Assembly: GCF_028736035.1 (NCBI RefSeq)
Contig: NZ_CP117866.1
Location: 8,969,001 to 9,033,000, forward strand
Length of the DNA: 64,000 nucleotides
Direction: 5' to 3'
From: Streptomyces sp. T12
GTDB taxonomy: Bacteria > Actinomycetota > Actinomycetes > Streptomycetales > Streptomycetaceae
The notes under the pieces are model-generated. The model was not told where the DNA came from and did no database searches. It saw nothing but the letters and a program-made list of their open reading frames with translations. Positions 1 through 64,000 of the stretch are shown here, in pieces. Within the stretch, counting starts at the first letter, position 1; each line of letters opens with the position of its first letter. Made by a program: the position numbers and the translations under genes.

Positions 1-329
1 CCGATGCCGTCGCCGTACCGTCCGGGGTCCACGTAGAGGGCGTACAACTCGGCGTCCTCGGTGCGCACCTCGCCGTCGCGGTACGGGCCGTGGCAGGCCC
101 AGCCGACGATCTTGTCGTCCCGCTCGGCGACCAGGTTCACCACACTCCCGTCGGCCTGCGAGAAGTGGGCGCGACGGCGCTCGGCGTCCTGTGCCACGTC
201 CAGGGCGTCCAAGTAGGGCTGCGGTATCAGGCCCTTGTACGCGCTCTGCCAGCCGCCGACGCGGATCTCGGCGACGCGCTCGCAGTCGGCCAGGGTCATG
301 GGGCGGATCAGTATGCCGTCGTCGTCCAT
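1..329 (-). CDS. GNAT family N-acetyltransferase (partial, C-terminus beyond window)
   Basis: The reverse strand reads from an ATG at 329 into the window edge without a stop. The product begins MDDDGILIRPMTLADCERVA and continues with the strand-helix pattern and the W..AY.GL segment typical of the first half of GNAT acetyltransferases, which move an acetyl group from acetyl-CoA to an amine. The acetyl-CoA loop (R/Q-x-x-G-x-G/A) should lie just at the cut; the last residues seen are PGRYGDGIG, which fits its beginning. It starts 40 bp after the RidA stop on the same strand, so the two may be co-transcribed. The substrate cannot be inferred. Confidence 0.85.
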   Translation of the reverse strand, partial: MDDDGILIRPMTLADCERVAEIRVGGWQSAYKGLIPQPYLDALDVAQDAERRRAHFSQADGSVVNLVAERDDKIVGWACHGPYRDGEVRTEDAELYALYVDPGRYGDGI

Positions 330-369
330 GACGGCACCGTAGACACCGCCCACCTGGTAGCGCCTGCGA

Positions 370-768
370 TTATCCCGGCAGCACCGCGAACGCCTCGACC
401 TCCATCAGGAACTCCGGCCGCACCAGCCCGGCGACCTGCACCGCCGACGCGGCCGGCAGCCGGTCGTCGGGTATGTGCTCGGCGCGGGCCGCACGGATCG
501 CGGGCATGTGCGCCATGTCCGTCACGAAGTAGGTGAGTTTGACGACGTCGTCGAAGGTCGCGCCCGCCGCGGCCAGGCAGCGCCGCAGGTTTACGAAGAC
601 CTGGCGGGCCTGGGCCGCCGGGTCGCCCTCGCCGACGAGCTTGCCGTCCTCGTCCAGGGCGAGCTGGCCGGAGACGGCGACGAAACGGCCGGTGCCGAGC
701 ACGACATGCGTGTACTGGGCGGCGGGGGCGACCCCGTCGGGGGCGGGAATCCTGGTCAGCTCACTCAT
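370..768 (-). CDS. RidA family (YjgF/YER057c/UK114) protein
   Basis: A 132-residue protein beginning MSELTRIPAPDGVAPAAQYT. Length and the segments VSGQLALDEDGKLV and VKLTYFVTDM match the Rid family, small trimeric cytosolic proteins; the archetype hydrolyses reactive enamine/imine intermediates made by PLP enzymes. The family's catalytic-site arginine position falls in the RAARAEHIP region, but subfamily assignment needs an alignment, and many Rid paralogues lack deaminase activity. The ATG at 768 is preferred over an in-frame ATG six codons upstream because the family normally starts here. There is no strong ribosome-binding site. The downstream GNAT gene is 40 bp away on the same strand. 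Confidence 0.85.
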   Translation of the reverse strand: MSELTRIPAPDGVAPAAQYTHVVLGTGRFVAVSGQLALDEDGKLVGEGDPAAQARQVFVNLRRCLAAAGATFDDVVKLTYFVTDMAHMPAIRAARAEHIPDDRLPAASAVQVAGLVRPEFLMEVEAFAVLPG

Positions 769-773
769 GCGTC

Positions 774-787
774 CATGGTGGACCATG
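774..787. promoter_or_regulatory. Small perfect inverted repeat upstream of ridA
   Basis: CATGGT-GG-ACCATG is a 6-bp perfect inverted repeat with a 2-bp spacer lying 6-20 bp upstream of the RidA start codon. It could be an operator or play a part in start-site recognition, but a repeat of this size can occur by chance. Confidence 0.2.
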
Positions 788-821
788 AGTCTGACAACGC
801 CCCCGACGGACCGTCAGGCGC

Positions 822-2399
822 TCAGGGGCGGAAGCCGAGCAGCCTGTGCAGTTCGGCGCCGCGCGACGACGTGGACGCGACCTTGGAGCTCAGCGGCTTG
901 GGGTCGGGCCGCGCCTCGCACACCGCGTCGACCGCGCCTCGGCCGTGCGGCACCGTGCCGTCGGCCAGGTAGGCCGCGAGGTGTTTGTCCAGGCAGGCGT
1001 TCCCGCCCAGCGTGATGCCGTGGTTACCGCCCCCCTGCTCGACCACCAGACTGGAGCGGGCCAGCAGCCGGTGCACCGTGACGGCACCCGCGTACGGGGT
1101 GGCCGCGTCCTCGGTCGCCTGGAACAGCAGCATCGGCGGGACCGTGCCGTTGGCGACGCTGACCGAGGGGAGCGAACTCGTCGGCCAGAATGCGCACGGC
1201 GCGTTGTACCAGGCGTTGCTCCAGGTCATGAACGGCGCCTTCGCGTAGACGGCCCAGTTGTCCGTCCGCCACTCGCGCCAGTCGCGCGGCCAGGCGGCGT
1301 CACGGCACTGCACCGAGGTGTAGATGCTGTAGCCGTTGTCGTCGGACGCGTCGGCGGCGCCGAACCTCTCGTACGCCTCGACCAACGGTTCGGCGTTCTT
1401 GCCGTTCACGTACGCCGCGAACGCCTCGGCGAGGTAGGGCCAGTAGCCGTTGTAGTAGCCGCCGGGGATGTAGGTGTCCTCCAGCTCGGAGGCGCCCACC
1501 TTGCCGTCGGCCGCCTTCCTGGCCAGGGCCGCCCGCATCGCGTACCACTTGGCCTCGACCTTCGCCGGATCGCTGCCGAGCCGGTAGACCGTGTCGTGCT
1601 TGGCGATCCATGCCATGAAGGCGCGGTGCCGGTCGTTGAAGGCGTGGTCCTGCGCGAGGTTGTCGTCGTACCAGACGCCGGTGGGGTCGACGACCGAGTC
1701 CAGGACCGCGCGCCGCACCCGCTCCGGGAAGAGCTTGGCGTAGACCGCGCCGAGATAGGTGCCGTACGAGTAACCGAAGTAATTGATCCGCCGCGCGCCG
1801 AGCGCCGCACGGATCCGGTCCATGTCCCGCACGGCGCTGACCGTGTCGATGTACGGCAGTACGTCCCCGTACTTCTCGCCGCAGGCCCGGGCGAAGGCCT
1901 TGGCGCGCGCGAGGTTGGCCTGCTCGATCCGCGAGGTGCTCGGCACGGCGTCCCGGCGCACCGCGGCGAAGTGGCCGGGCCTGCAGTCGAGGGCGGGCTT
2001 GCTCTTGCCGACTCCGCGCGGGTCGAAGCCGATGACGTCGTACTGTGCCGCCACCGCCTTGGGCAGTGCGGAGGCCACGAATCCGGCGAGCGTCAGGCCG
2101 CTGGCGCCGGGGCCGCCCGGGTTGACCAGCAGAGGGCCCTGGTACTTCTTCGCGGTGTGCGGGACACGGGACAGCGCGAGCGTGATCTGCCGTCCCCGCG
2201 GACGGGAGTGGTCGAGCGGCACCCTGAGGGACGCGCACTGGAGCGTCGGGTACTTCTTGGTGGCGCACTTCTTCCAGGTGAGGGGCGCGGCGTGAGCGGT
2301 GTCCGCGGTGGGCGGGGGGCTCGCCTCGGCGGGGACGGCCGTCAGGGCCCCGGCCACGACGGCGGCGGCGCCGCACAGTACGGCTGCGCGTTCTCTCAT
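822..2399 (-). CDS. Secreted alpha/beta hydrolase, tripeptidyl aminopeptidase (S33/TAP-like) family
   Basis: A 525-residue protein with a signal peptide (basic MRER, hydrophobic core, cleavage near AEA at about residue 26). The alpha/beta-hydrolase core shows the oxyanion segment NPGGPGASG (about residue 92), the strand VIGFDPRGVG, the nucleophile elbow GYSYGT near residue 210, and a C-terminal TAP-like domain with the acid/histidine region ATEDAATPY and GGGNHGITLGG. Family members are exported Streptomyces peptidases that release tripeptides or dipeptides from protein N-termini. Length matches the SlpD/SlpE/TAP group. It is monocistronic as far as can be seen, 54 bp downstream of nothing on its own strand but followed by RidA. 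It probably supports extracellular protein degradation; exact substrate unknown. Confidence 0.88.
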   Translation of the reverse strand: MRERAAVLCGAAAVVAGALTAVPAEASPPPTADTAHAAPLTWKKCATKKYPTLQCASLRVPLDHSRPRGRQITLALSRVPHTAKKYQGPLLVNPGGPGASGLTLAGFVASALPKAVAAQYDVIGFDPRGVGKSKPALDCRPGHFAAVRRDAVPSTSRIEQANLARAKAFARACGEKYGDVLPYIDTVSAVRDMDRIRAALGARRINYFGYSYGTYLGAVYAKLFPERVRRAVLDSVVDPTGVWYDDNLAQDHAFNDRHRAFMAWIAKHDTVYRLGSDPAKVEAKWYAMRAALARKAADGKVGASELEDTYIPGGYYNGYWPYLAEAFAAYVNGKNAEPLVEAYERFGAADASDDNGYSIYTSVQCRDAAWPRDWREWRTDNWAVYAKAPFMTWSNAWYNAPCAFWPTSSLPSVSVANGTVPPMLLFQATEDAATPYAGAVTVHRLLARSSLVVEQGGGNHGITLGGNACLDKHLAAYLADGTVPHGRGAVDAVCEARPDPKPLSSKVASTSSRGAELHRLLGFRP

Positions 2400-2535
2400 G
2401 GGGTCCTTCCAGGACAGAGGGGCGCGGACCGCGAGTGTCGCGGTCCCTGCCGCATTCGTCCCGGAAAGGACGCCCGGAAGAACTCGTTCCGGCGGGACTT
2501 GACCCGATTGGGTCGAGGGAAGCGCTCCAATGCCC

Positions 2536-3585
2536 TCAAATGAGTGAGAGTTGGGTCGGTTCGGACCGCGTGTGCTCGGCGGGCTCTGCCCCCGGCTCGG
2601 GCTCGCGGATCCGCCTTGGCATGCCCGCGCGCGTGGGGCCGATGCCGTACTCCTGCGCCAGGTCGTGGACCTGGCGGGTGATCCGGCGCTGGTACCACTT
2701 CGGTGCGTAGGCGCCGTCCGCGTACAGCCGCTCGTAACGGCGGACCAGATACGGGTGGTGCCGGTCGAGCCAGGCCATGAACCACTCGCGGGCCCCCGGC
2801 CGCAGATGCAGCACCAGCGGCGTGACGGAGGTCGCCCCGGCGGCGGCGATCGCCCGCACGGTCGCCCGCAGTTGGGCCGGGTGGTCGCTCAGGAAAGGAA
2901 TCACCGGCGCCATCAGCACGCCACACCCGAGACCGTGCTCGGTCAGGGTCCGTACGACGTCGAGACGGCGCTCGGGGGAGGGCGTGCCCGGCTCCACGGT
3001 GCGCCACAGCTCGGGGTCGGTGAAGCCGACCGAGACGGATATGCCGACGTCCGTCACCTCGGAGGACTGCTTCAGCAGGTCGAGGTCGCGCAGGATCAGC
3101 GTGCCCTTCGTCAGGATCGAGTAGGGGTTGGCGTGGTCGCGCAGGGCGGCGAGGATGCCCGGCATCAGGCGGTAGCGGCCCTCGGCGCGCTGGTAGCAGT
3201 CGACATTCGTGCCCATCGCTATGTGCTCGCCCTGCCAGCGGCGCGAGGAGAGCTGACGGCGCAGCAGCTCCGGGGCGTTCACCTTGACCACGATCTGGGA
3301 GTCGAAACCGAGGCCCGTGTCGAGGTCCAGATAGCTGTGGGTCTTGCGGGCGAAGCAGTACACGCACGCGTGCGTGCAGCCCCGATACGGGTTGACCGTC
3401 CACTCGAAGGGCATCCGCGAGGCGCCCGGCACCCGGTTGAGGATCGAGCGCGCCCGGATCTCGTGGAACGTGATGCCGGCGAACTCGGGCGTGTCGAAGG
3501 TGCGGGTCACTACGGCGTCCGCGCCGAACAGCGCGGAGTCGGCCCGGCTGTGGTCGGACTCCAGGGTGAGGTTCTCCCAGCGCAT
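2536..3585 (-). CDS. Rv2578c-family (spore photoproduct lyase-like) radical SAM protein
   Basis: A 349-residue protein starting MRWENLTL. It has the radical-SAM cluster motif in the form CTHACVYC (C-x3-C-x2-C, about residue 80), the NPYRGCTHAC context and a later LTKGTLILRD strand, all typical of the SPL-like/Rv2578c branch of 4Fe-4S SAM enzymes. The start at 3585 is chosen because GAGGAGG sits 5-6 bp upstream; an extended reading frame further upstream crosses an operator and is not expected to be translated. A LexA-type palindrome lies 33 bp upstream, so DNA-damage induction is likely and a DNA repair or nucleic-acid role is a reasonable inference. The actual reaction of this subfamily is not established. 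Confidence 0.87.
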   Translation of the reverse strand: MRWENLTLESDHSRADSALFGADAVVTRTFDTPEFAGITFHEIRARSILNRVPGASRMPFEWTVNPYRGCTHACVYCFARKTHSYLDLDTGLGFDSQIVVKVNAPELLRRQLSSRRWQGEHIAMGTNVDCYQRAEGRYRLMPGILAALRDHANPYSILTKGTLILRDLDLLKQSSEVTDVGISVSVGFTDPELWRTVEPGTPSPERRLDVVRTLTEHGLGCGVLMAPVIPFLSDHPAQLRATVRAIAAAGATSVTPLVLHLRPGAREWFMAWLDRHHPYLVRRYERLYADGAYAPKWYQRRITRQVHDLAQEYGIGPTRAGMPRRIREPEPGAEPAEHTRSEPTQLSLI

Positions 3586-3617
3586 GACGCCTCCTCGGTA
3601 GCACTGCCCCCAGAATA

Positions 3618-3629
3618 GAACACATGTTC
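3618..3629. promoter_or_regulatory. LexA-type SOS box
   Basis: GAAC-ACAT-GTTC is an exact match to the GAAC-N4-GTTC core of the Gram-positive/actinobacterial LexA operator. It lies between the divergent radical SAM (-) and SRPBCC (+) genes, 33 bp from the radical SAM start. The reverse-strand sequence overlapping it contains TATTCT, a possible -10. Its position fits repression of the radical SAM gene; an effect on the + strand gene about 150 bp away is less likely. Confidence 0.65.
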
Positions 3630-3778
3630 CCTTGATCGTGCGACCTGTATCCCTGGCTTCGTTTTGGATCGATGTGTGATCGCTTCGGGAGGCTGAGCGG
3701 GGCCCCGATTTGGGCGGTCCGGGAGCGGGGTGGTTGGCTTGCCCCAACCCCCGAGAATTCTGGTCCTGGAGGAAGTCA

Positions 3779-4222
3779 ATGGCGCAGGTCGAGGCCACTA
3801 CGGAGCGGGTCGTCGCGGCGGACGCGGAGAAGGTGTTCGACGCCCTCGCCGACTACAGCGGCACGCGCGCGAAGCTGCTCCCCGAGCACTTCAGTGAGTA
3901 CGAGGTGCGCGAGGGCGGCGACGGCGAGGGCACCCTCGTCCACTGGAAGCTCCAGGCCACCAGCAAGCGCGTGCGCGACTGCCTCCTGGAGGTCAGCGAG
4001 CCCACCGACGGCGAGCTCGTCGAGAAGGACCGCAACTCCTCCATGGTCACCACCTGGCGGGTCACCCCCGCCGGCGAGGGCAAGTCCCGGGTCGTCGTCA
4101 CCACCACCTGGCAGGGCGCCGGCGGTATCGGCGGCTTCTTCGAGAAGACCTTCGCGCCCAAGGGCCTCGGCCGGATCTACGACGCGGTGCTCACCAAGCT
4201 CGCGACCGAAGTCGAGAAGTAA
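3779..4222 (+). CDS. SRPBCC (START/Bet v1-like) family protein
   Basis: A 147-residue protein beginning MAQVEATTERVVAADAEKVF. The opening pattern (amphipathic strand, then AADAEKVFDALADY) and the closing FEEKTFAPKGLGRIYDAVL-like helix are typical of polyketide-cyclase/SRPBCC proteins that hold a hydrophobic ligand in a helix-grip fold. GGAGGAAG lies about 6 bp before the ATG, deciding the start. It diverges from the radical SAM gene. No ligand or partner can be inferred from the neighbours. Confidence 0.8.
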   Translation: MAQVEATTERVVAADAEKVFDALADYSGTRAKLLPEHFSEYEVREGGDGEGTLVHWKLQATSKRVRDCLLEVSEPTDGELVEKDRNSSMVTTWRVTPAGEGKSRVVVTTTWQGAGGIGGFFEKTFAPKGLGRIYDAVLTKLATEVEK

Positions 4223-4405
4223 GCCCGAACGCCCGCCTCGCGGATCTTGCGTGCGCCAATGCGCTGATCCCCGGCGGGTGTTGGCTCCCTCACCGGATCG
4301 AGTGGATCTTTCCGTCGCCAGGCCCGGTGCCGTAACTCGTCGCGCTTGTTCGCAGTTGTCGCCTTATGCGGGAAATGTGTAGCAGCGCGACGAGGGGAGC
4401 GGCAC

Positions 4406-6793
4406 ATGGGCGCGATCACTCTGGTACAGGACGAACAGGCCGCGGCGCCCCCGGACGTCCCCACTCCCACGCAGCCCCGGGCGACCGAACTCAGTCCGCG
4501 CCGGGTGCGGTTGGTCTTCTTCGCGCTGATGCTCGCGCTGCTGCTGGCCGCGCTGGAGCAGATGATCGTCGCCACCGCGCTGCCGAAGATCGTCGGTGAG
4601 CTGCACGGCCTGGACAAGATGTCCTGGGCGATCACCGCCTACCTGCTCACCGCCACCGTCGGCCTGCCCATCTACGGCAAGCTCGGCGACCTCCTCGGCC
4701 GCAAGGGCGTCTTCCAGTTCGCGATCGTCGTCTTCGTCGTCGGCTCCGCGCTCGCGGGCCGAGCGCAGACCATGGACCAGCTGATCGCCTACCGCGCGAT
4801 CCAGGGCGTCGGCGCGGGCGGGCTCATGATCGGCGTCCAGGCGATCATCGCGGACATCGTGCCGACCCGGGAGCGCGGCCGCTTCATGGGCCTGATCGGC
4901 GCCGCGTTCGGCCTCGCCTCGGTCGCCGGCCCCCTGCTGGGCGGCTACTTCACGGACCACCTCTCCTGGCGGTGGTGCTTCTACATCAACGTCCCCTTCG
5001 GCCTCGTCACCCTGGCCGTCGTAGCCGTCGTACTGAAGCTGCCGAAGCCGCGGACAAGGGCCCGGCTGGACATCCTCGGCTCCCTCCTGCTCGCCGCCGC
5101 CTCCACCTGCCTGGTCCTGCTGACCAGTTGGGGCGGCATCGAGTACGCCTGGGACTCCCGCGTCGTCCTCGGCCTCGGCGCGGGAGCGGTCGTCTCGACC
5201 GTCCTGTTCCTCGTCGTCGAGCACTTCGCCGTCGAACCCCTCATCCCGCTGCGGCTGTTCAGGGACTCCGTCTTCAACGTCACCGGCCTGGTCGGCCTCG
5301 TGATCGGCGTCGCGCTGTTCGGCGCGGCCAGCTATCTGCCGACGTTCCTGCAGATGGTGGACGGGGCCACGGCCACCGAGTCGGGCCTGCTGATGCTGCC
5401 GATGATGGCCGGCATCGTCGGCACCTCGGTCATCGCCGGCCAACTCATCAGCCATACCGGCCACTACAAGATCTACCCCGTGCTCGGCAGCGCGCTCGCG
5501 GCCGTCGGCATGTGGCTGCTGTCCCGGCTCGAAGTCGACACGCCCCGGCTGCACTACAGCATCTGGATGGCCGTCCTCGGCGCCGGTATCGGCATGGTGA
5601 TGCCGGTCCTGATCCTCGCCGTGCAGAACTCCGTGCGCCCCGCCGACCTCGGCACCGCCACCAGCGCCAACAACTACTTCCGGCAGATCGGCGGCAGCGT
5701 CGGCGCGGCGGTCTTCGGCACCCTCTTCGCCGGCCGGCTCGCCGACGCCCTCGCCGAACGCCTGCCCACGCGCGCGGGCGGCGAGCTGCCCGACCCCGAG
5801 TCCCTCACCCCGCAACTCGTCCACGCCATGCCTGAGGCACTGCGCGAGGGTTACATCCGGGCCTACGCCGACGCCATGCCGAGGATCTTCCTCTACCTCG
5901 TGCCGGTGCTCGTGCTCGGTCTGCTCATCGCCTTCTTCCTCAAGGAGAAGCCCCTGGTGTCCCACAACGCCCCGGCCCCGGAGACGGACACGGCGCCCGT
6001 GGATGGCCAGATCCCGTCGGCCCGTTCGCCGTACGCCGCCGGGGTCCCCGTCTGCGGCACGGTTCAGCACCCGGACGCAACGGGCGTACCGCGCGCGGCG
6101 CTCACGCTCATCGACGTCGCCGGGCAGCAGGTCGGGCGCGGCGCGAGCGGCGAGGACGGGCGGTACGGGCTGGCGACGCCGGGCCCGGGGGCGTACGTGC
6201 TGATCGCCGCGGCGGGCGGCCACCAGCCGCAGGCCGTCTCCGTGACCGTCGGCGAGTACCCCGTCGAGGTGGACATCGTCCTCGGCGGCGCCGGACGCCT
6301 AGCCGGGAGCGTGCGCACCCCGGACGGCACGCCCGTGGACGCCACCGTCACACTCACCGACGTGCACGGCGACGTCGTCGCCACGACCCGCAGCGGCTGC
6401 GACGGCGGCTATGTCATCACCGAGTTGGTGGCCGGCCAGTACACCCTCGCGGCGAGCTCGCCCGCGTTCCGTCCGACCGCCGTTCCCGTCACCGTCCAGG
6501 TGGCCCGTGAGACCCGCCAGGACATCGAACTCGCCGGCGGCGCCACACTGCGCGGCACCGTGCGGGCGGGCGGTGGGCGGCCCGTCGAGGACGCGCGCGT
6601 GACGCTGCTCGACCCGGCCGGCAACGTCAGGGACACGCTCACCACCGGACCGGACGGAACCTTCCGGTTCGTCGACCTGTCCTCCGGCGAGTACACCGTC
6701 ATCGCCGCGGGTTACCCGCCGGTCGCCACCGTGCTCCAAGTCGCCGGCGGAGACCGAACGGAACGCGACCTTCAGCTCGGTCACGACGACTGA
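4406..6793 (+). CDS. DHA2-type MFS exporter fused to three carboxypeptidase-regulatory-like domains
   Basis: A 795-residue protein. Residues about 35-520 form a 14-helix EmrB/QacA-type drug:H+ antiporter; motif A-like GKLGDLLGRKG follows helix 2 and the antiporter motif C-like segment GLASVAGPLLGGY lies in helix 5. After the last membrane helix (LIAFFLKEKPL) come three tandem repeats of about 80 residues (roughly 546-627, 628-709, 710-795), each with a PD/DG..V.GA.VTL.D..G motif and a YxLxA/YTVIA ending, typical of the CarboxypepD_reg beta-sandwich. A 14-helix topology with cytosolic N-terminus predicts a cytosolic C-terminus, which is unexpected for this usually extracellular fold. GAGGGGAG precedes the ATG. 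No TetR regulator is adjacent. Confidence 0.9.
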   Translation: MGAITLVQDEQAAAPPDVPTPTQPRATELSPRRVRLVFFALMLALLLAALEQMIVATALPKIVGELHGLDKMSWAITAYLLTATVGLPIYGKLGDLLGRKGVFQFAIVVFVVGSALAGRAQTMDQLIAYRAIQGVGAGGLMIGVQAIIADIVPTRERGRFMGLIGAAFGLASVAGPLLGGYFTDHLSWRWCFYINVPFGLVTLAVVAVVLKLPKPRTRARLDILGSLLLAAASTCLVLLTSWGGIEYAWDSRVVLGLGAGAVVSTVLFLVVEHFAVEPLIPLRLFRDSVFNVTGLVGLVIGVALFGAASYLPTFLQMVDGATATESGLLMLPMMAGIVGTSVIAGQLISHTGHYKIYPVLGSALAAVGMWLLSRLEVDTPRLHYSIWMAVLGAGIGMVMPVLILAVQNSVRPADLGTATSANNYFRQIGGSVGAAVFGTLFAGRLADALAERLPTRAGGELPDPESLTPQLVHAMPEALREGYIRAYADAMPRIFLYLVPVLVLGLLIAFFLKEKPLVSHNAPAPETDTAPVDGQIPSARSPYAAGVPVCGTVQHPDATGVPRAALTLIDVAGQQVGRGASGEDGRYGLATPGPGAYVLIAAAGGHQPQAVSVTVGEYPVEVDIVLGGAGRLAGSVRTPDGTPVDATVTLTDVHGDVVATTRSGCDGGYVITELVAGQYTLAASSPAFRPTAVPVTVQVARETRQDIELAGGATLRGTVRAGGGRPVEDARVTLLDPAGNVRDTLTTGPDGTFRFVDLSSGEYTVIAAGYPPVATVLQVAGGDRTERDLQLGHDD

Positions 6794-6979
6794 GCCGACG
6801 ACCGGCACCCGTGCTGTCCTGCGGGGACGCCGCGCGGACGGGCCCCCCGGCCCCGTCATGCGCGGCTGCGATCCCGTCACACCAATTCCCGTGTTGCCGC
6901 ACATCACCACCGCCGACAGCCGTACGGTGGAGTAGGCGGCACAGATCTTGCGGAGCTGTGGGGAGAGAGGGCCTGGGCG

Positions 6980-9418
6980 ATGGACCGTGGCACCGAGAGG
7001 GACGGCGCGGTGACGGAACACGCCGCGGCCGGCCGCGTCCCGCTGGCCGTCGTCGTGGTGGACCGCGAGGGCCTCGTCTCCCACTGGAGCTCCGGCGCAC
7101 GCCGCCTGTTCGGCGCCGCCAAGGAGGAGGCGATCGGACGCCCGGCCGTCGATCTGCTGCCCGTCTCCGGAGCGCTGCCCGAGGAGGACGACCTCACGCC
7201 GTACGGGGCGTACGCGGCGTACGACGGCTTCGGTCACGATCTCGAATCGTCCCTGGACGGGCGGCTGTTCTACCCTGCCGCGGGCCGCGCCCGCCTCACC
7301 GTGCCCGAGCGCGACCGCGTCGACGTCCTGTGGTGGGCCTACCCGTTGGTGGGGCCCGGACCGGAGCGGCTGCTGGTGCTCGGCGCCGATGTGGGCGCAC
7401 TCCAGCAGGGCAGCGAGCCCGACGAGCACACCGGCTTCGAGCGCGTCGCACCCGGCTTCGCTCTGCACACCGACTTCCCCGGCGCCGAGGAACTCGCCCG
7501 CCGCCTCCCCGAGATCCTGCCCAGCATGAGCGTCGAGGAGGGCGCCCGCATCGTCGGGCAGATCCTCGAACTCGGCTATCCGGTACTGGAGTTCAGCCAG
7601 AACGACCGGGTGCCCGTCACCCCCGACTGGGGCGTGCCCCGGCGCGTGGAGCGCAGGGCCCGCCGGGAGCGGGCCGCCCGGGCCGCCGCTGAAGGCCTGC
7701 CGTTACCGCAGGAATACGCCGACGAGGTCGAGGACCTCGAGTACACCGCCGTACGCGAACGCCTGGAGTTTCTCAACGAGGTCAGCGGCCGCATCGGCAC
7801 CTCCCTCGACCTGGCCCGGACCATCATCGAGGTCAGCAAGGCCGTCGTGCCGCGCTTCACCGATGTCGCCGGTACCTATCTGCGTGAACAGGTCGTCGCC
7901 GGCGAGGGATTCGCCGAGGGCGTGCCGGACACGACCACCATGTGGCACCGGGTCGCCGTCGAGCACACCGACGAACCCGGCCGCTGGGACGACGTCGTGC
8001 CGGTCGGCGAGGCCATGCCGTTTCCCGCGCACACGCCGTTCTTCCAGTGCATGACCAGCGGTGAGCCGGTCCTCGTGCCGCGCATCAGCGAGCAGATGGG
8101 CCACGCGATCGCCTCGCAGTTCGAAAAGCGCGACATCCGGCCGCTCATCACCGGCCGTTCGATGCTGGTGGTGCCCCTGAAGGCACGCAATGTCGTCCTC
8201 GGTTTCATGATCCTGCTGCGGCACCCGGAGCGCGTCGAGTTCAACGACATGGACCGGGTCACCGGCGCCGAACTCGCCGCCCGCGCGGGCCTCGTCCTCG
8301 ACAACGCGCGCATGTACACGTACCAGGAGAGCGTCGCCGAGACCCTCCAGGACAGCATGCTGCCGCACATCCCGCCGCGCATGGCGGGCTGCGACATCGC
8401 CACCCGCTATCTGCCCGGCACCCTGCTCGGACGGGTCGGCGGCGACTGGTTCGACTCCGTCAAGCTGCCCGGCGCCCGCACCGCTCTCGTCGTCGGGGAC
8501 GTGATGGGCCACGGCCTCAACTCGGCCGCGATGATGGGGCAGTTGCGGACGGCCGTACAGACCATGGCCGCCCTCGACCTGCCGCCCGCCCAGCTGCTGC
8601 GCAACCTCGACGACCTCGCCCAGCGCCTCGGCGACACCTACCTCGCGACCTGCCTGTACGCCGTCTACGACCCGATCGCGAGCGAACTGCAGATCGCCAA
8701 CGCCGGTCACATCCCGCCCGTCCTGGTCCGTGCCGACGACGGGCGCAGCGAGCTGCTCGACCTGCCCACGGGTGCGCCGATCGGCGTCGGCGGGGTGCCC
8801 TTCGAGGCGGTACGCGTGCGCGTGGAGCCCGGCGACCGGATCGTGATGTGCACCGACGGGCTGGTCGAGGTGCGCGGCGAGGACATCGGCGTCGGTCTCG
8901 CGACCCTGTGCGAGTCCGCCGCCCACCCGGCCGCGTCCATGGACGACGCCTGCGACACGATCATCCGCGCACTCAACACACGAGGCGGCCGCAAGGACGA
9001 CGTCGCCCTGCTGATGGCCCGCCTCAACGGCATCGAGCCGGACGACGTCGCCGAGTGGCGGATCGACCTCCACCCGAGACAGGTCGGCCGGGCCCGCGCC
9101 GTCGTCCGTGAGCAGCTGCACGAGTGGGGCCTGCCCCGCCTCGTCCACACCACGGAACTGCTGGTCAGCGAGCTCGTCACCAACGCCGTACGGCACTCCC
9201 ACAGCCGTCCCGTCGTACTGCGCCTCGTCCGCGGTGACACGCTGCTGTGCGAGGTGGACGACGACGATCACGATCTGCCGACGCTGCTCAACGCCGGTCC
9301 GGGCGACGAGTCCGGGCGTGGGCTGCGTGTGGTGAGCACGCTCGCGCGCGAGTGGGGCACGAGCCGTACGAGCGCCGGAAAGACCGTCTGGTTCGAACTC
9401 ACGCTCCCGCGACGCTGA
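6980..9418 (+). CDS. PAS-GAF-SpoIIE phosphatase-HATPase multidomain regulator containing a TTA codon
   Basis: An 812-residue cytosolic signalling protein. In order: PAS-like domain (about 20-120, VDREGLVSHWSSGARRLFG), a linker, GAF domain (about 250-430), PP2C/SpoIIE phosphatase (about 450-670, with GGDWFD and GDVMGHG metal-binding motifs and CTDGLVE), and a C-terminal GHKL anti-sigma-type ATPase (about 690-812, ELVTNAVRHS and GRGLRVV). Such proteins act in partner-switching: phosphatase output on anti-anti-sigma factors and kinase/binding output on sigma or STAS proteins. Codon 242 (7703-7705) is TTA, the only in-frame TTA I found in the intact genes here, so translation should depend on the bldA tRNA and be developmentally delayed. 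Start at ATG 6980; a GTG at 7010 is possible. Confidence 0.9.
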   Translation: MDRGTERDGAVTEHAAAGRVPLAVVVVDREGLVSHWSSGARRLFGAAKEEAIGRPAVDLLPVSGALPEEDDLTPYGAYAAYDGFGHDLESSLDGRLFYPAAGRARLTVPERDRVDVLWWAYPLVGPGPERLLVLGADVGALQQGSEPDEHTGFERVAPGFALHTDFPGAEELARRLPEILPSMSVEEGARIVGQILELGYPVLEFSQNDRVPVTPDWGVPRRVERRARRERAARAAAEGLPLPQEYADEVEDLEYTAVRERLEFLNEVSGRIGTSLDLARTIIEVSKAVVPRFTDVAGTYLREQVVAGEGFAEGVPDTTTMWHRVAVEHTDEPGRWDDVVPVGEAMPFPAHTPFFQCMTSGEPVLVPRISEQMGHAIASQFEKRDIRPLITGRSMLVVPLKARNVVLGFMILLRHPERVEFNDMDRVTGAELAARAGLVLDNARMYTYQESVAETLQDSMLPHIPPRMAGCDIATRYLPGTLLGRVGGDWFDSVKLPGARTALVVGDVMGHGLNSAAMMGQLRTAVQTMAALDLPPAQLLRNLDDLAQRLGDTYLATCLYAVYDPIASELQIANAGHIPPVLVRADDGRSELLDLPTGAPIGVGGVPFEAVRVRVEPGDRIVMCTDGLVEVRGEDIGVGLATLCESAAHPAASMDDACDTIIRALNTRGGRKDDVALLMARLNGIEPDDVAEWRIDLHPRQVGRARAVVREQLHEWGLPRLVHTTELLVSELVTNAVRHSHSRPVVLRLVRGDTLLCEVDDDDHDLPTLLNAGPGDESGRGLRVVSTLAREWGTSRTSAGKTVWFELTLPRR
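7703..7705 (+). other. In-frame TTA leucine codon (bldA dependence)
   Basis: The codon lies in the context GGC-CTG-CCG-TTA-CCG-CAG, codon 242 of the SpoIIE-type phosphatase. In Streptomyces, TTA is read by the bldA-encoded tRNA, which matures late, so TTA genes are usually expressed after the onset of development. Confidence 0.85.
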
Positions 9419-9571
9419 TCCCTTGTGCCCCGAGGGGCGTACGACGGCGTACCGCTCTCGAATGCGGAGTGAAGGAATGCGCCACGCGCTTGTAGCCGTG
9501 ACCCGGCCGCGATAAACCGTACTCGCCCGTCACTTGACGACGGGTCGGCGTCGCACCCTGGGGAGTTGGGC

Positions 9572-10297
9572 ATGAGCGTGACCAGTCGATACCGGGAGGC
9601 CTGGGAGGGCTTCTGGAGTGAAGCCCCCGACGAACAGGGGGCGGTGTTCTGGGACGCGGAGCCGGCCTTGACCGCCGGCCCTCACCTGGCCCTCTTCGAG
9701 GCGCACCTGGCCGATCCCGGACTGCCGATGGTGGACCTCGGCTGCGGCAACGGCACCCAGACCCGTTTCCTCGCCGACCGCTTCCGGCGCGTCCTCGGCG
9801 CGGACCTGTCCGCCGCGGCCCTCGACCACGCCCGGCAGGCAGACCCCGCCGGGCAGGCGACGTACCGGCTGTTCGACGCCGTGGAGAAGACCGAGGCCGA
9901 GACGCTGCACGCGGAACTCGGCGACGTCAACGTCTACATGCGGGGCGTGCTGCACCAGGCCGAGCCCGACGACCGGCAGCCCATGGTGAACGCCATCGCC
10001 ACGCTGGTCGGCGAGCGGGGCCGGGCCTTCCTCGTCGAACTCTCCGAGTCCGCCAAGCCCGTCCTCATGGGCCTCGCCCAGAACCCGGCGGGACCACCGC
10101 CCAAGCTCGCGCCGATCCTCCGGCACGGCATCGCCCCCGGCGAGGTGGCCGACGCCGCGGTGCCGGAGTATCTGCGCGCGGCCGGGCTGACCGTCCTCGC
10201 GAGCGGTGAACTGCCGCTGATCACCACGGAGTACGCGCCCGACGGGACTCGGATCGAGCTGCCGTCCAAGTGGGTGATGGCGGGCCGTACGGCCTGA
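9572..10297 (+). CDS. Class I SAM-dependent methyltransferase
   Basis: A 241-residue protein starting MSVTSRYREAWEGFW. Motif I of Rossmann-fold methyltransferases is clear (VDLGCGNGTQTRFLA, about residue 53), followed by the acidic-loop GADLSAAALDHARQ and the motif IV region VNVYMRGVLHQ. GGGGAG is 7-8 bp upstream of the ATG, which is preferred over a TTG two codons earlier. No neighbour suggests a substrate; it is not part of a recognisable biosynthetic cluster. Confidence 0.85.
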   Translation: MSVTSRYREAWEGFWSEAPDEQGAVFWDAEPALTAGPHLALFEAHLADPGLPMVDLGCGNGTQTRFLADRFRRVLGADLSAAALDHARQADPAGQATYRLFDAVEKTEAETLHAELGDVNVYMRGVLHQAEPDDRQPMVNAIATLVGERGRAFLVELSESAKPVLMGLAQNPAGPPPKLAPILRHGIAPGEVADAAVPEYLRAAGLTVLASGELPLITTEYAPDGTRIELPSKWVMAGRTA

Positions 10298-10308
10298 TGA
10301 CGGCTGAC

Positions 10309-10334
10309 CTCCGGCGCGTCCGTGCGCGCCGGAG
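10309..10334. terminator. Bidirectional hairpin between convergent genes
   Basis: A perfect 10-bp stem (CTCCGGCGCG / CGCGCCGGAG) with a 6-nt loop lies between the stops of the methyltransferase (+) and the LAXTG surface protein (-). There is no U-tract, as usual for Streptomyces. Confidence 0.6.
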
Positions 10335-10357
10335 AGTGAACTCGCCCCAACCGTCGA

Positions 10358-12919
10358 TCAGTTGGCGTTACGGCCCTTGCGGTACGCCGCCCAGCCCGCG
10401 ACGAGCAGCATGGCGGCGAGCGCGCCGACGGAGAGCACCGTGACGCCGGTCGAGGCGAGGCTGCCGCCCGCGGTGGAGGTGCCGGTGCCGTCGGATCCGC
10501 CCGTGGTGGAGGCGCTGTCCGTGCCTCCGGTGCCACCGCCCGTCGTGCCGGTACCGCCGCTGCCGCCGTCGTCGTCCGTGTCCACCGGGTCCTGCCCGAC
10601 GAAGCTGACCGGGACCTTGACGTCCTGCGAGCGGTCGCCGGACAGGGTGTGGTCGCCCCGGGTGGCCAGGACGCACGTGGCCTTGAAGCAGTCGGTGTAC
10701 TCGTCCTTGGCGTCCGCGGTCAGCTCGACCTCGAAGGTGCCGCCCGCGCCGTACGGGATCGCCAACTCCTCGCCGTAGTCGGGCGGGTTGGAGGAGATCC
10801 ACGCGGAGGAGTGCGAACCGCCGGTCATGTCGACGCCGCCGATGCACGGCGTGGGCAACTCGCCGTCGCCGTTGTCGACGCAGAGGGCGACATAGATGCC
10901 CTTCTTCGCGTCGTAGCCGGTGCCGGTGACCTTCACGGTCTGGTTCTCGGTGGCGAGGTTGTTGACCGGGGTGACGGTGAGTTTCTGGCCGTTCGGGCCG
11001 GTGACGGTTTTGGAGCCGGAGGGTTGGCCGGGGGTGTCCGGGGTTTCGTCGCCGTTCCCGTTCCCGTCGCCCGCTTCCTTGACCGTCAGAGCGATCGGCG
11101 ATGTGCGCGTCGTCCCCGGGGAGTTCGTGAACTCGGCGCGGTACCGGTACCCGTCCTGGGTCGCCTTCGCGGTGAAGGAGTACGCGTTCTGGGTCGCGCC
11201 GTCGACCGTCGACCAGGTCTGGCCGCTGTCGGCGCTGACCTGCCAGCGCACGGTCGGCTCCGGGGTGCCCTCGGCGGCGGCGACGAGGGTGACCTTGTCG
11301 CCGGGTGCTACGGACTGGTCCGTGGGGGACTGGACGACCTTGGGGGAGACGCGGCGGTCGAGCTTGACGACCTTGCTCTCGGCCTGGTCGGTGACGTAGA
11401 CGGACGTGGCGCCGGGGGTGACGGCGACGCCCGCGTAGGCGCCGGCGCGGCTGCCGGGCAGGGCGAGGGGCTCGGCCGCCCGCTCGGCCGTGGCGCTGTC
11501 GTAGACCTCCAGGGCGCCGACGTTGTCCGCGCCGTCCTGGGCGGTGCCCCAGTCCTCGCGCAGGACGAAGGCCTCGCCGGTGGCCGTGTCGAAGGCCATG
11601 GCCGTGGCCCGGTCCTTGCCGGTCAGCTTGGCCAGCTGCTTGCCGTCCTTGTCGAAGACGAGCACGTCGTAGGTGCTGCCCACCCAGACGTTGCCGGTCG
11701 CCGGGTCCGTCTCGACGAAGTGGACGGAGGCCGCCGGGAGTTCGGCGGTGGCGGTGACGGTGAGGGAGCCGGTCTCGACGCGGTACAGCTTTCCGCCCGC
11801 GGTGTCCGCCGACCAGGCGGTGCCGCGCGCGGCGTCCACGCCGAGGATGCCGCCGCCTTCCAGCGTGGCGGTCCTCTTGACCGTGCCGGTGGCGGTCTCG
11901 ACCTCGGACAGGACGGCTCCCTGGGCGACCAGCGTGGTGGACGCGTCGGTGCCGGGACCGACGCCGGTGACCGCGCCGCCGCCCAGCCACACGCCCTTCG
12001 CGGCCGTGTCGCCGTCCTTCGCGGTGCCTATGCCGCGCAGCGGGTAGTGGAAGACGACGCCGTCGCCGGCCAGCGGGGCGGCGATCCAGCGGACCACGCG
12101 GGCCGCGAGCGCGCCGGTGGCGCCGGGAGCCTGCTGGACGTGGCCGAGGAGTGTGCCGTCCTTCGGGTCGAGGGCGTACAGGCCCTGCTCGGCGACGTCC
12201 GCGGTGTCGGGGATGTTGTCCGAACCGACGTACAGCTTCCCGGAGTCGGGGTGCAGCAGCAGGTCCAGCGGGCGGCCCGCGGTGGTGAACTCGGCGGCCT
12301 GCGCGTAGCTGACGGTGCCCGGCGGTACGTCCACGCCGTCGCCGCCGTCGTCCCCGTCGCCGGGGTCCTGGCCCTCGAAGGTGACCGGGATGCGGACGTC
12401 CTGGGAGCGGTCGCCGGGGTTGCGGTGGTCGACGCGGGTGACGACCGAGCAGCTGACCTTGGTGCAGTCGAGGCTGCTGTCCTTGGCCTTGACGTCGATC
12501 CCGACGTCGAACGTGCCGCCCTCGCCCCACTGCACGGCCAGGTCGCCCGCGTACTCGTCGCCCTCGGGGACGATCCACTGCGAGGAACTGCCGGTGCCGG
12601 TCTCGTCAGCGCCGCCGAGGCACGGCGTGGGGACGCGGTTGTCGCCGTTGTCCTTGCACAGGGCGACGTAGATGGCCTTGGCCGCGTCGTAGCCGGAGCC
12701 GGTGACGCGGAGCGTCTCGCCGTCGGGGTCGAGGTCGGCGGAGGCGGAGACGGTGAGCTTCTGGCCGTCCTTGCCGAGGGCCGTCCTCGGTGTGTCGGAG
12801 GCCTGCGCGGCGGAGCCGAGCGCGACGGCGGTGGCCACGAGCGCGACGGCGCCGAGGAGCGCCGTGGAGCGCCGGGACCGGGGTCCGGCTCCGTCCGCCG
12901 GTCTGGGTTCGTCAGTCAT
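10358..12919 (-). CDS. LAXTG-anchored surface protein: two four-cysteine domains, beta-propeller and Ig-like domain
   Basis: An 853-residue exported protein. Signal peptide to about residue 40 (..GSAAQA-SD). Domain A (about 54-180) contains GSGYDAAKAIYVALCKDNG, PTPCLGG and DRSQDVRIPVTF; the same domain recurs near 640-760 (GTGYDAKKGIYVALCVDNG ... DRSQDVKVPVSF). Between them are a YVTN/quinoprotein-like beta-propeller (about 205-530, repeats such as GKLYVGSDN and GNVWVGSTYD) and an Ig-like domain (about 530-620, PTVRWQVSADSGQTW). A Gly/Ser/Thr-rich stretch leads to LASTG, a membrane helix and a basic tail, i.e. a class E sortase signal. It follows, after a hairpin, the iron-box gene at 13025-13564. 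Likely a cell-wall-exposed ligand-binding or adhesion protein; heme or iron capture is an inference from context only. Confidence 0.85.
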   Translation of the reverse strand: MTDEPRPADGAGPRSRRSTALLGAVALVATAVALGSAAQASDTPRTALGKDGQKLTVSASADLDPDGETLRVTGSGYDAAKAIYVALCKDNGDNRVPTPCLGGADETGTGSSSQWIVPEGDEYAGDLAVQWGEGGTFDVGIDVKAKDSSLDCTKVSCSVVTRVDHRNPGDRSQDVRIPVTFEGQDPGDGDDGGDGVDVPPGTVSYAQAAEFTTAGRPLDLLLHPDSGKLYVGSDNIPDTADVAEQGLYALDPKDGTLLGHVQQAPGATGALAARVVRWIAAPLAGDGVVFHYPLRGIGTAKDGDTAAKGVWLGGGAVTGVGPGTDASTTLVAQGAVLSEVETATGTVKRTATLEGGGILGVDAARGTAWSADTAGGKLYRVETGSLTVTATAELPAASVHFVETDPATGNVWVGSTYDVLVFDKDGKQLAKLTGKDRATAMAFDTATGEAFVLREDWGTAQDGADNVGALEVYDSATAERAAEPLALPGSRAGAYAGVAVTPGATSVYVTDQAESKVVKLDRRVSPKVVQSPTDQSVAPGDKVTLVAAAEGTPEPTVRWQVSADSGQTWSTVDGATQNAYSFTAKATQDGYRYRAEFTNSPGTTRTSPIALTVKEAGDGNGNGDETPDTPGQPSGSKTVTGPNGQKLTVTPVNNLATENQTVKVTGTGYDAKKGIYVALCVDNGDGELPTPCIGGVDMTGGSHSSAWISSNPPDYGEELAIPYGAGGTFEVELTADAKDEYTDCFKATCVLATRGDHTLSGDRSQDVKVPVSFVGQDPVDTDDDGGSGGTGTTGGGTGGTDSASTTGGSDGTGTSTAGGSLASTGVTVLSVGALAAMLLVAGWAAYRKGRNAN

Positions 12920-12920
12920 G

Positions 12921-12950
12921 GTGGGTCCTCATGGGTCCTCATGGGTCCTC
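12921..12950 (-). repeat. Three tandem 10-bp Shine-Dalgarno repeats with upstream mini-ORFs
   Basis: On the minus strand GAGGACCCAT is repeated three times directly before the ATG of the 853-residue surface protein, giving three consecutive SD-like GAGGA motifs and two out-of-frame ATGs. The first ATG opens an 8-codon frame whose TGA overlaps the main start as ATGA; the second ends a few bases inside the gene. This could tune translation initiation. Confidence 0.5.
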
Positions 12951-12987
12951 ACTGGTCGGGTGCGCCCGGCACCCCGGGGATACCGAG

Positions 12988-13014
12988 GGCCGGGCCCCCG
13001 TGTGGGGCCCGGCC
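12988..13014 (-). terminator. Hairpin after the 179-residue secreted protein gene
   Basis: A perfect 11-bp GC-only stem (12988-12998 with 13004-13014) and a 5-nt loop stand just after the stop at 13025 and before the 853-residue gene. It probably terminates or attenuates transcription, so the large downstream gene may receive only partial readthrough. Confidence 0.6.
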
Positions 13015-13024
13015 TGACGGGCGC

Positions 13025-13564
13025 CTACTGGAAGGTGATCGGGACGTGGACGTCGTACTTGCGGTCCTCGCTGTCGAAGTGGTCCGCGCGCGTCACCACG
13101 GCGCACTCGACGTCCTGGCCGCAGACGCTGCCGTCGCCGAGGGTGGCCTTGACGTAGATCTGCACGCTGAAGGTGCCGCCCGTGCCGAACTTGGAGCTGT
13201 TGGCGAACATGCCGCCGAAGGTGTTGTTGACCCAGTGCGAGGCACCGGTGGAGCCGTCCTCGTCCTGGCCGCCCAGACACGGGGTGGGCTTGTTGGCGCC
13301 CTGCGCCCCGTCGACCACGCACAGGCTGACGTAGATGCCCTGACCGGTGTTGTAGCCGGAGCCGGAGACGGTGATGACCTGGCCCGCGGCGGCGGCCGTG
13401 GCGGGCGAGGTCAGCGACAGGTTGTACGTCGCGCCGCCGTCGGTGACCGTGCGGGCCGAGGTGGCGGCGGAGGCCGACGTGGCCAGGCCCAGGGTCAGGG
13501 CGGCGGAGGCGGCTACGGCGAGGGCGGCGCGGGCGGCGGTACGGGGGGAGGGAACGGATCTCAT
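13025..13564 (-). CDS. Small secreted single-domain protein of the shared four-cysteine family, iron-box controlled
   Basis: A 179-residue protein with a clear signal peptide (MRSVPSPRTAARAALAVAA.. to an ASA cleavage site near residue 33) followed by one copy of the domain shared with the two LAXTG proteins of this locus: GSGYNTGQGIYVSLCVVDG, PTPCLGG, GTFSVQIYVKA, and a DRKYDVHVPITF ending. Four cysteines are spaced as in the other copies, suggesting two disulfides outside the cell. It has no membrane anchor, so it is probably released, like a hemophore or secreted ligand-binding protein, but this is inference. GAGGAG precedes the ATG and a 19-bp iron box lies 20-38 bp upstream. Confidence 0.8.
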   Translation of the reverse strand: MRSVPSPRTAARAALAVAASAALTLGLATSASAATSARTVTDGGATYNLSLTSPATAAAAGQVITVSGSGYNTGQGIYVSLCVVDGAQGANKPTPCLGGQDEDGSTGASHWVNNTFGGMFANSSKFGTGGTFSVQIYVKATLGDGSVCGQDVECAVVTRADHFDSEDRKYDVHVPITFQ

Positions 13565-13583
13565 GGTGAGCTCTCCTCGTGAG

Positions 13584-13602
13584 TTAAGTAAGGCAAACCT
13601 AA
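13584..13602 (-). promoter_or_regulatory. Iron box (DmdR1/IdeR-type operator)
   Basis: Read on the minus strand the 19-mer is TTAGGTTTGCCTTACTTAA, close to the DtxR-family consensus TTAGGTTAGGCTAACCTAA used by IdeR/DmdR1. It sits 20 bp upstream of the start of the 179-residue secreted protein gene, in position to overlap its promoter, so that gene is expected to be induced by iron starvation. Confidence 0.7.
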
Positions 13603-13735
13603 GTGCCGTTCCCGTTGGATTGTCAACGGGCGGCAAAGAGCATCAACGCCCCTGAATCACAAGGGATTTGGGCATGCCGGAGAGCGGACCGTCCGACTGG
13701 ATGCGCCCGCTCCTCGTCCCGTCCCGACGGATGTC

Positions 13736-14644
13736 CTACGTCGGCGCCCGCACGCCGAAGTCCGCGACAGCCCTGCGTTCCCCGGTCACCGTGGCGAGCT
13801 CGACGGTGTGCGCGCCCTCGGTGGCCGTCGCGTACACCGGGAACGTCCGGGAGATCCGTCCCGCCTCGTCGGCCACCGCCTGGTACCGGGTGTCCTGGTC
13901 GATCGCGACGAGCACGACCTCGCCGGGCTCGAACCCCGCGCCACTGACCTGCTGTTCGACGCCGGGGGTGAGGGTGGTGCGGGTGACGGTGGCGGACGGG
14001 GCCGTGGCCTGTGGGGGGAGCGTCGCCGGTTTCTCCTCCGGCGCGGCTTCGGTCGTGTCGCCACCGGTCCCCACCGTCAGGTCCAGCACCCCGTACGCGT
14101 CCCCCGCCGCGAATTCCGCTCCGCTCCACTCGGACAGCAGCGCCGCTCCGTCCTGCGTGAGTGACGCCTGCAGCCCGGTCCAGGTCACCCCACTCGTCCG
14201 TACGACGGGCTCGGCGCCGGACTTCACGTCGGCCAGGGTGAGTTCGCGGGCCCGGCCGTCGACGGCCGTACGCGCGTGGAGGGTGCCCGCGTCGCCGTCG
14301 AGCCGCAGCCGGAGCCCGCCGAGGGGCAGGGGGCGTGGGCCGGTGGAGGAGGTCAGCAGGGCCGAGCCGCCCAACTCGACGTCCGCGTCGCCGGTTTCGG
14401 GGTCGGCGCCGCCGCCGGTCGTCGGGAACCAGGCGCGGTCCGCGGATCCCCGTACGGCGGGCTCGGCCACGCCGAGAGAGATGCCCTGGTCGTCGAACTC
14501 GGCGGATGCGAGGTTCCAGCTCGCGTAGCCGCCGGACACCTCGCGCGCGAACGCGTCCCCGTCCTGCGCGGCCGCGCCGCCCGGACACAGCAGCGTGAGC
14601 AGCGCGCCGCCCGTCACGGCGGCGGCGCCGGGTCTCTTGGTCAT
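13736..14644 (-). CDS. Secreted HtaA-like protein with C-terminal Ig-like domain
   Basis: A 302-residue exported protein with a signal peptide ending near GGAAAQ. Residues about 35-195 resemble the HtaA heme-binding domain of actinobacterial iron-uptake systems: an opening SGGYASWNLASAEF, a middle DADVELGGSALLT followed by LRLRLDGDAGTLHA, and the characteristic close WTGLQASLTQDGAALLSEW. A Pro/Ala linker leads to an Ig-like C-terminal domain (VTRTTLTPGVEQQVSGAGFE). No LAXTG or membrane anchor is present. It lies 38 bp after the LAXTG gene of 14682-15488 on the same strand, so it probably shares that gene's iron-box promoter. AAGGAG stands about 13 bp and GGAG about 5 bp before the ATG. HtaA assignment is by pattern and needs a profile search. 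Confidence 0.65.
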   Translation of the reverse strand: MTKRPGAAAVTGGALLTLLCPGGAAAQDGDAFAREVSGGYASWNLASAEFDDQGISLGVAEPAVRGSADRAWFPTTGGGADPETGDADVELGGSALLTSSTGPRPLPLGGLRLRLDGDAGTLHARTAVDGRARELTLADVKSGAEPVVRTSGVTWTGLQASLTQDGAALLSEWSGAEFAAGDAYGVLDLTVGTGGDTTEAAPEEKPATLPPQATAPSATVTRTTLTPGVEQQVSGAGFEPGEVVLVAIDQDTRYQAVADEAGRISRTFPVYATATEGAHTVELATVTGERRAVADFGVRAPT

Positions 14645-14681
14645 CTCCAAGTCTCCTTTCGGAGGGTGAGTCGAGTGGGGG

Positions 14682-15488
14682 TCACTCCGCGTTCGCCGCG
14701 CGGCGCCTGCGTGCCCAGAGCCAGGTTCCGGTGCCGGCCGCGACCAGGGCCGCCGCGGTCACGCCGGCCGTCAGGGCCACGGAACCGGTGCGGGCGAGCG
14801 GGCCGTCGGAGGTCTCGTCGGCGGCGCCGTCGCTCGAACTGCCCGTACCGCCACCGCCGGTCGCGCCCGCACTGGCCGTCGCGGTCGGACTCGCCGTGGC
14901 GCCGTCGCCGCTGGGCGAGCTGCCGCCGGTGCCGCCGGTGGCGCCGAAGGTCACCGGGATCCGAACGGTCTGGCTCTGGTCGCCGCCCCGGGTGTGGTCG
15001 TTGCGGGTGATGACGGCGCATTTCACGCCGGACTTGGTGCAGTCGGTGTTCGCGTCCTTGACGCGGACCTTGAGTCGCACGCCGAACGAGCCCTTGTGGC
15101 CGCTGCCTTCGTACGGTGTCGCCAACCCCTCGCCGTACGAGGGCGGGTTGGAGGAGATCCACGCGGACGCCCCGGACTCGCCGGACATGTCCACTCCGCC
15201 CACACAGGGAGTGGGGGTCTTGCCGGCGCCGTTGTCCACGCAGAAGGCGACGTAGATGCCCTTCTCGGTGTTGTAGCCGGTGCCGGACACGGTGACCGTC
15301 TCGCCCGCCGGCTTGAGGCCCGAGGGCTTGGAGACCGTGAGTTTCTGGCCCTCCGGGCCCGTTGCCGAGGCGCCCGCCGCGGCTGCCGGCGAGGCGGCCG
15401 GAAGCGCCAGGAGGACGGCGGCGGCCGAGGCCGCCAGCACGGTCGTACGGTCAACTCGCCTGCCGCGCAGGCCACATGGCGATTTCAC
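14682..15488 (-). CDS. LAXTG-anchored surface protein with one four-cysteine domain
   Basis: A 268-residue protein: signal peptide (to about residue 40, SPAAAAG), one domain of the shared family (GTGYNTEKGIYVAFCVDNG, PTPCVGG, SAWISSNPPSYGEGL, DQSQTVRIPVTF), a Ser/Ala/Gly linker, the sorting motif LARTG, a membrane helix and the tail RRRRAANAE. LAXTG is the recognition motif of Streptomyces class E sortases. It is the first gene of a minus-strand group and starts at GTG 15488, 24 bp from a 19-bp iron box, so expression is expected under iron limitation. No sortase gene lies in the window. Function is unknown; a wall-bound receptor for an iron source is a plausible inference. Confidence 0.82.
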   Translation of the reverse strand: MKSPCGLRGRRVDRTTVLAASAAAVLLALPAASPAAAAGASATGPEGQKLTVSKPSGLKPAGETVTVSGTGYNTEKGIYVAFCVDNGAGKTPTPCVGGVDMSGESGASAWISSNPPSYGEGLATPYEGSGHKGSFGVRLKVRVKDANTDCTKSGVKCAVITRNDHTRGGDQSQTVRIPVTFGATGGTGGSSPSGDGATASPTATASAGATGGGGTGSSSDGAADETSDGPLARTGSVALTAGVTAAALVAAGTGTWLWARRRRAANAE

Positions 15489-15511
15489 GTCGCACCCCCA
15501 CCAGGAGTTAA

Positions 15512-15530
15512 TAAGGTAAACCTAACCTAA
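15512..15530. promoter_or_regulatory. Iron box between divergent surface-protein and binding-protein genes
   Basis: The 19-mer read on the minus strand is TTAGGTTAGGTTTACCTTA, an excellent match to the DmdR1/IdeR consensus TTAGGTTAGGCTAACCTAA. It is 24 bp from the minus-strand GTG at 15488 and 47 bp from the plus-strand ATG at 15577, so one regulator could control both directions. Confidence 0.8.
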
Positions 15531-15576
15531 GCTATTGATCAACTGGGTGCGAGACGAGAGACCGGAGGGCCGAGCG

Positions 15577-16656
15577 ATGCGAATGACCGGAAGACCCCAC
15601 CTGTTGACGGGAAGACCCCACCCCGGGCCACGGGCCCGCCGAGCCCTCATGCCCCTTGCTCTGGCCCTCGCGTTGCTGACGGGTGCCTGCGGCGGCGGGG
15701 GTGGCGGCTCCTCGACGGCGGACGCGTCACCCGCCTCCGCGGGCGAACGCGCGGCCGCTGCCGAGAAGCAGCTCGCGAAGAACACCCTCGTCCCCCTCGA
15801 AGGCGAGCCGCCGACTCCGAAGTTGCCGGTCACCGTCGACTCCTCCGACGGGCGTGAGGTGAAGGTGAAGGACGCCTCGCGCATCCTGCCGCTCAACGGG
15901 GGTGTCGCGGAGATCGTGTTCACGTTGGGTCTCGGTGACCGTGTCGTCGGCCGCGACATCACCGCCACCTTCGCGGAGGCGAAGAAACTCCCGCAGGTCA
16001 CCAAGGCGCACGACGTGAGCGCGGAGAGCGTGCTCTCGCTGCGGCCGACGGTCGTGCTGGCCGACACCGACACCGGCCCCTCGGAGGCCATCGACCAGAT
16101 CCGCGATGCCGGCGTCCCCGTCGTCGTACTCGATCCGGCCACCGAACTCGCCGACGTCCCCAGGCGCACCACCCGCATCGCCGAGGCGCTCGGTGTCCCC
16201 GACGCGGGCAAGGCTCTCAACGAGCGCATGAGCGACGAACTCGCCGCGGCCCGCGCCGCCGTGCCCAAGGGCGGCAAGCCCAGGGTCGCCTTCCTGTACA
16301 TGCGCGGCAGCGCGGCCGTCTATCTGATCGGCGGCAAGGGCTCGGGCGCCGACTCGCTGATCGAGGCTGCGGGGGCGGTGGACGCGGGCAAGGAGGCCGG
16401 GCTGGACAAGCCGTTCACGCCGATCACGAGTGAGGCCCTGGTGCGGGCGCGGCCGGATGTGATCCTGATGATGACCAAGGGGCTGGAGTCGGTCGGCGGC
16501 ATCGACGGGCTGGTCGACATACCCGGGATCGGTCAGACGCCGGCGGGGATGGACCGGCGGGTGGTGGACCTGGAGGACGGGGTGTTGCTGGGGTATGGGC
16601 CGCGGATGCCGTTGGTGATCGACATCCTGGTGGATCGCATACATCGGGCCGCCTGA
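15577..16656 (+). CDS. Heme/iron ABC transporter substrate-binding lipoprotein (HmuT-like)
   Basis: A 359-residue protein with a lipoprotein signal (hydrophobic stretch then LLTGAC, cysteine near residue 34). The mature part has the periplasmic-binding-protein class III pattern of heme and siderophore receptors: RILPLNGGVAEIVFTLGLGD, SVLSLRPTVVLADTDTG, VAFLYMRG and ARPDVILMMTKGLESVGG. The HmuT/PhuT group binds heme and delivers it to an FecCD-type permease. GGAGG lies 8 bp before the ATG at 15577. It diverges from the iron-box surface genes. Oddly, the permease and ATPase genes that normally follow are missing; instead a dehydrogenase remnant follows directly, so the protein may serve a transporter encoded elsewhere or be an orphan. 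Confidence 0.85.
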   Translation: MRMTGRPHLLTGRPHPGPRARRALMPLALALALLTGACGGGGGGSSTADASPASAGERAAAAEKQLAKNTLVPLEGEPPTPKLPVTVDSSDGREVKVKDASRILPLNGGVAEIVFTLGLGDRVVGRDITATFAEAKKLPQVTKAHDVSAESVLSLRPTVVLADTDTGPSEAIDQIRDAGVPVVVLDPATELADVPRRTTRIAEALGVPDAGKALNERMSDELAAARAAVPKGGKPRVAFLYMRGSAAVYLIGGKGSGADSLIEAAGAVDAGKEAGLDKPFTPITSEALVRARPDVILMMTKGLESVGGIDGLVDIPGIGQTPAGMDRRVVDLEDGVLLGYGPRMPLVIDILVDRIHRAA

Positions 16657-16714
16657 GGTCAACGCCCGTCCGGGACAGGGAAGTTCACAGTTGCAGCAGC
16701 TGGCGACTCCGTGG

Positions 16715-16975
16715 CCCCCTCGCGCAGGCGACGGTCCGGACCCCTACACCAAGGACGTCCAGGTCATGGGCATCCGCAACGCGCTCGCCTACCCCGGCGA
16801 CCCCCTCAGCCGCACCGCCTCGGCCCACAAGGTCCTGGACGCGGGCGCGGGGCCGTTGATCGCCTCAGGTACGCCGGTCTCCGGGCTGTACGCCGTCGGA
16901 GAGGTCGCCGGCTTCGGCGGAGGCGGCGTCCACGGCTACCGCTCACTGGAGGGGCGTGGAGCGGCGTACGGCGTC
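16715..16975 (+). pseudogene. Remnant of an FAD-binding dehydrogenase (3-ketosteroid dehydrogenase/fumarate reductase-like)
   Basis: The plus strand encodes DPYTKDVQVMGIRNALAYPG, then AGPLIASGTPVSGLYAVGEV and VAGFGGGGVHGYRSLEG. These are two conserved C-terminal segments of FAD-binding dehydrogenases, in which GLYAAGEVAGFGGGGVHGY forms part of the FAD site. The stretch of about 20 residues that normally lies between GPLIA and the GLYA motif is deleted, the N-terminal three quarters of the enzyme is absent, and nothing recognisable follows SLEG. There is no start context. It is a decayed fragment, probably left by the deletion that removed the rest of the neighbouring transporter operon. Confidence 0.7.
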
Positions 16976-17171
16976 GGTGGCGCCGACGGCCGCGGGGGCC
17001 AGGTGCGCACGACCAGTACGGCGTCTGTCGGCCGAGGGTCCGTCCCGTCCCGTACGGCCTGCGGCACGCGCGCGTGGAGGTCGTCGGGCCGGGTCCCACC
17101 GTCCAGTACGGCGGCCGGCTCCGCCCACCGTGACAGCTCGGCGAATGCTGCCGGCATCTCGACGGCGATGC
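16976..17171. other. Gene-poor stretch between dehydrogenase remnant and permease
   Basis: About 200 bp. The minus strand can be read as FAELSRWAEPAAVLDGGTR with similar composition on either side, which looks like former coding sequence, but I recognise no family, start or ribosome-binding site. Confidence 0.3.
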
Positions 17172-18710
17172 TCAGCGCACGTCGGGTCCGCTTCCTGATT
17201 CCCCGCCACTTCCCGACGTCTCGCCGTCGACGAGGGCGGGGTCGACCACACCGGGGCGTTCCGACCAGAACGCGGGAGCCACCAGCCGCCACACGAGCAT
17301 GAGGACCACGCCCGTGGCGGTGATGCCGATGCCGATGACGAGCGGGGGGCCGAGCCCGAACCACGAGTCGCCGCTGTAGGAGTTGGCGGGGTCGGACATG
17401 TCGATGACCGACTCCACCAGCAGCCATGCCAGCAGCCCGGCGCCGACTAGCGGGCCGAGGCCGATGAGGACGAAGTGGCGGACGCTTGTGGTCAGTTGGC
17501 GGCGGTAGTACACGGCGCAGGCGACACCGGTGAGCGCGTAGTAGAACGCGATCAGCAGCGAGAGCGCGGTGAGCGAGTCGAACAGCGCGTTGGCGCTGAT
17601 CTCGTTGACGACGAGGTACCAGGCGATGGCGATGGCGGCGACCCACCACGTGCTCACGTCGGGTGTGCGCAGTCGCGGATGGATCCGGGCGAAATGCTTG
17701 GGCAGCGCATGACGGCGTGCCATGGACAGTGCCGTGCGGGACGCCGGGATGATCGTCGTCTGTGTCGACGCCAGCGCGGACGTGGAGACCGCGAGCAGGA
17801 CCACCCAGTCCCAGCCGCCCATGGCCTCTTCGGCGAGCAGGGCGAAGATGAACTCCTCCTCCGCTGCGTTCTCGGCCAGATAGGCCGTTCCGGCGTAGGC
17901 GACCACCGCGAAACCCACCGCCACGTAGGTCACCAGCAAAATGACCGTCGACCACACGGCCGCCCTGCCGGGAGCGGTGGCGGAGTCCTCGGTCTCCTCG
18001 GTGAGATTGACCGCCGACTCCCAGCCCCAGTAGATGAACACGCCCAGCAGCAGGGCCCCCGTCAGCGCGGCACCTCCGGCTCCGAAGGGGTCCAGCCAGC
18101 GGAGCGACGGTTCGATGGAGTCGAGCGTGCCGGTGTCGGCGTAGACCCGGTACAGCGCCACCACGGCGAAGGCGAGCAGGCAGACGACCTGGGCGATGAT
18201 CAGGGCGTTCTGCACTTTGGCCGACACCTCGGTGCCGATGACGCAGACGGCTGTCATCAGCAGGATGAGCAGCACCGTGAGCAGTCGGCGTACGGCGTCG
18301 TTGTCGGCCCAGCTGTCGAGGCCGAAGGCGATCAGGGCGAAGGTCACGGCGACATCCGCCAACGACCCGACGACCAGCACCCCGGTCATCGTGATGGCCC
18401 AGCCGCCGAGCCACCCGGCCCACGGCCCCATGGCCCGGGTGACCCAGGAGAAGGTGGTGCCGCAGTCCTGGTCGGCCTTGTTGAGGTAGTAGAAGGCCGA
18501 GGCGATCAGCAGCATGGGCACGAACGACGCGAGCATCACGCCGGGGGCGTAGATCCCCACCAGTGGCACGACCGGGCCGATGACCGCCGCGACCGAGTAC
18601 GCCGGGGAGGTGGAGTTGAGCCCGATGACGAGCGCGTCGACGAACCCGATCGCGTTGGATTTCAAGCCGGCGGACGGCGGTGGGCCCGCCTCCTTGATGT
18701 CGTCGGCCAT
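17172..18710 (-). CDS. APC-superfamily amino-acid permease
   Basis: A 512-residue integral membrane protein with about 12 helices. The start of helix 1 carries the APC signature GLNSTSPAYSVAAVIGPVVP (unwound glycine/serine region for substrate binding), and the conserved GWESAVNLTEETEDS in the helix 6 region and TSALASTQTTIIPASR in helix 8 are typical of the amino-acid/polyamine/organocation transporters near the YjeH/GadC-like branch. It likely imports or exchanges an amino acid or amine; the substrate is not predictable. The C-terminal tail is Gly/Ser rich. Transcribed alone; the upstream 105 bp before 18816 should hold its promoter. Confidence 0.88.
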   Translation of the reverse strand: MADDIKEAGPPPSAGLKSNAIGFVDALVIGLNSTSPAYSVAAVIGPVVPLVGIYAPGVMLASFVPMLLIASAFYYLNKADQDCGTTFSWVTRAMGPWAGWLGGWAITMTGVLVVGSLADVAVTFALIAFGLDSWADNDAVRRLLTVLLILLMTAVCVIGTEVSAKVQNALIIAQVVCLLAFAVVALYRVYADTGTLDSIEPSLRWLDPFGAGGAALTGALLLGVFIYWGWESAVNLTEETEDSATAPGRAAVWSTVILLVTYVAVGFAVVAYAGTAYLAENAAEEEFIFALLAEEAMGGWDWVVLLAVSTSALASTQTTIIPASRTALSMARRHALPKHFARIHPRLRTPDVSTWWVAAIAIAWYLVVNEISANALFDSLTALSLLIAFYYALTGVACAVYYRRQLTTSVRHFVLIGLGPLVGAGLLAWLLVESVIDMSDPANSYSGDSWFGLGPPLVIGIGITATGVVLMLVWRLVAPAFWSERPGVVDPALVDGETSGSGGESGSGPDVR

Positions 18711-18815
18711 GTGCCTTCACTCCCTGTCGTACGTGAATCCATACAACAGGGAGGTAGGGGACATTCAGGTCATTGATGCCTCTGCTGCGTCCATGTTCAC
18801 CAAGGTGCTGCAGGG

Positions 18816-19616
18816 CTAGGCGAATCCGCCGTTGCTCATCAGGAGTTGGCCGTTGATCCACTGGCCCTGTGGCGAGCAGAGGAAGTCGACGAGGTGGGCG
18901 GTGTCCTGCGGGGTTCCGAGGCGGCCCGGCGGCGTCTGGCGGAGCACGAACGCGCGCCCTTCGTCGGTCATCCAGCCGGTGTCCACCGGCCCCGGGTTGA
19001 TCACGTTGGCGGTGACGCCGAGGTCGGCGAATTCATGTGCGGCGGCCAGGGTGATCCGGTCCAGGGCGCCCTTGCTGGCGCCGTAGGGGAGGTTGCCCAC
19101 GGTGTGGTCGCTGGTGAGGCTGATGATCCGGCCGCTGCCCGGGGCGGCGGCGAACCGCCGGCCGTACTCGCGGATCAGCAGCCAGGTGGCGCGCGCATTG
19201 ACCGTGAAGTGCCGGTCGAAGCTTTCGACGGTGGTGTCGAGCAGGCCGGAGGCGACCGACTCGCAGTGGCACATCACCAGGGCGGTGACGCTGCCCATGC
19301 TGCGTTCGACCTCGTCGAAGACGCGGGCCGGAGCGTCCGGGTCGGCAAGGTCCGCCTCGATGGCCGTGGTGGCGGCGCCGTGTTCCGTGAGGGCGTCGGT
19401 GATCGCACCGGTCGCGCCGGGTTCGGGGCCCCAGGTCATGCGCTCGTCGTAGGGAGCCCAGTAGGTGAAGGCGATGTCCCAACCGGAGGCGGACAGCCGG
19501 CGGGCGATGCCCGCGCCGATGCCGACGGTGCGCCCCACGCCGGTGATCAGGGCGAGCGGGCGGGCCGACGGTCGGTCCTGACCGGTGGCGGAGTGTCCTT
19601 GGCTGTTGTTCGTCAT
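18816..19616 (-). CDS. SDR family NAD(P)-dependent oxidoreductase
   Basis: A 266-residue short-chain dehydrogenase starting MTNNSQGHSATGQDR. The cofactor motif appears as TGVGRTVGIGAGIA, a variant of TGxxxGxG; the catalytic tyrosine is replaced by the arrangement LPYGASKGALDR (Y-x3-K), with a SLTSDH serine region before it, and the PGPVDTGWM segment follows, as in 3-oxoacyl-ACP reductase-like SDRs. A longer in-frame extension upstream lacks SDR character, so the ATG at 19616 is preferred. Substrate unknown. The gene diverges from the phosphotransferase gene at 19717. Confidence 0.87.
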   Translation of the reverse strand: MTNNSQGHSATGQDRPSARPLALITGVGRTVGIGAGIARRLSASGWDIAFTYWAPYDERMTWGPEPGATGAITDALTEHGAATTAIEADLADPDAPARVFDEVERSMGSVTALVMCHCESVASGLLDTTVESFDRHFTVNARATWLLIREYGRRFAAAPGSGRIISLTSDHTVGNLPYGASKGALDRITLAAAHEFADLGVTANVINPGPVDTGWMTDEGRAFVLRQTPPGRLGTPQDTAHLVDFLCSPQGQWINGQLLMSNGGFA

Positions 19617-19716
19617 CACGGTCCGAGATCGTCCATGACCGACAGCTGCTGGGCAACTACCTTTTCTGCTACTGGAGTTGGCTGCGCGGCCCGGCGGCCC
19701 TGGGTATGGTGCCCCG

Positions 19717-20499
19717 GTGGAAGATCGCGAACTGTTGGCCGGCGGAGTGAACCAGGTCGTCCGAGAAGGGGATCGAGTCAGACGTCCCGCGGGTCCGTGG
19801 AGCGCCACCGTGCAGCGGTTCCTGGCTCATCTGGCCGAGGTGGGGTTCACCGGTGCGCCGCGACCCTGCGGGCTGAGCGAGGACGGCGAAGAGGAGGTCG
19901 TCGAGTTCCTGCCCGGCGAGGTGGGGCACGATTTCGGCGCACCGCAGGTGCGCAGTGACGCGTCGTTGGTCGCCGCGGCGCGCCTGCTGCGCGCTCTGCA
20001 CGATGCCTCGGTGAGCTTCGTGCGACAGCCGGGTGACGGGTGGCTGTTCCCGGCGCGCGAACCGGCGGAAGTGATCTTGCATGGCGACGCGGCCACGTAC
20101 AACACGGTGTTCCGGGATCAACTTCCGGTCGCCTTCTTCGACTTCGACACCGCTCACCCCGGCCCCCGCCTGTGGGACGCGGTCTACACCGCGTACCGCT
20201 TCGTGCCCCTGTACGCGCCGGACGAGGTCGAGCTCACGCTGCCGGTCCCCGAAGCCCGCCGTCGGCTGACGCTCTTCGCCGACGCGTACGGCTTGTCGGA
20301 CGAGGAGCGGGCCGCGTTCCCGGCCGTCGCGGCGGCGCGCCTGCGAGCGCTGGTGGAGTGGATGTACGCCGAGGCGGCAGCAGGTAATCCGGCCTTCGCG
20401 AGGCACGTCGCCGACGGCCACGACCGCCGGTATCTGACCGACGCCCACTGGATCGAGAGCACCTTCGGACCGGGCACCGACGGGAGTACGCAGCCATAA
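19717..20499 (+). CDS. Aminoglycoside phosphotransferase (APH)-like kinase
   Basis: A 260-residue protein with the APH/choline-kinase fold. The catalytic loop is HGDAATYNTVF (HGDxxxxN) near residue 125 and the metal-binding DFG-like motif is FFDFDTAHPGP. The N-lobe starts LAGGVNQVVREGDRVRRP with a glycine-rich stretch. Members phosphorylate aminoglycosides, macrolides, homoserine or choline-like alcohols; without a resistance-type context, drug resistance cannot be claimed. The start is uncertain: GTG 19717 is chosen, but TTG 19678 is in frame and neither has a strong ribosome-binding site. It ends 7 bp before the MOSC gene, so the two are probably co-transcribed. Confidence 0.83.
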   Translation: MEDRELLAGGVNQVVREGDRVRRPAGPWSATVQRFLAHLAEVGFTGAPRPCGLSEDGEEEVVEFLPGEVGHDFGAPQVRSDASLVAAARLLRALHDASVSFVRQPGDGWLFPAREPAEVILHGDAATYNTVFRDQLPVAFFDFDTAHPGPRLWDAVYTAYRFVPLYAPDEVELTLPVPEARRRLTLFADAYGLSDEERAAFPAVAAARLRALVEWMYAEAAAGNPAFARHVADGHDRRYLTDAHWIESTFGPGTDGSTQP

Positions 20500-20506
20500 T
20501 CGATCT

Positions 20507-21394
20507 ATGGGGACTGTGACGGCGTTGCACCGGTATCCGGTGAAGTCGATGCTGGGGGAGGCCGTGACCGCCGTGTCGGTCACGGAACGCGGAATGTCCG
20601 GCGACCGGATGTACGCCGTGCTCGACGAGACGCGCGCCGTGGGCAGCGCCAAGCATCCGCGCAAGTGGGGGGCGTTGCTGCGCTGCCGGAGCCGCCTGGA
20701 CGATTCCGGCGTGGTCCGGGTCGTGCTGCCGGACGGCACTGCCCTTCCGGTGGAGGATCCTGATCTGGACGTACGGCTGTCCGAGCTGCTGGGCCGCCAG
20801 GTGTTCGTGTCGGCCGACGTGCCGGAGCAGGGCAGGCTCGAGCGCGCTGTGCCGGAGTACGAAGGCGGTGTCCCGGAGGCTGTGCGGGAGGCGGCCTCCG
20901 TCGATGCCACAGGGCAGAGCATCACGACGGGCAGCGTCGCCCCCGGCACCTTCTTCGACTTCGGGCAGGTCCATCTCGTCACCACGGCGGCCCTGGCCCG
21001 CATGCGAACCGTGTATCCCGCCGGGGACTACGACGCGCGCCGCTTCCGGCCCAACCTGGTCGTGGACACCAACGAGGGACCGGGCTTCCCGGAAGACGCC
21101 TGGCCGGGATCGTGCCTGCGTGTGGGCGAGGCGCTTTTCCGGGTCGTGGTGCCCACACCTCGCTGCGTGGTCCCCACCCTCGGCCATGACGAACTGCCGC
21201 CGGATCCCGGCATCATGCGCGCGGTTGCCCGGGAGCACCGCATACCGGTGTTCGATCTGGGGCGGCTCTCCTGCCTCGGCGTGTACCTGGAGGTGCTGGA
21301 GGCAGGGACGGTGCGGGTGGGCGACGTGGTCACGTTGACCCGCCCCCGACCGCCCCGTGGCGACCTCGTAGGCAGTTCCCCGGCCGACGCGTAA
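20507..21394 (+). CDS. MOSC domain-containing protein (YiiM/mARC-like)
   Basis: A 295-residue protein with the MOSC N-terminal beta-barrel (MGTVTALHRYPVKSMLGE) and MOSC domain (RPNLVVDTNEGPGFPEDAW, then VVVPTPRCVVPTLGHDELPP containing the conserved cysteine CV). MOSC proteins handle sulfur carried by the molybdenum cofactor, and the mARC/YcbX branch reduces N-hydroxylated substrates. It starts 7 bp after the APH-like kinase stop and is probably in the same transcript. No Moco biosynthesis genes are nearby. Confidence 0.86.
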   Translation: MGTVTALHRYPVKSMLGEAVTAVSVTERGMSGDRMYAVLDETRAVGSAKHPRKWGALLRCRSRLDDSGVVRVVLPDGTALPVEDPDLDVRLSELLGRQVFVSADVPEQGRLERAVPEYEGGVPEAVREAASVDATGQSITTGSVAPGTFFDFGQVHLVTTAALARMRTVYPAGDYDARRFRPNLVVDTNEGPGFPEDAWPGSCLRVGEALFRVVVPTPRCVVPTLGHDELPPDPGIMRAVAREHRIPVFDLGRLSCLGVYLEVLEAGTVRVGDVVTLTRPRPPRGDLVGSSPADA

Positions 21395-21405
21395 CGTGAA
21401 GGAGC

Positions 21406-21498
21406 ATGAAGATCCCCGTCACCGCCGCGTGCCGGCGCACACTGCTGTCACCAGCCGGACGACAAGCCTGTGAGCAGCGAGGGGACGGGCCCGCGTGA
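21406..21498 (+). CDS. Possible 30-codon leader ORF coupled to the M55 peptidase gene
   Basis: An ATG at 21406 opens a 30-residue frame (MKIPVTAACRRTLL..) ending in a TGA that overlaps the GTG start of the M55 gene as GTGA. AAGGAG is present but only one base from the ATG, which is too close for efficient initiation. The exact GTGA overlap, matching the style of the operon's later junctions, is what makes it worth listing; it may couple translation of the first peptidase gene or be chance. Confidence 0.35.
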   Translation: MKIPVTAACRRTLLSPAGRQACEQRGDGPA

Positions 21499-22328
21499 AA
21501 ATTCTCATCAGCGCCGACATGGAGGGCGCCACCGGCGTGACCTGGCCGGCCGACGTGCTGCCCGGGACGCCGCAGTGGGAGCGGTGCCGGGGGATGTTCA
21601 CCTCGGACGTCAATGCCGCGGTGCTGGGATTCTTCGAGGGCGGCGCCGACGAGGTCGTCATCAACGAGGCCCACTGGACCATGCGCAATCTGCTGCTCGA
21701 ACGGCTCGACGAGCGGGCCGAGATGCTCACCGGCCGGCACAAGGCGCTGTCCATGGTCGAGGGCGTGCAGCACGGCGACGTGGACGGCATCGCCTTCGTC
21801 GGCTACCACGCGGGCGCCGGCATGGAGGGCGTCCTCGCGCACACCTACCTCGCCAACTCCATCACCGGGGTGTGGCTGAACGACGTACGAGCGAGCGAGG
21901 GGCTGCTGAACGCGCACGTCGTCGCCGAGTACGGCGTGCCCGTCGTGCTCGTCACCGGCGACGACGTGGCCTGCGAGGACGCGCTCGGGTACGCGCCCGA
22001 GGCGCTGAAGGTCGCCGTCAAGGACCATGTCTCGCGGTACGCGGCCGTGTGCCGTACGCCGGCCAGGACCGCCGCCGACATCCGGGCCGCCGCCAAGGAG
22101 GCGGCCGCGCTGGCGGGCCGTCAGGAGCCGGTGAGCGACGGACCGTTCACCGTCGCCGTCGAGTTCGACGCCGAGCATCTCGCGATGGCCGCCACCGTCG
22201 TCCCCGGTGTCGAACGGATCGGCGAGCGAAAGGTGGCGTACACCAGCGAGCGCATGTACGAGGGAATCCGTACCTTCAAGGCAGTGACCACGATCGCCTC
22301 GGCCGCGGTGGAGGAGCAGTATGGCTGA
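21495..22328 (+). CDS. M55 family metallopeptidase (D-aminopeptidase, DppA-like)
   Basis: A 277-residue protein beginning MKILISADMEGATGV. Asp8 and Glu10 coincide with the zinc ligands of the archetype DppA, and further histidines occur in GYHAGAGMEGVLAHTY, consistent with the family's binuclear zinc site and catalytic histidine. DppA is a self-compartmentalising decameric cytosolic enzyme cleaving N-terminal D-amino acids from di- and tripeptides. Here it is the first gene of a four-peptidase operon, and its stop overlaps the M20 start by 8 bp. This context suggests breakdown of D-amino-acid-containing peptides such as peptidoglycan stem fragments (inference). Confidence 0.9.
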   Translation: MKILISADMEGATGVTWPADVLPGTPQWERCRGMFTSDVNAAVLGFFEGGADEVVINEAHWTMRNLLLERLDERAEMLTGRHKALSMVEGVQHGDVDGIAFVGYHAGAGMEGVLAHTYLANSITGVWLNDVRASEGLLNAHVVAEYGVPVVLVTGDDVACEDALGYAPEALKVAVKDHVSRYAAVCRTPARTAADIRAAAKEAAALAGRQEPVSDGPFTVAVEFDAEHLAMAATVVPGVERIGERKVAYTSERMYEGIRTFKAVTTIASAAVEEQYG

Positions 22329-23625
22329 CCAGCAGGCACTGGAGGAGGTCGTGACGTTCACCTCCGACCTCATCCGCATCGACACGACCAACCGTGGCGG
22401 CGGCGACTGCCAGGAGCGCCCCGCCGCCGAGTACGCCGCCGCGCGGCTCGCCGAGGCGGGCCTGGAGCCCACCCTGGTGGAGCGCACCGAGGGCCGTACG
22501 AACGTCGTCGCCCGCATCGAGGGCACCGACCCGTCGGCCGACGCGCTGCTCGTGCACGGTCATCTCGACGTGGTGCCCGCGCAGGCCGCCGAGTGGAGCG
22601 TGCACCCCTTCTCCGGGGAGATCCGCGACGGGGTGGTGTGGGGGCGGGGCGCGGTCGACATGAAGAACATGGACGCGATGATCCTGGCCGTCGTCCGGGC
22701 CTGGGCCCGGGAGGGCGTACGGCCCCGGCGGGACGTCGTGATCGCGTTCACCGCCGACGAGGAGGCGAGCGCCGAAGACGGCTCCGGATTCCTCGCCGAC
22801 CGGCATGCGGGGCTCTTCGAGGGCTGCACCGAGGGCATCGGCGAGGCCGGCGCGTTCACCGTCCATGACGGAGGCGGGCGGCAGATCTACCCCATCGCGG
22901 CGGGGGAGCGCGGCACCGGCTGGGTCAAGCTCACCGCACGCGGGAGGGCCGCGCACGGCTCCCGGCCCAACCGGGAGAACGCGGTGACCCGCCTCGCTGC
23001 CGCCGTGACCCGCATCGGCGCCCACGAGTGGCCGCTGCGGCTGACCCCGACGGTCCGCGCCGCCCTCACCGAACTCGCCGCGCTGTACGGCCTGGAGGCC
23101 GACCTGGACGACGTGGACGGCCTGCTGGAGAAGCTGGGCCCGGTGGCCAGGCTCGTCGAGGCGACCGTCCGCAACAGCGCCAACCCGACGATGCTGGAAG
23201 CCGGTTACAAGGTCAACGTGATCCCGGGGGAGGCCGTGGCCTACGTCGACGGCCGGTATCTTCCCGGCGTCGAGGACGAGTTCCGTGCCACCCTCGACGA
23301 GCTCACCGGCCCCGACGTGGAGTGGGAGTTCCACCACCGCGAGGTGGCCCTCCAGTCGCCGGTGGACTCGCCGACATACGCCCGTATGCGTGCCGCCGTA
23401 GCGGAGTTCGCGCCCGAGGGGCACGTGGTGCCGTACTGCATGCCCGGCGGCACGGACGCCAAGCAGTTCTCGCGGCTCGGCATCACCGGCTACGGCTTCT
23501 CCCCGTTGAAGCTGCCGGACGGCTACGACTACGGGGCCATGTTCCACGGCGTCGACGAGCGCGTGCCGGTCGAGGCGCTGCACTTCGGCGTCCGGGTACT
23601 CGACCGCTTTCTGCGGACGGCGTAG
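22321..23625 (+). CDS. M20/M25/M40 family metallopeptidase
   Basis: A 434-residue zinc peptidase. Metal and catalytic residues are visible as HGHLDVVPA (H-x-D, about residue 81), WGRGAVDMKNMDA (bridging Asp), TADEEASAEDG (catalytic and ligand Glu pair) and a C-terminal MFHGVDERV histidine. The dimerisation lid domain lies in the middle (about 195-330). Family members include ArgE/DapE-like deacylases and carboxypeptidases/dipeptidases. It begins inside the end of the M55 gene and ends 17 bp before the S9 peptidase, indicating coordinated expression. The precise substrate is unknown; dipeptides released by the neighbouring peptidases are plausible. Confidence 0.9.
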   Translation: MADQQALEEVVTFTSDLIRIDTTNRGGGDCQERPAAEYAAARLAEAGLEPTLVERTEGRTNVVARIEGTDPSADALLVHGHLDVVPAQAAEWSVHPFSGEIRDGVVWGRGAVDMKNMDAMILAVVRAWAREGVRPRRDVVIAFTADEEASAEDGSGFLADRHAGLFEGCTEGIGEAGAFTVHDGGGRQIYPIAAGERGTGWVKLTARGRAAHGSRPNRENAVTRLAAAVTRIGAHEWPLRLTPTVRAALTELAALYGLEADLDDVDGLLEKLGPVARLVEATVRNSANPTMLEAGYKVNVIPGEAVAYVDGRYLPGVEDEFRATLDELTGPDVEWEFHHREVALQSPVDSPTYARMRAAVAEFAPEGHVVPYCMPGGTDAKQFSRLGITGYGFSPLKLPDGYDYGAMFHGVDERVPVEALHFGVRVLDRFLRTA

Positions 23626-23642
23626 GGGAGTTGAGGGAGACA

Positions 23643-25649
23643 GTGCGGACGCTGGCTTACGGTTCCTGGCCCTCGCCGATCGACGCGGCCCTCGCCGCCA
23701 CGCACGACGGGCACCCCGAGTATGTGGGCTTCGTCGGCGACGAGCCGTGGTGGACCGAGCCGCGGCCCACGGAGGGCGGGCGGCGCACTCTCGTGCGGCG
23801 GCGGAATGAGGAGGTGGGGCGCGAAGCGCCTCCTTGGAAGGGTGGTGGCGGGAGACGGGCGGGCGGCCGGGAGGAGTCGGTGCTGCCCGCGCCGTGGAAC
23901 GTGCGCAGCCGGGTCGTCGAGTACGGCGGACGGCCGTGGGCCGGCGCGGTGGTCGACGGCCGGCCGCTCGTCGTCTTCGTCCACTTCGCCGACCAGCGGC
24001 TCTACCGGTACGAGGAGGGTGGCGAGCCGGTCCCGTTGACTCCCGTGTCTGCGGTGGGCGGTGGACTGCGCTGGGTGGAGCCGCAGTTGCGGCTCGGGCG
24101 CGGTGAAGTGTGGTGCGTGCTGGAGGAGTTCACCGGCGAGGGGCCCACCGATGTGCGGCGCGTCCTGGCCGCCGTCCCGCTGGACGGCTCGGCGGCCGAG
24201 AACCGCGACGCCGTACGCGAACTCACCGACGACCGGCGCCGGTTCGTCACCGGAGCGCGGATCTCGCCCGACGGCCGGCGCGCGGCATGGCTCGCCTGGG
24301 ACCATCCGCGGATGCCGTGGGACGGTACGGAGCTGCTGGTCGCGGATGTCGGCACCGACGGCACGCTCGGCGTCCCGCGGACCGCCGCCGGGGGACCGCA
24401 GGAATCGATCGCGCAGGTCGACTGGTCGGCCGACGGACGGCTGCTGTACGCGAGCGACCGCAGCGGCTGGTGGAACCTCTACCGCGACGGTGAACCGCTG
24501 TGCCCGCGCGAGGAGGAGTTCGGCGGGCCGCTGTGGAAGCCGGGCCTGCGCTGGTTCGCCCCGCTGGCGGGCGGGCTCGTCGCGGTGGTGCACGGTCGCG
24601 GCTCGACCGCCCTCGGGGTGCTGGATCCGGAGACCGGTGAGATCGTCGATGCGGCGGGCCCCTGGACGGAGTTCGAGCCCACGCTCGCGGTGCACGGCGA
24701 GCAGGTGGTCGCCGTCGGCGCCAGCCCTCGCAGCGCGCACGAGGTGATCGAACTCGACATCTGTACGGGCCGGGCCCGGGTCATCGGCGCCGAGCACGAC
24801 GACGCCGTCGACCCCGCCTACTACCCCGAGCCGCAGATCCGCACCTTCACCGGCCCCGCCGGACACGAGATCCACGCGCACATCTACCCGCCCCACAACC
24901 CCGGTTGCGTGGCCCCCGCCGACAAGCCGCCGCCGTTCGTCGTCTGGGCGCACGGCGGCCCCACCGGCCGGGCGCCCCTCGTCCTCGACCTGGCCATCGC
25001 CTACTTCACCTCGCGCGGCATCGGGATCGCCGAGGTCAACTACGGCGGCTCCACCGGGTACGGCCGGGCGTACCGCAACCGGCTGCGCGAGCAGTGGGGC
25101 GTGGTCGACGTCGAGGACTGCGCCGCGGTCGCGCTCGCCCTCGCCGACGAGGGCAGCGCCGACCGCGACCGGCTCGCCATCCGCGGTGGCAGCGCGGGCG
25201 GCTGGACCGCGGCCGCGTCGCTCACCACCACCGACGTCTACGCGTGCGGCACGATCCTCTACCCCATCCTCGACCTGGCCGGCTGGGGCGACGGAGAGAC
25301 CCACGACTTGGAGTCGCAGTACCTGGAAACCCTGGTCGGACCGCTCGCCGAAGTCCCGGGACGCTACGCGGAACGCTCACCCGCCGCGCACGCCGACCGT
25401 CTCACCGCGCCGTTCCTGCTGCTGCAGGGCCTGGACGACGTCATCTGCCCGCCCACCCAGTGCGAGCGGTTCCTGGCCCGCATGGAGGGACGCCGGGTGC
25501 CGCACGCCTACATCGCCTTCGAAGGGGAGGGGCACGGCTTCCGGCGGGCGGAGACGATGATCCGCGTCCTGGAGTCCGAACTCTCCCTGTACGCCCAGGT
25601 CTTCGGACTGAACCCGCCCGGGATCCCGACCCTGGAGCTCACCAAGTGA
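23643..25649 (+). CDS. S9 family prolyl-oligopeptidase-like peptidase
   Basis: A 668-residue cytosolic serine peptidase: N-terminal beta-propeller (about 1-400, repeats such as DWSADGRLLYASDRSGWWN) and C-terminal alpha/beta-hydrolase domain with WAHGGPTG, the nucleophile elbow GGSAGGW near residue 516, the aspartate in GLDDVICPP and the histidine in EGEGHGFRR. It fits the dipeptidyl-aminopeptidase/acylaminoacyl-peptidase branch. GTG 23643 is chosen, with GAGGGAG just upstream; an in-frame TTG four codons earlier is possible. Residues about 55-78 are encoded by a palindromic stretch that looks like an inserted repeat. The stop overlaps the next start as GTGA. Confidence 0.88.
   Translation: MRTLAYGSWPSPIDAALAATHDGHPEYVGFVGDEPWWTEPRPTEGGRRTLVRRRNEEVGREAPPWKGGGGRRAGGREESVLPAPWNVRSRVVEYGGRPWAGAVVDGRPLVVFVHFADQRLYRYEEGGEPVPLTPVSAVGGGLRWVEPQLRLGRGEVWCVLEEFTGEGPTDVRRVLAAVPLDGSAAENRDAVRELTDDRRRFVTGARISPDGRRAAWLAWDHPRMPWDGTELLVADVGTDGTLGVPRTAAGGPQESIAQVDWSADGRLLYASDRSGWWNLYRDGEPLCPREEEFGGPLWKPGLRWFAPLAGGLVAVVHGRGSTALGVLDPETGEIVDAAGPWTEFEPTLAVHGEQVVAVGASPRSAHEVIELDICTGRARVIGAEHDDAVDPAYYPEPQIRTFTGPAGHEIHAHIYPPHNPGCVAPADKPPPFVVWAHGGPTGRAPLVLDLAIAYFTSRGIGIAEVNYGGSTGYGRAYRNRLREQWGVVDVEDCAAVALALADEGSADRDRLAIRGGSAGGWTAAASLTTTDVYACGTILYPILDLAGWGDGETHDLESQYLETLVGPLAEVPGRYAERSPAAHADRLTAPFLLLQGLDDVICPPTQCERFLARMEGRRVPHAYIAFEGEGHGFRRAETMIRVLESELSLYAQVFGLNPPGIPTLELTK
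23809..23835 (+). repeat. In-frame palindromic element inside the S9 peptidase gene
   Basis: GGCGC-GAA-GCGCC flanked by AGGAGG and CCTCCTT forms a nested hairpin within coding sequence. Together with the following G-rich run to about 23870 it encodes a Gly/Arg/Glu-rich segment that interrupts an otherwise ordinary propeller strand order (RTLVRRR before, LPAPWN after). It looks like an inserted repeat element tolerated in frame. Confidence 0.45.
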
Positions 25650-26581
25650 ATCAGTCCGTACGGCCACTGGTACGGCCGTCCCGGCTCGCCCCCGGCGCCC
25701 GCGTGGCCGTCGTCGCCCCCAGTGGGCCGGTGCCCGAGGAGCGGCTGCAGGCCGGGCTCGACGTGCTGCGGGGCTGGGATCTCGACCCGGTGGTGGCCTC
25801 CCACGTGCTCGACCGGCATGACGCGTTCGGCTATCTGGCGGGCACGGACGCCGACCGGGCCGCCGATCTGCAGACCGCCTGGTGCGATCCGTCCGTGGAC
25901 GCGGTGCTGTGCGCCCGGGGCGGTTACGGAGTGCAGCGGATGATCGACCTGCTCGACTGGGAGGCGATGCGGGCGGCCGGACCGAAGGTCTTCGTCGGGT
26001 TCAGCGACATCACCGTGCTGCACGAGGCGTTCGCCACCCGGCTGGGTCTGGCCACGCTCTACGGGCCGATGGCGGCGGGCATCGACTTCATCAAGAACGC
26101 GCGGGCACAGGAGCACCTGAAGGCCACGCTGTTCGAGCCGGAGTCGGTGCGCACGATCACCTCCACCGGGTCCGCGCTGGTCCCCGGCCGGGCGCGGGGC
26201 GTCACGCTCGGCGGCTGCCTCTGCCTGCTCGCCGCCGAGGCGGGCACCTCGCACGCCAGGACCTCCGCGCGCGGCGGACTGCTGTGCCTGGAGGACGTGG
26301 GCGAGGAGACGTACCGCCTCGACCGCTATCTCACCCAACTCCTTCGCGCCGGCCTGTTCGACGGAGTGCGGGGCGTGCTGCTCGGGTCGTGGCAGGAGTG
26401 CGAGCCGTACGAGCGGGTGCGTGCGCTGCTTCGGGACCGACTGGGTGGCCTCGGTGTGCCCGTTGTGGAGGAGTTCGGGTTCGGGCACTGTGAAGGTGCG
26501 CTGACGATCCCCTTCGGGGTCGGCGCCGAACTGGACGCCGACGCGGGGACGTTGATCCTCGACGAGCCCGCTCTGCGCTGA
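25646..26581 (+). CDS. S66 family LD-carboxypeptidase (LdcA/MccF-like)
   Basis: A 311-residue serine peptidase starting at a GTG overlapping the S9 stop. Conserved blocks are RVAVVAPSGPVPEERL, the CARGGYGVQRMIDLLDW loop, the nucleophile region FVGFSDITVLHEAF and the histidine-containing GHCEGALTIPFGVGAELD, matching the Ser-Glu-His triad of S66. LdcA cleaves the terminal D-alanine from murein tetrapeptides during recycling; MccF cleaves microcin C-like adducts. It is the last gene of the M55-M20-S9-S66 operon, and with the D-aminopeptidase at the start this favours peptidoglycan-peptide salvage (inference). Confidence 0.9.
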   Translation: MNQSVRPLVRPSRLAPGARVAVVAPSGPVPEERLQAGLDVLRGWDLDPVVASHVLDRHDAFGYLAGTDADRAADLQTAWCDPSVDAVLCARGGYGVQRMIDLLDWEAMRAAGPKVFVGFSDITVLHEAFATRLGLATLYGPMAAGIDFIKNARAQEHLKATLFEPESVRTITSTGSALVPGRARGVTLGGCLCLLAAEAGTSHARTSARGGLLCLEDVGEETYRLDRYLTQLLRAGLFDGVRGVLLGSWQECEPYERVRALLRDRLGGLGVPVVEEFGFGHCEGALTIPFGVGAELDADAGTLILDEPALR

Positions 26582-26636
26582 GCACTGTTCACTGAATCTC
26601 CGTCAAGAAACCTCCGTCACGCTGATTGACCCCGTC

Positions 26637-26648
26637 TGACACGTGTCA
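26637..26648. promoter_or_regulatory. Perfect 12-bp palindrome in possible promoter spacer
   Basis: TGACACGTGTCA is perfectly palindromic. It falls in the 17-bp gap between TTGACC (26626-26631) and CACCAT, a weak -35/-10 pair ahead of the S15-type hydrolase gene. That position would suit a repressor site. No regulator is encoded nearby. Confidence 0.4.
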
Positions 26649-26659
26649 CACCATGACAA

Positions 26660-26681
26660 CCAGCCAGTACTTACTGGTCGG
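26660..26681. promoter_or_regulatory. TetR-operator-like imperfect palindrome
   Basis: CCAGCCAGTAC-TTACTGGTCGG forms two 11-bp half-sites matching at 9 of 11 positions. It lies 43 bp upstream of the GTG of the secreted hydrolase, downstream of the first palindrome, and has the T(T/A)ACTGGTCGG flavour of many TetR-family operators. Confidence 0.45.
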
Positions 26682-26723
26682 TAAGCAGGGCTGTCCCCAG
26701 CGTGCCTCAATGTGGAGGTCTCC

Positions 26724-28502
26724 GTGTCCCGTCGTGTGCCCAGATTCCGAGCCCCACTCGCCCTCGTCCTCGGCGCCACGCTCACCGCACCCCTCGCGCT
26801 CACCGCTCCGGCCGCCGCTGCGACCGGCCAGTTCACCGTCACCGCCCTGAAGTTCACCGTCCAGGCAGGCGGCCGTACGTGCACGGTCGACGCCGACCTG
26901 TACCGGCCCGCGGGCGTGGACCGCGCCCACCCCGCGCCCGCCGTCCTCGCCACCAACGGCTTCGGCGGCAGCAAGTCCGACGGCTCGACCGACGCCATCG
27001 GCAAGGCCTTCGCTCAGCGCGGGTACGTCTCCCTCGTCTACTCGGGGCTCGGCTTCGGCAAGTCCGGCTGCCTGATCTCGCTCGACGACCCCACCATCGA
27101 CGGCGTCGCCGCCTCGCGGCTGGTCGACTTCCTGGGCGGCAGGCGCGCCGCCGACGACGGCACGAAGGCCGACTTCGTCACCCTCGACGCCCCCGGCGAC
27201 CCGCGCGTCGGCATGGTGGGCGGCTCCTACGGCGGGGCCATCCAGCTGGCCACGGCCGCGGTCGACCAGCGACTCGACGCCCTGGTCCCGATGATCACCT
27301 GGAACGACCTGGCGTACTCCCTCGACCCGAACAACACCATAGGCAGCGGCAGCGTGCCCGGCGCCTTCAAATGGCAGTGGGCCAACGGCTTCTACCTCAT
27401 CGGCGAGGGCCAGCCCCTGCTGGAGCCGAGCCTCGACCCCTCCCGCATCAACTCCCTCGCCTGTCTGCACTTCGTCACCAAGGCCTGCGACACCGTCCGC
27501 ACCCTCAACTCCGGCCGCTACCCGGCGAAGCAGACCGCCGAGCTGCTCGCCTACGCACGCAGCGTCTCGCCGGTGTCGTACCTGAGCCGCGTCAAGGCAC
27601 CCACCCTCCTCGTCCAGGGCCAGGCCGACAGCCTCTTCAACCTCAACGAGGCGACGGCGACGTACAAGACGCTCAAGGGCCAGGGAACGCCGACGAAGAT
27701 GATCTGGCAGTCCTGGGGCCACAGCGGCGGCATCACCGACCCGGCAGCCGGTGAACTCAACCTAGGCCAGGGAAACTTGGAGACCAGTTACGTCGGCCGT
27801 CGCATCCTCGCCTGGTTCGACCGCTACCTGGGGAAGAAGAGCGTCGACACGGGACCGGCCTTCGCCTACTACCGGGACTGGATCACTGACCCCAACGGCA
27901 CCTACGCCACCGCCGACCGCGTCCCCGCCCCGAGCCGGACCCTCTACCTCTCCGGCGACGGCAAACTCGTCGACAACCGCAGCAAGGTGGTGCGCGGCAG
28001 TCGTACGTACACCAACTGGCTTGTCTCCACGAGCCATTCGGAGAGCTCGCTGTACGGGATCCTCGGGCTGCCGGACCCGGCACCGCACGACACCCCGGGC
28101 ACCTACCTCGGCTGGACCAGCGAGCCGCTCGGGCGCACCACCGACGTCGTGGGCGCGCCCCGGGCCACGCTGAAGGTCCTCTCCCCGAAGGCCGAGCGGA
28201 CCCAGCACTCCCCGGACGCCGCCGACAAGCTCGTCCTGTTCGCCAAGCTGTACGACGTCGCCCCCGACGGCAGTCGGACGCTGGTGCACCGGCTGGTCGC
28301 GCCGGTGCGGGTGCCCGACGTCACGAAGGGCTTCACCGTGACCCTGCCGGGGATCGTGCACCGGTACGAGAAGGGGCACCGGCTGCGGTTCGTGATCTCC
28401 GCGAGTGACGACGCGTACTTCGGGAACCGGGGGATCAAGCCGGTGACCGTGGTCAGCGCGCCCGGGGACACGGGGGTGCTCCAGCTGCCGGTGGTCGGCT
28501 GA
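26724..28502 (+). CDS. Secreted CocE/NonD-type (S15, X-Pro dipeptidyl-peptidase-like) hydrolase
   Basis: A 592-residue exported protein. The GTG at 26724 is preferred because GGAGG lies 5 bp upstream; a GTG four codons earlier overlaps that site. Signal peptide to about residue 32 (..LTAPAAAA). The alpha/beta-hydrolase core has the nucleophile elbow GGSYGGA near residue 170, an acid in QGQADSLFN and the histidine in SWGHSGG, followed by the C-terminal jelly-roll domain typical of X-Pro dipeptidyl-peptidases (about 390-592, LVLFAKLYDVAPDG). It stands 143 bp after the peptidase operon and may degrade proline-rich peptides or esters outside the cell. Two palindromes precede it. Confidence 0.87.
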   Translation: MSRRVPRFRAPLALVLGATLTAPLALTAPAAAATGQFTVTALKFTVQAGGRTCTVDADLYRPAGVDRAHPAPAVLATNGFGGSKSDGSTDAIGKAFAQRGYVSLVYSGLGFGKSGCLISLDDPTIDGVAASRLVDFLGGRRAADDGTKADFVTLDAPGDPRVGMVGGSYGGAIQLATAAVDQRLDALVPMITWNDLAYSLDPNNTIGSGSVPGAFKWQWANGFYLIGEGQPLLEPSLDPSRINSLACLHFVTKACDTVRTLNSGRYPAKQTAELLAYARSVSPVSYLSRVKAPTLLVQGQADSLFNLNEATATYKTLKGQGTPTKMIWQSWGHSGGITDPAAGELNLGQGNLETSYVGRRILAWFDRYLGKKSVDTGPAFAYYRDWITDPNGTYATADRVPAPSRTLYLSGDGKLVDNRSKVVRGSRTYTNWLVSTSHSESSLYGILGLPDPAPHDTPGTYLGWTSEPLGRTTDVVGAPRATLKVLSPKAERTQHSPDAADKLVLFAKLYDVAPDGSRTLVHRLVAPVRVPDVTKGFTVTLPGIVHRYEKGHRLRFVISASDDAYFGNRGIKPVTVVSAPGDTGVLQLPVVG

Positions 28503-28509
28503 GCGAGGT

Positions 28510-28537
28510 GGGAGAGCCGGGAGAGCCGGGAGAGCCG
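28510..28537 (+). repeat. Short tandem repeat after the secreted hydrolase gene
   Basis: Three copies of about 10 bp (GGGAGAGCCG units) follow the stop codon immediately. No hairpin potential and no coding function are apparent. Confidence 0.5.
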
Positions 28538-28578
28538 CTCACCGTGCGTGATCGCCTCTTCGGGAGCATCCTTGTCGT

Positions 28579-28833
28579 ATGACCGCGAAGACGTCGGAGA
28601 GCGGCGGGAGGGCCGGCGGGCAGCGCAGAGGCCTGGGCGGGGCGCTGACCCCCGCCAGGGTCGCCGTTCTGGTGCTCGTCGCCCTCGCGCTGATCTTCAT
28701 CTTCGAGAACACCCGCGAGACCGAGATCCGGCTGCTGGTCCCCTTGGTGACGATGCCGCTGTGGCTGGCGCTGCTCGGCATGGGCGTCATCGGTGCGCTG
28801 TTCGGGGCGTACTTCATGACGCGGCGCCGCTAG
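28579..28833 (+). CDS. LapA-domain (DUF1049-like) small membrane protein
   Basis: An 84-residue protein with a hydrophilic N-terminus (about 25 residues) and two membrane helices separated by the short loop FENTRETEIRLLVPLVTMP. The F.xN...v.v.f.....p pattern is the hallmark of the LapA/DUF1049 family. Actinobacterial members have no established role; a part in envelope assembly or stress is only suggested by the proteobacterial homologue. It starts 76 bp after the secreted hydrolase. Confidence 0.75.
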   Translation: MTAKTSESGGRAGGQRRGLGGALTPARVAVLVLVALALIFIFENTRETEIRLLVPLVTMPLWLALLGMGVIGALFGAYFMTRRR

Positions 28834-28852
28834 CGGGTCGTAGGCTGGCGGA

Positions 28853-29401
28853 ATGCCTCACCCTCCGTCCCGCTATCTCGCCGAGGGCCCCCGTGTGGGC
28901 ATACGCCACTTCACCTACGAGGACGGTGGCGAGTTCACCGCGCGTGCCCGGGAGAGCAAGGAACTGCACCAGCCGTGGCTCTTCCCGCCGGACAGCGCCG
29001 CGGCGTACGCCGCCTACGCGGGGCGGCTGATCGAGGATCCGACCAAGGCGGGGTTCCTGGTCTGCGAGAAGGGCGACGGCGGGGGCATCGCCGGGTTCAT
29101 CAACATCAACAACATCGTCGCGGGCGCCTTCCAGAGCGGCGCCCTCGGTTACGGCGCCTTCACCCACGCGGCCGGGCGGGGCCTGATGCGGGAGGGCCTG
29201 GACCTGGTGGTGGGCCATGCCTTCGGGCCGATGCGGCTGCACCGGCTGGAGATCAACGTCCAGCCCGCCAACACCGCCTCGATCGCCCTCGCCCGCGCCT
29301 GTGGCTTCCGCCTGGAGGGCTTCTCGCCGAGCATGCTCTTCATCGACGGGGCGTGGCGCGACCATCAGCGGTGGGCCGTCACCGCCGAGATGCGGGCTTG
29401 A
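28853..29401 (+). CDS. GNAT family N-acetyltransferase (RimJ/RimL-like)
   Basis: A 182-residue protein. The GNAT acetyl-CoA site occurs in the GYGAFTHAAGRGLMREGL region, followed by MRLHRLEINVQPANTASIAL and the ARACGFRLEGFS ending that is characteristic of the ribosomal-protein/amino-acid acetyltransferase branch. It starts 20 bp after the LapA-like gene, so the pair may be co-transcribed, and its last 23 bp overlap the 3' end of the convergent DUF6204 gene. Substrate unknown. Confidence 0.87.
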   Translation: MPHPPSRYLAEGPRVGIRHFTYEDGGEFTARARESKELHQPWLFPPDSAAAYAAYAGRLIEDPTKAGFLVCEKGDGGGIAGFININNIVAGAFQSGALGYGAFTHAAGRGLMREGLDLVVGHAFGPMRLHRLEINVQPANTASIALARACGFRLEGFSPSMLFIDGAWRDHQRWAVTAEMRA

Positions 29402-29726
29402 AGTTGATCTTCATCGTGTCGAGGTCGGTGACCGTCGACTTCAGGGCGCCGAAGCCATAGCCCAGCTCCCGGAGCGTGGTCTCGGCGCGGTCCTCCGCGA
29501 TCGCGCCGGCCATCTCCTCGCCGTCCGCCGCGTCCGAGACCACCACGTACCGCATCGAGAAATGCTTGAGCGGTGACGGTTCATAGGAGAGCGAGCCCTC
29601 CTCGGAGAACCGCATGCTGCTCAGACCGTGCTCGGCGGCCTCGGCGAGCAGCCGCGCCCGGGCCTCGTCGGTGAGCCCGTCCCAGGTGCCCCGGACGATC
29701 ACCCGGTACGTGTGCTGCTCGCTCAT
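29379..29726 (-). CDS. DUF6204 family protein
   Basis: A 115-residue hydrophilic protein starting MSEQHTYRVIVRGTWDGLTD. It has the RVIVRGTWDGL opening and the FSMRYVVVSD and GYGFGALKSTVTDLDTMKIN segments of a Streptomyces family of unknown function (DUF6204). The predicted fold is alternating strands and helices resembling a ferredoxin-like small domain. The 3' end overlaps the GNAT gene convergently by 23 bp. No role is known. Confidence 0.7.
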   Translation of the reverse strand: MSEQHTYRVIVRGTWDGLTDEARARLLAEAAEHGLSSMRFSEEGSLSYEPSPLKHFSMRYVVVSDAADGEEMAGAIAEDRAETTLRELGYGFGALKSTVTDLDTMKINFKPASRR

Positions 29727-29788
29727 GTTCCCGCTCCCGCTCGCGCTCCTGTGAATGGGCGTCGAGGGCCGACTCTACGTCCGAGGGG

Positions 29789-29935
29789 ATGGACCGCATG
29801 CGGAATTTCGTCGTGCTCGACGCCCCCTCCAACCTGGCAACCGGTCGGATTCTGGTCGCACTTGGACGCCGACGTCCTCGACCCGGACAACCTCACGCCC
29901 GACGAACCCGTCGCGCTGCTGCGGCGTGGATCAGC
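29789..29935 (+). pseudogene. Remnant of an arginase-family gene
   Basis: A normal start (MRNFVVLDAPSNL, with GAGGGG upstream) matches the N-terminus of Streptomyces arginase/agmatinase-family proteins. After 13 residues the sequence jumps, in another frame, to FWSHLDADVLDP and LTPDEPVALLR, the C-terminal metal-site motif (HLDxDxLDP) and its follow-on helix. About 200 residues of the middle are missing and the join changes frame, so no enzyme can be made. Confidence 0.75.
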
Positions 29936-30278
29936 TCTGACGGTCCACGTACTCGTAGATCGCCCCGTCCGGATGCATGGCGATCAGATTGCGGCCCCCC
30001 GGCGTCGTGACCGGACCCGCGACGATGTGGGCGCCCAGGTCGCTGAGCACCTGGTGGGCTTCCTCGACGTCCTTGACGGCGATCGTCGCCGCGACCTTGC
30101 GCAGCACTTCCAGCTCGGCCTCCGGACCGCTCATCAGCAGGAAGCAGCCCACCGCGGCCACCTGCACGCCGCCGCGTTCGAAGCGGAGGGCTGTGCCGCC
30201 CGCGAGGCGCTCGTAGAAGGGGACTGCCCTCTCCAGGTCGTCGACGCACACGCGCAGCGTGGTTCCCAGGATGTCCAT
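29931..30278 (-). CDS. VOC (glyoxalase/bleomycin-resistance) family protein
   Basis: A 115-residue protein starting MDILGTTLRVCVDDLERAVPFYE. The two beta-alpha-beta-beta-beta modules and the closing LIAMHPDGAIYEYVDR (glutamate metal ligand in YEYV) are typical of the vicinal-oxygen-chelate fold. Members include dioxygenases, isomerases and binding proteins; the small size suggests a dimeric metal-dependent or ligand-binding protein. Its 3' end abuts the arginase remnant. No substrate can be inferred. Confidence 0.82.
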   Translation of the reverse strand: MDILGTTLRVCVDDLERAVPFYERLAGGTALRFERGGVQVAAVGCFLLMSGPEAELEVLRKVAATIAVKDVEEAHQVLSDLGAHIVAGPVTTPGGRNLIAMHPDGAIYEYVDRQS

Positions 30279-30426
30279 ACGGACGAGCCTAGTTGGGGGC
30301 CCTCGGGCAGGGAGATCGTTTCACGCGATCCCCTCACGCGATCCTTCACTCCTGCGACGGCTCACGCGCCGGTACGGGGTGTGACGGAGCGCGTTATGCG
30401 TACGCGTGTACGGGTACTCGGCGGCC

Positions 30427-30948
30427 ATGAACCGCTTGGATCATCTTGAGCACCTGGACAAGCAACTGGTCGACGAGCTGGCGCAGGTGGCGCGCGAGAC
30501 CGTGCGTGACGAGCTGCGTGAGCAGACGCGCAGGCAGCGCCGCCGGGCCATGCTGTACGCCGGCTCCGGCGCCGTCGCCCTGTACGCGGGCGCGTCCCTC
30601 GCGCTCGCCCTGGGGCTCGGCCTGGCCACCGGGCTGCCGGACTGGGCCGCCGCGCTGATCACCGCGGTCATCCTCGGCGTGGTGGCGTACGTGCTGCGGG
30701 GCGTGGCACGCCCGTCGGCGTCCCGGCCGACGCCGGAGCACGAGGCCGAGTTGGCCGCCGCCCATGGACGCACCGTCGGCGGCACGGCACCGGCCGCCCC
30801 GCCGGGCGGGCTCGGCCTGCCCTACCCGCCGATGCCGGCCGGCCCGCCCGGGACGGGAGTACCCGGTGCGGTGCCGCCGGACATGCCCGACGCGCGGACG
30901 CCGCATCCGGACGACATCGACCCCGAGCAGCCGCACCACCGGGCGTGA
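30427..30948 (+). CDS. Small membrane protein, holin-X/phage-holin-like, with proline-rich tail
   Basis: A 173-residue protein: a charged coiled N-terminus (DHLEHLDKQLVDELAQVARE), two membrane helices (about 45-95), then a Pro/Gly-rich hydrophilic tail. Architecture resembles the actinobacterial holin-X superfamily found outside prophages, where it is thought to shape or perturb the membrane; this is a weak resemblance. The ATG at 30427 is used; GTG 30406 is possible. It ends 6 bp before the SDR gene and is probably co-transcribed with it. Confidence 0.6.
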   Translation: MNRLDHLEHLDKQLVDELAQVARETVRDELREQTRRQRRRAMLYAGSGAVALYAGASLALALGLGLATGLPDWAAALITAVILGVVAYVLRGVARPSASRPTPEHEAELAAAHGRTVGGTAPAAPPGGLGLPYPPMPAGPPGTGVPGAVPPDMPDARTPHPDDIDPEQPHHRA

Positions 30949-30954
30949 TGCGCA

Positions 30955-31992
30955 GTGCGCGGGCCGTGGGAGACCGCCCTGCCGGGGCCTGGCAGGACCG
31001 TCGTGGTGACCGGGGCCAGCGGCGGCGTCGGCCGGGCCGCGGCCCTCGCCTTCGCCGCGCGGGGCGACCGGGTCGCCCTGCTGGCCCGGGGGCGCGAGGG
31101 CCTCGCCGGGGCGGCGGACGAGGTGCAGCGGGCCGGCGGTGAGGCCCTCGTCGTGAGCGTGGACATGGCCGACGCAAAGGCCGTCGACGACGCGGCGCAG
31201 AAGGTCGTCGACGCCTTCGTGCGCATCGACGTCTGGGTCAACAACGCCTTCGCCGGGATCTACGCGCCGTTCACCGAGGTCACCCCGGACGAGTTCCGGC
31301 GGGTGACCGAAGTGACCTACCTGGGCTGTGTGTTCGGCACCCGGGCCGCCCTGCACCACATGCTGCCGCGCGACCGGGGCACGATCGTGCAGGTCGGGTC
31401 CGCGCTCGCCTACCGGGGGATTCCGCTGCAGTCGGCGTACTGCGGAGCCAAGCACGCCATCCAGGGCTTCAACGAGTCACTGCGCTGCGAACTGCTCCGC
31501 GAGGGGAGCCGGGTGCGCACGACGATGGTGCAGCTGCCGGCCCTCAACACCCCCCAGTTCGACTGGGTGTTGAACCGCCTCCCGGGGCGGGCCCGGCCGG
31601 TGGCGCCGGTGTACCAGCCCGAGGTCGCCGCGCGGGCGATCGTGCACGCGGCCGGGCACGGGCGGCGGCGGGAGTACTGGGTGGGGGGCTCCACGGTGGC
31701 GACGCTGATGGCCAACGCGGTCGTGCCCGGCCTGCTGGACCGGTATCTGGCGAGGACCGGCTTCGAGGCGCAGCAGGACGAGGGCGAGCAGCCGGGGCCG
31801 GGGAACCTGTGGACGCCGGCGGACGGGGCGCGGGGGCGGGACTTCGGGGCGCATGGGCGTTTCGACGAGGAGTCCCATCGGCGCAGCTCACAGGAGTGGC
31901 TCTCCCGTAACCGCGGCAGGGTGGGGCAGGCGCTCACGATCGGCGCCGGTGTTCTGGCGGCACGACGGCTGACCCGCCTGGTTCGCCATTAG
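30955..31992 (+). CDS. SDR family oxidoreductase with C-terminal extension
   Basis: A 345-residue short-chain dehydrogenase. Cofactor motif TGASGGVGRAAAL (TGxxxGxG), the NNAFAG motif, the active-site serine in VQVGSALAYRG and the Y-x3-K in SAYCGAKHAIQGF are all present. Beyond the usual 250 residues there is a tail of about 95 residues ending in a hydrophobic ITIGAGVLAARRL-like segment, as in the SDR branch annotated in Streptomyces as membrane-associated. Starts at GTG 30955, 6 bp after the membrane protein. Substrate unknown. Confidence 0.86.
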   Translation: MRGPWETALPGPGRTVVVTGASGGVGRAAALAFAARGDRVALLARGREGLAGAADEVQRAGGEALVVSVDMADAKAVDDAAQKVVDAFVRIDVWVNNAFAGIYAPFTEVTPDEFRRVTEVTYLGCVFGTRAALHHMLPRDRGTIVQVGSALAYRGIPLQSAYCGAKHAIQGFNESLRCELLREGSRVRTTMVQLPALNTPQFDWVLNRLPGRARPVAPVYQPEVAARAIVHAAGHGRRREYWVGGSTVATLMANAVVPGLLDRYLARTGFEAQQDEGEQPGPGNLWTPADGARGRDFGAHGRFDEESHRRSSQEWLSRNRGRVGQALTIGAGVLAARRLTRLVRH

Positions 31993-32003
31993 GCGACCCG
32001 GTG

Positions 32004-33095
32004 TCAGGCGACCCGGTACTCCTGTACCTCCTCCGCCCTCAGCGTCAGCCCGTGGCCGATGCCCTGCGTCGGGGTCACCGTGCCGCCCGTCGGGTCCAGG
32101 GCGCCGTCGAAGAACATGTCCTCCATGCGGACGTGGTCGTGGAACCACTCGATGTGGCGGAGGTTGGGGATCGCGGCGGCCGCGGCGGCGTGGGCGTGCG
32201 GGGCGCAGTGCGCCGAGACCTGCAGGCCATGGGCCTGGGCCAGGGCGGCGGCGCGCAGGAACTCGGTGAGGCCGCCGCAGCGGGTCGCGTCGATCTGGAG
32301 GCAGTCGACCGCGCCCGCGGCGATCATGCGGGCGAAGTACGGGAGGTCGTAGCCGTATTCTCCGGCCGTGATGTCGCACGCCAAGGCGTCGCGGATCAGG
32401 CGCAGGCCGGTCAGATCGTCCGAGGACACCGGCTCCTCGAACCAGCCGACGCCGTGCTCGGCGAGGGCACGGCCGACGCGGACCGCCTGCTTGCGGGTGT
32501 AGGCGCCGTTGGCGTCGACGTACAACTCGGCCTCGGGGCCGACCACTTGGCGGGCCGCCTCGACCCGGGAGAGGTCGCGCAGGACCGCGCGGCCCCAGTC
32601 CTCGCCGATCTTGATCTTCACGCGTGGGATGTGCTGGCCGTGCACCCAGCCGTTCAACTGGGCGGCCAGATGGGTGTCGTGGTACGTCGTGAAGCCTCCG
32701 CTGCCGTAGACCGGGACGTGTTCCCGGCAGATGCCCAGCAGCCGGGCCAGGGGCAGTTCGAGCAGGCGGGCCTTGAGGTCCCACAGGGCGATGTCCAGCG
32801 CCGAGATCGCGCAGGCGGCGACGCCCGGGCGGCCCGCGTTGCGGACCGCGCGGGACATCGCCTCGTGCGCGGCCGGGATGTCCAGGGCGCTTCGCCCCTC
32901 GACGAGGGGTGCGAGGTGGTCGCGCAGGAGGTCGCCGACCGCCGCCGGGCCGTACGTCCAGCCGGTGCCGGTCGCGTCGCCCGCCGTCACCTCGGCGATC
33001 ACCACGGTCGTGGAGTTCCAGGCCAGCGTCCCGTCCGCCTCGGGGGCGTCGGTGGGCACCGTGTAGACGGAGACGACGGGGAGGTGGAGTTTCAT
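32004..33095 (-). CDS. Enolase-superfamily enzyme (mandelate racemase/muconate lactonising type)
   Basis: A 363-residue protein. The barrel carries VKIKIGEDW (KxK general-base motif, about residue 163), the three metal ligands in YVDANGAY, WFEEPV and ITAGEYGYD, and a QIDATRCGG strand. The N-terminal capping domain is present. The residues fit the mandelate racemase subgroup acting on acid sugars or related carboxylates, but specificity is not predictable. The ATG at 33095 is chosen because the family domain begins here; the frame runs further upstream without homology. It follows the LLM gene by 20 bp on the same strand, so they probably form an operon. Confidence 0.87.
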   Translation of the reverse strand: MKLHLPVVSVYTVPTDAPEADGTLAWNSTTVVIAEVTAGDATGTGWTYGPAAVGDLLRDHLAPLVEGRSALDIPAAHEAMSRAVRNAGRPGVAACAISALDIALWDLKARLLELPLARLLGICREHVPVYGSGGFTTYHDTHLAAQLNGWVHGQHIPRVKIKIGEDWGRAVLRDLSRVEAARQVVGPEAELYVDANGAYTRKQAVRVGRALAEHGVGWFEEPVSSDDLTGLRLIRDALACDITAGEYGYDLPYFARMIAAGAVDCLQIDATRCGGLTEFLRAAALAQAHGLQVSAHCAPHAHAAAAAAIPNLRHIEWFHDHVRMEDMFFDGALDPTGGTVTPTQGIGHGLTLRAEEVQEYRVA

Positions 33096-33115
33096 CGCGT
33101 GGGTCCTGCCCCTTG

Positions 33116-34105
33116 TCACGGCTGCAGCTGCGGCAGCACCTTCGTACGGTAGAAGTCGAAGAAGCCGCGCTGGTCGGGGCCGATCTGGCTGACGTAGACC
33201 CGGTCGAAGCCCGCGTCGGCGAAGGCGTTCAGCTCGGTCACGTGCTCGTCGACGTCGTCCCCGCACACCGTGTTCTCGCTCACCATCTGCTCGGTCACCA
33301 GCGGTTCCAGCTGCTCGAAGTGGCGCGGCGAGGGCAGGATCTGGGCCATCTCGCCGGGCAGCAGCTGGTTGGACCACAGCCGCCGTACGGTGCGTACGGC
33401 CTCGTCGCGGTCGGTGCCGTAGCAGTCCTTCGTGCCGCCCATGACCGGCTTGGCGTGCCCGCCGCCCGATGGGGGTGCCCCCACGCCTTTAAGGCAGTGG
33501 GGGAGGAACTGGGTCACCAGCTCCTGGTCCGGCATCATCGTGATGAAGCCGTCGCCGACCCGGGCCGCGAGCGCCGTCGCCGCCGGGCCGAAGCCGGAGA
33601 TGTCGATCTGGACCGGCTCGTCGGGGACCGTGTAGAGGCGGGCGTTCTCCACCCGGTGGTGGGCGCCGTAATGGCTGACCTCCTCGCCGGTGAACAGCCG
33701 GCGCATGATCAGGATCGCCTCCTCCAGCATCTCCAGGCGTACGCTCGCGGGCGGCCAGATATGCCCGAGGATGTGCTCGTTGAGGGCCTCACCACTGCCG
33801 ACGCCGAGCCGGAAACGGCCGTTCGTCATGACCGCGGAGGTCGCCGCCGCCTGCGCCACCACCGCCGGGTGGGTCCGCACGGTCGGGCAGGTCACGGCCG
33901 TCTCGACGGGCAGCGACACCGCCTCCGAGAGCGCGCCGATCACCGACCACACGAACGGGCTCTCGCCCTGTGCGTCGTTCCACGGGTGGTAGTGGTCCGA
34001 GATCCACAGCGACTGGAATCCGGCCTGCTCCGCCATCCTCGCCTGCTCGACGAGTTCGGCGGGACGGAACTCCTCGCACGCCAGGAAGTGGCCGTACTCG
34101 GGCAT
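33116..34105 (-). CDS. LLM-class F420-dependent oxidoreductase
   Basis: A 329-residue luciferase-like monooxygenase-fold protein starting MPEYGHFLACEEF. The segments SLWISDHYHPW, TNGRFRLGVGSGEALNEHI and the C-terminal FADAGFDRVYVSQIG match the F420-dependent glucose-6-phosphate-dehydrogenase-like subfamily (TIGR03557 type) widespread in Streptomyces. GGAGG lies 7 bp upstream of the ATG. Residues about 200-215 (LPHCLKGVGAPP) are encoded by a palindromic repeat that appears inserted in frame. It leads the enolase-superfamily gene and diverges from the NDH-2-like operon. Substrate unknown. Confidence 0.87.
   Translation of the reverse strand: MPEYGHFLACEEFRPAELVEQARMAEQAGFQSLWISDHYHPWNDAQGESPFVWSVIGALSEAVSLPVETAVTCPTVRTHPAVVAQAAATSAVMTNGRFRLGVGSGEALNEHILGHIWPPASVRLEMLEEAILIMRRLFTGEEVSHYGAHHRVENARLYTVPDEPVQIDISGFGPAATALAARVGDGFITMMPDQELVTQFLPHCLKGVGAPPSGGGHAKPVMGGTKDCYGTDRDEAVRTVRRLWSNQLLPGEMAQILPSPRHFEQLEPLVTEQMVSENTVCGDDVDEHVTELNAFADAGFDRVYVSQIGPDQRGFFDFYRTKVLPQLQP
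33470..33505. repeat. In-frame palindromic element inside the LLM gene
   Basis: On the coding strand the core is CCCCCAC-T-GCCTT-A-AAGGC-GTGGGGG, a hairpin with one bulged base, followed by CACCCCC that can alternatively pair with GTGGGGG. Similar C/G-run hairpins are common as dispersed repeats between Streptomyces genes; here one lies inside a coding sequence without breaking the frame. Confidence 0.6.
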
Positions 34106-34301
34106 GGAGACACCTCCGGGACTGCCGCGTCGAGTCAGCGGCGGGACGGGTTGCCGTCCGGGTACCCGGCGGCCCGACGGGAAACCGGGCCGGCCGGGTC
34201 GGCGTGCCGGAAACCGGTGCTGCCCCGGGGCGACGTTTGGGGGCCTTGACCAGGGGGACGCGGAAGGCTCCCGAGGTACGCGACAGCCCCGGAGGCCAAC
34301 C

Positions 34302-36302
34302 GTGAGTCGACCCCGCATCGTGATCGTCGGCGCCGGATTCGCCGGGTACCGGGCGGCCCGCACCCTGTCCCGGCTCGCCCGGAACAAGGCCGACATCACC
34401 CTGCTGAACCCGACCGACTACTTCCTGTATCTGCCCCTGCTGCCCCAGGTCGCCGCCGGCATCCTGGAACCGCGCCGGGTGACCGTCTCCCTCTCCGGCA
34501 CCCTGCCCCATGTGCGGCTGGTGCTGGGCGAGGCCGACGCCATCGACCTCGACGGGCGCACGGTGCACTACACCGGCCCCGAGGGCGACGGCGGGACGCT
34601 GACCTTCGACCGGCTGATCCTCGCCGCGGGCAGCGTCAACAAGCTGCTGCCCATCCCCGGCGTCGCCGAGCACGCGCACGGCTTCCGCGGCCTGCCCGAG
34701 GCGCTGTATCTGCGCGACCATGTGACCCGGCAGGTGGAGCTCGCGGCCGCCGCCGACGACCCCGAGAGCTGCTCGGCGCGGTGCACCTTCGTGGTGGTGG
34801 GCGCCGGATACACCGGTACGGAGGTCGCCGCGCAGGGCAAGCTGTTCACCGACTCCCAGGTGCGCAAACACCCCCTGCGGGCAGGCATACGGCCGCGCTG
34901 GATGCTGCTCGACATCGCCGAACGCGTCCTGCCCGAGCTGGACGAGCGGCTGTCGCGCACCGCCGACCGGGTGCTGCGGCAGCGGGGCGTGGAGGTGCGG
35001 ATGGGTACCTCCGTGAAGGAGGCCACGCACAGCGGAGTGCTGCTGACCGACGGCGAGTTCGTCGACACGCGCACGCTGGTGTGGTGCGTCGGCGTACGGC
35101 CCGATCCGCTCGCCGAGTCCCTGGGATTGCCCCTGGAGCGGGGCCGCCTTCTCGTCGACCCGCTCCTCCAGGTGCCGGGCCGGCCCGAGGTGTTCGCCGC
35201 CGGGGACGGGGCCGCCGTGCCCGACCTGGAGAAACCCGGCGCGTACACGCCGATGACCGCCCAGCACGCTTGGCGGCAGGGCAAGGCCGTGGCCCACAAC
35301 GTCGCCGCGTCCCTCGGCATCGGGGAGCGGCGCGCCTACCGCCACCGCGACATGGGCTTCGTCGTGGACCTGGGCGGCGTCAAGGCGGCCGCCAACCCGC
35401 TCGGCGTCCACCTGTCCGGCGTGGCGGCGGGCGCGGTCGCCCGCGGCTACCACCTCGCCGCGATGCCCGGCAACCGCGTCCGCGTCGCCGCCGACTGGCT
35501 CCTGGACGCCGTACTGCCGCGCCAGGCCGTGCAGTTGGGCCTGGTGCGAGCGTGGTCGGTACCGCTGGACACCGCGTCACCGGAGGTGCCTCGGGTGCCG
35601 GGGCGGGGGGAGACGGAGGGGGAGGGGGGAGTGGGGAGCCGGTCTGGTGCTGGGCCCGCCAAGGGTTCGGGGGCAGGGCCTGCGACCGCCGCGGGCGCCG
35701 TCGAGCATGCCGGTGCCGGCAGGGACCCCGGATCTTCGGGCGCGGGCAGCGACCCGGCCGCGCCCGCGAAGGGCTTCGAATCGCCGAGCTCCGCAGACCA
35801 CCCTGATGCCATTGAGGCCCAGGACAGCAAGCGCTTCGGGGCTCCCCTTTCCGTCCGGCGCCCCGATGCCGTCAAGGGTGGCGGGGCATCAGGCCGGGGC
35901 CGCGCCGGCACCCCCGAGAAGTCCGGACCTCCCGACCCCGTCCAGGACCCCGACGCCGCCAAGCACGACGAACCCCCTGGCCCCGTGAAGCGCCCCGACC
36001 CCCGACCGCATGGCAAGCCGCGCCCCGGCACCCCCGCTGGTGGCGCCCCCTCGACCGCCGCCCCCGGGAACGGCGAACCGTCCTCTGGCGCGCCCGCTGG
36101 TGGCGACCCAGTCACCGCCGCCCCCGGGAACGGCGAACCGTCCTCTGGCGCCCCCGCAGGCAGCGCCCCCTCCACCGTCACCCCCGAGACCGGCGAACCA
36201 CTCCCTGGCACCCCGTCCATCCACAAGCCCCACCCCGACGCCCCCACAGCCCCCGAACCGCCCGAACACCGTTTCCACAACCCTTCGGAAGGCGCCTCAT
36301 GA
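34302..36302 (+). CDS. NDH-2-like NAD(P)/FAD oxidoreductase with long Pro/Gly-rich tail
   Basis: A 666-residue protein. Residues 1-430 form a type II NADH dehydrogenase-like flavoprotein: FAD motif IVIVGAGFAGYRAA (about 5-18), NAD motif VVVGAGYTGTEVA (about 165), and the second FAD motif VFAAGDGAAVPD near residue 300. From about 430 to 666 the protein is a low-complexity Pro/Gly/Ala/Ser/Asp-rich tail with 20-residue repeats. GTG 34302 is preceded by GGAGG at 6 bp. The stop overlaps the transketolase start (ATGA). It likely passes electrons from NAD(P)H to quinone at the membrane; no strong membrane helix is seen. Confidence 0.88.
   Translation: MSRPRIVIVGAGFAGYRAARTLSRLARNKADITLLNPTDYFLYLPLLPQVAAGILEPRRVTVSLSGTLPHVRLVLGEADAIDLDGRTVHYTGPEGDGGTLTFDRLILAAGSVNKLLPIPGVAEHAHGFRGLPEALYLRDHVTRQVELAAAADDPESCSARCTFVVVGAGYTGTEVAAQGKLFTDSQVRKHPLRAGIRPRWMLLDIAERVLPELDERLSRTADRVLRQRGVEVRMGTSVKEATHSGVLLTDGEFVDTRTLVWCVGVRPDPLAESLGLPLERGRLLVDPLLQVPGRPEVFAAGDGAAVPDLEKPGAYTPMTAQHAWRQGKAVAHNVAASLGIGERRAYRHRDMGFVVDLGGVKAAANPLGVHLSGVAAGAVARGYHLAAMPGNRVRVAADWLLDAVLPRQAVQLGLVRAWSVPLDTASPEVPRVPGRGETEGEGGVGSRSGAGPAKGSGAGPATAAGAVEHAGAGRDPGSSGAGSDPAAPAKGFESPSSADHPDAIEAQDSKRFGAPLSVRRPDAVKGGGASGRGRAGTPEKSGPPDPVQDPDAAKHDEPPGPVKRPDPRPHGKPRPGTPAGGAPSTAAPGNGEPSSGAPAGGDPVTAAPGNGEPSSGAPAGSAPSTVTPETGEPLPGTPSIHKPHPDAPTAPEPPEHRFHNPSEGAS
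36031..36210 (+). repeat. 60-bp tandem repeat (three copies) in the oxidoreductase tail
   Basis: The unit CCCCCGGGAACGGCGAACCG and its surroundings recur at an exact 60-bp period (36061 and 36121, with a diverged third copy from 36181 and a partial one from 36031). Each unit encodes 20 residues of the type APGNGEPSSGAPAGG. Copies two and three are almost identical, which suggests recent duplication by slippage. Confidence 0.85.
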
Positions 36303-38146
36303 ACACCGCTGAACTCGTCGAGCTCGCCCAGCAGTTGCGGGTGGACAGTGTGCGGGCCTCAGCTGCGGCCGGTTCGGGGCATCCGACGTCGTCGATGTCT
36401 GCCGCCGATCTGACGGCCGTACTCCTCGCGAACCACCTTCGCTATGACTTCGACCGGCCCGCCCACCCCGCCAACGACCGCCTCGTCCTGTCCAAGGGGC
36501 ACGCCTCGCCCCTCCTGTACTCGGCCTACAAGGCGGCGGGCGCCATAGAGGACGGCGAACTGCTCACCTTCCGCAAGATCGGCAGCCGTCTCGAAGGGCA
36601 CCCCACGCCGCGCCGGCTGCCGTGGCTGGAGACGGCGACCGGCTCGCTCGGGCAAGGGCTGCCGATCGGGGTCGGGATCGCGCTGGCCGGGAAGCGGCTC
36701 GATCGGTCCGGGTACCGGGTGTGGGTGCTGTGCGGGGACAGTGAGCTCGCCGAGGGGTCCGTGTGGGAGGCCGCCGAGCACGCGGCGTACGAGCATCTGG
36801 ACAACCTCACCGCGATCGTCGACGTGAACCGGCTGGGCCAGCGCGGCCCGACCCGGCATGGTCATGATCTCGACGCCTACGCCCGCCGCTTCCAGGCCTT
36901 CGGCTGGCACACCATCGAGGTGGACGGGCATGACGTGGACGCCATCGACCGGGCGCTCGGGGAGGCGCGGTCCACCAGCGGGCAGCCCACCGTCGTCCTC
37001 GCCCGCACGCTCAAGGGCAAGGGCGTCCAATCCGTCCAGGACCGTGAAGGACTGCACGGAAAGCCGCTGCCGGACCCCGAGGAGGCGATCGCCGAGCTCG
37101 GCGGCCCCCGCGACATCCAGGTCCGTGTCCATGAGCCGCCCGCCGCCCGCATGCTGCACGCCGTCCCGGCCGGGCACGTCGAACTGCCCCGCTGGGAGAA
37201 GGGGGAGGAGGTCGCCACGCGGAACGCCTACGGCGAGGCGCTCGCCGCCCTCGGCACCGGCCGCGGTGACGTCGTCGCCCTGGACGGTGAGGTCAGCGAC
37301 TCCACCCGCGCCGAGTTCTTCGCCAAGGAACACCCGGACCGCTTCTTCGAGTGCTACATCGCCGAGCAGCAGTTGGTCGCCGCCGCGGTGGGGCTCTCGA
37401 CGCGCGGCTGGGTGCCGTACGCCTCCACCTTCGCGGCCTTCCTGACCCGCGCCTACGACTTCGTGCGCATGGCGTCGGTCAGTGGCGCCGACATCAACCT
37501 CGTCGGCTCGCACGCCGGCGTCGCGATCGGGCAGGACGGGCCGAGCCAGATGGGCCTGGAGGACCTGGCGATGATGCGGGCCGTGCACGGCTCGACCGTG
37601 CTGTACCCGTGCGACGCCAACCAGACCGCCCAGCTCGTCGCCGCCATGGCCGGACTGGAAGGCGTCCGCTATCTGCGCACCTCGCGCGGCGCCGCCCCGG
37701 TCATCTACGGCCCCGACGAGGAGTTCCCCGTCGGCGGCAGCAAGGTGCTGCGGTCCAGCCCGTACGACCGGCTGACCGTCGTCGCCGCCGGCGTCACCGT
37801 GCACGAGGCCCTCGCCGCCGCCGACGCCTTGGACCGCGACGGCATCCAGGTCAGGGTCGTCGACCTCTACTCCGTCAAGCCCGTCGACCGGGCCACCCTG
37901 CGCCGGGCCGCCGAGGACACCGGCTGCCTGCTCACCGTGGAGGACCACCACGAGGAGGGCGGCATCGGCGACGCCGTCCTCGACGCCTTCCTCGACGGGC
38001 GCCCCGTGCCGCGCCTGGTGCGCCTCGCCGTCCGCATGATGCCGGGCTCGGCGTCCCCGGACGAGCAGCTGCACGCAGCCGGCATCGACGCCGCGTCCAT
38101 CGCCGCCGCGGGCAAGCTGCTGGTCGAGGAGGCCGTCGTCCGATGA
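36299..38146 (+). CDS. tkt: Transketolase (single-chain)
   Basis: A 615-residue thiamine-diphosphate enzyme. The TPP/Mg motif is GDSELAEGSVWEAAEHAA then LTAIVDVNRLGQRG (GDS...N, about 140-180); upstream SKGHASPLLYSAYKA carries the catalytic histidine; the pyrimidine-binding half has YIAEQQLVAAAVGLSTRG with the catalytic glutamate, and SHAGVAIGQDGPSQMGLED. The length is shorter than classical bacterial Tkt (about 660) and matches a second transketolase type found in Streptomyces alongside the pentose-phosphate copy. Starts on ATGA overlapping the oxidoreductase stop and itself overlaps the LigD-like start, so the three are one translational unit. May serve xylulose/pentose or formaldehyde-type metabolism; not determinable. 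Confidence 0.9.
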   Translation: MNTAELVELAQQLRVDSVRASAAAGSGHPTSSMSAADLTAVLLANHLRYDFDRPAHPANDRLVLSKGHASPLLYSAYKAAGAIEDGELLTFRKIGSRLEGHPTPRRLPWLETATGSLGQGLPIGVGIALAGKRLDRSGYRVWVLCGDSELAEGSVWEAAEHAAYEHLDNLTAIVDVNRLGQRGPTRHGHDLDAYARRFQAFGWHTIEVDGHDVDAIDRALGEARSTSGQPTVVLARTLKGKGVQSVQDREGLHGKPLPDPEEAIAELGGPRDIQVRVHEPPAARMLHAVPAGHVELPRWEKGEEVATRNAYGEALAALGTGRGDVVALDGEVSDSTRAEFFAKEHPDRFFECYIAEQQLVAAAVGLSTRGWVPYASTFAAFLTRAYDFVRMASVSGADINLVGSHAGVAIGQDGPSQMGLEDLAMMRAVHGSTVLYPCDANQTAQLVAAMAGLEGVRYLRTSRGAAPVIYGPDEEFPVGGSKVLRSSPYDRLTVVAAGVTVHEALAAADALDRDGIQVRVVDLYSVKPVDRATLRRAAEDTGCLLTVEDHHEEGGIGDAVLDAFLDGRPVPRLVRLAVRMMPGSASPDEQLHAAGIDAASIAAAGKLLVEEAVVR

Positions 38147-39072
38147 CCGGCGACGACGCCACGAGGAAGGTGCGGGCCGGTCGCCGTACGGTCGAGGTCA
38201 AACGCGTCGACAAGGTGCTGTTCCCCGGTGGCGGCGGCGCCAAGGAGTACACCAAGGGCGACCTCGTCGACTACTACCGGTCCGTCGCCGCGTTCATGCT
38301 GCCGCACCTGCGCGGCCGCCCGCTGATGCTGGAGCGGCTTCCCGACGGCGTCGACGGGCCGAAGTTCATGCAGAAGAACACCCCGGAGAACTATCCGGAG
38401 TGGATCACCCGCGCCGAGGTGTCCAAAGAGGACGGCACCGTCTGTCACACGGTCTGCGACGACACCGCCACCCTCGTCTTCCTCACCGACCAGGCCTGCC
38501 TCACCCTGCACCGCTGGCTCTCCCGCACCGACCGCGTCGACCGGCCCGACCGGATGGTCTTCGACCTCGACCCGGCCGAGGACTCCTTCGCGCAGGTCAG
38601 GGAGGCGGCCGGGCTGCTCGGTGAGCTGCTCGACGAGTTGGGGCTGCCCTCGGCGCCGATGACCACCGGCTCGCGCGGGCTGCACATCGTCGTACCGCTC
38701 AACGGGCACCACGACTTCGACGAGGTCCGGGAATTCGCCAAGGACGTCGCCGGGGTCCTGGAGTCGGCCCGCCCGGACCGGCTCACCACCGCCGCCCGCA
38801 AGAAGGACCGCGGCGACCGCCTCTACCTCGACGTGCAGCGCAACGCCTACGCCCAGACCGCCGTCGTCCCCTACACCGTCCGCGCCCGGCCCGGCGCACC
38901 CGTCGCCACGCCCCTGACCTGGGCCGATCTGGACGACCCGGACCTGCACGCCCGCCGCTGGACCATCGCCGACGCCGCGGAGCACGCCCGCACCAACCCC
39001 TGGTCCGGGCTGCTGGACCGGGGCCGCGCCCTCGGACCGGCCCGGCGCAGGCTCGACGTACTGCGAGGCTGA
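38143..39072 (+). CDS. LigD-type non-homologous end-joining polymerase domain protein
   Basis: A 309-residue stand-alone archaeo-eukaryotic primase-like polymerase (PolDom). Hallmarks are FMQKNTPENYPEW, the catalytic metal motif MVFDLDPAED (DxD), the TGSRGLHIVVPL loop with the conserved histidine and a C-terminal GDRLYLDVQRNAYAQT block with the third acid. No ligase or nuclease domain is attached. In Ku-dependent end joining, PolDom fills or extends ends with ribonucleotides. No ku or ligase gene is in the window. It starts on ATGA overlapping the transketolase stop. From memory, S. coelicolor has the same gene just before its gas-vesicle operon. Confidence 0.9.
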   Translation: MTGDDATRKVRAGRRTVEVKRVDKVLFPGGGGAKEYTKGDLVDYYRSVAAFMLPHLRGRPLMLERLPDGVDGPKFMQKNTPENYPEWITRAEVSKEDGTVCHTVCDDTATLVFLTDQACLTLHRWLSRTDRVDRPDRMVFDLDPAEDSFAQVREAAGLLGELLDELGLPSAPMTTGSRGLHIVVPLNGHHDFDEVREFAKDVAGVLESARPDRLTTAARKKDRGDRLYLDVQRNAYAQTAVVPYTVRARPGAPVATPLTWADLDDPDLHARRWTIADAAEHARTNPWSGLLDRGRALGPARRRLDVLRG

Positions 39073-39131
39073 AGTAGCCGTACCAGGGGTTTGGGCCGAG
39101 CCTCCCGGGCCACTCGGCGCAGGAGGCGCCC

Positions 39132-39464
39132 ATGAATGATTCACAGAACACACCCAAATCATCCAGACGGCAGACGGGCGGGGCGGACAAGCAGCCGACC
39201 CCCATGGAGATCCTGAGTCAGGCACGCAGCCAGCTCGCCGAACTCACCGGCATGAACGCGGAGACGGTGTCGTCCTTCGAGCAGACGGAGGACGGCTGGA
39301 CGCTCGAGATCGAGGTCCTGGAACTGGTCCGCGTCCCCGACACGATGAGTCTGCTGGCGAGCTACCAGGTCGATCTCGACCCCGAGGGACAGCTCACCGG
39401 GTATCGGCGCGTGCGTCGCTACGAACGTGGCCGTTCCGACGCACACAGGCCCGGCGGTCGGTAG
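39132..39464 (+). CDS. gvpO: Gas vesicle protein GvpO
   Basis: A 110-residue protein with a polar N-terminus and the GvpO domain: MEILSQARSQLAELTGMNAE, then GWTLEIEVLELVRVPDTMSL and YQVDLDPEGQLTGYRRVRRY. GvpO is an accessory or regulatory gas-vesicle factor. AGGAGG precedes the ATG. It begins the ten-gene cluster, 59 bp after the LigD-like gene, so the cluster promoter should lie in or before this gap, though I see no clear -35/-10. Confidence 0.9.
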   Translation: MNDSQNTPKSSRRQTGGADKQPTPMEILSQARSQLAELTGMNAETVSSFEQTEDGWTLEIEVLELVRVPDTMSLLASYQVDLDPEGQLTGYRRVRRYERGRSDAHRPGGR

Positions 39465-39517
39465 GCCGCACCGCCCACCCCAAGCACCCCGTCATGAGAC
39501 AAGGAGGAACGGTCGGC

Positions 39518-39943
39518 ATGACCGTTGTCCCGGCACAGCAGACCGGCGGCGGAGGCGGCAGCAGCGGCCTCTACGACGTACTGGAGCTCGTCCTCGACAG
39601 GGGGCTCGTCATTGACGCATTCGTGCGCGTCTCCCTGGTCGGCATCGAAATCCTGAAGATCGACGTCCGTGTCGTCGTCGCCAGCGTCGACACCTATCTC
39701 CGCTTCGCGGAGGCGTGCAACCGGCTCGACCTGGAGGCCGGGCCGCGCAAGGCGCCAGGCCTGCCCGACCTGGTCGGTGAGATCACCGAGTCCGGCGCGC
39801 GTGGCAAGTCCAAGGGGGCGCTGTCCGGCGCTGCCGAGACCATCTCCGACGCCTTCAAGCAGGCGCGTGAGGAAGGCGAGGCGCAGCCCAAGCAGCGCAC
39901 CCGCAAGTCCACCACGGCGCGCAGGAAGGAGGAGCAGGAGTGA
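39518..39943 (+). CDS. gvpA: Gas vesicle structural protein GvpA
   Basis: A 141-residue protein. Residues about 17-75 are the GvpA core (SGLYDVLELVLDRGLVIDAF and VGIEILKIDVRVVVASVDTY) that polymerises into the ribbed protein shell. The Streptomyces type carries a C-terminal extension of about 65 residues that is polar and lysine/arginine rich near the end (KQRTRKSTTARRKEEQE). ATG 39518 is preferred over ATG 39494 because AAGGAGG lies at the right distance. The stop overlaps gvpF as GTGA. Confidence 0.9.
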   Translation: MTVVPAQQTGGGGGSSGLYDVLELVLDRGLVIDAFVRVSLVGIEILKIDVRVVVASVDTYLRFAEACNRLDLEAGPRKAPGLPDLVGEITESGARGKSKGALSGAAETISDAFKQAREEGEAQPKQRTRKSTTARRKEEQE

Positions 39944-40710
39944 GCACGTATGTGTACGGCATCACCGCGAGTTCGCATCCCGACCTTCCGGGGGACCTGG
40001 GCGGTGTCGGCGACCCGCCGCGCCCGGTGCGCGTCCTGAAGGAGGGTGCGCTCGCCGCCGTGGTCAGCGACGCCCCCGAAGGGCTGCGCCCCAAGCGCAA
40101 GGAACTGCTTGCCCACTCGACCGTGCTCGCCGAGGCGGGCGCGGGCGGCTGCGTACTGCCCATGCGGTTCGGCAGCGTCGCCCCCGACGACGACACGGTC
40201 ACCGGGGTGCTCGCCGAACGCGTGGAGCACTACAAGGAACGCCTGGGGGCCCTCGACGGCAAGGTCGAGTACAACGTGAAGGCCACGCACGCCGAGGAGG
40301 CCGTGCTGCACCGCGTCCTGGCCGAGAATCCGGAGATCCGGGCCATGACGCAGGCCAACCGGCAGACCGGCGGCGGTTCCTACGAGGAGCGGCTGCGGCT
40401 CGGCGAGATGGTGGTCGCCGCGGTCAAGGCCCAGGAGGCCGAGGACGCGACCGACGTGCAGCACACGCTGGAGCCGGTAGCGGACGCGGTCAGTGTGGGT
40501 CCGGAATCCACCGGCTGGCTCGCCAACGTGTCGTTCCTGGTCGACCGCGGCTCGGCCGAGACGTTCATGACCGCCGTCGAGCAGCTCCGCAAGGGCCATC
40601 CGCACCTCGACCTGCGGGTCAACGGCCCGCTGCCGCCGTACAGCTTCGTCGAGCCCGGCCCCGCCGAGCCCGCGGACAGCATGGTCGGCGGCGAAACGGC
40701 GAAGGAGTGA
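39940..40710 (+). CDS. gvpF: Gas vesicle protein GvpF (GvpF/GvpL family)
   Basis: A 256-residue member of the GvpL/F family: STYVYGITASSHP opening, VLPMRFGSVAPDDDTV middle (the V/M-P-x-R-F-G-T hallmark), and LANVSFLVDRGSAETFMTAV followed by VNGPLPPYSFVE closing. The family places GvpF on the gas-facing side or as an assembly chaperone binding GvpA. Starts at GTG overlapping gvpA's stop; 4 bp separate it from gvpG. Confidence 0.9.
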   Translation: MSTYVYGITASSHPDLPGDLGGVGDPPRPVRVLKEGALAAVVSDAPEGLRPKRKELLAHSTVLAEAGAGGCVLPMRFGSVAPDDDTVTGVLAERVEHYKERLGALDGKVEYNVKATHAEEAVLHRVLAENPEIRAMTQANRQTGGGSYEERLRLGEMVVAAVKAQEAEDATDVQHTLEPVADAVSVGPESTGWLANVSFLVDRGSAETFMTAVEQLRKGHPHLDLRVNGPLPPYSFVEPGPAEPADSMVGGETAKE

Positions 40711-40714
40711 GGCC

Positions 40715-40978
40715 GTGGGACTGATCGGAGAGGTCCTGCTGCTGCCGTTCGCCCCGGTGCGCGGCAGCGGCTGGGTGATCGGACAGGTGCTGCGCGAGGC
40801 GGAACGCATCTACTACGACCCCTCCACCGTGCGGGCCGAACTGGCGAGCCTGGAGGAGCAGTTGACCTCGGGCGAGATCGACGAGGAGGAGTTCGACCGG
40901 CGCGAGGACGAGCTCCTCGCCCGGCTGGAGATCGGCCTGCGCGCAGGTTATGGGAACGGCGACGGGACGGCACGATGA
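40715..40978 (+). CDS. gvpG: Gas vesicle protein GvpG
   Basis: An 87-residue protein: short hydrophobic N-terminus (LIGEVLLLPFAPVRGSGWV) followed by a charged helix (ELASLEEQLTSGEIDEEEF, RREDELLARLEIGL). This is the standard GvpG layout; the protein is an assembly accessory factor. Its end overlaps the gvpY start by 4 bp (ATGA). Confidence 0.9.
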   Translation: MGLIGEVLLLPFAPVRGSGWVIGQVLREAERIYYDPSTVRAELASLEEQLTSGEIDEEEFDRREDELLARLEIGLRAGYGNGDGTAR

Positions 40979-41706
40979 ACAGAGTGGGACTGGGCCTCGC
41001 GGTAGGGGCCGGATACGTCCTCGGACGGACGAAGAAGATGAAACTGGCGTTCGCCGTCGGCACGCTCGTGGCCGGCAAGCGGATGCATCTGAGCCCGCGG
41101 GCCGTCACGGACATGGTGTCCCAACAGCTCCAGAACAACCCGCAGTTCAAGGAGATCGGGGAACAGCTGCGCGAGGACCTGCGCGGCGTCGGCGGGGCGG
41201 CCTCCAGTGCCCTGGTCGAGCGACGGCTCGACGCGCTCGCCGACCGGCTGCACGGACGCACCGCCGAGATGCGCGAGCAGCTGTCGGGCGCGGTGCCGAC
41301 ACCGGACCTCGGCGCGCAGGACGAGGAGTCCGACGAGGAGACCGAGGCCACCGAGGACGAGGAGCCGCGCGCCGAGGACGAGGACCGCGAGTCCGACGAG
41401 CCCGAGGGGCACGAGGAGTCCGAGGAATCCGAGGAGGCCGAGGAGGAGCCCGAGGACGAGGAGCCGTCAGGGAAGGCGGCTTCGAAGCGGGCCGCGCCGA
41501 AGAAGACCGCCAAGAAGGCGGCCAAGAAGGCCCCCGCGAAGAAGACGGCGGCGAAGAAGAAGACCACCGCCGGCAGGACAGCGCCCAAGAAGGCCGCGGC
41601 GAAGCGGAGCGGGACCGGCAAGTCGGCCGCGAGGAAGACGACCGGAACTCGCACAGCCGCCCGTAGCGGCCGGGCAGCGCGCCGGTCGAAGGGCGGTGAC
41701 GGGTGA
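40975..41706 (+). CDS. gvpY: Gas vesicle cluster protein GvpY
   Basis: A 243-residue actinobacterial gas-vesicle cluster protein. Residues about 1-110 start MNRVGLGLAVGAGYVLGRTK with a conserved short hydrophobic segment and a helical LQNNPQFKEIGEQLREDLRG region. Residues about 115-165 are strongly acidic (Glu/Asp runs), and about 165-243 form a Lys/Ala/Thr-rich histone-H1-like tail (KKTAKKAAKKAPAKK). The sharp acidic-then-basic arrangement suggests intrinsic disorder and charge-driven association. Overlaps gvpG upstream and shares a TGATG junction with gvpZ. Precise role is unknown. Confidence 0.8.
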   Translation: MNRVGLGLAVGAGYVLGRTKKMKLAFAVGTLVAGKRMHLSPRAVTDMVSQQLQNNPQFKEIGEQLREDLRGVGGAASSALVERRLDALADRLHGRTAEMREQLSGAVPTPDLGAQDEESDEETEATEDEEPRAEDEDRESDEPEGHEESEESEEAEEEPEDEEPSGKAASKRAAPKKTAKKAAKKAPAKKTAAKKKTTAGRTAPKKAAAKRSGTGKSAARKTTGTRTAARSGRAARRSKGGDG

Positions 41707-42806
41707 TGACCGAGACGCTCGGCTCCGCGGGCTCCGCGGGCTCCGCGGCCCGCGGAGCAGCGAAGCAGCCACTCGCCGGCGTGGCCCACAGAGAGGCCGC
41801 CGACCGGCTCAAGGCCGAACTGCAGGAGTACCTCGCCGCGCAGGCCCAGCGGATGCTGGTCGGCGCCGGCCGCAAACTCGGCGAGGCCACGGTCAAGCTG
41901 AACGACATAGCCGAAGGCAACAGCCCCGGCCTGGGCAAGCTCGCCCTCGACGGCGGCCGCAAGCTCGCCGACGGCAAGGGCCCGCTGCGCACCGCGCTGG
42001 AGGTCGGCGCCGGACACGCCAAGGACAGCGTGGTCGGCGCGTTCAAGAATCTCGGCGGCGGCAAGGGCAAACGCAAGGGCGGGGCGGGCAACAAGCCCAC
42101 CGTCATCATCGAGTACGTCGACGTCGGCGTGCCGCTGCGCACCGCCTACGACCAGTGGACCCAGTACCAGGACTTCAGCACCTTCGCGAAGGGCGTGAAG
42201 AGCGCGAAACGCGCCGACGACACGACCTCCGACTGGCAGCTCAAGGTCTTCTGGTCCAACCGCAGCTGGAAGGCGCACACCACCGAGCAGGTGCCGGACG
42301 ACCGGATCGCCTGGACGTCGGAGGGCGCGAAGGGCACCACGAAGGGCGTCGTCTCCTTCCACCGGCTCGACGACAACCTCACGCGCGTCCTGCTGGTCGT
42401 CGAGTACTACCCCCAGGGCCTGTTCGAGAAGACCGGCAACCTCTGGCGCGCCCAGGGCCGCCGGGCCCGCCTCGACCTCAAGAACTACGTCCGCTTCGTC
42501 ACCCTCAAGGGAGAGGCGGAGGACGGCTGGCGCGGCGAGATCCGTGACGGCGAGGTCGTCCGCAGCCATGAGGACGCGGTCGCGGAAGAGGACGAGGAGG
42601 AGGAGTACGACGAGAACGAGGAGAACGAGGAGAACGGCGAGAGCGACGAGACCGGCGAGTACGCGGAGGACGCGGAGCCCGAGGACGCGTACGAGGAAGA
42701 CGAAGAGGACGAGGACGAAGAGGAACCCGAGGACGCGTACGAGGAGGAGGACGAGTACGAGGACGAGACCGAGCCCGAGTACGCCGGCGGCGGGAGCCGA
42801 CGATGA
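41706..42806 (+). CDS. gvpZ: Gas vesicle cluster protein GvpZ (SRPBCC domain, acidic tail)
   Basis: A 366-residue protein. The N-terminus has a 9-bp tandem repeat encoding GSAGSAGSA, then a helical segment, then a cyclase/SRPBCC domain (about 130-285: PTVIIEYVDVGVPLRTAYDQ, WTSEGAKGTTKGVVSFHRL). Residues about 290-366 are an extremely acidic Glu/Asp/Tyr tail. The SRPBCC fold suggests lipid or hydrophobic-ligand binding; the acidic tail mirrors the basic tail of the gene before it. ATG 41706 sits in a TGATG junction; GTG 41703 is possible. Overlaps gvpJ by 4 bp. Confidence 0.82.
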   Translation: MTETLGSAGSAGSAARGAAKQPLAGVAHREAADRLKAELQEYLAAQAQRMLVGAGRKLGEATVKLNDIAEGNSPGLGKLALDGGRKLADGKGPLRTALEVGAGHAKDSVVGAFKNLGGGKGKRKGGAGNKPTVIIEYVDVGVPLRTAYDQWTQYQDFSTFAKGVKSAKRADDTTSDWQLKVFWSNRSWKAHTTEQVPDDRIAWTSEGAKGTTKGVVSFHRLDDNLTRVLLVVEYYPQGLFEKTGNLWRAQGRRARLDLKNYVRFVTLKGEAEDGWRGEIRDGEVVRSHEDAVAEEDEEEEYDENEENEENGESDETGEYAEDAEPEDAYEEDEEDEDEEEPEDAYEEEDEYEDETEPEYAGGGSRR

Positions 42807-43129
42807 CGATGTCCAGCCGGCTCCCCGAGCCCTACGGCCAGGGCAGCGGCGCCAACCTCGCCGACATCCTGGAACGGGTTCTGGACAAGGGCATCGTCAT
42901 CGCGGGCGACATCCGGATCAACCTGCTCGACATCGAACTCCTCACCATCAAGCTGCGCCTCATCGTCGCCTCGGTCGACAAGGCGAAGGAAATGGGCATC
43001 GACTGGTGGGAGGACGACCCGGCACTGTCCTCCGGCGCCCGCCGCAAGGAACTCGCCCGGGAGAACGCGGAGTTGCGCGAGCGTCTGGCCCGGCTGGAGC
43101 CCGCCGGGGAAGAGGAGGAGGCCCGATGA
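42803..43129 (+). CDS. gvpJ: Gas vesicle protein GvpJ
   Basis: A 108-residue GvpA paralogue: NLADILERVLDKGIVIAGDI and LLDIELLTIKLRLIVASVDK form the GvpA-like core, with a C-terminal charged helix (ARENAELRERLARLE). GvpJ is a minor shell or tip-complex protein. Starts on an ATGA junction; a second ATG two codons later is also possible. Its stop overlaps gvpL. Confidence 0.9.
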   Translation: MTMSSRLPEPYGQGSGANLADILERVLDKGIVIAGDIRINLLDIELLTIKLRLIVASVDKAKEMGIDWWEDDPALSSGARRKELARENAELRERLARLEPAGEEEEAR

Positions 43130-43998
43130 CCGGCCTGCGCTACGTCTACGCCGTCTGCCGTCCCTTTCGCTCCGCCCTCCAGGCCCAGCTGTCGGGGGTC
43201 GCCGGGGCGCCGCCGAAGCAGCTGACGCACCACGGCCTGATCGCCGTGGTCAGTACGGTGCCCGAGGCGGACTTCGCCGAGGAGCCGCTGCGCGCCCACC
43301 TGGAGGACCTGGACTGGCTCACCGCGACGGCCCGTGCCCACCAGACGGTCATCGACGCGCTCACCGTCGTCACCACACCGCTGCCGCTGCGGCTGGCCAC
43401 CGTGTTCCGGGACGACAGCGGCGTCCGGACCATGATGGAGGCCCGCGAGGAGGACTTCCGGCGCGTCCTCGACCGGCTGGAAGGGCGGGTGGAGTGGGGC
43501 GTCAAGGTCTACGCCGAAACGGAGCCGACCAAGGCACCGAAGCCCCCCGGGCCTTTGACGCCGGCGGAGCGCGCCGGGCCCACGGAGCGCGCCGGACTTA
43601 CGGAAGCCGCGGGCACCGGTCGGCCGGAGCCCAAGGCCGTGTCGGGCCGCGACTATCTGCGTCGGCGGCGCATGCAGACGCGGGCCCGCGAGGACGTGTG
43701 GCACCGGGCCGCCGCATTCTCCGGCCGACTGCACGAAAGGCTTTCCTCGTTCGCCGAGGATTCCCGGCTGCACGCCCCGCAGAACTCCGCACTTTCCCGT
43801 GCCCCCGGGCAGAATGTGATCAACGCCGCCTATCTGGTGCCGCGCGCGGATTCCGAGGAATTCGTGGAACTGGTGGACCGGGCCAAGGACGACGCCCCCG
43901 GAATCCGGGTCGAACTCACCGGACCCTGGGCGGCCTATTCCTTCACGGGGGAGTTCGCGGGGGAGTTCACGGAGGAAGAGCCGGAGGTGGGGCCGTGA
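43126..43998 (+). CDS. gvpL: Gas vesicle protein GvpL (GvpF/GvpL family)
   Basis: A 290-residue second GvpL/F protein: RYVYAVCRPF opening, PLPLRLATVFRDD (the P-x-R-F/L-A-T-V hallmark), GVKVYAE, then a Pro/Ala linker (about 133-165, repeats of ERAGxT) absent from the gvpF copy, and a C-terminal half with RAAAFSGRLHERLSS and VELTGPWAAYSFTGEF. Likely an interaction hub of the vesicle assembly complex, as in other gas-vesicle systems. Overlaps gvpJ and gvpS by 4 bp each. Confidence 0.9.
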   Translation: MTGLRYVYAVCRPFRSALQAQLSGVAGAPPKQLTHHGLIAVVSTVPEADFAEEPLRAHLEDLDWLTATARAHQTVIDALTVVTTPLPLRLATVFRDDSGVRTMMEAREEDFRRVLDRLEGRVEWGVKVYAETEPTKAPKPPGPLTPAERAGPTERAGLTEAAGTGRPEPKAVSGRDYLRRRRMQTRAREDVWHRAAAFSGRLHERLSSFAEDSRLHAPQNSALSRAPGQNVINAAYLVPRADSEEFVELVDRAKDDAPGIRVELTGPWAAYSFTGEFAGEFTEEEPEVGP

Positions 43999-44183
43999 CC
44001 GTCGTCGAACGCCGTGAGATCGCCCTCGTGGACCTGCTCGACCGGCTGCTCGCCGGAGGCGTCGTCGTCACGGGGGACGTCACCCTGCGCATCGCGGACG
44101 TCGACCTCGTCCGCATCGACCTGAACGCGCTGATCAGCTCTGTCAACGAGCAGGTCCCGTCACCCTGGGGGGAGTTGACATGA
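43995..44183 (+). CDS. gvpS: Gas vesicle protein GvpS (short GvpA-like)
   Basis: A 62-residue protein consisting of little more than the GvpA-like core (IALVDLLDRLLAGGVVVTGD, DVDLVRIDLNALISSV). It is the shortest GvpA-family member of the cluster and is probably a minor shell component. Starts at GTG overlapping the gvpL stop and overlaps gvpK by 4 bp. Confidence 0.88.
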   Translation: MTVVERREIALVDLLDRLLAGGVVVTGDVTLRIADVDLVRIDLNALISSVNEQVPSPWGELT

Positions 44184-44464
44184 CGTCACGCCGCAACCGG
44201 CTGGACCTCGAACCCGACACCGTGGAACGCGACCTGGTGAAACTCGTGCTGACGGTGGTGGAGTTGCTGCGCCAGCTCATGGAACGCCAGGCACTGCGCC
44301 GCTTCGACGAGGGCGACCTGAGCGAGGAGCAGGAGGAACGGATCGGGCTCACGCTGATGCTGCTCGACGACCGTATGACCGAGCTGCGCGAGCGCTACGG
44401 ACTGCGGCCCGAGGACCTGAACCTGGACCTCGGGCCGCTGGGACCGCTGCTTCCCAGGGAATGA
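44180..44464 (+). CDS. gvpK: Gas vesicle protein GvpK
   Basis: A 94-residue protein with the GvpK signature: RLDLEPDTVERDLVKLVLTV, VELLRQLMERQALRRFDEG and EEQEERIGLTLMLLDDRM. It is an essential minor assembly protein in other systems. Last gene of the operon; its stop codon lies in the loop of a 9-bp hairpin. Confidence 0.9.
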   Translation: MTSRRNRLDLEPDTVERDLVKLVLTVVELLRQLMERQALRRFDEGDLSEEQEERIGLTLMLLDDRMTELRERYGLRPEDLNLDLGPLGPLLPRE

Positions 44465-44478
44465 AATCGCCCTGGGAA
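44451..44478. terminator. Hairpin at the end of the gas-vesicle operon
   Basis: TTCCCAGGG and CCCTGGGAA form a perfect 9-bp stem with a 10-nt loop that contains the gvpK stop codon. It separates the operon from the convergent small membrane protein gene and can act in both directions. Confidence 0.6.
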
Positions 44479-44488
44479 TGAATTCAAC

Positions 44489-44659
44489 TCACCACCGATA
44501 CCAGCGACCCCTGCCGCCTGCCGTGGTCGTGCCACGCATGACGAAACCCAGGAGCCACACCACGAGAACCGCGATCGCGATCCACCACAGGGCCTTCAGC
44601 GCGAATCCGGCACCGAACAGAATCAGGGCCAGTAGCAACACGAGCAGAATGGGAACCAT
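44489..44659 (-). CDS. Small hydrophobic membrane protein
   Basis: A 56-residue protein made of two adjacent membrane helices (MVPILLVLLLALILFGAGFA and a following WWIAIAVLVVWLLGFVM) and a short Gly/Arg tail. AGGAGG lies 7 bp upstream of the ATG, so it is surely translated. Such proteins are common beside Streptomyces gas-vesicle clusters (from memory also in S. coelicolor) and have no assigned function. It converges on gvpK. Confidence 0.75.
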   Translation of the reverse strand: MVPILLVLLLALILFGAGFALKALWWIAIAVLVVWLLGFVMRGTTTAGGRGRWYRW

Positions 44660-44700
44660 TGTTTGACCTCCTGCTCGTCGAGTTACCAGAAATTCGCGAT

Positions 44701-45522
44701 TCAGGCTTCCTTTCGGCACAGAATCTCCCCGTGGAGCACGCTGAACCAGCCGTCCTCCTGCCGTCCCCACTCCCGCCACGCCTCCGAAACGGCCCGCAGC
44801 TGCTCGGCGCTCGCGTGCCCGCCCTCCGTGGCCCGCTCGCCATACGCCGAGGCCAGCGTGCGATCCGCCCACAGGCCGCTCCACCAGGCCCGCTCGTCCG
44901 GCGTGGCGTAGGTCCAGGTGCTCGAAGTGGCCGTGACGTCCGTGAGCCCCGCCCGCAGCGCCCAGGACTTCAGCCGGCGCCCGGCGTCCGGTTCGCCGCC
45001 GTTGGCGCGGGCGACGCGGTGGTACAGGTCCAGCCAGTCGTCCATCCCCCGGGACGCGGGGTACCAGGTCATGGCCGCGTAGTCCGAGTCGCGGACCGCG
45101 ATGAACCCGCCGGGCTTGGTGACCCGCTTCATCTCGCGCAGCGCCCCGACCGGATCGCCGACGTGCTGGAGCACCTGGTGGGCGTGGACCACGCAGAACG
45201 TGTCGTCCGGGAAGTCCAGGGCGTGCACGTCCGCGACGGCGAACCCGACGTTCGTCAGACCCCGTCCGGCGGCCGTGGCCCGGGCCTGCTCCAGGATCTC
45301 CGGCGCCCGGTCGACACCGGTGACGTGTCCGTCGGGGACCAGGGCCGCCAGGTCGGCGGTGATCGTGCCCGGTCCGCAGCCGACGTCCAGGATCCTCATG
45401 TGCGGCTTCAGCGAGCCGAGCAGATAGGCCGCCGAGTTGGCGGCGGTGCGCCAGGTGTGCGAACGCAGCACGGACTCGTGGTGCCCGTGCGTGTAGACGG
45501 CGGTTTCCTGGGCCTTCGACAT
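44701..45522 (-). CDS. Class I SAM-dependent methyltransferase (UbiE-like)
   Basis: A 273-residue protein starting MSKAQETAVYTHGHHESVLR. Motif I is MRILDVGCGPGTITADLA (about residue 45), followed by VTGVDRAPEILEQA, VGFAVADVHALDFP and LQHVGDPVGALREMKRV, the usual order of ubiquinone/menaquinone-type methyltransferases. The ATG at 45522 has GAGGGGA upstream and is preferred over an in-frame ATG 11 codons earlier. It is 42 bp upstream of the small hydrophobic gene on the same strand. Substrate unknown. Confidence 0.86.
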   Translation of the reverse strand: MSKAQETAVYTHGHHESVLRSHTWRTAANSAAYLLGSLKPHMRILDVGCGPGTITADLAALVPDGHVTGVDRAPEILEQARATAAGRGLTNVGFAVADVHALDFPDDTFCVVHAHQVLQHVGDPVGALREMKRVTKPGGFIAVRDSDYAAMTWYPASRGMDDWLDLYHRVARANGGEPDAGRRLKSWALRAGLTDVTATSSTWTYATPDERAWWSGLWADRTLASAYGERATEGGHASAEQLRAVSEAWREWGRQEDGWFSVLHGEILCRKEA

Positions 45523-45647
45523 GCGTGTTCCCCTCGTCGCGTCGTACCGGCTCACGGGGCGCGCGGCCCCGCCGGGCGGTACTCGACACCGTAGGCCAGC
45601 ATGTCGAATGCTGAGACATCCGTTTTGCTATGTGGACTGACGGACCA

Positions 45648-47141
45648 TCAGGTGCCCGGCAGTGGACGGTAGACCGTCAGCGCCTCCGGCAGCTTCTCCA
45701 GCGTCACCTCGCCCCCCACCTCGGTGACTTCGCCGTCGTACGCGAGGAGCGCGCCCGGGGTGACCCCCGACAGGTGCAGTCGGCCCACCTGGACCGCCGC
45801 ATGGGCCGGAGAGCGGGTCAGCGGGCCCGCGAGGGCGGCCGCGAGCAGGCGCAGAGCGGGGCGGCGGCCGCCGTGCACGACCCGTACGTCGAGTACGCCG
45901 TCCGCGAGGTCCAGGCGGCGGGCGGGCGCGAGGCCCAGCCGGTGGTAGGTGCCGTTCCCGGCGAACAGCAGCCACAACGGGTGGGCGCGGCCGGCGACTT
46001 CGGTGTGCAGCGGGTGGCGGTCGCTGCGCAGGACGCGCAGGGTCGCGAGCACGCCGGCCGGCCAGGCGCCGATCCGGGGCGAGAAGCGGTCGCGCTTGCG
46101 CACCAGCTCCGGATACACGCCCAGGCTGCAGGTGTTGAGGAACAGGCCGTGCTGTCCGTCGCAGGTGAACCGGCCCACGTCCACGCGCACGGCCTCGCCC
46201 CGCCGGACGGCGCGGATCAGATCGCGTTCGTCCTCCACGCCCAGGTCGTGGGCGAAGTGGTTCAGCGTGCCGCCGGGCAGCACGGCGAGGGGCAGACCGT
46301 GCCGCAGGGCCACCTCGGCGGCCGCGTTCACCGTGCCGTCGCCGCCGCACACGCCGAGTACCCGCGCGCGGGCCGCCGCCTTGTTCAACTCGGCGCCAAT
46401 GTAGTCCGGTTCGCACTCGACGACCTCGGCGCGCGGCAGCGCGTCCAGCAGGGCGTGCACCCGGTCTGCCGTGCGCGCCCCCTTGTTGGCCACCACGACG
46501 AGCCCGGCTCCGTCCGGCAGCGCCGGAACGTCCGTACGAGGCCGGGCCGGTGGGATCAGCCGATCACGCGTCGGCACCATGCCCCGCACCGCGAACGCCG
46601 CACCCGTGCCCAGGGCCGCGCCCGCCAGCACGTCGCTCGGGAAGTGGACGCCGGTGTAGACGCGCGACAGCGCGACCGACCAGGCGATCGGGGCCACCAC
46701 CAGGCCCCACGCGGGCGACTCCAGGGCGACACCGGTCGCGAACGCGGCCGCCGACGCGGCGTGACCCGACGGGAACGAGGTGGTGATCGGCTGCCGCTTC
46801 AGCTGCCGGACCAGCGGTACGGGGTCCAGGACGGGGCGGGGACGGCGTACCGACCGCTTGCCGAGGGTGTTGATGGTCAGCGAGGCCAGGCTCAGCGAGG
46901 CGAGACCCCGAGCCGCGGCCCGGCGGCCCCGTGGCGTACTGCCGGCGGCGATGGCGGCGGCCGTCGCGAACCACAGCACCCCGTGGTTCGCGCTCCGGCT
47001 CAGCCGCGGCAGGACCCGCTCGGCATACGGCCAGTTCCGCTCGGCGGCGAACTCGAACAGCCGGGAGTCGAGGGCGAGGAGCCGGTCGCGCAGGGCGTGC
47101 CGGCCGGGCTTCGGGACGGTGAGGTCGACGTCTGGGCTCAT
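45648..47141 (-). CDS. PAP2 phosphatase - diacylglycerol kinase fusion
   Basis: A 497-residue membrane-linked protein joining two lipid enzymes. Residues about 40-190 are a PAP2 phosphatase with the three signature parts KRSVRRPRP, PSGHAASAAAF and SRVYTGVHFPSDVLAG. Residues about 205-497 are a DAG/lipid kinase with VVVANKGARTADR, GVCGGDGTVNAAAEVAL (GGDGT) and LPGGTLNHFAHDLG. The first half would dephosphorylate a lipid phosphate and the second phosphorylate a diacylglycerol-like lipid, so the pair may interconvert phosphatidate and diacylglycerol or act on polyprenyl lipids. The ATG at 47141 has no ribosome-binding site and may be leaderless. Divergent from the 47214 gene. Confidence 0.88.
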   Translation of the reverse strand: MSPDVDLTVPKPGRHALRDRLLALDSRLFEFAAERNWPYAERVLPRLSRSANHGVLWFATAAAIAAGSTPRGRRAAARGLASLSLASLTINTLGKRSVRRPRPVLDPVPLVRQLKRQPITTSFPSGHAASAAAFATGVALESPAWGLVVAPIAWSVALSRVYTGVHFPSDVLAGAALGTGAAFAVRGMVPTRDRLIPPARPRTDVPALPDGAGLVVVANKGARTADRVHALLDALPRAEVVECEPDYIGAELNKAAARARVLGVCGGDGTVNAAAEVALRHGLPLAVLPGGTLNHFAHDLGVEDERDLIRAVRRGEAVRVDVGRFTCDGQHGLFLNTCSLGVYPELVRKRDRFSPRIGAWPAGVLATLRVLRSDRHPLHTEVAGRAHPLWLLFAGNGTYHRLGLAPARRLDLADGVLDVRVVHGGRRPALRLLAAALAGPLTRSPAHAAVQVGRLHLSGVTPGALLAYDGEVTEVGGEVTLEKLPEALTVYRPLPGT

Positions 47142-47213
47142 ACAGGGCTGGGTACCCTGAAGTGGCCGATTCCTGTCCGGCCGACGGTGACCGACACACG
47201 GAGGAACCCGTAC

Positions 47214-47867
47214 ATGCGCCTGCTCCTCGTCCGCCACGGACAGACGCCCTCCAACGTGGAGTACCTGCTGGACACGGCCGTCCCCGGGGCCGGCCTGACC
47301 GCACTCGGCGAACAGCAGGCCGCCGCCCTCCCAGCGGCGCTGGCCGACGAGGACATCGAGGCGATCTACGCCTCCACGCTGATCCGCACCCAGCTCACCG
47401 CCGCCCCGCTGGCTGCCGTGCACCGCCTCGACGTGCTCGTGCGCGACGGGATCCGTGAGGTGTTCGCGGGGGAGCTGGAGATGCTGCGCGGTGACACGGA
47501 GGCCGGGCACGCCTACATGAAGACCGTGTTCGCCTGGGCGGCCGGCGACACGGAGCTGCACATGCCGGGTGGTGAGAGCGGGGCGCAGGCGCTGGCGCGC
47601 TATGACGCCGTGGTGGCGGAGGCCGCCGACAGCGGGGCCGGGACCGTGGTGATGGTGAGCCACGGTGCCGCGATCCGCTTGTGGACGGCGGCGCGGGCGG
47701 GCAACGTCGACGTCGCCTTCGCCGCCGCGCGGCCGCTCGACAACACCGGCGTGGTGATCCTGGAGGGGTCACCGTCCGATGGGTGGAAGGCGCTGACCTG
47801 GGCGGGGGCTGTGGTGGCTCCGGCGGGGGAGGGTGGGCCGACGGGGCGGCCGGTGGACGCCGAGTAG
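47214..47867 (+). CDS. Histidine phosphatase (phosphoglycerate mutase-like) family protein
   Basis: A 217-residue protein starting MRLLLVRHGQTPSNVEYLLD; the RHG motif carries the catalytic histidine. The second histidine lies in VVMVSHGAAIRLW and the acid in IREVFAGELEM. GGAGG precedes the ATG. The family dephosphorylates small phosphometabolites or phosphoproteins; the substrate is not predictable. It shares a 72-bp divergent gap with the PAP2-kinase fusion. Confidence 0.88.
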   Translation: MRLLLVRHGQTPSNVEYLLDTAVPGAGLTALGEQQAAALPAALADEDIEAIYASTLIRTQLTAAPLAAVHRLDVLVRDGIREVFAGELEMLRGDTEAGHAYMKTVFAWAAGDTELHMPGGESGAQALARYDAVVAEAADSGAGTVVMVSHGAAIRLWTAARAGNVDVAFAAARPLDNTGVVILEGSPSDGWKALTWAGAVVAPAGEGGPTGRPVDAE

Positions 47868-47958
47868 GCCGCGCGCGGCCGCTTCGGCCCTGAAAGGGGA
47901 AGTGAGCGCCGGATAAGCGTTTGCCCGGTGCCGTTGGTGGACCTCAGAATGCGGCCCT

Positions 47959-49578
47959 ATGGGACACCTGGAAGCCGCGCACCTCGAGTACTACCTCCCC
48001 GACGGGAGGGCGTTGCTCGGCGACGTGTCGTTCCGGGTGGGCGAAGGCGCCGTCGTGGCGCTCGTCGGGCCCAACGGTGCCGGCAAGACGACCCTGCTGC
48101 GGCTGATCTCCGGCGAGCTGAAACCGCACGGCGGCACCGTCACCGTCAGTGGCGGCCTCGGCGTGATGCGGCAGTTCGTGGGATCCGTACGGGACGAGAC
48201 GACCGTACGCGACCTGCTCGTGTCGGTCGCGCCGCCCCGCATCCGCGAGGCCGCGAAGGCCGTCGACACCGCCGAGCACGCCCTCATGACCGTCGACGAC
48301 GAGGCCGCCCAGCTCAAGTACGCGCAGGCGCTCGCCGACTGGGCCGAGGCGCGCGGGTACGAGGCCGAGACGCTGTGGGACATGTGCACCACGGCCGCGC
48401 TCGGCGTGCCGTACGAGAAGGCGCAGTGGCGCCAGGTGCGCACGCTCTCCGGCGGTGAGCAGAAGCGGCTGGTGCTGGAGGCGCTGCTGCGCGGCACCGA
48501 CGAGGTGCTGCTGCTCGACGAGCCCGACAACTACCTCGACGTACCCGGCAAGCGGTGGCTGGAGGAGCGGCTGAAGGAGACCCGCAAGACGGTCCTCTTC
48601 GTCTCCCACGACCGTGAACTCCTCGCCCGCGCCGCCGAGAAGATCGTCTCCGTGGAACCCTCGCCTGCCGGGGCCGACGCCTGGGTGCACGGCGGCGGCT
48701 TCGCGACGTACCACGAGGCGCGGCGCCAGCGCTTCGCCCGCTTCGAGGAGTTGCGCAAACGCTGGGACGAGAAGCACGCGCAGCTGAAGAAGCTGGTGCT
48801 GACCCTCCGTCAAGCCGCCGAGAACAGCCCCGACATGGCCTCCCGTTACCGGGCCGCCCAGACCAGGCTGCGCAAGTTCGAGGAGGCGGGACCGCCGCCG
48901 GAGCCGCCGCGCGAGCAGGACATCAGGATGCGGCTGAAGGGCGGCCGTACCGGGATGAGGGCCGTCACCTGCAAGGGGCTTGAGCTCACGGGTCTGATGA
49001 AGCCGTTCTCCCTGGAGGTCTTCTACGGCGAACGCGTCGCCGTCCTCGGCTCCAACGGCTCCGGCAAGTCGCACTTCCTGCGTCTGCTGGCCGGCGACGA
49101 CGTCGCGCACACGGGCGAGTGGAAGCTGGGCGCGCGCGTCGTGCCCGGCCACTTCGCGCAGACGCACGCGCACCCCGAGCTGATGGGCCGGACCCTCCTC
49201 GACATCCTGTGGAAGGAGCACGCCCAGGACCGGGGCGCCGCGATGTCCCGGCTGCGCCGCTACGAGCTCACCCATCAGGCCGAGCAGGCCTTCGACCGCC
49301 TCTCCGGCGGCCAGCAGGCCCGCTTCCAGATCCTCCTGCTGGAGCTGGAGGGGGTCACGGCCCTGCTCCTCGACGAGCCGACCGACAACCTCGACCTGGA
49401 GTCCGCGGAGGCGCTCCAGGAGGGGCTGGAGGCCTTCGAGGGCACGGTGCTGGCGGTGACGCACGACCGCTGGTTCGCCCGCTCCTTCGACCGTTACCTG
49501 GTCTTCGGCAGCGACGGGCGCGTCCGCGAGACACCGGAGCCGGTGTGGGACGAACGGAGGGTGGAGCGGCCGCGGTAG
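47959..49578 (+). CDS. ABC-F family ATPase (duplicated ABC cassette, no membrane domain)
   Basis: A 539-residue soluble protein with two ABC cassettes: Walker A GPNGAGKTT and GSNGSGKSH, signatures LSGGEQKRL and LSGGQQARF, Walker B VLLLDEPDNYLD and ALLLDEPTDNLDLE. The interdomain linker (about 245-320) is rich in basic and helical residues, as in ribosome-binding ABC-F proteins of the Uup/EttA/antibiotic-resistance type. No transmembrane partner is nearby. Likely binds the ribosome E-site; antibiotic protection is possible but unsupported by context. Its stop is 38 bp from the convergent baeRF gene. Confidence 0.9.
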   Translation: MGHLEAAHLEYYLPDGRALLGDVSFRVGEGAVVALVGPNGAGKTTLLRLISGELKPHGGTVTVSGGLGVMRQFVGSVRDETTVRDLLVSVAPPRIREAAKAVDTAEHALMTVDDEAAQLKYAQALADWAEARGYEAETLWDMCTTAALGVPYEKAQWRQVRTLSGGEQKRLVLEALLRGTDEVLLLDEPDNYLDVPGKRWLEERLKETRKTVLFVSHDRELLARAAEKIVSVEPSPAGADAWVHGGGFATYHEARRQRFARFEELRKRWDEKHAQLKKLVLTLRQAAENSPDMASRYRAAQTRLRKFEEAGPPPEPPREQDIRMRLKGGRTGMRAVTCKGLELTGLMKPFSLEVFYGERVAVLGSNGSGKSHFLRLLAGDDVAHTGEWKLGARVVPGHFAQTHAHPELMGRTLLDILWKEHAQDRGAAMSRLRRYELTHQAEQAFDRLSGGQQARFQILLLELEGVTALLLDEPTDNLDLESAEALQEGLEAFEGTVLAVTHDRWFARSFDRYLVFGSDGRVRETPEPVWDERRVERPR

Positions 49579-49616
49579 TTCTTCGGCCCTGAACGGGCCT
49601 CGTCCTCAAACGGCGC

Positions 49617-50723
49617 TCAGGTCCAGCGCAACAGTGCCCCCAGCCCGCCCGCCGGCTCCGTGGCCGGGGCCGCCGGTGTCACCGACAGCGCGGGTGCGCC
49701 CGTCGCGACCGCGCACCGGATCAGCGCGTCATCCGCACGGGCCGCCCAGGAGCGCTGCTCGCCGAGGATCTTCAGGTCCGTACGGCGTACCGCCACCTGG
49801 TCCGGATCCTCGCCGATCCACACCTCGCGGTGGGCGTCGGGAGCGTCCGGGCGAATCAGGAGTTCGTCGATACGGTGCTCCCGCGCGGCCTCGATCAGCG
49901 CCGGTACGCCCTCCACCGCGGCGGAGCGCCCCTCGGGATCCGGCGCGCGGGCCGCCAGGAACCGTTCCAGCTCGCGTTCCGCCCGCTGCCGTACATGGTC
50001 CTCGCGCGCCTGTTCGACGTCCGCGTCGAGCAGCCTGCTGCCGGTGCCGTGCGGGGCCTCGACCACGAGGTCGTGCAGCCGCTGCGGCAGCCGGTCGTGC
50101 ACGGTCCGCCGCTCCCGGTCGTCACCCACGAGGATCAGCAGGTCGGCGCGGGTCTCCTCCTGGCAGACGGTGAGCGCGTCGGCGATCTCGGCCGCGTTGT
50201 GCTCCCAGGTGTTCTCCACCTTGAGCTGGAAGTGCCGCTCGGACCAGTCGACCGTGCTCGTACGGTGGATCGGATGCTGCCGGCCGGTGACCGAACCGAC
50301 GTCCTGCCGGCCCAGCGCGGTGCGCAGCTCGAAGGCGGCGCCCTTGCGATCGACGTAGGCCACCACACAGACCGGGTCCTCACCCGCCAGCTCCAGCAGC
50401 GGCGCGGTGTGCGGCAGCGGCGCCCAGTGGGCGCTGTCGCGCAGCGGGGCGCGGGCCAGGGGCGGATCCAGGACCACCTCACCCGCTCGGGCGAAGACCG
50501 CACGTCCATGGGGCTCGGAGGAGTGCTCCAACTCCTCCAGCGCGTTCCGTACGGCCCGGCAGGTCGCGTCGTCGGCGCCCTGCTCGGCCAGTTCCCGGGA
50601 CAGGGCCTGGGCGGTCAGGTGGCGCTCATGCGGTGTGTCCTCCGTGTGCCGGGAGGTGTCCACGTACACGGAGGCCCAGGGCCCGGAGTGTTCGTACAGT
50701 GGATGCAGAAAGGCGAGATCCAT
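49617..50723 (-). CDS. baeRF2/Rv2629-like (eRF1-fold) protein
   Basis: A 368-residue protein starting MDLAFLHPLYEHSGPWASVY. The opening WASVYVDTSRHTED, middle LILVGDDRERRTVHDRLP and closing DELLIRPDAP and ADDALIRCAVATGA match the bacterial eRF1-like (baeRF) family to which M. tuberculosis Rv2629, a hypoxia-dormancy gene, belongs. These proteins are thought to act on stalled or hibernating ribosomes or as peptidyl-tRNA hydrolases, but direct evidence is limited. GGGAGAG precedes the ATG. It diverges from the small DUF6158 gene and sits in a group of stress-type genes. Confidence 0.8.
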   Translation of the reverse strand: MDLAFLHPLYEHSGPWASVYVDTSRHTEDTPHERHLTAQALSRELAEQGADDATCRAVRNALEELEHSSEPHGRAVFARAGEVVLDPPLARAPLRDSAHWAPLPHTAPLLELAGEDPVCVVAYVDRKGAAFELRTALGRQDVGSVTGRQHPIHRTSTVDWSERHFQLKVENTWEHNAAEIADALTVCQEETRADLLILVGDDRERRTVHDRLPQRLHDLVVEAPHGTGSRLLDADVEQAREDHVRQRAERELERFLAARAPDPEGRSAAVEGVPALIEAAREHRIDELLIRPDAPDAHREVWIGEDPDQVAVRRTDLKILGEQRSWAARADDALIRCAVATGAPALSVTPAAPATEPAGGLGALLRWT

Positions 50724-50811
50724 GGTCTCTCCCGTACGCCGCTCGGGGGCTGTGTGCTCCACGGGCGGGTACCCGGACCGCATGAATGAACACGACGAGC
50801 GGGGCACCACC

Positions 50812-51066
50812 ATGACCGGAGTCGACCCCGGCCGGCTGGACGACCAACAGCTCATGAAAGAGCTGGAGACCATCCACCGGACGCGCCACGACACGCTGCT
50901 GTACGGCTCGAACGACGCGCTGCGGGCCCACAACGAACGCATGGCGCAGCTGGAGGGCGAGTACCTGCGCCGCAACCCACGCCGCACGGTGGCCGCGGGC
51001 CGAACCCGCGAGGGCGCCCGCGACCGCTGCGCGGGCAGCCCGGAGCCGACGGTCCCGCCGGTGTGA
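50812..51066 (+). CDS. DUF6158 family small protein
   Basis: An 84-residue hydrophilic protein starting MTGVDPGRLDDQQLMKELET, with HRTRHDTLLYGSNDALRAHN and MAQLEGEYLRRNP following. These blocks define a family (DUF6158) common beside baeRF and other stress genes in Streptomyces. It is probably all-helical. An ATG ten codons upstream (50782) is possible, but the family start favours 50812. Function unknown. Confidence 0.72.
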   Translation: MTGVDPGRLDDQQLMKELETIHRTRHDTLLYGSNDALRAHNERMAQLEGEYLRRNPRRTVAAGRTREGARDRCAGSPEPTVPPV

Positions 51067-51108
51067 GCCGGAGCGGGGCCGAGTCCTCCGGGGTGGGCCC
51101 GCAGACGG

Positions 51109-51138
51109 GACGAGGCCGGGCCGCGGCCCAGCCTCGTC
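51109..51138. terminator. Hairpin after DUF6158 gene
   Basis: Two 14-bp arms (51109-51122, 51125-51138) pair with one C/A mismatch on the plus strand, which becomes a G-U pair on the minus strand. The loop is only two bases, so the inner pairs will open. It lies between the DUF6158 stop and the end of the catalase remnant and may stop transcription from both sides. Confidence 0.6.
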
Positions 51139-51412
51139 GTTCGCCTGCTCAGCAGTGCACCGGCGGTGGGCCGCCGCGGCGGAGGTGAAGGCGCGCAGGA
51201 AGTCCTCGCTCGCCGGGCCCGGGGACGTGTCCGTCGCCGCGCAGTGACTCCAGGCTCAGCGCGGGGCAGGACAGCGTGCGAAGGTGGGACCGCCCAGCCG
51301 CGGTTTGCGGTTCAGCACCATCCGGCCGATCGGCCGCACCGGCACCTGCTCCCCCGGGATGAGCTTCGTGGCGTCGAGCAGATCGAAGTACGGGAAGCGG
51401 CCCCTTTTCATT
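51135..51412 (-). pseudogene. Remnant of a large-subunit (HPII/KatE-like) catalase
   Basis: The minus strand encodes [19 protein letters not shown] and [14 protein letters not shown], an exact fit to the conserved catalase block that precedes the NFFAETEQVAF motif, followed after about 30 bases by a frame change. A second piece (SPGPASEDFLRAFTSAAAAH) resembles the C-terminal end of long catalases. Most of the enzyme, including the heme-binding core, is missing. The fragment is interrupted by stops in every continuous frame. It lies just downstream of an intact DJ-1/PfpI gene, a fold that long catalases also carry at their C-terminus. Confidence 0.65.
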
Positions 51413-51429
51413 GTTCTTCGGGGCCTCCA

Positions 51430-51987
51430 TCAGCGTCGGCCCGCCTCCTCGGACTCCTTGGCGAACACGTCGAGGAACGTCTCGCAGAAGGCCTTCAGAT
51501 CGTTCGGCTTACGGCTGGTGACCAGCTTGTTGGGGCCGTGGTCGCAGATGCGCACCTGCTCGTCGACCCAGGTGCCGCCCGCGTTGCGGATGTCGGTCTG
51601 CAGGCTCGGCCAGGAGGTCAGCACCCGGCCGCGTACGACGTCCGCCTCCACCAGCGTCCACGGGGCGTGGCAGATCGCGGCGACCGGCCGGCCCTGCTCG
51701 AAGAAGTCCCGCACGAACGCGACGGCCTTGCGGTTCATCCGCAGATAGTCCGGATTGGCGACCCCGCCCGGCAGGACGAGCCCGCCGAAGGAGTCGGCCG
51801 ACGTCTCGCCGACGACCTCCTGCACGGGGAACTTCTCCGCCTTGTCGAGATGATGGAACGCCTGGATCGTGCCCGGCTTCGTCGACACGAGCACCGGCTC
51901 GTGCCCCGCGTCCACCGCCGCCTGCCACGGATCGGTGAGCTCGACCTGCTCGACGCCCTCGGGTGCGGTCAGAAAAGCGATACGCAT
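51430..51987 (-). CDS. DJ-1/PfpI family (type 1 glutamine amidotransferase-like) protein
   Basis: A 185-residue protein starting MRIAFLTAPEGVEQVELTDP. The nucleophile elbow AAICHAPWTLVEADVV carries the conserved cysteine-histidine pair near residue 105, preceded by LVLPGGVANPDYLR with the supporting acid. This is the PfpI/YhbO branch, associated with protease, chaperone or glyoxalase-type protein/DNA protection. GGAG at a good distance selects the ATG at 51987. Two 21-bp direct repeats lie 21-60 bp upstream. Confidence 0.87.
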   Translation of the reverse strand: MRIAFLTAPEGVEQVELTDPWQAAVDAGHEPVLVSTKPGTIQAFHHLDKAEKFPVQEVVGETSADSFGGLVLPGGVANPDYLRMNRKAVAFVRDFFEQGRPVAAICHAPWTLVEADVVRGRVLTSWPSLQTDIRNAGGTWVDEQVRICDHGPNKLVTSRKPNDLKAFCETFLDVFAKESEEAGRR

Positions 51988-52007
51988 GATGTCTCCACGT
52001 CCTTCCG

Positions 52008-52039
52008 TGCCTGTGAAATGGCCTTTTGTGCCTGTGAAA
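52008..52039 (-). repeat. 21-bp direct repeat upstream of DJ-1/PfpI gene
   Basis: TGCCTGTGAAA occurs at 52008 and again at 52029, 21 bp apart, with similar flanks (ATGGCCTT / ACGGGCCTT). The two-turn spacing on the same helix face would suit cooperative binding of a regulator, but no consensus is recognised. Confidence 0.45.
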
Positions 52040-52120
52040 CGGGCCTTGTGGCTGGTCGGGCGCTTGTGACGTGCCACAGCGCAGCCGGGACCTCAGCGGT
52101 CCGGTCCCGGCTCATGCGCC

Positions 52121-52160
52121 TCACTACTCGTCACTCGTCACTACTCGTCACTACTCGTCC
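52121..52160. repeat. Short tandem repeat at the end of the CBS gene
   Basis: TCACTACTCG-type units (four, one shortened) run through and beyond the stop codon of the CBS protein. The stop TAG at 52151 is itself supplied by a repeat unit, so slippage here would move the end of the protein. Confidence 0.6.
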
Positions 52161-52570
52161 GGAGCGGCGCGGCTGATCTCGGCCAGTGCCGACTCGGGGT
52201 CCTGGTTCTCGGCCAGGTCGCCGAGGCTGACCACGCCGACCGGCAAGCCGTTCTCCACCACCGGCAGTCGCCGTACCGCGTGCTCGCGCATCAGTGAGAC
52301 CGCGACGGACACGCGCTCGCCCGGGTCGATCATCACCGGGTCCCGGGTGCACACGGACTGGACGCTCACCGTCAGCGGATCGGCGCCGTCCGCGACCGCC
52401 CGCACCGTGATGTCACGGTCGGTGAGCAGGCCCACGACCTGCTGCCCGTCGGCCACCACCACATCGCCGATGTCCTGCGCGCGCATCAGCTGTGCGGCCT
52501 CGACGAGGGAGGCGTCCGGACGGACGGCGACCACCCCCGGTGTCATGACGTCCCTCACGAAATCAGCCAT
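52151..52570 (-). CDS. CBS-domain pair protein
   Basis: A 139-residue protein of two CBS motifs: VRDVMTPGVVAVRPDASLVE then GDVVVADGQQVVGLLTDRDI, and VCTRDPVMIDPGERVSVAVS then VRRLPVVENGLPVGVVSLGD. CBS pairs (Bateman domains) bind adenine nucleotides such as AMP, ATP or SAM. Stand-alone copies of this type are abundant in actinobacterial stress and dormancy regulons. AGGAGG 8 bp upstream selects MADFVRD as the start. 88 bp downstream of the DUF2795 gene on the same strand. Confidence 0.88.
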   Translation of the reverse strand: MADFVRDVMTPGVVAVRPDASLVEAAQLMRAQDIGDVVVADGQQVVGLLTDRDITVRAVADGADPLTVSVQSVCTRDPVMIDPGERVSVAVSLMREHAVRRLPVVENGLPVGVVSLGDLAENQDPESALAEISRAAPDE

Positions 52571-52657
52571 CCCTGGCACCTCCTGCGTTCCCCGGCCGGT
52601 ACGGGTGCCGCGGCCGCGTCGGTGTGATCCGGCCCGCAGTACCCGCCGACCGGGCCC

Positions 52658-53062
52658 CTATGCGTTCCTCCGCCCCGTGGACCGCTCGGCCCCGGTCAGG
52701 GCCTCGGCCAGTTCCTGGACGTTGGCGTAGCGCGACGAACGCGGCAGCCGCTCCAACGGCTCGACCAGGGCGTCGGGCGCGTACCCACGGCGCAGCGCGA
52801 CGATCAGCTCCCGGGTGGTCGCCGGGAAGGCGCTACGGCCCAGAATCCGCGCCAGCTCCAGCCGGACCGTCGCCAGCGATGCCGTGGAGGGCCCCGGCCA
52901 CCCCACCGGCCCGCCGGCGACCTCGGGGTCGTCGTCGGCCGATGGCTCCGGGTCGTGCCACTCCTCGGTCCGGGTGGGGTGCCCGGACCGCAGCAGCCCC
53001 TGCAGTTCGTGCTTCATCTCGTCGTCACGGTGGACGCTCAGCCGGTCACTGCCTCGCTGCAT
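52658..53062 (-). CDS. DUF2795 family protein
   Basis: A 134-residue protein starting MQRGSDRLSVHRDDEMKHEL. The C-terminal block ILGRSAFPATTRELIVALRR, GYAPDALVEPLERLP and RYANVQELAEAL has the fPA-x-K/R-x-E-L / L-x-x-L-P / Y-x-x-x-x-E/D-V-x-x-A pattern of DUF2795, a helical domain of unknown function frequent in Streptomyces. GGAGGGAG precedes the ATG. It likely shares a transcript with the CBS gene. Confidence 0.78.
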   Translation of the reverse strand: MQRGSDRLSVHRDDEMKHELQGLLRSGHPTRTEEWHDPEPSADDDPEVAGGPVGWPGPSTASLATVRLELARILGRSAFPATTRELIVALRRGYAPDALVEPLERLPRSSRYANVQELAEALTGAERSTGRRNA

Positions 53063-53207
53063 GACTCCCTCCAGATCTTCGGGCGTGCGCACCGCGTACC
53101 CGCACATCGGGGGCCGACACAGGGTTTGCACACCGGAAGGAGGGAGACCCGGTCCCTTACCCCCCGCGCACGTCCCACGCACGTCGGTTCTGGGGAAGGA
53201 CCAGGTC

Positions 53208-53363
53208 ATGGCACTGCTCGCTGTGCTACTCCCGCTTCTCATGCTCGGCGTGGTGCTGGCACTGGGGCGGTACGAGGAGTTGTTGTTGCCGCGAAGGGAG
53301 CCGGATCCCTTCGAGCCCGCCACACCGCCGACTTCCAAGGTGCGCCATCAGACCTCGGGCTGA
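53208..53363 (+). CDS. Small single-pass membrane protein
   Basis: A 51-residue protein: one membrane helix (MALLAVLLPLLMLGVVLALG) and a short charged/proline tail (EELLLPRREPDPFEPATPP). GGGGAAGGA lies about 8 bp before the ATG, supporting real translation. It diverges from the DUF2795 gene, 146 bp away. Family unknown to me. Confidence 0.6.
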   Translation: MALLAVLLPLLMLGVVLALGRYEELLLPRREPDPFEPATPPTSKVRHQTSG

Positions 53364-53720
53364 TCGTCCTCCGCCGTGCGATGCCGGGCCGGAGGGCGGC
53401 CAGGACGGACTTGGTGCGCAGGGTGTCGGGGTGATCGGGCCCCAGCGAAACCGCCCAGCCTGGTCGAGCTCCCGCAGGCGTCGCAGGACGTTCTCGGCCT
53501 CGCCCCGCTCGTAGAGGTACCGGCAGCCCTCGCCCGCCGCGTGACGGACGGCCGGGGGGATGAGGTCGCGGGAGGTGACGGCAGGCAGGGCGACTTCGGT
53601 AGACGTGCCGGCTCGGGCGACGCCCATGGCCTCGGCCGCTGCGCCAGCTGTTCGGGAATCCGTACGAGATCCCCGGCCGCCACCCACCAGACCACGTCGT
53701 ACTCGCCGCTGCAGGAGCTC
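53360..53720 (-). pseudogene. Remnant of an NB-ARC/TPR (FxSxx-COOH-type) protein
   Basis: Three minus-strand frames hold consecutive pieces: VVWWVAAGDLVRIPEQLAQR (the strand after the P-loop of NB-ARC proteins), then YLYERGEAENVLRRLRELDQ and GPDHPDTLRTKSVLAALRPG (typical TPR units of this family, where PDHPDTL is diagnostic). Frameshifts separate them and the ATPase core and most repeats are absent. It is a non-functional fragment of a large signalling or conflict-type STAND ATPase. Confidence 0.7.
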
Positions 53721-53849
53721 GGGGTAGTCGGGCGAGCCGGTTCTGTAGGGCGATTGAGAAGAGTTCAGTGAACCACGGTCGGCTCATGGTGGGTGGCGTA
53801 CGCCATGTTGGCCGATCCTCGTCCTGCCCCTACCATCCGGGATGACAAG

Positions 53850-53975
53850 GACGACGGTACGACGGAAGCCCGGTGCAAGTCCGGCACGGTCGCGCCACTG
53901 TGTGCCGCCCTTCCCGCGGGAGGTGGTGGTGAGTCAGACCCCATGCCGTCGTCGCGTGCTCCACACGACACGGGA
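53850..53975 (+). ncRNA. Cobalamin (B12) riboswitch
   Basis: Upstream of cbtB the leader contains GACGGAAGCCCGGTGCAAGT, CCGGCACGGTCGCGCCACTG and GAGTCAGACC in the order and spacing of the B12 element core (GGAAxxCGGTGxAAxTCCG, GCCACTG B12 box, GAGTCAGAxC). The following GTCGTCGCGTGCTCCACACG is in position for the expression platform, and the cbtB ribosome-binding site GAGGAGG comes 15-20 bases later. Adenosylcobalamin or cobalamin binding should shut off cbtBA translation. Confidence 0.85.
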
Positions 53976-54001
53976 CGCGTTGTTCCCGAGGAGGTCTCGC
54001 C

Positions 54002-54223
54002 ATGGCGCAGTCCACTGCCGCCCCTGCCCCCACCACCAAGGCTGCCATCGCACCACTGCCGCTCAAGTCGATCGCTCCGTGGGCGGTGTTCTTCGGCGTC
54101 CTGATGCTCGTCCTGCTGTACTTCGTGGGTGCCGAACAGGGCGCCACCTCCGTCCTCTCCGGTGAGGGCGTGCACGAGTGGGTGCACGACGCCCGCCATC
54201 TGCTCGGCTTCCCCTGCCACTGA
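54002..54223 (+). CDS. cbtB: CbtB family cobalt transporter subunit
   Basis: A 73-residue protein: one membrane helix (WAVFFGVLMLVLLYFVGAEQ) and the C-terminal signature HEWVHDARHLLGFPCH, whose histidines probably bind cobalt. CbtB works with CbtA in cobalt uptake for cobalamin synthesis, as predicted from conserved B12-riboswitch control. GAGGAGG precedes the ATG. The riboswitch lies immediately upstream and cbtA starts 17 bp later. Confidence 0.9.
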   Translation: MAQSTAAPAPTTKAAIAPLPLKSIAPWAVFFGVLMLVLLYFVGAEQGATSVLSGEGVHEWVHDARHLLGFPCH

Positions 54224-54239
54224 GACGGACGGAACACCT

Positions 54240-54983
54240 GTGAATTCCGCCGTCGTGCGCACCCTGCTGGTGCGCGGCATGCTCGCCGGCCTCGGCGCCG
54301 CGGTCCCGGCTCTGGTCTTCGCCTACCTGGTGGGCGAAGGGCCGGTGGACGCGGCGATCACCTTCGAGTCGGCCAACTCCCATGAGCACGGTGAGGAGTT
54401 GGTCAGCCGGACGATGCAGTCCACCGCCGGGCTGGCCACTGGGGTCCTGGTCTTCGGGGTGGCGGTCGGCGGGATCGCCGCCCTGGCCTTCTGTTTCGCG
54501 CTGGGGCGTATCGGCCGGTTCTCGGCTCGGGCCACCGCCGCCCTGACCGCACTGGCCGCGTTCGTCCTCGGGTACCTGGTGCCGATGCTCAAGTACCCGG
54601 CGAACCCGCCCGCGGTCGGCAACCCGGACACCATCGGCAAGCGCACCGCACTGTTCTTCCTGATGATCGTGCTCACTGTGCTGCTGGGCATCGCGGCCGT
54701 CCTGATCGGCCGCCGCCTGGCGCCCCGGTGGGGCAACTGGAACGCCTCCACCGCCGCGGGCCTGGCGTTCGCGGCGGCCGTCGCGGTCGCCATGGTGTTC
54801 CTGCCGTCCGGGGACAACACCCCGAGCGGTTTCCCCGCCAACGACCTGTGGGAGTTCCGGCTCGCCTCGATCGGCGTGCAGGTCGTGCTGTGGGCGGGCT
54901 TCGGCCTGCTCTTCGGGTACTTGGCCGAACGCGTCCTCGAACCGAGGGCGCCGAGGAACCAGGCGCCGACACCGGTCGCCTGA
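54240..54983 (+). CDS. cbtA: CbtA family cobalt transporter
   Basis: A 247-residue integral membrane protein of about six helices starting at GTG 54240. It has the CbtA pattern: first helix VRTLLVRGMLAGLGAAVPAL, the acidic/His loop ESANSHEHGEELVSRTMQST, and the conserved LKYPANPPAVGNPDTIGKRT segment. It is the presumed cobalt channel. Co-transcribed with cbtB under the riboswitch and followed by a strong hairpin terminator. Confidence 0.9.
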   Translation: MNSAVVRTLLVRGMLAGLGAAVPALVFAYLVGEGPVDAAITFESANSHEHGEELVSRTMQSTAGLATGVLVFGVAVGGIAALAFCFALGRIGRFSARATAALTALAAFVLGYLVPMLKYPANPPAVGNPDTIGKRTALFFLMIVLTVLLGIAAVLIGRRLAPRWGNWNASTAAGLAFAAAVAVAMVFLPSGDNTPSGFPANDLWEFRLASIGVQVVLWAGFGLLFGYLAERVLEPRAPRNQAPTPVA

Positions 54984-54999
54984 CCCACCACAAGCAGCA

Positions 55000-55035
55000 C
55001 CAGGACCCGTCGGGGGCGCGCCCGACGGGTCCTGG
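55000..55035 (+). terminator. Strong terminator after cbtBA
   Basis: A perfect 15-bp stem (CCAGGACCCGTCGGG / CCCGACGGGTCCTGG) with a 6-nt loop, ending in CGTTTG, 16 bp after the cbtA stop. Confidence 0.85.
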
Positions 55036-55063
55036 CGTTTGACCCGGGGTTTCCGGAGCGGTG

Positions 55064-55092
55064 TTCGATCGCTGTCGACCAACCGCTAGGAT
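55064..55092 (+). promoter_or_regulatory. HrdB-type promoter giving a leaderless transcript
   Basis: TTCGAT and TAGGAT are separated by 17 bp, a good vegetative -10 with a moderate -35. The ATG of the following gene begins six bases after the -10, exactly at the expected transcription start, and there is no ribosome-binding site, so the mRNA should be leaderless. Confidence 0.55.
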
Positions 55093-55098
55093 CACGGC

Positions 55099-55509
55099 AT
55101 GGTTACGGCTTGGTCGCCCTGGCGCATCGTCAGGACCCGCTGCGGCGCGGGTCCGTTGCTGCGCGTGCTGAACTTGTCCCTGTGCCTGTTCGGCGTCCTC
55201 GTGGCGCACGGTGTGCACGTGGAGAGCGGCAACGACGTTCACCACGCGGCCGTCGCGACTGTGCCGCTGTTCGCCGCGGAAGCCGACGATCACCATGGCG
55301 GCCACGTGCCGTCACAGCCTGGCGAGCATTGTGCGGCCGGGCAGCCTCAGCAGGGTTCTGTCCTGGTGTCGCCCTGCTCCGCAGCGTCGGTTCGCGCATC
55401 GACCGGTGCCGATGATGCCTCGACCCTGCGCATGTCCGCTGCCGGTCGGCCCATCGACGGGGCGTCACCAGTTGCTCTGAGAGCGGCCTTGGTGGTGCAG
55501 CAGACCTAG
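55099..55509 (+). CDS. Exported His-rich protein (DUF6153/LpqS-like)
   Basis: A 136-residue protein with one N-terminal membrane/signal segment (LLRVLNLSLCLFGVLVAHGV) and an extracytoplasmic part rich in histidine and with isolated cysteines (DDHHGGHVPSQPGEHCAAG). The HG..H..H-x-C pattern recalls DUF6153 and the mycobacterial copper-responsive lipoprotein LpqS, pointing to metal binding outside the membrane. The start codon sits at the predicted transcription start. It precedes a similar protein and a CysK2-MFS pair. Confidence 0.6.
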   Translation: MVTAWSPWRIVRTRCGAGPLLRVLNLSLCLFGVLVAHGVHVESGNDVHHAAVATVPLFAAEADDHHGGHVPSQPGEHCAAGQPQQGSVLVSPCSAASVRASTGADDASTLRMSAAGRPIDGASPVALRAALVVQQT

Positions 55510-55685
55510 GAGTAGGCGTCCTCCAACCGGCCGCCGGTCTTCACCGGTTCGGCTGGTGCCGCGTGACGAGCGTCGTATCCCGTGCTCATGATGAGCCGTC
55601 ACGTTCGTCGAATGCCGTCCTGCCCCACCCATGTCTGCGCCTCACTCCGCACTTGCCGGAGCCGCGGCAGCAGCGCGGAGGACCT

Positions 55686-56126
55686 GTGCCGACACTTTCC
55701 CGTATGCCCGCGCACGCCCCATGGGCTCCATGCGACTCGCCCTTGTGGCGCCGACCCGTCTCGGCGATCCGGGGCGCGCTCGTGATGGCGCTCGTGCTGT
55801 GCGCCGTCCTGCACGGCCTGTCCGAGGAGACCGACGCGTCGGTGCCCGTGTCCGCCGCCGCTTCGGCGAGGGCAGCGGGCGGGGACCCTCATGGTCCCCA
55901 CGTCCCGCACGGGGCCGAGGACTGTGCCGCGGACGTGATCATCCGTACCGCGTCCGCGTCGTCCGAGGACCTTTCCCTCGGCGCGATGGTGCTCGTCGCG
56001 CTCGTCGTGCTCGTCGCCGTGTCCGTGGCGGTCGGAAGACCCCTCGTACGACCTGAAACGCGCAGACGTCGCAGCGCACGCACCGGCCGCGTGGCGCTCG
56101 TTCGTACCTCGCGGTGGCGGATCTAG
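55686..56126 (+). CDS. Second exported His-rich protein (DUF6153/LpqS-like) with C-terminal helix
   Basis: A 146-residue protein. The GTG at 55686 has GGAGG 4 bp upstream and is preferred over an in-frame GTG at 55563. Membrane segment near residue 25-45 (ALVMALVLCAVLHGLSE), then DPHGPHVPHGAEDCAADV with four histidines and a cysteine, a second hydrophobic segment (SLGAMVLVALVVLVAVSVAV) and a basic tail. The His/Cys-rich loop between two membrane segments suggests a metal-binding envelope protein. 177 bp after the first such gene and 142 bp before the PLP enzyme. Confidence 0.6.
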   Translation: MPTLSRMPAHAPWAPCDSPLWRRPVSAIRGALVMALVLCAVLHGLSEETDASVPVSAAASARAAGGDPHGPHVPHGAEDCAADVIIRTASASSEDLSLGAMVLVALVVLVAVSVAVGRPLVRPETRRRRSARTGRVALVRTSRWRI

Positions 56127-56267
56127 ACCACTCGCTCGCAGCCGACCGACATCGCCGGCTGCCGCGCGCCCATGGCGGGCACACGGACCCCTGGTCCGCC
56201 CCTGTCGCCGTGGGGCGCGAGATGAACCCGCATCGTGCATTCATCGAGCGAGAGTGAAAACACAGAT

Positions 56268-57410
56268 ATGCAGTCATTGACCAAGGCCGCGAACGACTCG
56301 GGCCGGTCCGCTCTGTCCGGACTGGTGGGCAACACCCCGCTGCTGCGGGTGTCGGAGCCACTGACCCCGGCCGGGCGCGGTTTCTGGGCGAAGCTCGAGG
56401 GGTTCAACCCCGGCGGCATCAAGGACCGTCCCGGGCTGCACATGGTGGAGCGCGCCCGGGCCCGCGGCGACCTGCGGCCCGGCGGACGGATCATCGAGTC
56501 CACGAGCGGAACCCTGGGCCTCGGACTGGCCCTGGCCGGCATGGTGTACGGCCATCCGGTCACCCTGGTCACCGATCCGGGGCTGGAGTTGTCCATGACC
56601 CGGCTGCTGACCGCGTACGGCGCCCAGGTCAACGTCGTCGCCGAGCCGCACCCCACAGGCGGCTGGCAGCAGGCCCGTCGTGAACGCGTCCGGCGGCTGC
56701 TGGAGCAACACCCCGGTTCCTGGTGCCCGGACCAGTACAACAACCCGGACAACGTCGCCGCCTACACCCCGCTGGCTCTCGAACTGGCCTCCGAGATGGG
56801 CCACATCGACGTGCTGGTGTGCAGTGTCGGCACCGGCGGCCACTCCGCGGGCGTCTCCAAGGTCCTGCGCCAGCTCTACCCGGAGCTGACCGTCGTCGGC
56901 GTGGACACGACCGGTTCGACGATCTTCGGCCAGCCCGCCCGGCCCCGCCTGATGCGCGGACTGGGCTCCAGCATCTACCCCCGCAACGTCGCCTACGAGA
57001 ACTTCTCCGAGGTGCACTGGGTGGCCCCGGCCGAGGCGGTGTGGACATGCCGCCAACTGGCCGCCTCCCACTACGCCACCGGCGGATGGAGTGTCGGCGC
57101 GGTCGCGCTGGTGGCCGGCTGGCTGGCCCGGACGATGCCCGCGGACGCACGGATCGTCGCGATCTTCCCCGACGGCCCGCAGCGTTACCTGGGAACGGTC
57201 TACGACGACGACTACTGCACCGCCCACGGCTTGCTGGGCTCCCCGCCGGCGCCGGAACCGGAGCTGATCGGCTGCCTGGACGAGAAGGAGGTCACCTGCT
57301 GGAGCCGGTGCACCGCCGTGGTCGATCCCCTGTCCTTGCGGGGCACGGGACAAGACGTCGCCGAGGACGCTGCGGGCGCCGGGTCCGACTCCACGGAGGA
57401 GGGCCGGTGA
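56268..57410 (+). CDS. CysK2-like PLP-dependent cysteine (S-sulfocysteine) synthase family protein
   Basis: A 380-residue fold-type II PLP enzyme. The Schiff-base lysine is in [14 protein letters not shown], the substrate loop in [15 protein letters not shown] (T/S-S-G-N-like with T in place of N), the phosphate-binding glycines in [11 protein letters not shown], and a C-terminal [16 protein letters not shown]. The shape of these motifs and a C-terminal extension match M. tuberculosis CysK2, reported to make S-sulfocysteine from O-phosphoserine and thiosulfate. ATG 56268 is used; GTG 56235 is possible. Its stop overlaps the MFS start (GTGA), so they are coupled. Confidence 0.85.
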
Positions 57411-58708
57411 AGGGGCTCCTCACCCAGGTTCGGTCGTACGAACGCAGCGTCCAGCTGTTGATGATGAACCAGTTCACCATCAACCTCGGCTTCTACATGC
57501 TGATGCCCTACCTGGCCGCCCATCTGTCCGGCACCCTCGGGCTGGCCGGCTGGGTCGTGGGGCTCGTCCTCGGCGTACGCAACTTCAGCCAGCAGGGCAT
57601 GTTCCTCGTCGGCGGGACGCTCGCCGACCGGTTCGGGTACAAGCCGATGATCGTGGCCGGGTGCGTGCTGCGCACCGTCGGGTTCGCGACGCTGGGGCTG
57701 GTGGACTCGCTCGCCGCGCTGATCGCCGCATCGGCGGCCACGGGACTGGCCGGCGCGCTGTTCAACCCCGCTGTACGGGCCTACCTGGCGGCGGACGCGG
57801 GGGAGCGCAGGGTCGAGGCGTTCGCGCTGTTCAACGTCTTCTACCAGGCGGGCATCCTGCTGGGCCCGCTGGTGGGCATGGTGCTGACCGGGGTGGACTT
57901 CCGCGTCACCTGCCTCGTCGCGGCCGGGATCTTCGCGCTGCTGAGCGTCGTACAGATCCGCGCGCTGCCCGCCCGGCGGGCCGAGGACGCCGAGCGGCAG
58001 GGGGGCGACCGCGGTCAGGGCATGCTCGCCCAGTGGCGCGGCATCCTCGGCAATCGGCCGTTCCTGCTCTTCTCCCTCGCCATGATCGGTTCGTACGTCC
58101 TGTCCTTCCAGGTCTATCTGGCGCTGCCGCTGGAGGTGCGCCGGCTCGGCGGGGACGGGGAGTTCGGCACGGCGGCGGTGGCGGTGCTCTTCGCGGTCTC
58201 CGGGCTGAGCACGATCCTCGGTCAGACACGGGTGACGGCGTGGTGCAAGGCGCGGTACGAGCCCGGGCAGGCGCTGGTGCGGGGGCTGGTGGCCATGGGG
58301 CTGGCCTTCGTTCCCCTGCTGCTTGCCACCGCCGTACCCGTACCGGAGTCCGGTATCGGGCTGTGGCTGCTCGCGGCGGTGCCGCCGACGCTCGCCGCAC
58401 TGCTGCTGGCGGTGGGCACGATGATCGCCTACCCGTTCGAGATGGACACCATCGTCCGCCTCTGCGGTGACCGCCTGGTCGCCACGCACTACGGGCTGTA
58501 CAACACGATCTGCGGCATCGGCATCACCGTCGGGAACCTGGGCACGGGCGCCGTGCTCGACGCCGCCCGCGCGTCCGGGATGCCCGCGCTGCCGTGGATC
58601 GCGCTGTTCGCGCTGGGGCCGGCGTGCGCGGCGGCCCTGTACGGCCTGCACCGCACCGGCCGTCTGACGGCGCCGCGCACTTGTGAGCCGCTGCCCACGA
58701 CAGCCTGA
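57407..58708 (+). CDS. MFS transporter (Rv0849-like)
   Basis: A 433-residue, 12-helix major facilitator: motif [16 protein letters not shown] between helices 2 and 3, [12 protein letters not shown] and [17 protein letters not shown] in helices 4-5, and a second-half [14 protein letters not shown]. Start at GTG overlapping the PLP enzyme stop with GGAGGAGG upstream. In mycobacteria the cysK2 gene is followed by an MFS gene in the same way, so export of a sulfur amino acid derivative or a metal complex is an attractive but unproven role. Confidence 0.87.
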
Positions 58709-58938
58709 CCCTCGGGCCCTCCGACCCTCCGGCTGGTGCTCCTGCCTGTCGTCGGCAGCATCCGCCCGCACGTGCCGGGAGCCGTCGCCGCTCAACCGCG
58801 TGACAGCTCCCGGCCGTTCGACACGGTCACGGGTGGGGTCTGTCGGACGAAAGGAAAAAGTTCAGTTCCCGTGGCCCTGACCTGGGCACTGAACTCTTCT
58901 CTGCATAGAAGGAAGTAGCAACCCTCGCGCGGAACAGT
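58709..58938. other. Intergenic junction without genes
   Basis: Besides the hairpin, I see no gene. A/T-richer stretches (GGAAAAAGTT, CATAGAAGGAAGTAG) mark a change of base composition toward the TniQ side. Confidence 0.5.
58859..58895 (+). terminator. Hairpin after the CysK2-MFS group
   Basis: AGTTCAGTTCCC and GGGCACTGAACT pair over 12 positions with one mismatch around a 13-nt loop and end in TCTTCT. A third copy of the AGTTCAGTG arm lies at 58936, where it overlaps the stop of the TniQ gene, suggesting that this motif was duplicated at the junction. Confidence 0.6.
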
Positions 58939-60168
58939 TCAGTGCGCAGACCACGATCGCACCGGGCCGCCCACGGCACCAGCGGCTCTCGAGTCAGACT
59001 GGGGTCCAGTGCCCTTCTCGTCCAGCCATTCCAGCCCCCACAGCGTCAACGCCCTGGCGGCAGATTCCGGAACGCGATCGTGGAACTTCCGCCGGGCTTC
59101 GGTCACCGAGGCCACGCTCAGTCCTTCCCAGCCTCCGGCGTAGACAGGGGAGTCACGGGCTGGGCTGCCTGTGAGGGCTTCCCAGATCCACGCTGCGGCG
59201 TGGCGTTGCCGCTGGCGAGTAACGCCCATCCGTACTGGACGGAAGATCGAGAACAGGCTGTCATAAGGGACTTCGAGAAGTTCGGATAGCGCTCTCCGGC
59301 GAGCGGCGTAGTCAATGGCTCCTCGTTTCCGCAATAGATCGGCCAAAGTGCGAATTCCGCTCCAAAAAGCCTGAGAGTCAGGGATTCGCTGGGTAGTTTT
59401 CCCCCAATTTCCTTTGCGGCGCTGTGGGGCGTCTAGCGAGTCTTCGGCTTGGGCCCAAGTCTCTGCCCCGGCCAGGCGAGCGAGCGCGAGGGAGCAGAAG
59501 TGCCTGCCGATGACAGGTGTGGTTCCGGGAAGGTGAACGGCCATGACGTTGCGGTAGTCATCAGCGTCTATCAGATTCGGAATATGCCGGAACTCCAGGG
59601 CGACGGATGATCCAGTGGGAACGGCGCCGGCGATTCGTCTCTGGTGGGGAACGATCGCCGTCATCATGCGATGTAGTCCCGCCGGGTGCTGGATGCCGCG
59701 CAGCGGGTTGCGGCCACTGTGCCTGGTTTGCCGTTCTGCGGCCAACCTGCGCGCCCAAGGAGCAAGATGGCGTGCGCCAGCACCCCAGTCGGAGGCGTTC
59801 AGGATGGGTTCCGCGAGTGTGAGAGCGGCGGCAGCTTCGGACGCGGTGCCCGGCATCGCGCTGGCCCCACCGGGTACTGCGCGAGGGCTGAGTGCGCGCT
59901 GTGTGCGGACGGCGGCGAATGTGTCCGCGGCGAACCCGGGAAGTTCCGCGAGTTCGTCATCGTGGACGACCAGTCGCGCAGCTGCCGTCAGGTAGCGCAG
60001 AGCATCGAACCATTCGGCGCCGGAGACAGGCTCGCCGGCCAGCCGGGCCGCACCGCCGTCGGCAATGGCGAGCGCGCGCACTTGCAGATCAACCAACGCA
60101 TGTGGGACCGAGAGAGTGGGGATGTCTGCGATCCGCTGGCGGCATACTTCCGGCTGGCTCGCTGCCAC
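58939..60168 (-). pseudogene. TniQ-family transposition protein, N-terminally truncated
   Basis: An open frame of 409 residues. From CRQRIADIPTLSVPHALVDL onward it follows TniQ-family proteins just after their zinc-ribbon: a CGH-D-L-like end of the zinc region, then RYLTAAARLVV, and C-terminal blocks such as FRHIPNLIDADDYRNVMAV and GRHFCSLALARLAG. The usual 80-100 residue N-terminal part with two CxxC pairs is missing; upstream sequence is out of frame and AT-richer. TniQ works with TnsA/TnsB/TnsC-type proteins in target-site selection, and none of these is present. Probably a dead transposon relic. Assignment by pattern only. Confidence 0.55.
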
Positions 60169-60456
60169 CGGGTTCGGCGAGCGGTTTCCGCATTCCTGCG
60201 TGTCCCGTGCGTAATGGGTCCCTGTAGGGAGACCTGTAGGCTTCTTGTTCCCGCCTCCGGCCAGACTCCTGAATTCGGGATGTATCTGGCCGGGGTGGGG
60301 GAAAATGCGCGATTAGTGGATGTCTCGTTAGAGGAGACCAAAAAAATCCAAGAAGTCGGCCCACAACGACGAAGACATCGCTTCGCCGCCGGGGCCAGCC
60401 GATCATCAGCGGTGGCGAACGCTCGAGAAGGCTTGATATTCGCCTGTTTCGGCATG
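60169..60456. other. AT-richer debris upstream of the TniQ frame
   Basis: About 290 bp with runs such as CCAAAAAAATCCAAG and TTAGTGGATGTCTCGTTAG. Base composition is clearly lower in G+C than elsewhere. I recognise no gene; a short frame starting near 60406 has no ribosome-binding site. It is probably decayed mobile-element sequence. Confidence 0.5.
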
Positions 60457-61023
60457 TCAGGGTCGATCGTAGAAGCCGTCAATCCGTGCGCGGGCCAATG
60501 CCTGACCAGCCTCCAGGACAGCCTTCGGCTTCGCCGAGGCCACCGGTTTGCCTGCCACTGTGGAGATTGGTTCGGCGAGTGCGAACAGCTGGAACGCATA
60601 GCGGTGCGGGCCATGACCTTTGATCGGTGCCGGGCCCTGATAGCCGCGCCCTTGGCTCGACCGCAAGATCTGCACGCCCGCGTCGAGCGCGCTCGAATCA
60701 AGTGCGTTGCACGGTAGCTCGGTCACTGCGGGGTCCAGCAGTGCCGCCGCGTGCACCAGCGGGCTTCGCAGCGGTACGTCGGGATCTTCGACCACGAGCA
60801 GCAACTGCGCGGTCTCGGCCGGTGGCAGCGCCCAGGCCAGCGCCGGCGAAAGATTCTGCCCGCCGAGTCTCTTCACCACATGCCGAACAGGAAGCGTGGT
60901 TTCGTGGTCGAAATTGGGACTGGTGATGTCGAAGGTGGCCGCAGCGGCCAGATTCGATCGGTGCCAGGCCAGGGTCTGTTCACCGGCGCGCCGATTGACA
61001 AGCAGTTTGCCGATCAGAGACAT
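60457..61023 (-). CDS. YbhB/YbcL (PEBP) family protein
   Basis: A 188-residue protein of the phosphatidylethanolamine-binding/Raf-kinase-inhibitor-like fold. Signatures are LGGQNLSPALAWALPP (strand with NxSP), LLVVEDPDVPLRSPLVHAAA (the D-P-D-A-P / xxHW ligand motif in altered form) and GYQGPAPIKGHGPHRYAFQL (GPxPPxGxxHRY motif). Bacterial members are cytosolic or periplasmic proteins of unclear ligand. GGAG precedes the ATG. It sits next to the TniQ debris and may have arrived with this segment. Confidence 0.85.
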   Translation of the reverse strand: MSLIGKLLVNRRAGEQTLAWHRSNLAAAATFDITSPNFDHETTLPVRHVVKRLGGQNLSPALAWALPPAETAQLLLVVEDPDVPLRSPLVHAAALLDPAVTELPCNALDSSALDAGVQILRSSQGRGYQGPAPIKGHGPHRYAFQLFALAEPISTVAGKPVASAKPKAVLEAGQALARARIDGFYDRP

Positions 61024-61249
61024 CGCACTCCGTCGGTGTCGGTCGAGGCAGCATCACCCGCGATGACAGTGCCGTCGAGCAACCTCAGCGCGCGGGTGCC
61101 ATCGGCGGAGTCGGCCACGGCGACCTCGGTCAGCACCTGGCCATCGGCCGGATCGAACATCGGAAACGTGCGTCCGTCGATGGCCAGCACCTGTTCACCA
61201 CCACAGCCCGGTCGGAACCGATGCGATGACTGTGTCCCTGTCGGGCATA
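61020..61249 (-). pseudogene. Short fragment, possibly from an aldehyde dehydrogenase N-terminus
   Basis: From an ATG at 61249 (MPDRDTVIASVPTGLWW) the frame ends after 17 codons. Another frame then reads VLAIDGRTFPMFDPADGQVL followed by TEVAVADSADGTRALRL. The pattern DGRTF-x-x-x-DPA-x-G-x-V is typical of the N-terminal strand of aldehyde dehydrogenases, but the piece is only about 35 residues long and nothing else of such an enzyme is nearby. A PQQ-type repeat is an alternative. Confidence 0.35.
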
Positions 61250-61326
61250 TCTTCTTCTCCTGGTCGGATGATCACCGAATGGATGGTGTTGTGGTGCGCG
61301 GCCCGGCGGGGCAGCGGCGGGAGGAC

Positions 61327-62307
61327 TCAGATGATTCCGTTGCGGACCAAGGTGTTCGCCGCTTCGAGCTTGGTGATCTCCTCGGTGGTGAGTTCGAGTT
61401 CGAGACCGGCGACGGCGTCGTCGATATGGCGTTCCTTCGTGGCACCCACAATCGGCGCGGCCACCGGGGATTTATTCGCCACCCAGGACACCGCGACCTG
61501 CGCCATCGGCACCCCGCGAGCCTCGGCGACTTCCTGCACAGCGGTCACGACCCGCTTGTGCGATTCCTCGTCGCGGGTATACAGCTGTGGAGACAGTGTG
61601 TCGTTGGCTTCACGCCCGGACCCTTCCGAGCCCCACGGCCGGGTGAGCCGTCCGCGTGCGAGCGGGCTCCAGGGCAGAATTCCCATGCCTGTGGCTTCGG
61701 CATAGGGCGCGACCTCGCGTTCCAGCTCCCGCGCCAGCAAGTTGTAGTGCAGCTGATTCGACACGAACTTGGTCCACCCGTGTCGGTCTGCCGCGTTCTG
61801 CATGAGCGCGAGCTGCCACATCAGGAGATTGCATGCGCCTATATAGCGGGCTTTGCCAGCCTTGACCACGTCGTGCAGTGCTTCCATCGTCTCTTCGTTC
61901 GGTGTATTCGGATCGAAAGCATGGATTTGATAAAGGTCGACGTAGTCGGTACCGAGGCGGCGCAGCGAGGCGTCGATCTCGTGCATGATGGCGACCCGGC
62001 TCAGGCCGGAGCCGTTGCGAGACGGGCGCTGATGCCCGTACACCTTCGTCGCGATCTGGAACTCTTCGCGCGGACCCAACTCTCTGGTCAGCGTGCCCAG
62101 GATTTCCTCACTTGTGCCGCTGGAATATACGTTGGAGGTGTCGAAGGTCGTGATACCCGCCTCGTAGGCGCGGCGGACGAACGGACGGGCCTCATCGAGG
62201 CCGATGGTCCACGACGGGTAGCCCTGCTCGGGGTCACCGTAGGTCATCATGCCCAGGATGACGCCGCTCATCTCCAGGCCGCTCTGGCCCAGTCGGACAG
62301 TTTTCAC
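61327..62307 (-). CDS. Aldo/keto reductase
   Basis: A 326-residue (alpha/beta)8-barrel NADPH-dependent reductase. Catalytic tetrad positions are visible in GITTFDTSNVYSSG (Asp, Tyr), IATKVYG (Lys) and DLYQIHAFD (His). The C-terminal PIVGATKERHIDDAVAGLEL binds the cofactor phosphate. It resembles the Kv-beta/YajO-like AKR branch acting on small aldehydes and ketones. It lies 22 bp after the MBL-fold gene on the same strand, so they form an operon. Confidence 0.9.
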   Translation of the reverse strand: MKTVRLGQSGLEMSGVILGMMTYGDPEQGYPSWTIGLDEARPFVRRAYEAGITTFDTSNVYSSGTSEEILGTLTRELGPREEFQIATKVYGHQRPSRNGSGLSRVAIMHEIDASLRRLGTDYVDLYQIHAFDPNTPNEETMEALHDVVKAGKARYIGACNLLMWQLALMQNAADRHGWTKFVSNQLHYNLLARELEREVAPYAEATGMGILPWSPLARGRLTRPWGSEGSGREANDTLSPQLYTRDEESHKRVVTAVQEVAEARGVPMAQVAVSWVANKSPVAAPIVGATKERHIDDAVAGLELELTTEEITKLEAANTLVRNGII

Positions 62308-62329
62308 CTGTGATTCCTTTCATGTGCGT

Positions 62330-63184
62330 TCAGTTCGTGTGGATTCGGTTGCTCGGGATCGGCTGCCACTGCCGTGAGCCCTGCTTGTCACGGATGATGC
62401 GGCCGCCCTGGGTCCCCGGGAAGTGTGCGCCGAGACCGATAGCTCCGGTACGTTCCATCTCTTGCGCGAGCCGGTCGCGGGCCCTGGCCGCCGCGGCGCG
62501 ATCTTCGTCCAGGCGGTCGGTCCACCCATCCTCGACCAGGAGTACGGGGTGATGCGCGGTGTCCCCCAGCAGCAATACTCGTGCTTCGCCGGTCTCGATC
62601 TCGCCGACGCAGTTGCCGGGCGTGTGACCGGCGAACAGCCGCAGCGCGACCGAATCCGCGATCTCCGTTCGCTCCCCCTCGGCTAGGCGGAGAAGGTCGG
62701 AAACGGCATGGATGGTATCGGTCACCCGGGCCGTGGCAGGGTTGCTGCCGGGATCAGCACGCATCCAGTCGTAATCAGCGCGGTGGCAGTGGTGCCGGGC
62801 GTGAGTGAAGATCGGTTCACCCGCAGGAGCGACCCAGCCGACGTGGTCCAAGTGCAGGTGGGTGAGCACGACATCGGTGATCTGCTCGGGTGTGACGCCA
62901 AGATCGGCGAGCGAGTCGAACAGCTTTCCGCGCGTTTCGACGATATCGATGCTCGGTCCCAGTCCCGCGTCGACCAGGATCGTCCGGTCTCCCGATCGCA
63001 GCAGGAAACCGCCCATCGGCATGATCCAGCCCGCCCCGTCGAACCACGGCGGCGCGGTCTGCCAATCTTGGCCCGCGCCGGGCGGCGGGTCGAAGAATTC
63101 GCCCGGCGGTACGGGATGCTGAGCATCGAGTACGGGATCGATGCTGGTAACGACCACAAGGTCCTCCTCGGCGTTGTGTGTCAT
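62330..63184 (-). CDS. MBL-fold metallo-hydrolase
   Basis: A 284-residue protein with the dinuclear zinc motif LTHLHLDHVGW (HxHxDH), further ligands in FAGHTPGNCVGEI (His) and LLLGDTAHHPVLL (Asp, His), and the opening PMGGFLLRSGDRTILVDAG. The layout fits the lactonase/alkylsulfatase-like MBL group, including quorum-quenching lactonases, but the specific reaction cannot be read from sequence. It is co-directional with the aldo/keto reductase and the alcohol dehydrogenase, suggesting a small catabolic unit. Confidence 0.88.
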   Translation of the reverse strand: MTHNAEEDLVVVTSIDPVLDAQHPVPPGEFFDPPPGAGQDWQTAPPWFDGAGWIMPMGGFLLRSGDRTILVDAGLGPSIDIVETRGKLFDSLADLGVTPEQITDVVLTHLHLDHVGWVAPAGEPIFTHARHHCHRADYDWMRADPGSNPATARVTDTIHAVSDLLRLAEGERTEIADSVALRLFAGHTPGNCVGEIETGEARVLLLGDTAHHPVLLVEDGWTDRLDEDRAAAARARDRLAQEMERTGAIGLGAHFPGTQGGRIIRDKQGSRQWQPIPSNRIHTN

Positions 63185-63348
63185 GCACCGTGGGCGCCGG
63201 CAGTCGGCGGTGCAGCGGCGACGGCACGGGCTTGGACGGCCTCATCGGTTCGCAGATCGTCCCCGCGGTGATGTCGTCACGGTTTTGTCGGGTGCAGTGC
63301 TGCGGGACCTCCGTGCCCGCGACGAGGGGTGGAGCCGGATGAGAGGGC
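63185..63348. other. Intergenic gap between MBL hydrolase and alcohol dehydrogenase
   Basis: 164 bp; it should hold the promoter of the MBL-aldo/keto reductase pair. I see no recognisable site or gene. Confidence 0.4.
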
Positions 63349-64000
63349 TCAGAAGGTGAAGACGGTTCGCAGGCCGGTGCCCGACTTCAGGTCGGCGATG
63401 GCCTCGTTGATCTCGGCCAGGGGACGACGCCGGGTGATGAGCTCGTCGAGCTTGAGGGTCCCTTCGAGGTACTCGCGCACCAGAACGGGGAAGTCGCGGG
63501 CCGAGTAGCCGCTGCCCATCAGCGAGCCGGTGATCACCTTCTCCTGGAGGATGATGTCGGCGATGTTGTCAAGGGCGAGTGCGGAGGAGCTGGGCGCCAT
63601 GCCCAGGAGGACCGCGGTTCCGCCCGGGCGGATTGCGGAGACGGCCTGCACCATGCAGTCCGTCAGACCGGTGCTCTCGAACGTGAAGTGGGCGCCGAAG
63701 GGGCCGGTGACGGCGCGGACGGCGTCGGGTACCTGCACGTGGCGGGCGTCGATGACGTGGGTCGCGCCGAACGCGGTCGCGGCCGCCAGCTTCTCCTCAC
63801 TGACGTCGACCGCGATCACGCTGCCGGCGCCCGCCCGTCGTGCCGCCTGGACGATGTTCAGGCCCACTCCGCCGCAGCCGAGGACCGCGACGTGGTCGCC
63901 GGGCCGTACCGTGACCCGGTTGCGGACGGCACCCACTCCCGTGGAGACCGCGCAGCCGATGAGGCACGCGAGGTCCAGCGGCATGGCCTTGTCGATGGCG
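63349..64000 (-). CDS. Zinc-containing alcohol dehydrogenase (MDR superfamily), N-terminus beyond window
   Basis: The visible 217 residues are the C-terminal part of a medium-chain dehydrogenase: CLIGCAVSTGVGAVRNRV (the class III-type inter-domain segment), the Rossmann motif VAVLGCGGVGLNIVQAARRA, AVDVSEEKLAAA for NAD(H) binding and a C-terminal VREYLEGTLKLDELI. The pattern is close to the NDMA-dependent or S-(hydroxymethyl)mycothiol dehydrogenase group of actinobacteria. The catalytic zinc-binding half is outside the window, so the type cannot be fixed. No stop or frameshift is seen up to 64000. Confidence 0.88.
   Translation of the reverse strand, partial: AIDKAMPLDLACLIGCAVSTGVGAVRNRVTVRPGDHVAVLGCGGVGLNIVQAARRAGAGSVIAVDVSEEKLAAATAFGATHVIDARHVQVPDAVRAVTGPFGAHFTFESTGLTDCMVQAVSAIRPGGTAVLLGMAPSSSALALDNIADIILQEKVITGSLMGSGYSARDFPVLVREYLEGTLKLDELITRRRPLAEINEAIADLKSGTGLRTVFTF

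Follow-up and report, generated by a model that had tools for sequence, protein, structure and literature searches.

A likely wall-anchored heme-capture locus with neocarzinostatin-like domains in Streptomyces sp. T12

Gram-positive bacteria are known to capture heme at the cell surface with NEAT and HtaA domains. The Isd/NEAT relay in the wall of Firmicutes uses a small beta domain, of which both sortase-anchored and secreted copies exist, to feed a lipoprotein of the HmuT/IsdE type. NEAT is also mentioned in a part of PMC8027190. The HtaA/HmuTUV/HmuO uptake system is described for Corynebacterium and Streptomyces (SCO2267, SCO2270-2274). In S. coelicolor, the genes SCO2267-2277 are co-expressed, carry three predicted DmdR1 sites and are called uncharacterised in the section of PMC12161575 that deals with them. 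A different family is formed by the apoproteins of neocarzinostatin, macromomycin and C-1027 (PF00960, NF040680), and the solved members of this fold carry other small molecules.

Here, a 64-kb stretch of the Streptomyces sp. T12 genome (64,000 nucleotides, termed the window) was analyzed. It contains a locus of four genes for exported proteins on the minus strand and one divergent lipoprotein gene on the plus strand; the re-derived coordinates and the gene calls agree with a preliminary description of the same DNA. We consider it likely that this locus encodes a wall-anchored heme-capture module, in which a neocarzinostatin-like domain is the working part. On the level of genes, its layout resembles that of the Isd/NEAT relay, with one small beta domain in anchored as well as secreted form next to an HmuT-type lipoprotein, but the domain family differs, since no NEAT family was found among the Pfam matches of the window proteins up to an E-value of 1. 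With the HtaA/HmuTUV/HmuO system it has HmuT, HmuUV, HmuO, iron boxes and surface partners in common. It departs from that system in having neocarzinostatin-like surface partners and a divergent HtaA, and in the position of HmuT within the surface-protein locus.

The gene next to the divergent promoter region encodes a wall-anchored single-domain protein of 268 amino acids with a GTG start (14682..15488, minus strand; PF00960 E=3.8e-4, under the cut-off). Its neocarzinostatin-like domain (14943..15368, minus; 227.9 bits with the profile) groups with family f17 domains in a tree, and a LARTG sortase signal is present at residues 231-235 (14784..14798, minus). An HtaA-like exported protein of 302 amino acids with an Ig/neocarzinostatin-like C-terminal stretch (13736..14644, minus) and a secreted protein of 179 amino acids (13025..13564, minus) follow. 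The latter has a signal peptide, judged by eye, no anchor, and one domain copy (13028..13450, minus; 200.4 bits). The largest protein comprises 853 amino acids (10358..12919, minus) and is wall-anchored. It displays domain copy 1 (12377..12784, minus; 237.1 bits), a putative propeller, an I-set immunoglobulin domain at residues 526-603 (11111..11344, minus; PF07679 24.8 bits, cut-off 23.7), copy 2 (10601..11008, minus; 237.7 bits) and a LASTG signal at residues 821-825 (10445..10459, minus). In the tree, both copies fall into the same clade as their counterparts. The middle region (residues about 196-520; 11360..12334, minus) appears propeller-like by eye and is conserved across 14 aligned proteins; no Pfam match above cut-off covers it. 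In both proteins, the LAxTG motif leads into a hydrophobic stretch and a basic tail, and the genome has ten sortase matches, as expected for sortase-anchored proteins. The earlier assignment of one secreted copy, one copy anchored by LARTG and two copies within the LASTG protein is thus borne out by profile matches and anchor motifs alike.

The three other copies of the four-cysteine domain are 40-43% identical to the first, and a profile built from the four copies recovers exactly these four places in its own genome at E<=0.01, as had been claimed. Structure prediction and profile searches, which had been proposed as a check, point to a divergent neocarzinostatin-type domain: for the AlphaFold model, the neocarzinostatin fold gives the top matches in both Foldseek and VIA-align, which rules out a new fold. 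The Foldseek TM-scores for 2mcm are modest (0.42 by query, 0.64 by target), and arrestins come next in VIA-align at slightly lower Z. No heme protein is found among the Foldseek or VIA-align matches listed, an absence that carries no weight for VIA-align. On sequence level, the best PF00960 score is 23.0 bits against a cut-off of 25, and all copies stay far under the NF040680 cut-off (40.6 at best against 86); precomputed PF00960 assignments exist for a number of relatives among the matches listed. The domain had been described as different from NEAT. It is indeed not NEAT, but it is a divergent member of a known family. A match to a known non-metal family had been named as an argument against the heme reading, and since the domain belongs to the neocarzinostatin family this formally applies; nevertheless, the genomic context is that of heme.

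Across 121 near-full domains from 78 loci, a Tyr (100%), a Trp (98%) and the His of an R-x-D-H motif (98%) are conserved. The Tyr aligns with a Tyr of the enediyne carrier C-1027 and may therefore be structural. The P[TS]PCxGG and R-x-D-H motifs set the domain apart from the neocarzinostatin apoproteins, as do the wall-anchored and multi-domain forms, the iron boxes and the linkage to a heme importer. Taking the family name literally, the proteins would be carriers of enediyne-type antibiotics or self-protection proteins. The fold and the sub-threshold PF00960 and NF040680 matches are in line with this, yet the distance to the NF040680 cut-off, the iron boxes, the HmuTUV/HmuO linkage and the occurrence of the domain in genomes of only 1.3-1.8 Mb (family f25) make it very improbable. 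Two database searches, which may overlap, returned 721 and 948 matches to the domain, spanning Streptomyces, Actinomadura, Micromonospora, Motilibacter, Nanopelagicaceae and others, and those listed are mostly named hypothetical. If the heme reading is true, it gives a function to these proteins of a family known for antibiotic carriers. In the open-licence literature, a scope that leaves most subscription journals outside, no report was found that connects the neocarzinostatin family with sortase or heme uptake, and among the matches listed for neocarzinostatin and porphyrins, titles and abstract beginnings mention no natural heme link.

Two good DmdR/IdeR boxes had been described, and both were found: one between the divergent genes of HmuT and the anchored protein (15512..15530) and one upstream of the gene for the 179-amino-acid secreted protein (13584..13602), each with three mismatches to the DmdR/IdeR/DtxR-type consensus TTAGGTTAGGCTAACCTAA. 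At this threshold the 64 kb contain no further match, both boxes sit upstream of genes where they would be expected, and 100 shuffles of the window gave none. The boxes are kept in relatives. Of 19 Streptomyces loci other than the window, 15 have a box with at most three mismatches in front of the secreted gene. A set of 73 named loci, obtained for the best 80 of 188 relatives, shows a box no more than 400 bp upstream of the gene for the secreted protein in 43/49 cases and of that for the anchored protein in 56/61, with 109 boxes observed against none in one mononucleotide shuffle of 1.23 Mb. A 19-bp box upstream that is conserved in this way places the operons in a putative DmdR1/IdeR regulon, and they would be regulated by DmdR1. 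Farther away the boxes become rare, being present in only 21 of 60 class-level loci and found in none of 16 family f25 loci and none of four loci outside the class.

The divergent gene (15577..16656, plus strand) encodes a predicted HmuT-type heme-binding ABC lipoprotein of 359 amino acids, with a lipobox LTGAC at residues 34-38 (by eye) and a PF01497 (Peripla_BP_2) score of 115.8 bits. Its best PDB matches are 5gj3 (7e-57) and 5az3 (6e-51), which correspond to RhuT and to HmuT of C. glutamicum, both heme binders. Entries named as hemin-binding range from 5e-47 (5b58) over 2e-33 (3md9) and others to 2e-24; 2r7a and 5khl are heme- or hemin-binding by PDB name as well. The residues H145, Y241 and R243 are invariant among ten aligned sequences and align with positions that read Ala in 5b4z, 5b50 and 5b51; the roles of His and Tyr as axial ligands and of Arg as their partner are given in a part of PMC4926363. 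The lipoprotein is therefore, judged by its sequence, an HmuT of the heme type with conserved ligand positions, as the earlier view of a heme-type binding lipoprotein had it. This also bears on the idea that the domain captures another tetrapyrrole or iron chelate (coproporphyrin, zinc-coproporphyrin or a siderophore) for an HmuTUV-like transporter. The FecCD-type permease also scores on vitamin B12 and siderophore permease models, all under their cut-offs, and production of coproporphyrin III by a streptomycete is stated in a portion of PMC10060970. However, vitamin B12 binders match the window HmuT at 3.5e-8 at best, the heme ligand positions are kept, and the further genes that recur in the neighbourhood are those for heme oxygenase and HtaA, which leaves this idea with a small chance only.

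An operon of HmuT with HmuU and HmuV, present in many relatives, is absent here. No HmuU or HmuV was found beside HmuT by tblastn at window positions 2000-26000, which rules out an adjoining HmuUV; the permease and ATPase genes lie about 6 Mb away (G000:C1, about 2.889 Mb), together with HmuO, at a locus with an iron box and without HmuT or HtaA. For a comparison of HmuUV loci, 14 genomes were chosen by hand: nine with the long cluster, four with the two-gene core only and one core-free (G062). HmuU was matched neither in one of the long-cluster genomes (G008) nor in G062. In seven of the eight long-cluster genomes with a detected HmuUV locus, HmuT is missing there, and in six of these seven HtaA is missing too. 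In the eighth (G014), HmuT and HtaA both reside at the HmuUV locus, and its window-type HmuT copy is degenerate, being internally shortened and having lost both aligned ligand residues. The four core-only genomes have HmuT and HtaA at the HmuUV locus. Like the genes, boxes, predicted fold, HmuT ligand positions and HmuTUV/HmuO/HtaA linkage, this complementary split of HmuT over two loci is a computed result. Streptomyces sp. NBC_00620 has HmuV, HmuU, heme oxygenase, HmuT and the surface cluster in one uninterrupted stretch.

The embedded HtaA-like protein scores barely above the PF04213 cut-off (25.2 bits against 24), and most of its relatives among the matches listed carry precomputed PF04213 assignments; NF040680 matches residues 210-247 at E=0.022, far under its cut-off. 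A PDB search gave no useful match. The preliminary assignment to HtaA holds in this narrow sense, but the Tyr motif (WGxxxSFRxYV) and the His near the second motif, each seen in 13 of 14 other HtaA domains, are not aligned in the window protein and five relatives, where the alignment is loose. The conserved Tyr and the His of the next motif presumably serve as heme ligands. As these motifs are missing, the protein may not bind heme here, and HtaA is ruled out as the obvious heme binder of the window. A second HtaA gene just outside the window (L001/L139) was set aside as a member of the system, because it shows no signal peptide by eye and adjoins an oxidoreductase gene.

The linkage to heme genes extends beyond Streptomyces. 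From the 65 matching genomes, 60 class-level loci were fetched, leaving out the window genome (G000), G056 (already represented by L017), G242, G317 and G335. The domain was present by tblastn in 59; L115 was dropped, though it has HtaA and HmuTUV. By tblastn, these 59 loci contain HmuT in 51, HmuU in 51, HmuV in 49, heme oxygenase in 25 and HtaA in 21 cases, and at least one of HmuT, HmuU, heme oxygenase and HtaA was found near 55, the exceptions being L060, L076, L080 and L114. By Pfam, the query proteins include one confirmed binding protein, one FecCD permease, one ABC ATPase and three heme oxygenases. After removal of the nine loci that supplied queries (L058, L059, L062, L064, L065, L067, L071, L072 and L075), HmuT is still present in 42 of 50. 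Control windows at shifted coordinates in 20 of the 60 genomes gave HmuT 0, HmuU 1, HmuV-like 6, heme oxygenase 0 and HtaA 0. Outside the class, HmuTUV occurs in 4/4 and heme oxygenase in 3/4 loci. Adjacency counts are those of tblastn; the gene calls of the neighbourhoods are heuristic, and names such as EfeO, EfeB and EfeU were given by eye. Among 121 genomes of the genus, HmuT is found in 22 of 23 with the domain versus 38 of 98 without (Fisher 2.8e-7), and HtaA in 20 of 23 versus 40 of 98 (Fisher 5.7e-5), relatedness being ignored in both tests. The co-occurrence with HtaA and HmuTUV that had been proposed for examination is found within the class, for HmuTUV also outside it, and as enrichment of HmuT and HtaA in the genus. 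Of the 20 Streptomyces loci L007-L026, 13 gave no tblastn match to HmuT, HmuU, heme oxygenase or HtaA; two of the 13 (L008, L014) are contigs of 4-5 kb from long-cluster genomes and the rest mostly represent the two-gene core, whose genomes carry HmuT elsewhere (22/23). G062 has a weak domain match and no HmuT, HtaA or HmuU match.

Mechanistically, iron starvation would release the iron repressor from the two boxes, and the cell would then produce one secreted and two sortase-anchored proteins with four neocarzinostatin-like domains in total, the divergent HtaA-like protein and HmuT. The neocarzinostatin-like domains themselves would take up heme, or heme freed from hemoproteins, outside the cell and in the wall. 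In this direction of transfer, heme would be handed to HmuT, which would load HmuUV, the permease whose genes lie with HmuO about 6 Mb away. Iron-controlled heme capture in the wall by a non-NEAT domain, as originally put forward, is strongly supported by the gene context; the neocarzinostatin family of the domain, the divergent HtaA-like protein and the remote HmuUV are the points that depart from the original view. If true, a further widespread domain would be added to those used for heme capture on Gram-positive surfaces.

Alternatively, the locus could be a heme system in which the domain has only a structural or recognition function and, in the manner of many Ig-like domains, serves to dock hemoproteins, HtaA or HmuT. 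The fold is Ig-like, with arrestins as the next structural matches, no solved heme complex of it is among the structure matches listed, and in some genomes the domain and HtaA domains share one protein, so that HtaA could supply the heme site. For instance, a 992-amino-acid protein of L067 has HtaA (297 bits) and below-cut-off matches to neocarzinostatin (22.0 of 25) and LPXTG (18.8 of 20). A pure docking role is nevertheless unlikely, since window-type HtaA has no Tyr/His motifs and the 16 family f25 genomes with the domain yielded no HtaA match at E 1e-3, yet HmuT is near 15 of their 16 loci. The domain family is found in these Nanopelagicaceae-type (acI) genomes, which, HtaA being unmatched, lack the other surface heme domain known from actinobacteria. 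Heme capture by the neocarzinostatin-like domain, if true, suggests how heme could reach the acI actinobacteria of freshwater, which are abundant in lakes; a part of PMC12381374 describes Planktophila as a heme auxotroph. More tentatively, and with somewhat less than even confidence, the neocarzinostatin fold could be a natural heme-binding fold: the family on the HmuTUV side would be hemophores and wall heme receptors, including the surface heme receptor of acI, and the enediyne carriers would be a side branch in which a flat antibiotic has taken the place of heme.

By sequence, the closest solved relative of the domain is ThiX of the C. glutamicum bcc-aa3 supercomplex (7qhm chain M; profile E-values 8e-8 and 5e-10). 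According to the part of PMC8795186 concerned, ThiX is a lipid-anchored accessory subunit of the respiratory complex, and its soluble domain is not resolved in the structure. If the heme reading is true, it offers a lead on this unexplained subunit. ThiX matches the domain at three cysteine columns and misses the second by one column; both have the D-H motif.

The locus very probably encodes an uptake module for heme or a close tetrapyrrole. In the genome carrying the window (11.46 Mb, two contigs), the gene of an HmuT-like lipoprotein (15577-16656, plus strand) lies divergent to that of a wall-anchored protein of 268 residues (14682-15488, minus strand), which is followed on the minus strand by genes for an HtaA-like protein of 302 residues, a secreted protein of 179 residues and a wall-anchored protein of 853 residues. 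The repeated domain noted in the preliminary description, here called neocarzinostatin-like, is indeed present in four copies, of which copies 2-4 are 40-43% identical to the first, and these four are the only matches in this genome. The two iron boxes described there were found as well, one between the divergent pair and one upstream of the 179-residue gene; none is expected by chance, and they are kept in relatives. In a tree of 92 domains, which was built on few columns and is unsure in its deep forks, the secreted type forms one clade and each copy of the 853-residue protein a clade of its own, while the anchored-type domain of the window groups with the domains of family f17. Downstream of the HmuT gene, the frame at 16691-16990 (plus strand) resembles by eye the truncated end of a FAD-dependent oxidoreductase and is probably a gene remnant.

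The linkage of the domain to heme-uptake genes was followed through a class-wide sample, in which the domain occurs in 65 of 345 genomes and 28 of 126 genera. From these genomes 60 loci were fetched, and tblastn confirmed the domain in 59. Any of HmuT, HmuU, heme oxygenase or HtaA was present within the fetched stretch in 55 of the 59 (tblastn). The proposed co-occurrence with HtaA and HmuTUV is supported by the single genes: HmuT was found in 51/59 and HtaA in 21/59 loci versus 0/20 control windows from the same genomes each, HmuU in 51 versus 1, HmuV in 49 versus 6 HmuV-like matches and heme oxygenase in 25 versus 0 (Fisher, all 59 loci: HmuT 1e-12, HmuU 4e-11, heme oxygenase 2e-4, HtaA 9e-4). 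Nine of the 59 loci supplied query proteins and match by construction; with these left out, HmuT and HmuU are each present in 42/50. Among the query proteins, Pfam confirmed a binding protein, a permease, an ATPase and three heme oxygenases. In a phylum sample, the domain was detected in 8 of 296 genomes, and at the four loci outside the class HmuTUV lies near the domain in all four and heme oxygenase in three. Evidence against the linkage comes from the Streptomyces loci L007-L026: in 13 of these 20, the fetched stretch contains none of the four genes HmuT, HmuU, heme oxygenase and HtaA; two of these 13 are short contigs and the others mostly represent a two-gene core of the secreted and the 853-type gene. 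A 992-residue protein (L067) gave strong HtaA matches in Pfam, with neocarzinostatin and LPXTG matches just below the cut-off. Giant frames of about 1,800-2,650 residues were also observed in family f19 (L069, L070, L099, L104, L105, L107, L112). These hold several HtaA and neocarzinostatin-like domains and are adjoined by a heme oxygenase, and HmuTUV lies beside them in all listed loci except L069, which is at a contig end.

Among 19 Streptomyces loci, an iron box with at most three mismatches precedes the secreted gene in 15. Within 73 named loci (1.23 Mb), 109 boxes were observed versus 0 in one shuffle, and the 400 bp ahead of the secreted gene contain a box in 43/49 cases and those ahead of the anchored gene in 56/61. 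Class-wide, 21 of 60 loci have a box at this mismatch limit, all with a GC content of at least 0.60, compared to 0/20 control windows. No box was found at the four loci outside the class, nor at three mismatches or fewer in the small-genome acI-type loci L057-L059 and L077-L089. For S. coelicolor, the heme locus SCO2267-2277 is described in an excerpt of PMC12161575 as an uncharacterised predicted member of the DmdR1 regulon.

Residues H145, Y241 and R243 of the lipoprotein, none of which varies across ten aligned sequences, align to Ala positions in 5b4z, 5b50 and 5b51, structures that carry point mutations in C. glutamicum HmuT. In PMC4926363, the axial ligands are given as His141 and Tyr240, with Arg242 as the partner of the Tyr. 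HmuU and HmuV were not found within the window. Both are encoded elsewhere in the same genome, near 2.889 Mb. HmuO lies upstream of them, and the genes downstream look by eye like an EfeOBU set. Iron boxes lie ahead of HmuO and HmuU, and neither HmuT nor HtaA was found at this locus. Nine sampled genomes carry the long cluster, complete or in part, and an HmuUV locus was located in eight of them (none found in G008). This locus is without HmuT in seven (G000, the genome of the window, G001, G007, G022, G049, G063 and G097) and, except in G022, also without HtaA. The eighth, G014, has both at its HmuUV locus, and its window-type HmuT copy (L009:12310-13050) is internally shortened and has lost both aligned heme ligand residues. 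An HmuT search at E 1e-35 gave matches in 60 of 121 genomes, a single one each save G014. In the four fetched genomes with the two-gene core only, HmuT and HtaA are found at the HmuUV locus, and in Streptomyces sp. NBC_00620 the whole system is contiguous. The cluster is also present in S. lincolnensis (L159). The simplest reading is that the HmuT of the window feeds the distant HmuUV.

For surface capture, the HtaA-like protein of the window and five relatives were compared with 14 other HtaA domains in an alignment that is loose around the motifs concerned. The Tyr motif and the nearby His, each present in 13 of the 14 and both presumably heme ligands, are absent from these six proteins. Since the HtaA-like protein does not have these motifs, the likeliest proteins to capture heme at the surface in this genome are the neocarzinostatin-like ones. 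That the neocarzinostatin-like domain itself binds heme is moderately favored; its conserved Tyr, Trp and His, which are Y78, W111 and H162 in the 179-residue protein, are candidate ligands. A second HtaA-domain protein of 173 residues is encoded 2.7 kb beyond the window end (L139:5701-6222, at about 9035.7 kb of G000:C1). It has the Tyr and His motifs as in other HtaA domains and by eye no signal peptide, is flanked by terpene-cyclase/prenyltransferase-like and ferredoxin-reductase-like genes (by eye), and is possibly a cytosolic HtaA.

The domain is also present in 16 genomes of 1.3-1.8 Mb, family f25, which is taken as the acI lineage because of the names among the close homologues of one member (Candidatus Planktophila dulcis, Candidatus Nanopelagicaceae bacterium, strain IMCC25003). 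HmuT lies near the domain in 15 of the 16 loci, and HtaA gave no match in these genomes. Heme auxotrophy is stated for Planktophila in an excerpt of PMC12381374. One acI homologue is encoded at L057:8123-8614. In several of the acI-type loci (L057-L059, L077-L089), the domain gene is accompanied by another neocarzinostatin-like gene, which is more divergent and encodes about 330 residues. Furthermore, the unresolved soluble domain of ThiX, a subunit of the C. glutamicum respiratory supercomplex (7qhm chain M), falls by profile into the domain family of the window, with which it shares the D-H motif.
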